DNA of 8,506 nucleotides from the NCBI GenBank assembly GCA_021845835.1, contig JAJZVE010000169.1:1-8506 (forward strand), in the 5' to 3' direction. The notes beneath the pieces are model-generated. The model saw only the letters and a program-made list of their open reading frames with translations. It was not told where the DNA came from and made no database searches. The first letter of the stretch is position 1, and each line of letters opens with the position of its first letter. The DNA comes from Pseudomonadota bacterium (GTDB lineage Bacteria; Pseudomonadota; Alphaproteobacteria; Acetobacterales; Acetobacteraceae). Positions 1-8,506 of this stretch are shown piece by piece. Position numbers and translations under genes: made by a program.

Positions 1-651
1 CCGGATGCGCAGCAGCGCCAGGATCGGCTGCAGCCATCCCGAGCTGCCGTCCTGACCTCGCCCGCCACGGTGGTCGGTGGCGCGGTCGGTGCGACGGCAG
101 AACGGCACCAGCAGCGCGGTGACGCCGACGGTGCCGCAGGCGAGCGCGACCACGGCGAAGCGCCACGATCCCAGATGCAGCAGCGCCGGCACCGACAGGC
201 CCGCCAGCAGCCCGCCCAGCGGCGCGCCCGTCTGCTTGAGCGAGAAGATCAGGTTGGCGTAGCGCGGCGGCGTGGCGGCGCCGAGCACCTGTGAGGTCGC
301 CGGCACCACCGGGCCATAGCCCAGCCCGATCACCAGCGCCCCCGCCGCCAGCACGGCGGGCTCCGGCGCCAGCAGGAGCGTCAGCCCGGCCGCACTGACC
401 ACGACGCTCGCCAGACTGAGCATCATCGGCCCGATCCGGTTCAGGATCGGCAGCCCGAAAACACAGATGCCCAGTGCCGCCAGATACATCAGCCCGGGAT
501 AGTAGCCGATCAGGCCGGCATCCCAGGATCGCGCGGCAGCGATGCTGGGCGCCAGCACCGGCACGCTGAGCGCGACCAGCGAGCTGAGCACCTGCACGAG
601 CAGGGTGAGCGCCAGTACCCAAACCATGCCCCACACGGATGCGCTTCTCAC
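1..651 (-). CDS. MFS transporter, N-terminal half (cut by the window edge)
   Basis: The 217 codons visible encode a hydrophobic protein with about six membrane segments (roughly residues 10-33, 46-67, 75-94, 98-123, 142-155 and 162-179). A polar stretch follows (about 180-205), like the central loop between the two six-helix halves of MFS carriers. The motif SLKQTGAPLGG (137-147) near the fifth segment is typical of MFS uptake carriers. The GTG start (651-649) overlaps the TGA of livF (650-648) as GTGA, which suggests translational coupling and membership in the same operon. A downstream ATG (residue 9) is an alternative start. The C-terminal half lies outside the window and the substrate cannot be told from the sequence. 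It is notable as a second, different type of carrier at the end of an ABC-importer operon. Confidence 0.82.
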   Translation of the reverse strand, partial: MRSASVWGMVWVLALTLLVQVLSSLVALSVPVLAPSIAAARSWDAGLIGYYPGLMYLAALGICVFGLPILNRIGPMMLSLASVVVSAAGLTLLLAPEPAVLAAGALVIGLGYGPVVPATSQVLGAATPPRYANLIFSLKQTGAPLGGLLAGLSVPALLHLGSWRFAVVALACGTVGVTALLVPFCRRTDRATDHRGGRGQDGSSGWLQPILALLRIR

Positions 652-1370
652 GCCGGCTCCTGCCGAATCCCGAGATAGATGTCCTGCACCTGCCGGTCGT
701 GGCGCAAGGCCTCGGCGGTGCCCGCCAGCCGTACCGCGCCGCGTTCGATCACGACGGCCCGGTCCGCCGCCGACAAGGTCGCGCCGATCTGCTGCTCGAC
801 GATCAGGATGCCGGTGCCGCTGCGCGCCCAATGCCGCAGGAAGGCCAGGATCTGCGGCATCAGCGCCTGCGCCAGCCCCAGCGACGGCTCGTCGCACAGC
901 AGCAGCTTCGGGCGGGCGGCGAAGGCCTGCGCCAGCACCACCATCTGCTGCTGCCCACCGCTGAGGTTGCGCGCCGGCTCGCGCAGCTTCTCGCGCAGGA
1001 TCGGGAACATCTCCAGCGCCGCGCCGGCCAGTTCGTCGAAATCCGGCCGCCCGCCGCGCCAGGCCGCGCCGATGCGGATGTTGTCGGCGACGCTGAGATT
1101 GGGGAAGACGCGATGGCCGTCCAGCACCAGGCGCAGGCCGCGACGCGCCATCTCCTCCGGCGGCAGGCCGGCGATGTCCGCCCCATCGAACGTGATCCGT
1201 CCTGCGGTCGGACGGATGAAGCCCGCCACCGTGCGCAGCAGCGTCGATTTGCCGGCCCCGTTGGCGCCCAGCACCAGCACGATCTCGCCGGCGGCGACCG
1301 ACAGGTCGATGCCGTGCAGCACCGGCACGCGCCCGTAGCCGGACCGGAGGCCCTCGACCTGCAGCATCAT
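648..1370 (-). CDS. livF: Branched-chain-type ABC importer ATPase, LivF-like
   Basis: This 240-residue cytoplasmic ATPase should power the importer together with the LivG half of the neighbouring fusion protein. Walker A is GANGAGKS (35-42), the signature is LSGGQ (136-140) and Walker B with the catalytic glutamate is LLLCDE (156-161), followed by the D-loop SLGLA. The usual H-loop histidine is replaced by Gln in IVEQQ, which is normal for LivF. At the Q-loop position, where this family has Gln or Glu (VPxGR), the protein reads VLDGHR, with Asp at 84. Length is normal for LivF. The start ATG (1370-1368) overlaps the TGA of the upstream gene as ATGA. The family carries branched-chain amino acids but also amides, urea and other small solutes, so the symbol denotes the subunit type, not the substrate. 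Confidence 0.93.
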   Translation of the reverse strand: MMLQVEGLRSGYGRVPVLHGIDLSVAAGEIVLVLGANGAGKSTLLRTVAGFIRPTAGRITFDGADIAGLPPEEMARRGLRLVLDGHRVFPNLSVADNIRIGAAWRGGRPDFDELAGAALEMFPILREKLREPARNLSGGQQQMVVLAQAFAARPKLLLCDEPSLGLAQALMPQILAFLRHWARSGTGILIVEQQIGATLSAADRAVVIERGAVRLAGTAEALRHDRQVQDIYLGIRQEPA

Positions 1371-3136
1371 TCCGCACCTGCCTCCACCGGCGCGTCAGCC
1401 GCACCGGTGAACAGGGCGCGCACACGCGGATTCGCCAGGATCTCCTGCGGCAGGCCCTCGGCGACCACCTGGCCGGCATCGAGCACGGTGATGCGGTCGG
1501 CGACCTGCCAGACCAGATGCAGATCATGCTCGATCAGCACGACCGTCTTGCCCCAGCGGTCGCGCAACGCCCGCAGCAGCAGCGCCAGTTCACGCCGCTC
1601 CTCCGACCCGAGGCCGGCGGCCGGCTCGTCGAACATCAGCACGTCCGCACCGGTCGCCAGCACGCGCAGGATTTCGAGCTGCCGGCGCTGGGCATGCGGC
1701 AGCACGTCGGGAAACTGCCCCTGCCAGTGCGCCCGCCGGGGCGCCAGCGTGTCCAGCACGCCGTCGCCCGCGTGGCCACGGCGCTGCCCGACGCGCAGAT
1801 TGTCCCAGATCGACATGTCCTCGAACACGCGGGGCGTCTGGAACGTCCGCCCGACGCCGAGCCGGGCGACGCGCTGCGGCGCGAGGCGGGTGGTATCGAC
1901 GCCCATGATGGCGACACGGCCGCCATCCAGCCGCGTGAAGCCGGAGACGACGTTGAGCAGCGTCGTCTTGCCCGATCCGTTCGGGCCGACCACCGCATGC
2001 ACTTGTCCAGGCGCGACGCTGAGGCTGACATCGTCGAGTGCCAGCATCCGGCCATAGGCCTTGCGCGCCCGCTCGACCACGATGGCGGCACCGCCCCGCG
2101 GCGCCACAGGTGGTACGGCGGGGACGGAGTCGGCCAGCACGTTGCCGACCGCGATCTCGCCCACGCCCTCGCGTTGGCGGTGCCGGCGCAGCGTGCGTTC
2201 CACGCTGCCGACCAGCCCGTCGGGAAACGCCAGCATGATGACGAAGGCCACGATGCCGTAGCCGAGCAACCGGTAACTGGCGAGGCCGGCGAGCAACGCA
2301 TTGGGGACCAGGTAAAGCACCCAGGCACCGATCACGGGACCGAGCAGCCGTCCCGCGCCGCCCACGATCACCGAGAAGAAGAAGTAGATCGAAAGATCGA
2401 CGCGAAAGGCGTAGGGGCTGACGAAGCCGATCACGGCGACATAGAGGCATCCCGCCATCCCGGTCACGAAGGCGGCGATCGTGAAGGCGAGGAAGCGCAG
2501 CCCTCCGGGGCTGAAGCCGAGGCTCATCGCCGCCTCGCCGCTGACCGCGGCGACGCGCATCCGTCGTCCGACGGCGCTGCGCCGGAACCAGGCATGGAAG
2601 ACAAGGCTGGCGATCGCCAGCGCCATGATGAGCAGCGACAGCCGGCTGACGCCGGCAATCACCGGCGCCGCCAGCGCCGGCACCGGCTGCGAAATGCCGT
2701 TGATGCCGTTGGTGTAGTCGCTGAACGCCACCAGCATCTCGGGAAACACCACGGCGGCACTCAGGGTGACGAAGCCCAGATAGTAGCTCTGCACGCGCAG
2801 GGCCGGCAGTGCGAACAGCAGGCCCAGCGCGACCGATGCCGCCACGCCGCACAGCGCGCCGACGGCGTAGCCCTGGCCGAGCAGCCCGGCGACCATGCCG
2901 GTCGTGTAGGCCGCGAGGCCGAACACCGCGCCCTGGCCGAAGGAAACCTGTCCCGCGTCGGACAGCAGCAGATTCTGCATGACCGCGACGGCGACGAACA
3001 GATCGACGATAGCGAAGTTGTAGGTCCAGTAGCTGCTGCCGGTCAGCGTCGGCACGATCAGGCTGACGACGATCAGCGCGATGCCGAGCGGCAATTGCAT
3101 ACTGCGCCGCCGCGGCGTCGCCGCCGTGCCGCCCAT
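1367..3136 (-). CDS. Fused LivM permease / LivG ATPase of a branched-chain-type ABC importer
   Basis: This 589-residue protein joins two subunits. Residues about 15-310 are a LivM-type inner-membrane permease: many hydrophobic helices, the SFGQGAVFGLAAY motif (65-77), and an EAA-like coupling loop at about 187-208. A polar linker (311-350) leads to a LivG-type ATPase (351-580). Its Walker A is GPNGSGKT (384-391), Q-loop Gln is 433, Walker B is VLMFDE (499-504) and H-loop His is 537. The signature reads LPHAQ (479-483). A non-serine second residue is seen in other LivG proteins (E. coli has LAYGD), but replacement of the glycine is unusual. Only about 46 residues separate the Q-loop from the signature, roughly 20 fewer than in typical LivG, so the helical subdomain is short. 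The ATG lies 1 nt after the livH stop (TGAGATG) with no clear Shine-Dalgarno, which suggests coupling. Met13 is an alternative start. Confidence 0.9.
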   Translation of the reverse strand: MGGTAATPRRRSMQLPLGIALIVVSLIVPTLTGSSYWTYNFAIVDLFVAVAVMQNLLLSDAGQVSFGQGAVFGLAAYTTGMVAGLLGQGYAVGALCGVAASVALGLLFALPALRVQSYYLGFVTLSAAVVFPEMLVAFSDYTNGINGISQPVPALAAPVIAGVSRLSLLIMALAIASLVFHAWFRRSAVGRRMRVAAVSGEAAMSLGFSPGGLRFLAFTIAAFVTGMAGCLYVAVIGFVSPYAFRVDLSIYFFFSVIVGGAGRLLGPVIGAWVLYLVPNALLAGLASYRLLGYGIVAFVIMLAFPDGLVGSVERTLRRHRQREGVGEIAVGNVLADSVPAVPPVAPRGGAAIVVERARKAYGRMLALDDVSLSVAPGQVHAVVGPNGSGKTTLLNVVSGFTRLDGGRVAIMGVDTTRLAPQRVARLGVGRTFQTPRVFEDMSIWDNLRVGQRRGHAGDGVLDTLAPRRAHWQGQFPDVLPHAQRRQLEILRVLATGADVLMFDEPAAGLGSEERRELALLLRALRDRWGKTVVLIEHDLHLVWQVADRITVLDAGQVVAEGLPQEILANPRVRALFTGAADAPVEAGAE

Positions 3137-3137
3137 C

Positions 3138-4016
3138 TCAGACCCGCCGCGCCGCGGGCGTTCCGAACAGGCCCTCGGGCCGGAGCATCAGCACCGCCAC
3201 GAGCAGCCCAAGCGTGACGAGGTTCTGGAATTCGCCGCCATAGGTGTATGCGGCATAGACCGAGGCGATGCCGACCAGGGCGCCGCCGGCGAGCGCACCG
3301 GCGTCGTTGCCGAGGCCGCCGACCACCGCAGCGACGAAGCCGTTGGTCGAATAGACCACGCCGCTGTCGTTGGCGATCGCCAGCACCGGCGCCGCGACGA
3401 AGCCGGCCGACCCGACGATCAGACCGCCGATGGCGAACGCCAGCACCTGCAACCGCCGCACCCGCAGGCCGGCCGCGCGCGCCGCATCGAGATCCTGTGC
3501 GATCGCGCTCAGACAGAGGCCGGTGAGCGTGCGGCGATGGAACAGCCGCAGTGCGACATACCAGAACGCCGCCAGCGCGATCGCCAGCAGGTGCGGCGCC
3601 GGCGTGCGCACGCCGAACAGCGTGAGCGGCGGGAACGGGCTCGGCGTGGACAATTCCCGGTCGCCCTGCAGCAGCAGGATCACGGCGCTGATCACCACCG
3701 ACGCGGCGAGCGTGGTGACCAGCCACGAATGCTGCTCGACGGAAGAACGCAGCGGCAACAGCGTCACATAGCCCTGCAGCGCCATCAGTGCCGCCAAAGC
3801 CAGTGCCACGACAGGGAGCATGCCGAGCCAGGGCCACGGGCCGCGATCCGTCGCCATGAAGCCGGCGGCCAGCAGTCCGCCGACGACCAGCATGCCGCCC
3901 TGCGCGAAGTTCAGGATCGCGCTCGATCGGTGGATGACGTTCAGGCTCATCGCCACCAGCGCGCACACCGCGCCCATGCCGAGGCCACGCAGCAGGATGA
4001 TCCCCAGGTCCTCCAC
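3138..4016 (-). CDS. livH: Branched-chain-type ABC importer permease, LivH-like
   Basis: This 292-residue inner-membrane protein is the second permease of the importer. The N-terminal motif NFAQGGM (36-42) is the hallmark of LivH. Hydrophobic helices run through the protein, with an EAA-like cytoplasmic loop at about 161-184 (GLxLxAIAxDxxAAxxxGL) and a C-terminal GGLGNDAGALAGG segment of the family. The GTG start at 4016 is favoured because GGAGGG lies 3 nt upstream, a tight but usable spacing. The out-of-frame ATG two bases earlier opens only a short frame. The gene begins 33 bp after the binding-protein stop and ends 1 nt before the LivM-LivG fusion. Confidence 0.93.
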   Translation of the reverse strand: MEDLGIILLRGLGMGAVCALVAMSLNVIHRSSAILNFAQGGMLVVGGLLAAGFMATDRGPWPWLGMLPVVALALAALMALQGYVTLLPLRSSVEQHSWLVTTLAASVVISAVILLLQGDRELSTPSPFPPLTLFGVRTPAPHLLAIALAAFWYVALRLFHRRTLTGLCLSAIAQDLDAARAAGLRVRRLQVLAFAIGGLIVGSAGFVAAPVLAIANDSGVVYSTNGFVAAVVGGLGNDAGALAGGALVGIASVYAAYTYGGEFQNLVTLGLLVAVLMLRPEGLFGTPAARRV

Positions 4017-4049
4017 ATTCCCTCCGCTATGCCGGATTGCGCGTCGTGT

Positions 4050-5298
4050 TCAGCAGGCCACGCGCTCCTGGATGCCGGCTTCGCCGCGGCGCGCCGGATG
4101 CACCACCGCGAGCGCATCGGGTCCGTACAGGAAGTGGCTCTCCTTGCTCGGCGCGACCGGACCGGCGATGCCGCGGAAACTGGCGCCGTTCCGCTCCACC
4201 CAGGCGGCGACGGTCGCCCCGTCGGTCCTGCCGCCGCTGCCTTCCACCGCCGCCTTGAACAGCATGACGGCATCGTGGAACAGCGCCGCCATCGTCAGCG
4301 ACAGGCGTGCGGCCGGACCGCCATTGAACTGCTTCGCGCGGGCGACGAAATCGAGGTACGGCTGCGGCTGCGCGCCGCCGGCGCAATAGGTGAAGCCGGC
4401 GTAGTTCGACCCGGTCACGTTCTCCAGCGCCGCCGCGCCGCACACCTTCTCCATCGCATCGACGAAGGTGCCGAGCGTCCAGTTTCCCGTCACAGGCGGA
4501 TTCCAGCCGACATCGCCGAGGCTTTTGATGACGTTGCCGGCATCCTCGCCGCTGGATGCGAACAGGAACAGCGTGTCCGGCCTGGCGTGCTTCAGCGCCA
4601 GCAGCTGCGGCGTCATGTCGATGGCGCGGTACTGGTACTCCTGCACCCCGGTCAGCTTGATGCCGGCTGCCTGCATCTCGCGCCGCATGTTCTGGACGAA
4701 ATCCTTGGCCTGCGCGCCGCTGTCGGAAATGATCGCGCCCGACCTGGCGTGCAGCGCCTGCGCGGCATGGGAGGCCATCTTGTTCGCCTGCGCCGCCGCG
4801 CTGACCAGCGTGCTGAAGTAATACGGCGCGACGGCGGGCGTGATGGCGAGCGATCCGGTAGAGCCGAACGAGGCGATGTTGGCGGCGTTCAGCACCGGCG
4901 CCGCCGCAAGCTCGATCTGGCTGATCACCGGGCCGATGACGAAATCCACCTTTTCCTGCTGCACCAGCCGCTTCCTGCTGCACCAGCCGCTTCATCTCGC
5001 CGACGCCGACCGTGGCATCGGTCTGCGTGTCGGCGATGATGCGCGTGATCTTGCGCCCGGCGATGCCGTTGCCCGCATTCAGCGTCGCCAGCGCCAGATC
5101 GACGCCGAACTGGACGGATTCGGACGTGGTGCCGCTCGATCCGCCGGTGTACTCGAGGCACAGGCCGAGCTTGAGCGGCATGTCCGCCGCCCGCGCTCGC
5201 AAGGGCAGCGCCGCCGTACCGGCCAGTGCCGCCGTTGCGGCCAGCAGGCCGCGGCGGTCGAGCGCCGTGGCGGCTGCGTATCTCCGTGAGTCCGTCAT
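4050..5298 (-). pseudogene. Periplasmic substrate-binding protein of the ABC importer, frameshifted by a 19-bp duplication
   Basis: This should be the receptor that captures solute in the periplasm and delivers it to LivH/LivM. Residues 1-109 are intact. A signal peptide carries an Arg-Arg pair (15-16, DRRGLL) and a probable cleavage site at ARA|AD (after 37), which suggests Tat export; the mature domain starts PLKLGLCLEYTGG. After EMKRLVQQE the frame shifts at a tandem duplication. The rest of the domain (VDFVIGPVIS onward, ending IQERVAC) continues in another frame to the TGA at 4052-4050. Removing 19 bp gives exactly 410 codons including the stop, with no other lesion seen. As sequenced, translation would continue out of frame to a stop at 4027 and give about 423 residues, mostly unrelated. 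The ATG at 5298 is chosen for its Shine-Dalgarno and signal peptide. The gene is second in the operon, 46 bp after the hydrolase. It may be a true pseudogene, a switchable allele or an assembly error. Confidence 0.88.
4953..4993. repeat. Perfect 19-bp tandem duplication (frameshifting) in the binding-protein gene
   Basis: On the plus strand the unit TTCCTGCTGCACCAGCCGC occurs at 4953-4971 and again at 4972-4990, followed by TTC, which starts a third partial copy. The periodicity is perfect across 41 bp and breaks at 4952 and 4994. Nineteen is not a multiple of three, so the duplication shifts the reading frame. Deleting either copy gives the continuous protein segment EMKRLVQQEKVDFVIGPVIS, a natural binding-protein sequence. 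No other repeats flank it and there is no transposon or IS sequence. Replication slippage is the likely origin (inference). Confidence 0.97.
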
Positions 5299-5300
5299 GA

Positions 5301-5309
5301 CCTTGCTCC
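5301..5309 (-). promoter_or_regulatory. Shine-Dalgarno fixing the binding-protein start
   Basis: On the minus strand GGAGCAAGG lies 2 nt before the ATG at 5298, with GGAG spaced 7 nt from it. The same frame stays open upstream to an ATG at 5427 inside the hydrolase gene, but that would put about 43 non-conserved residues ahead of the signal peptide. The start at 5298 is therefore preferred. Confidence 0.65.
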
Positions 5310-5344
5310 GACTTGCCGATTGGCGGATTGCCCGGGCTGGGTGC

Positions 5345-6196
5345 TCATGCGGCCGGCGCGGATTGTGCGGCGCCGGCCTGGGCGACGAAGGCGTCTGCGG
5401 CGCCGCGGCAGGTGGTGAACCAGACATCGGGACAACGCTGCATGTGCTCGATGATCCGGCGCAGCAGCAGCAGGCGCGACGGACGCCCGGTCACCTGCGG
5501 ATGCATGGTCAGGTTGAACAGTCCGCCGGCGGCGCGGATGGCGTCGAACTCGTCGCGCCAGATGGCGAAGATGTGGTCATTGGTCATGATGGCGCGCGGC
5601 GCCTTGATCGAGAACAGCGCATAGACGGCATCGTCCAGCGACCATGACCACGGCAGCTCCACCAGCGCGCGCGGATTGCCGGCGACCGCGTGGAAATACG
5701 GGTTGATCGCGTCCAGCATCGACGAGTCATAGAGGAAGCCGCGTTCGGCGAGCAGGCGGAACAGGTTGGCGCTGGTCTCGCCGGCGGCGGAGCGGAAGCC
5801 GGCGGGACGGATACCGGCGACGCGGTGCAGCGCCTCCAGGCCACGGTCCACCTCCTCCAGCTCGCCGGCGGGATCGGTCGGGTCGACCCAGCGATGCGAG
5901 TAGCTGTGGTGGCCGATCTCGTGCCCGTCCGCGAGGATCGCCTCCACCCGCGTGGGATGATGCTCGGCCGTCCAGCCGGGCACGAAGAACGTGGCGGGCA
6001 GGCGGCCCATGTCGCGCAGCACCTGCAGGATGCTCGGCACGCCCACCTTCGCACCGTACAACCCCTGCGACAGCGTGCCCGGCCGGTCGATATTGCTGGG
6101 ATCGCGGCCGAGCCACAGGGTTTCCGCATCGAAGTCGAAAGTCAGCAGCACGGCGCAGCGCGCGCCGTTGGGCCAGGCGACGGTCGTGTCGATCAC
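5345..6196 (-). CDS. Polysaccharide-deacetylase-fold (NodB/PuuE-like) hydrolase
   Basis: This 283-residue protein has no signal peptide and is probably a cytoplasmic metal-dependent C-N hydrolase of carbohydrate esterase family 4. Motif 1 is TFDFDAE (19-25), motif 2 is GHEIGHHSYSH (91-101), motif 3 is GFRSAAGE (132-139), and YDSSM (155-159), LPWSW (180-184) and MHPQ (230-233) follow. By analogy with the PuuE/HpPgdA subgroup, D23, H97 and H101 should hold the metal and D21 act as base. This subgroup includes allantoinase PuuE and a cyclic imide hydrolase as well as peptidoglycan-deacetylase-like proteins, so a small amide, imide or ureide is a more likely substrate here than a polysaccharide (inference). 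The GTG start at 6196 is supported by GGGAGGGG 4 nt upstream. It is the first gene of the transporter operon, so its substrate is probably the imported solute or a derivative. Confidence 0.88.
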   Translation of the reverse strand: MIDTTVAWPNGARCAVLLTFDFDAETLWLGRDPSNIDRPGTLSQGLYGAKVGVPSILQVLRDMGRLPATFFVPGWTAEHHPTRVEAILADGHEIGHHSYSHRWVDPTDPAGELEEVDRGLEALHRVAGIRPAGFRSAAGETSANLFRLLAERGFLYDSSMLDAINPYFHAVAGNPRALVELPWSWSLDDAVYALFSIKAPRAIMTNDHIFAIWRDEFDAIRAAGGLFNLTMHPQVTGRPSRLLLLRRIIEHMQRCPDVWFTTCRGAADAFVAQAGAAQSAPAA

Positions 6197-6245
6197 GTTT
6201 CCCCTCCCGCGATGTGCCTGCTACGTGACCGTCGCCGGCAGCCCC

Positions 6246-6262
6246 GCCATGCCGGGCATGGC
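6246..6262. promoter_or_regulatory. Perfect 8-bp-arm palindrome in the leader of the hydrolase operon
   Basis: GCCATGCC-G-GGCATGGC is a perfect inverted repeat with a one-base centre, ending 49 bp before the GTG start of the hydrolase. If transcription begins near 6358 it lies inside the 5' leader. It could be a protein-binding site; as RNA the tight centre would cost a few base pairs in the loop. There is no T-run after it, so it is not an ordinary terminator. Its role is unknown. Confidence 0.45.
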
Positions 6263-6309
6263 ATCGGCATCGAATGGCTGACCAGCGACGTTGGTAGACC
6301 GCATTTGGC

Positions 6310-6339
6310 TTGATCCACGCAAGCGATCTGGCGTATCGC
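6310..6339 (+). promoter_or_regulatory. Possible promoter of the IclR gene
   Basis: TTGATC (6310-6315) and TATCGC (6334-6339) are spaced by 18 bp on the plus strand. The -10 match is weak (three of six). The -10 lies within the palindromic site 6332-6350, which would fit autorepression by the encoded regulator. No better plus-strand candidate was found between 6197 and 6430. Confidence 0.25.
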
Positions 6340-6350
6340 ACTTCAGTACG
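6332..6350. promoter_or_regulatory. Candidate operator B for the IclR regulator
   Basis: The plus strand reads CGTATCGCACTTCAGTACG. It is an imperfect palindrome, with outer arms GGCGTA (6330-6335) and TACGCC (6347-6352) perfectly complementary. Aligned to the minus-strand reading of site A (8005-8023) it matches 14 of 19 positions, including all of the first nine. It lies between the divergent hydrolase operon and the IclR gene, 14 bp downstream of the minus-strand -10 element. In both places GCGATC also occurs a few bases to the left of the site. Confidence 0.6.
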
Positions 6351-6364
6351 CCCGGATTGCATTG

Positions 6365-6394
6365 AGCGTAAGCCCATGCCGTCCGCGCCGTCAA
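6365..6394 (-). promoter_or_regulatory. Candidate sigma-70-type promoter of the hydrolase/transporter operon
   Basis: On the minus strand TTGACG (6394-6389) and TACGCT (6370-6365) are spaced by 18 bp. The -35 matches the consensus at five of six bases; the -10 at three. The expected start is near 6358, giving a leader of about 160 nt. The element closely parallels the one before the SDR gene, with the same GCATTTGACG decamer, the same spacer and the palindromic site just downstream, which raises confidence above that of a lone weak match. Confidence 0.5.
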
Positions 6395-6416
6395 ATGCCT
6401 TCGCCACGCGCGGCGC

Positions 6417-6423
6417 AGAAGGA
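6417..6423 (+). promoter_or_regulatory. Shine-Dalgarno fixing the IclR start
   Basis: AGAAGGA ends 7 nt before the ATG at 6431. The frame is open upstream to a TTG at 6362, but that start would overlap the minus-strand promoter element and add 23 non-conserved residues, so 6431 is preferred. Confidence 0.65.
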
Positions 6424-6430
6424 AAACGCA

Positions 6431-7222
6431 ATGTCCCCGCGACCGCGCTCCAGCCCGCCCCCCCAGGCCGCGAAGCCGGATCGGCTGCATGTGCAGTCGG
6501 TCGCGCGGGCGTTCCGCCTGCTGGAAGCCTTCGCCGGGCAGCCGCGCCCGCTGTCGCTGGCGCAGCTCGCGGCGGCGGCGGCAATGGACAAGAGCGCGGC
6601 GCAGCGGCTGTCGCACACGCTGCTGCAGCTCGGCTACCTGGAGCAGGCCGAGCGCGGCCTGCGGCCCGGCCGCAGACTGCTGGAGCGTTCGGCCGACTAT
6701 CTGCGCTGGAACCCGCTGGTCGGCCAGGCCCTGCCGGTGCTGGTGGATCTCGGACGCGAGACGCAGGAGGCGGTCGATCTCAGCCTGTTCGACGATCTGA
6801 CCATGCTCTACGTGCTGCGCCTGCAGAGCCGCCGCACGGCGTATCACGCGCAGCTGGTCGGCCGGCGGGTGCCGACCTTCTGTACCTCCACCGGCCACGC
6901 GGTGCTCGCCCGGCTGCCGGAGGCGCGCGCCCGCGACATCATCGCCCGTTCCGACCGCCGCAGGCTGACGCCGAAGACCGTCGTCGATCCCAGAACAATC
7001 CTTGCCGCGCTGGCCGAGGTCCGGCAGGCGCGCTATTCGCTCGCGGTCGAGCAGTTCAGGCTCGGAGAAATCGCCATCGCCGCCGCCGTGACCGATGCCG
7101 CGGCCGCCCCGGTCGGCGCCGTGCGGATCGCCGGGTCGCTGAGCGACTGGGGCGCTGAGGACTTCGCCCGGCGCTTCGCGCCGCGCGTCATCGAGGCGGC
7201 GGATGCGATCAGCGGCACGTAG
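6431..7222 (+). CDS. IclR-family transcriptional regulator
   Basis: This 263-residue DNA-binding regulator has a winged helix-turn-helix at about 19-80: HVQSVARAFRLLEAF, then LSLAQLAAAAAMDKSAAQRLSHTLLQLGYL, with the recognition helix near 53-65. An IclR effector domain follows (about 85-258) with the family segments CTSTGHAVLARL in the middle and GEIAIAAAVTDAAAAPVGAVRIAG near the end. Length is normal for the family. Members bind small catabolic intermediates and usually repress, sometimes activate, neighbouring pathway genes. It is divergent from the hydrolase/transporter operon and convergent with the SDR gene, and both of those units carry a similar palindromic site just downstream of a promoter-like element. 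Repression of both, relieved by a pathway intermediate, is the simplest inference. The N-terminal 18 residues are proline- and basic-rich and probably disordered. Confidence 0.92.
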   Translation: MSPRPRSSPPPQAAKPDRLHVQSVARAFRLLEAFAGQPRPLSLAQLAAAAAMDKSAAQRLSHTLLQLGYLEQAERGLRPGRRLLERSADYLRWNPLVGQALPVLVDLGRETQEAVDLSLFDDLTMLYVLRLQSRRTAYHAQLVGRRVPTFCTSTGHAVLARLPEARARDIIARSDRRRLTPKTVVDPRTILAALAEVRQARYSLAVEQFRLGEIAIAAAVTDAAAAPVGAVRIAGSLSDWGAEDFARRFAPRVIEAADAISGT

Positions 7223-7225
7223 CAC

Positions 7226-7978
7226 TCAATGGAAGGTGCGTCCGCCATCGACGGCCAGCGCCGTGCCGGTGACATAGGCCGACTCCGCGCCGGTCAGGAA
7301 CAGCGCCGCGGCGGCGATGTCCGCCGGCTGGCCGATGCGCTTGATGACGTAACGGTCCAGGATGCGCGCCAACTCCGCCGCCGGGTCCGCCATGCCCTCA
7401 TACGAGGTGCGGAACAGCGGCGTCTCGATGATGCCGGGACAGATGGCGTTGACGCGCACGTTGTCGGCCGCGAGATCCATCGCCAGCGCCTTGCTGAACA
7501 TCACCAGCGCCGCCTTGGAACTGCAATACGCGGTGCGGTGCTCCAGCGGACGCAGGCCGGCGCCGGAACTGATATTGACGATGGTGCCGCCGCCCGCCTG
7601 CCGCAGCAGCGGCAGCGCGGCGTGGCAGACGTGCATCGGCCCGTTCAGGTTCACGTCCAGGATGAGCTGCCATTCCGCCGCGGTCATGTCGGCAAACGGC
7701 CGCAGCAGATCGATGCCGGCGCAATTCACCACGCCGTCGAGGCCGCCGATCTCCTGCGCCAGCTTCGGCACCGCCGCAGCAACTGCAGCCGCCTGCGACA
7801 CGTCGAGCGCGGCGACGGCGCAACCGGGCCCGAACGAGCTCTGCACCGCCCGCAATCCGTCCGCGTTGCGGTCGAGTAGGCCCAGACGTGCGCCTTCGGT
7901 CGCGAACAACCGCGCCGTCGCCGCCCCAATGCCCGATGCCGCCCCCGTGACCAGAATCCGCCGACCGCTCAGCCGCAT
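7226..7978 (-). CDS. Short-chain dehydrogenase/reductase (SDR), NAD-type
   Basis: This 250-residue classical SDR is a cytoplasmic oxidoreductase for an alcohol/ketone pair. It has the nucleotide motif TGAASGIG (11-18), an acidic residue after the second strand (D36, favouring NAD(H) over NADP(H)), NCAG (85-88), the catalytic tetrad N110, S138, Y151 and K155, the PG motif in NAICPGIIETPLF, and the usual C-terminal VTGTALAVDGG. The start at 7978 is supported by GGAGGTG 7 nt upstream; the frame is open to 8140, but that extension is arginine-rich and would swallow the promoter and operator. It converges on the IclR gene with a 3-bp gap and lies downstream of an aldehyde dehydrogenase in the same direction. 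Together with that enzyme it could oxidise an alcohol group of the imported compound (inference); the substrate is unknown. Confidence 0.93.
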   Translation of the reverse strand: MRLSGRRILVTGAASGIGAATARLFATEGARLGLLDRNADGLRAVQSSFGPGCAVAALDVSQAAAVAAAVPKLAQEIGGLDGVVNCAGIDLLRPFADMTAAEWQLILDVNLNGPMHVCHAALPLLRQAGGGTIVNISSGAGLRPLEHRTAYCSSKAALVMFSKALAMDLAADNVRVNAICPGIIETPLFRTSYEGMADPAAELARILDRYVIKRIGQPADIAAAALFLTGAESAYVTGTALAVDGGRTFH

Positions 7979-7985
7979 GCGCCAG

Positions 7986-7992
7986 CACCTCC
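7986..7992 (-). promoter_or_regulatory. Shine-Dalgarno fixing the SDR start
   Basis: GGAGGTG on the minus strand ends 7 nt before the ATG at 7978. It places the start at MRLSGRRILVTG, directly at the first strand of the Rossmann fold, and argues against the longer in-frame start at 8140. Confidence 0.75.
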
Positions 7993-8004
7993 GCGATCGC
8001 GTGC

Positions 8005-8023
8005 CGTATCGCTTTGCGATACG
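8005..8023. promoter_or_regulatory. Candidate operator A for the IclR regulator (perfect palindrome)
   Basis: CGTATCGC-TTT-GCGATACG has perfect 8-bp arms and a 3-bp centre. It lies 26 bp before the SDR start codon and 17 bp downstream of the -10 element at 8041-8046, a position where a bound protein would block transcription. A related site is at 6332-6350. The absence of a T-run and the position ahead of a gene argue against a terminator. The self-complementary GCGATCGC (7993-8000) lies between it and the ribosome-binding site. Confidence 0.65.
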
Positions 8024-8040
8024 ATCGTGGTGTCGATGCG

Positions 8041-8070
8041 ACTGTAATCTGCGCGACAAAGGCGCGTCAA
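8041..8070 (-). promoter_or_regulatory. Candidate sigma-70-type promoter of the SDR gene
   Basis: On the minus strand TTGACG (8070-8065) and TACAGT (8046-8041) are spaced by 18 bp, with five and four matches to the consensus hexamers. The predicted start is near 8034, so the palindrome 8005-8023 would fall just inside the transcript. The layout parallels the promoter at 6365-6394. Confidence 0.55.
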
Positions 8071-8087
8071 ATGCGGTCGAAAGCCGG

Positions 8088-8105
8088 ACGCAGCACTGCG
8101 TGCTG
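8088..8105. repeat. Two overlapping short inverted repeats upstream of the SDR promoter
   Basis: ACGCAG-CA-CTGCGT (8088-8101) and CAGCAC-TGC-GTGCTG (8091-8105) share bases, so only one hairpin can form at a time. They lie about 130 bp past the aldehyde dehydrogenase stop and just before the SDR -35 element. They may help end the upstream transcript or bind a protein; there is no T-run and chance in GC-rich DNA is possible. Confidence 0.3.
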
Positions 8106-8184
8106 ATGCTGGCGTGCGGTCGCGAGCTGCCCGCGGACATCGACGGGCACCGCTGGTGCGGCCGCCACGTCGAGTGCGATGTGA

Positions 8185-8208
8185 CCGGTGTCGGTGCCGG
8201 TGCCGGTG
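8185..8208. repeat. Four tandem hexamers YCGGTG
   Basis: CCGGTG, TCGGTG, CCGGTG and CCGGTG follow each other in the non-coding gap after the aldehyde dehydrogenase stop. The tract is short and probably a simple-sequence remnant. No convincing gene is seen between 7979 and 8233. Confidence 0.5.
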
Positions 8209-8233
8209 CTGCCGCTGGAGCTGCATTGCGCCG

Positions 8234-8506
8234 TCATACGCGGACGGAGAACGGATCCCTCTCGTCCTCCGAAAAGTCGATCATGACGTTTTTCGTCGTC
8301 ATGAACTCGCGCAATCCTTCCTCGCCCCGTTCGCGGCCGAAGCCGCTCTGCTTGACGCCGCCGAACGGGGTCTGGGCGGCGGAGGCGCGATAGGTGTTGA
8401 CCCAGACCATGCCCGACCGCATTGCCCGGACCATGCGGTGCACCCGGTTGACGTCCTGCGTCCAGATCCCTGACGCGAGGCCGAACTGCGTGCCATTGGC
8501 GATCGA
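8234..8506 (-). CDS. Aldehyde dehydrogenase, C-terminal 90 residues (cut by the window edge)
   Basis: The fragment starts SIANGTQFGLASGIWTQD and continues through SGMVWVNTYR and TPFGGVKQSGFGRERG to a TGA at 8236-8234. These are the conserved C-terminal blocks of NAD(P)-dependent aldehyde dehydrogenases: the NGTxFGLASGIWT strand, the WVN segment, and the PFGGxKxSGxGRExG loop that closes the active site and contributes to oligomer contacts. The catalytic cysteine and the cofactor domain lie outside the window. The gene is in the same direction as the SDR, 255 bp upstream of it, and the SDR has its own promoter-like element, so the two may be separate transcripts within one pathway. Substrate is not determinable; the closing GFGRERG type is common in betaine-aldehyde and similar dehydrogenases. 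Confidence 0.93.
   Translation of the reverse strand, partial: SIANGTQFGLASGIWTQDVNRVHRMVRAMRSGMVWVNTYRASAAQTPFGGVKQSGFGRERGEEGLREFMTTKNVMIDFSEDERDPFSVRV

Follow-up and report, generated by a model that had tools for sequence, protein, structure and literature searches.

Conserved palindromic sites directly after two promoters are probable operators of an IclR-family regulator

We analyzed an 8,506-nt stretch of DNA from a bacterium of the Acetobacteraceae (contig JAJZVE010000169.1, assembly GCA_021845835.1), referred to here as the window, in which a gene for an IclR-family regulator is flanked by two promoter-operator modules of the same design. In relatives, as in the window, the palindromic site has a fixed place after the promoter and is found beside IclR genes and their target operons. 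Since other bacteria have the same design next to related regulators, the module very probably is the binding site of the adjacent regulator. We are confident, on the strength of these sequence comparisons, that the IclR protein encoded in the window would use both sites as its operators and act on them by repression.

The regulator gene (6431 to 7222, plus strand, 263 aa), whose product we presume binds both sites, sits between a hydrolase gene and an SDR gene, both on the minus strand. The hydrolase (5345 to 6196), the first gene behind site 1, has a polysaccharide deacetylase fold and is allantoinase PuuE-like. PuuE is its best match, with a score under the cut-off, and its best solved-structure match is 3rxz. 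Downstream of it on the minus strand lie genes for a branched-chain-amino-acid-type (Liv) ABC transporter (648 to 4964), which would presumably be transcribed jointly with the deacetylase gene. The Liv substrate-binding gene is frameshifted, and a perfect 19-bp unit in 2.2 copies (4953 to 4993) stands where its frame breaks, reflecting either a recent slip or an assembly error. Site 2 lies in front of the SDR oxidoreductase gene (7226 to 7978). The window also holds the end of an aldehyde dehydrogenase gene on the minus strand.

Both modules read along the minus strand. In the first, the −35 element TTGACG (6389 to 6394), contained within GCATTTGACG at 6389 to 6398, is followed after an 18-nt spacer by the −10 element TACGCT (6365 to 6370) and after a further 14 nt by operator site 1 (6332 to 6350), with the two boxes CGTACTG-N5-CGATACG; a third box, CAATCCG (6353 to 6359), precedes them. 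In the second, TTGACG (8065 to 8070, within GCATTTGACG at 8065 to 8074), an 18-nt spacer, TACAGT (8041 to 8046), and a 17-nt gap lead to operator site 2 (8005 to 8023), CGTATCG-N5-CGATACG, located 26 nt 5′ of the SDR ATG, with CACCACG (8026 to 8032) as a weak third box. Assuming that transcription begins about 7 nt past the −10 element, the predicted start points are near 6358 and 8034, and in the transcripts expected from them site 1 would occupy approximately +9 to +27 (deacetylase) and site 2 approximately +12 to +30 (SDR). The deacetylase mRNA would then have a leader of about 160 nt (6197 to 6358).

The two sites are not of equal quality. Site 1 has a good third box (6 of 7 positions, adding 5.4 bits to a 21.0-bit core) and an imperfect, weaker palindrome; site 2 is a perfect palindrome with 8-bp arms and has a third box that matches at 5 of 7 positions and contributes only 0.5 bit. 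A preliminary description of this DNA had proposed two minus-strand modules, each consisting of TTGACG, 18 nt, TACnnT, 14 or 17 nt, and a 19-bp site, with 14 of 19 positions identical between the sites and perfect 8-bp arms in the second, and all of this proved correct; the start points that it gave are also those predicted here. It also listed CGTATCGCA as shared. Both sites do contain this sequence, but in opposite orientations, site 1 having it on the plus strand and site 2 on the minus strand; the run shared minus to minus is GCGATACG.

The same description had called the arrangement unlikely by chance, and we agree. At up to three mismatches, CGTATCGCNNNGCGATACG has exactly two matches in the window, at 6332 to 6350 (three mismatches) and 8005 to 8023 (none), and at least two matches arose in just 1 of 200 dinucleotide-preserving shuffles. 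The two copies of GCATTTGACG are both on the minus strand, with none on the plus strand, against an expectation of 0.013 per strand. A simple sigma-70 scan of 6150 to 8250 returned the SDR promoter as its sole match (0.1 expected), with the site 1 promoter under threshold. A search of the two intergenic regions found no repeats of 10 nt or more in 6200 to 6430, and in 7979 to 8233 it found three direct and three inverted pairs, none at the operator.

We then looked for the sites beside relatives of the regulator. These came from three sources: 29 loci on genome contigs, two annotated plasmids, and a set of 397 genomes belonging to one family, of which 23 had an E 1e-60 match. The 60 loci collected (L001 to L060) gave 51 nonredundant ones after duplicates L033, L037, L038, L046, L052, L053, and L059 were dropped and L027 and L028, which failed the E-value cut, were left out. 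These 51 relatives are 35 to 60% identical to the window regulator; its closest relatives, P0001 and P0002 (85 to 87% identity), fall outside this set. Allowing up to two mismatches to the relaxed consensus CGTATYG-N5-CRATACG, a site was present upstream of the IclR gene in 36 of 51 loci and either upstream or downstream in 37, leaving 14 with no site in either place at that threshold. The palindrome of the preliminary description, sought in the 460 nt around the IclR start, was found with up to four mismatches in 36 of 51 relatives versus 38 of 823 control windows and with up to three in 24 of 51 versus 7 of 823, the control windows coming from elsewhere in the same loci and perhaps including genuine additional operators. 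Conservation at orthologous loci had been set as a test of the proposal, which thus withstood it.

At E 1e-10, the 51 loci included a deacetylase match in 26, an SDR match in 30, and a Liv match in 14, all of which are lower bounds because 23 of the loci are under 5 kb. The Variovorax locus (L012) has a weaker site and no TTGAC. L041, L048, and L058, a subclade of the relatives, have no upstream site and carry the variant GGTAGCGC-N3-GCGATATT 57 to 59 nt downstream of the IclR gene. P0003, a 69%-identical relative, had no match at E 1e-85 when searched against 395 genomes of the order, a result that shows little, since at most six candidates per genome were scored and the set included no positive control.

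The promoter geometry of the window is also that of the relatives, whose sites had been picked on the palindrome only. TTGAC stood 43 to 49 nt before the site on the side of the divergent target operon in 32 of the 36 upstream sites and on the other side in none, versus a mean of 1.9 and a maximum of 8 under mononucleotide shuffling. The four sites without TTGAC at the expected place were those of L012, L014, L017, and L060. Among the 32, the best-fitting spacer was 18 nt in 26 and 17 nt in 6, the −10 element began with TA in 28, and the gap from the −10 element to the site was 13 to 17 nt in 31; the −10 element and spacer were taken as the best fit over spacers of 16 to 19, which biases toward TA. 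Another seven sites, each preceding a Liv operon located downstream of the IclR gene, are distinct from these, although six of their genomes also supplied an upstream site. They have TTGAC at −41 to −47 and a −10 element starting with TA in 7 of 7, a spacer of 18 in 6 of 7, and a gap of 11 to 17. The module design is common to diverged relatives rather than special to the window.

Alignment of the 36 upstream sites, which omits the 15 loci with more than two relaxed mismatches upstream, revealed a conserved stretch at −9 to −2 (C 27, A 23 [G 10], A 30, T 30, any, C 23, G 24, A 21). Lying between the −10 element and the palindrome, this stretch has the form of an inverted half-site, so that the operator would be CRATNCGAN-CGTATYG-N5-CRATACG. 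A match at five or more of the seven third-box positions was seen for 30 of 36 upstream sites and 6 of 7 Liv sites, as against 1 of 36 for the mirror side, the third-box consensus having been built from the same 36 upstream sites on which it was counted. The recognition sequence offered by the preliminary description therefore needs modification: the site and its geometry do recur beside IclR relatives, but the consensus is looser and includes a promoter-proximal third box. By eye, we also spotted TTGATC-N18-TATCGC on the plus strand at 6310 to 6339, overlapping site 1. It could be a promoter for the IclR gene; the 36-site column counts showed no conserved column on that flank of the site to back it.

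A weight matrix built from 43 relatives' sites, with the window excluded, ranked 8005 to 8032 first (30.3 bits) and 6332 to 6359 second (26.4 bits) in the window, each read on the minus strand. On the opposite strand these two places scored 10.9 and 13.2 bits, the next independent place scored 3.5 bits, and the best score over 500 simulated windows was 24.5 bits.

The site is found in front of separate target operons as well, including Liv, deacetylase, SDR, and amidase genes. Apart from the genes divergent to IclR, individual cases are amidases (L125 and L132), a Liv-type binding protein (L125), deacetylases (L126, by BLAST only, and L128), M81 metallopeptidases (L129 and L130), an FMN oxidoreductase (L131), a penicillin amidase (L133), and a luciferase-like monooxygenase (L009). 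The L128 deacetylase site, at position 84,741 of the 244-kb contig C63 of genome G111, has TTGACA, a spacer of the 18-nt class, and three boxes; the fetched 6.1 kb held no IclR gene, and the IclR match of this genome is on contig C55. At L126, where an SDR gene is also present, the deacetylase gene carries the module, with no IclR gene within 7 kb. Among 11 regions fetched around further sites, TTGA stood at the expected place of the best site in 7 and was missing there in L127, L133, L134, and L135. Hydrolysis of amide-like bonds, together with uptake, may be the common theme of these targets, and the associated hydrolases, alongside the Liv transporters, are probably of the amide, imide, or ureide type.

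These observations suggest how the modules might work. Each three-box site would immediately follow the −10 element of a promoter of the sigma-70 type, at approximately +1 to +30. In the unliganded state, a dimer or tetramer of the regulator would occupy the boxes and block initiation, promoter escape, or early elongation by RNA polymerase at the deacetylase-Liv operon and the SDR gene, the roadblock of the preliminary description being one of several options. Release would follow when a compound of the catabolic pathway, maybe a small acid derived from an amide or imide, acts as ligand. Repression suits an operator that covers the start region at a constant distance from a promoter close to consensus. 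It is conceivable, although on balance we doubt it, that a dimer has two alternative placements, on the start-proximal box or on the palindrome, so that the regulator could obstruct either initiation or elongation and change from one to the other. The two window promoters, of which one combines a good third box with an imperfect palindrome and the other a weak third box with a perfect one, would in that case respond at different ligand levels.

PcaU and PobR are activators that act from further upstream, and the window regulator might similarly bind its sites and activate, or both activate and repress, acting from downstream or via a loop. We consider this improbable. According to the comparative survey by Suvorova and Gelfand (2021, PMC8222616), the IclR family includes activators, repressors, and dual regulators, and PcaU and PobR are among the members reported to have three-box sites. 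These two, with PcaR, also define the nearest NCBIfam subfamily of our regulator, though the match is under the cut-off. However, in both window promoters, as in 32 of 36 upstream and 7 of 7 Liv cases, the site follows the −10 element, a position suited to repression, and since the −35 elements are near-consensus TTGAC, an activator seems unneeded.

Alternatively, the palindrome might be bound by some other regulator, with the IclR gene merely one of its targets, and the site does occur in genomes lacking a close IclR relative. An exact relaxed site was present in 10 of the 23 family genomes with the gene (absent in 13) versus 27 of the 374 without an E 1e-60 match (Fisher p 7e-6, treating genomes as independent, which they are not), and in two of the ten, G243 and G363, the match was sited away from the IclR gene. 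Moreover, of 23 loci fetched from genomes without the gene, 22 had no adjoining IclR gene, and one, L073, had a relative at 40% identity. Most of the 27 sites may nonetheless be chance matches, since the reversed pattern, counted by eye, occurred in 10 of 397 genomes. The short palindrome alone thus has background, and specificity appears to be carried by the three-box pattern and the promoter context.

Searches with those longer patterns led mostly back to IclR genes. With up to three mismatches, the three-box pattern gave 69 strand hits versus 5 for the reversed pattern (totals tallied by eye, some of the 69 being a single place read on both strands) and matched 33 of 38 genomes, all selected for having the regulator or a relative. 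In 30 loci, one apiece from 30 of the 33 matched genomes, an IclR gene lay within the 3-kb locus in 26 and was absent in L092, L094, L095, and L102. Across 385 genomes of the class, TTGAC-N36-44-site matched in four, three of them adjoining an IclR gene: the known G001 and two near-identical modules whose regulators are 36 to 37% identical to that of the window. Set beside these 26 of 30 loci and 3 of 4 class-wide modules, and a half-site that fits the IclR group 1 pattern at all but one position as that pattern is given in the part of PMC8222616 used here, binding by another regulator is very unlikely. In L122 and L123, CGTATTG-N5-CAATACG follows a TATAAT-like element beside IclR genes only 36 to 37% identical, which hints at a wider family of such promoter-site modules.

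Chance similarity or recent local duplication of one promoter, to which the sharing of GCATTTGACG by both modules and by none of the 39 relatives' promoters compared might point, has almost nothing left to recommend it given the same design at 32 of 36 diverged relatives' sites, the single shuffle in 200 noted above, and the differing spacer sequences of the two window modules.

The regulator belongs to the IclR family by Pfam (HTH_IclR, 58.5 bits with a cut-off of 22; IclR_C, 98.6 bits with a cut-off of 24). Its best NCBIfam match, PcaR/PcaU/PobR (TIGR02431), scores 161.1 bits versus a cut-off of 284.75, which places it outside that subfamily, and the window targets differ, not being beta-ketoadipate genes. 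By our reading of Table 5 of PMC8222616, K54, S55, Q58, and R59 of the window regulator correspond to R47, S48, Q51, and R52 of TtgV. The site was present in 34 of 40 relatives with K and in 3 of 11 with R at the position of K54. We considered a K54R change in the recognition helix as the cause of the motif-less relatives and rejected it, since L035, L036, and L054 carry R and the site.

Among the open PMC papers listed by our searches, we found no report of this IclR regulon, although the operator group may already be among the 181 groups of PMC8222616, only part of which we draw on. That part gives the group 1 motif as GKTYCRY-W3/4-RYGRAMC, with four subgroups. By eye, site 2 fits this consensus except for A instead of T at position 3 of each half. 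It resembles the GTT-11-AAC subgroup in its 17-bp core and 3-nt center (GTATCGC-N3-GCGATAC versus GTTYCRY-W3-RYGRAAC), but the A at the third position (GTA-11-TAC) puts it outside the four named subgroups, and the window operator is perhaps a sub-variant of a known IclR operator type. The same source describes three-box sites in 32 orthologous groups, including PcaU, PobR, and HmgR. As in those sites, half-sites in the window alternate in direction, the inner pair is arranged as in group 1, and the outer box, weak at site 2, is inverted across a short spacer next to the pair, so the window sites appear to be three-box IclR operators of this kind; they differ in that the boxes come after the −10 element. 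For an IclR clade found in several alphaproteobacterial genera, our results give a recognition sequence and a promoter arrangement that can be tested, and the three-box layout offers a natural test case for the two dimerization modes that have been proposed for IclR proteins in PMC8222616.
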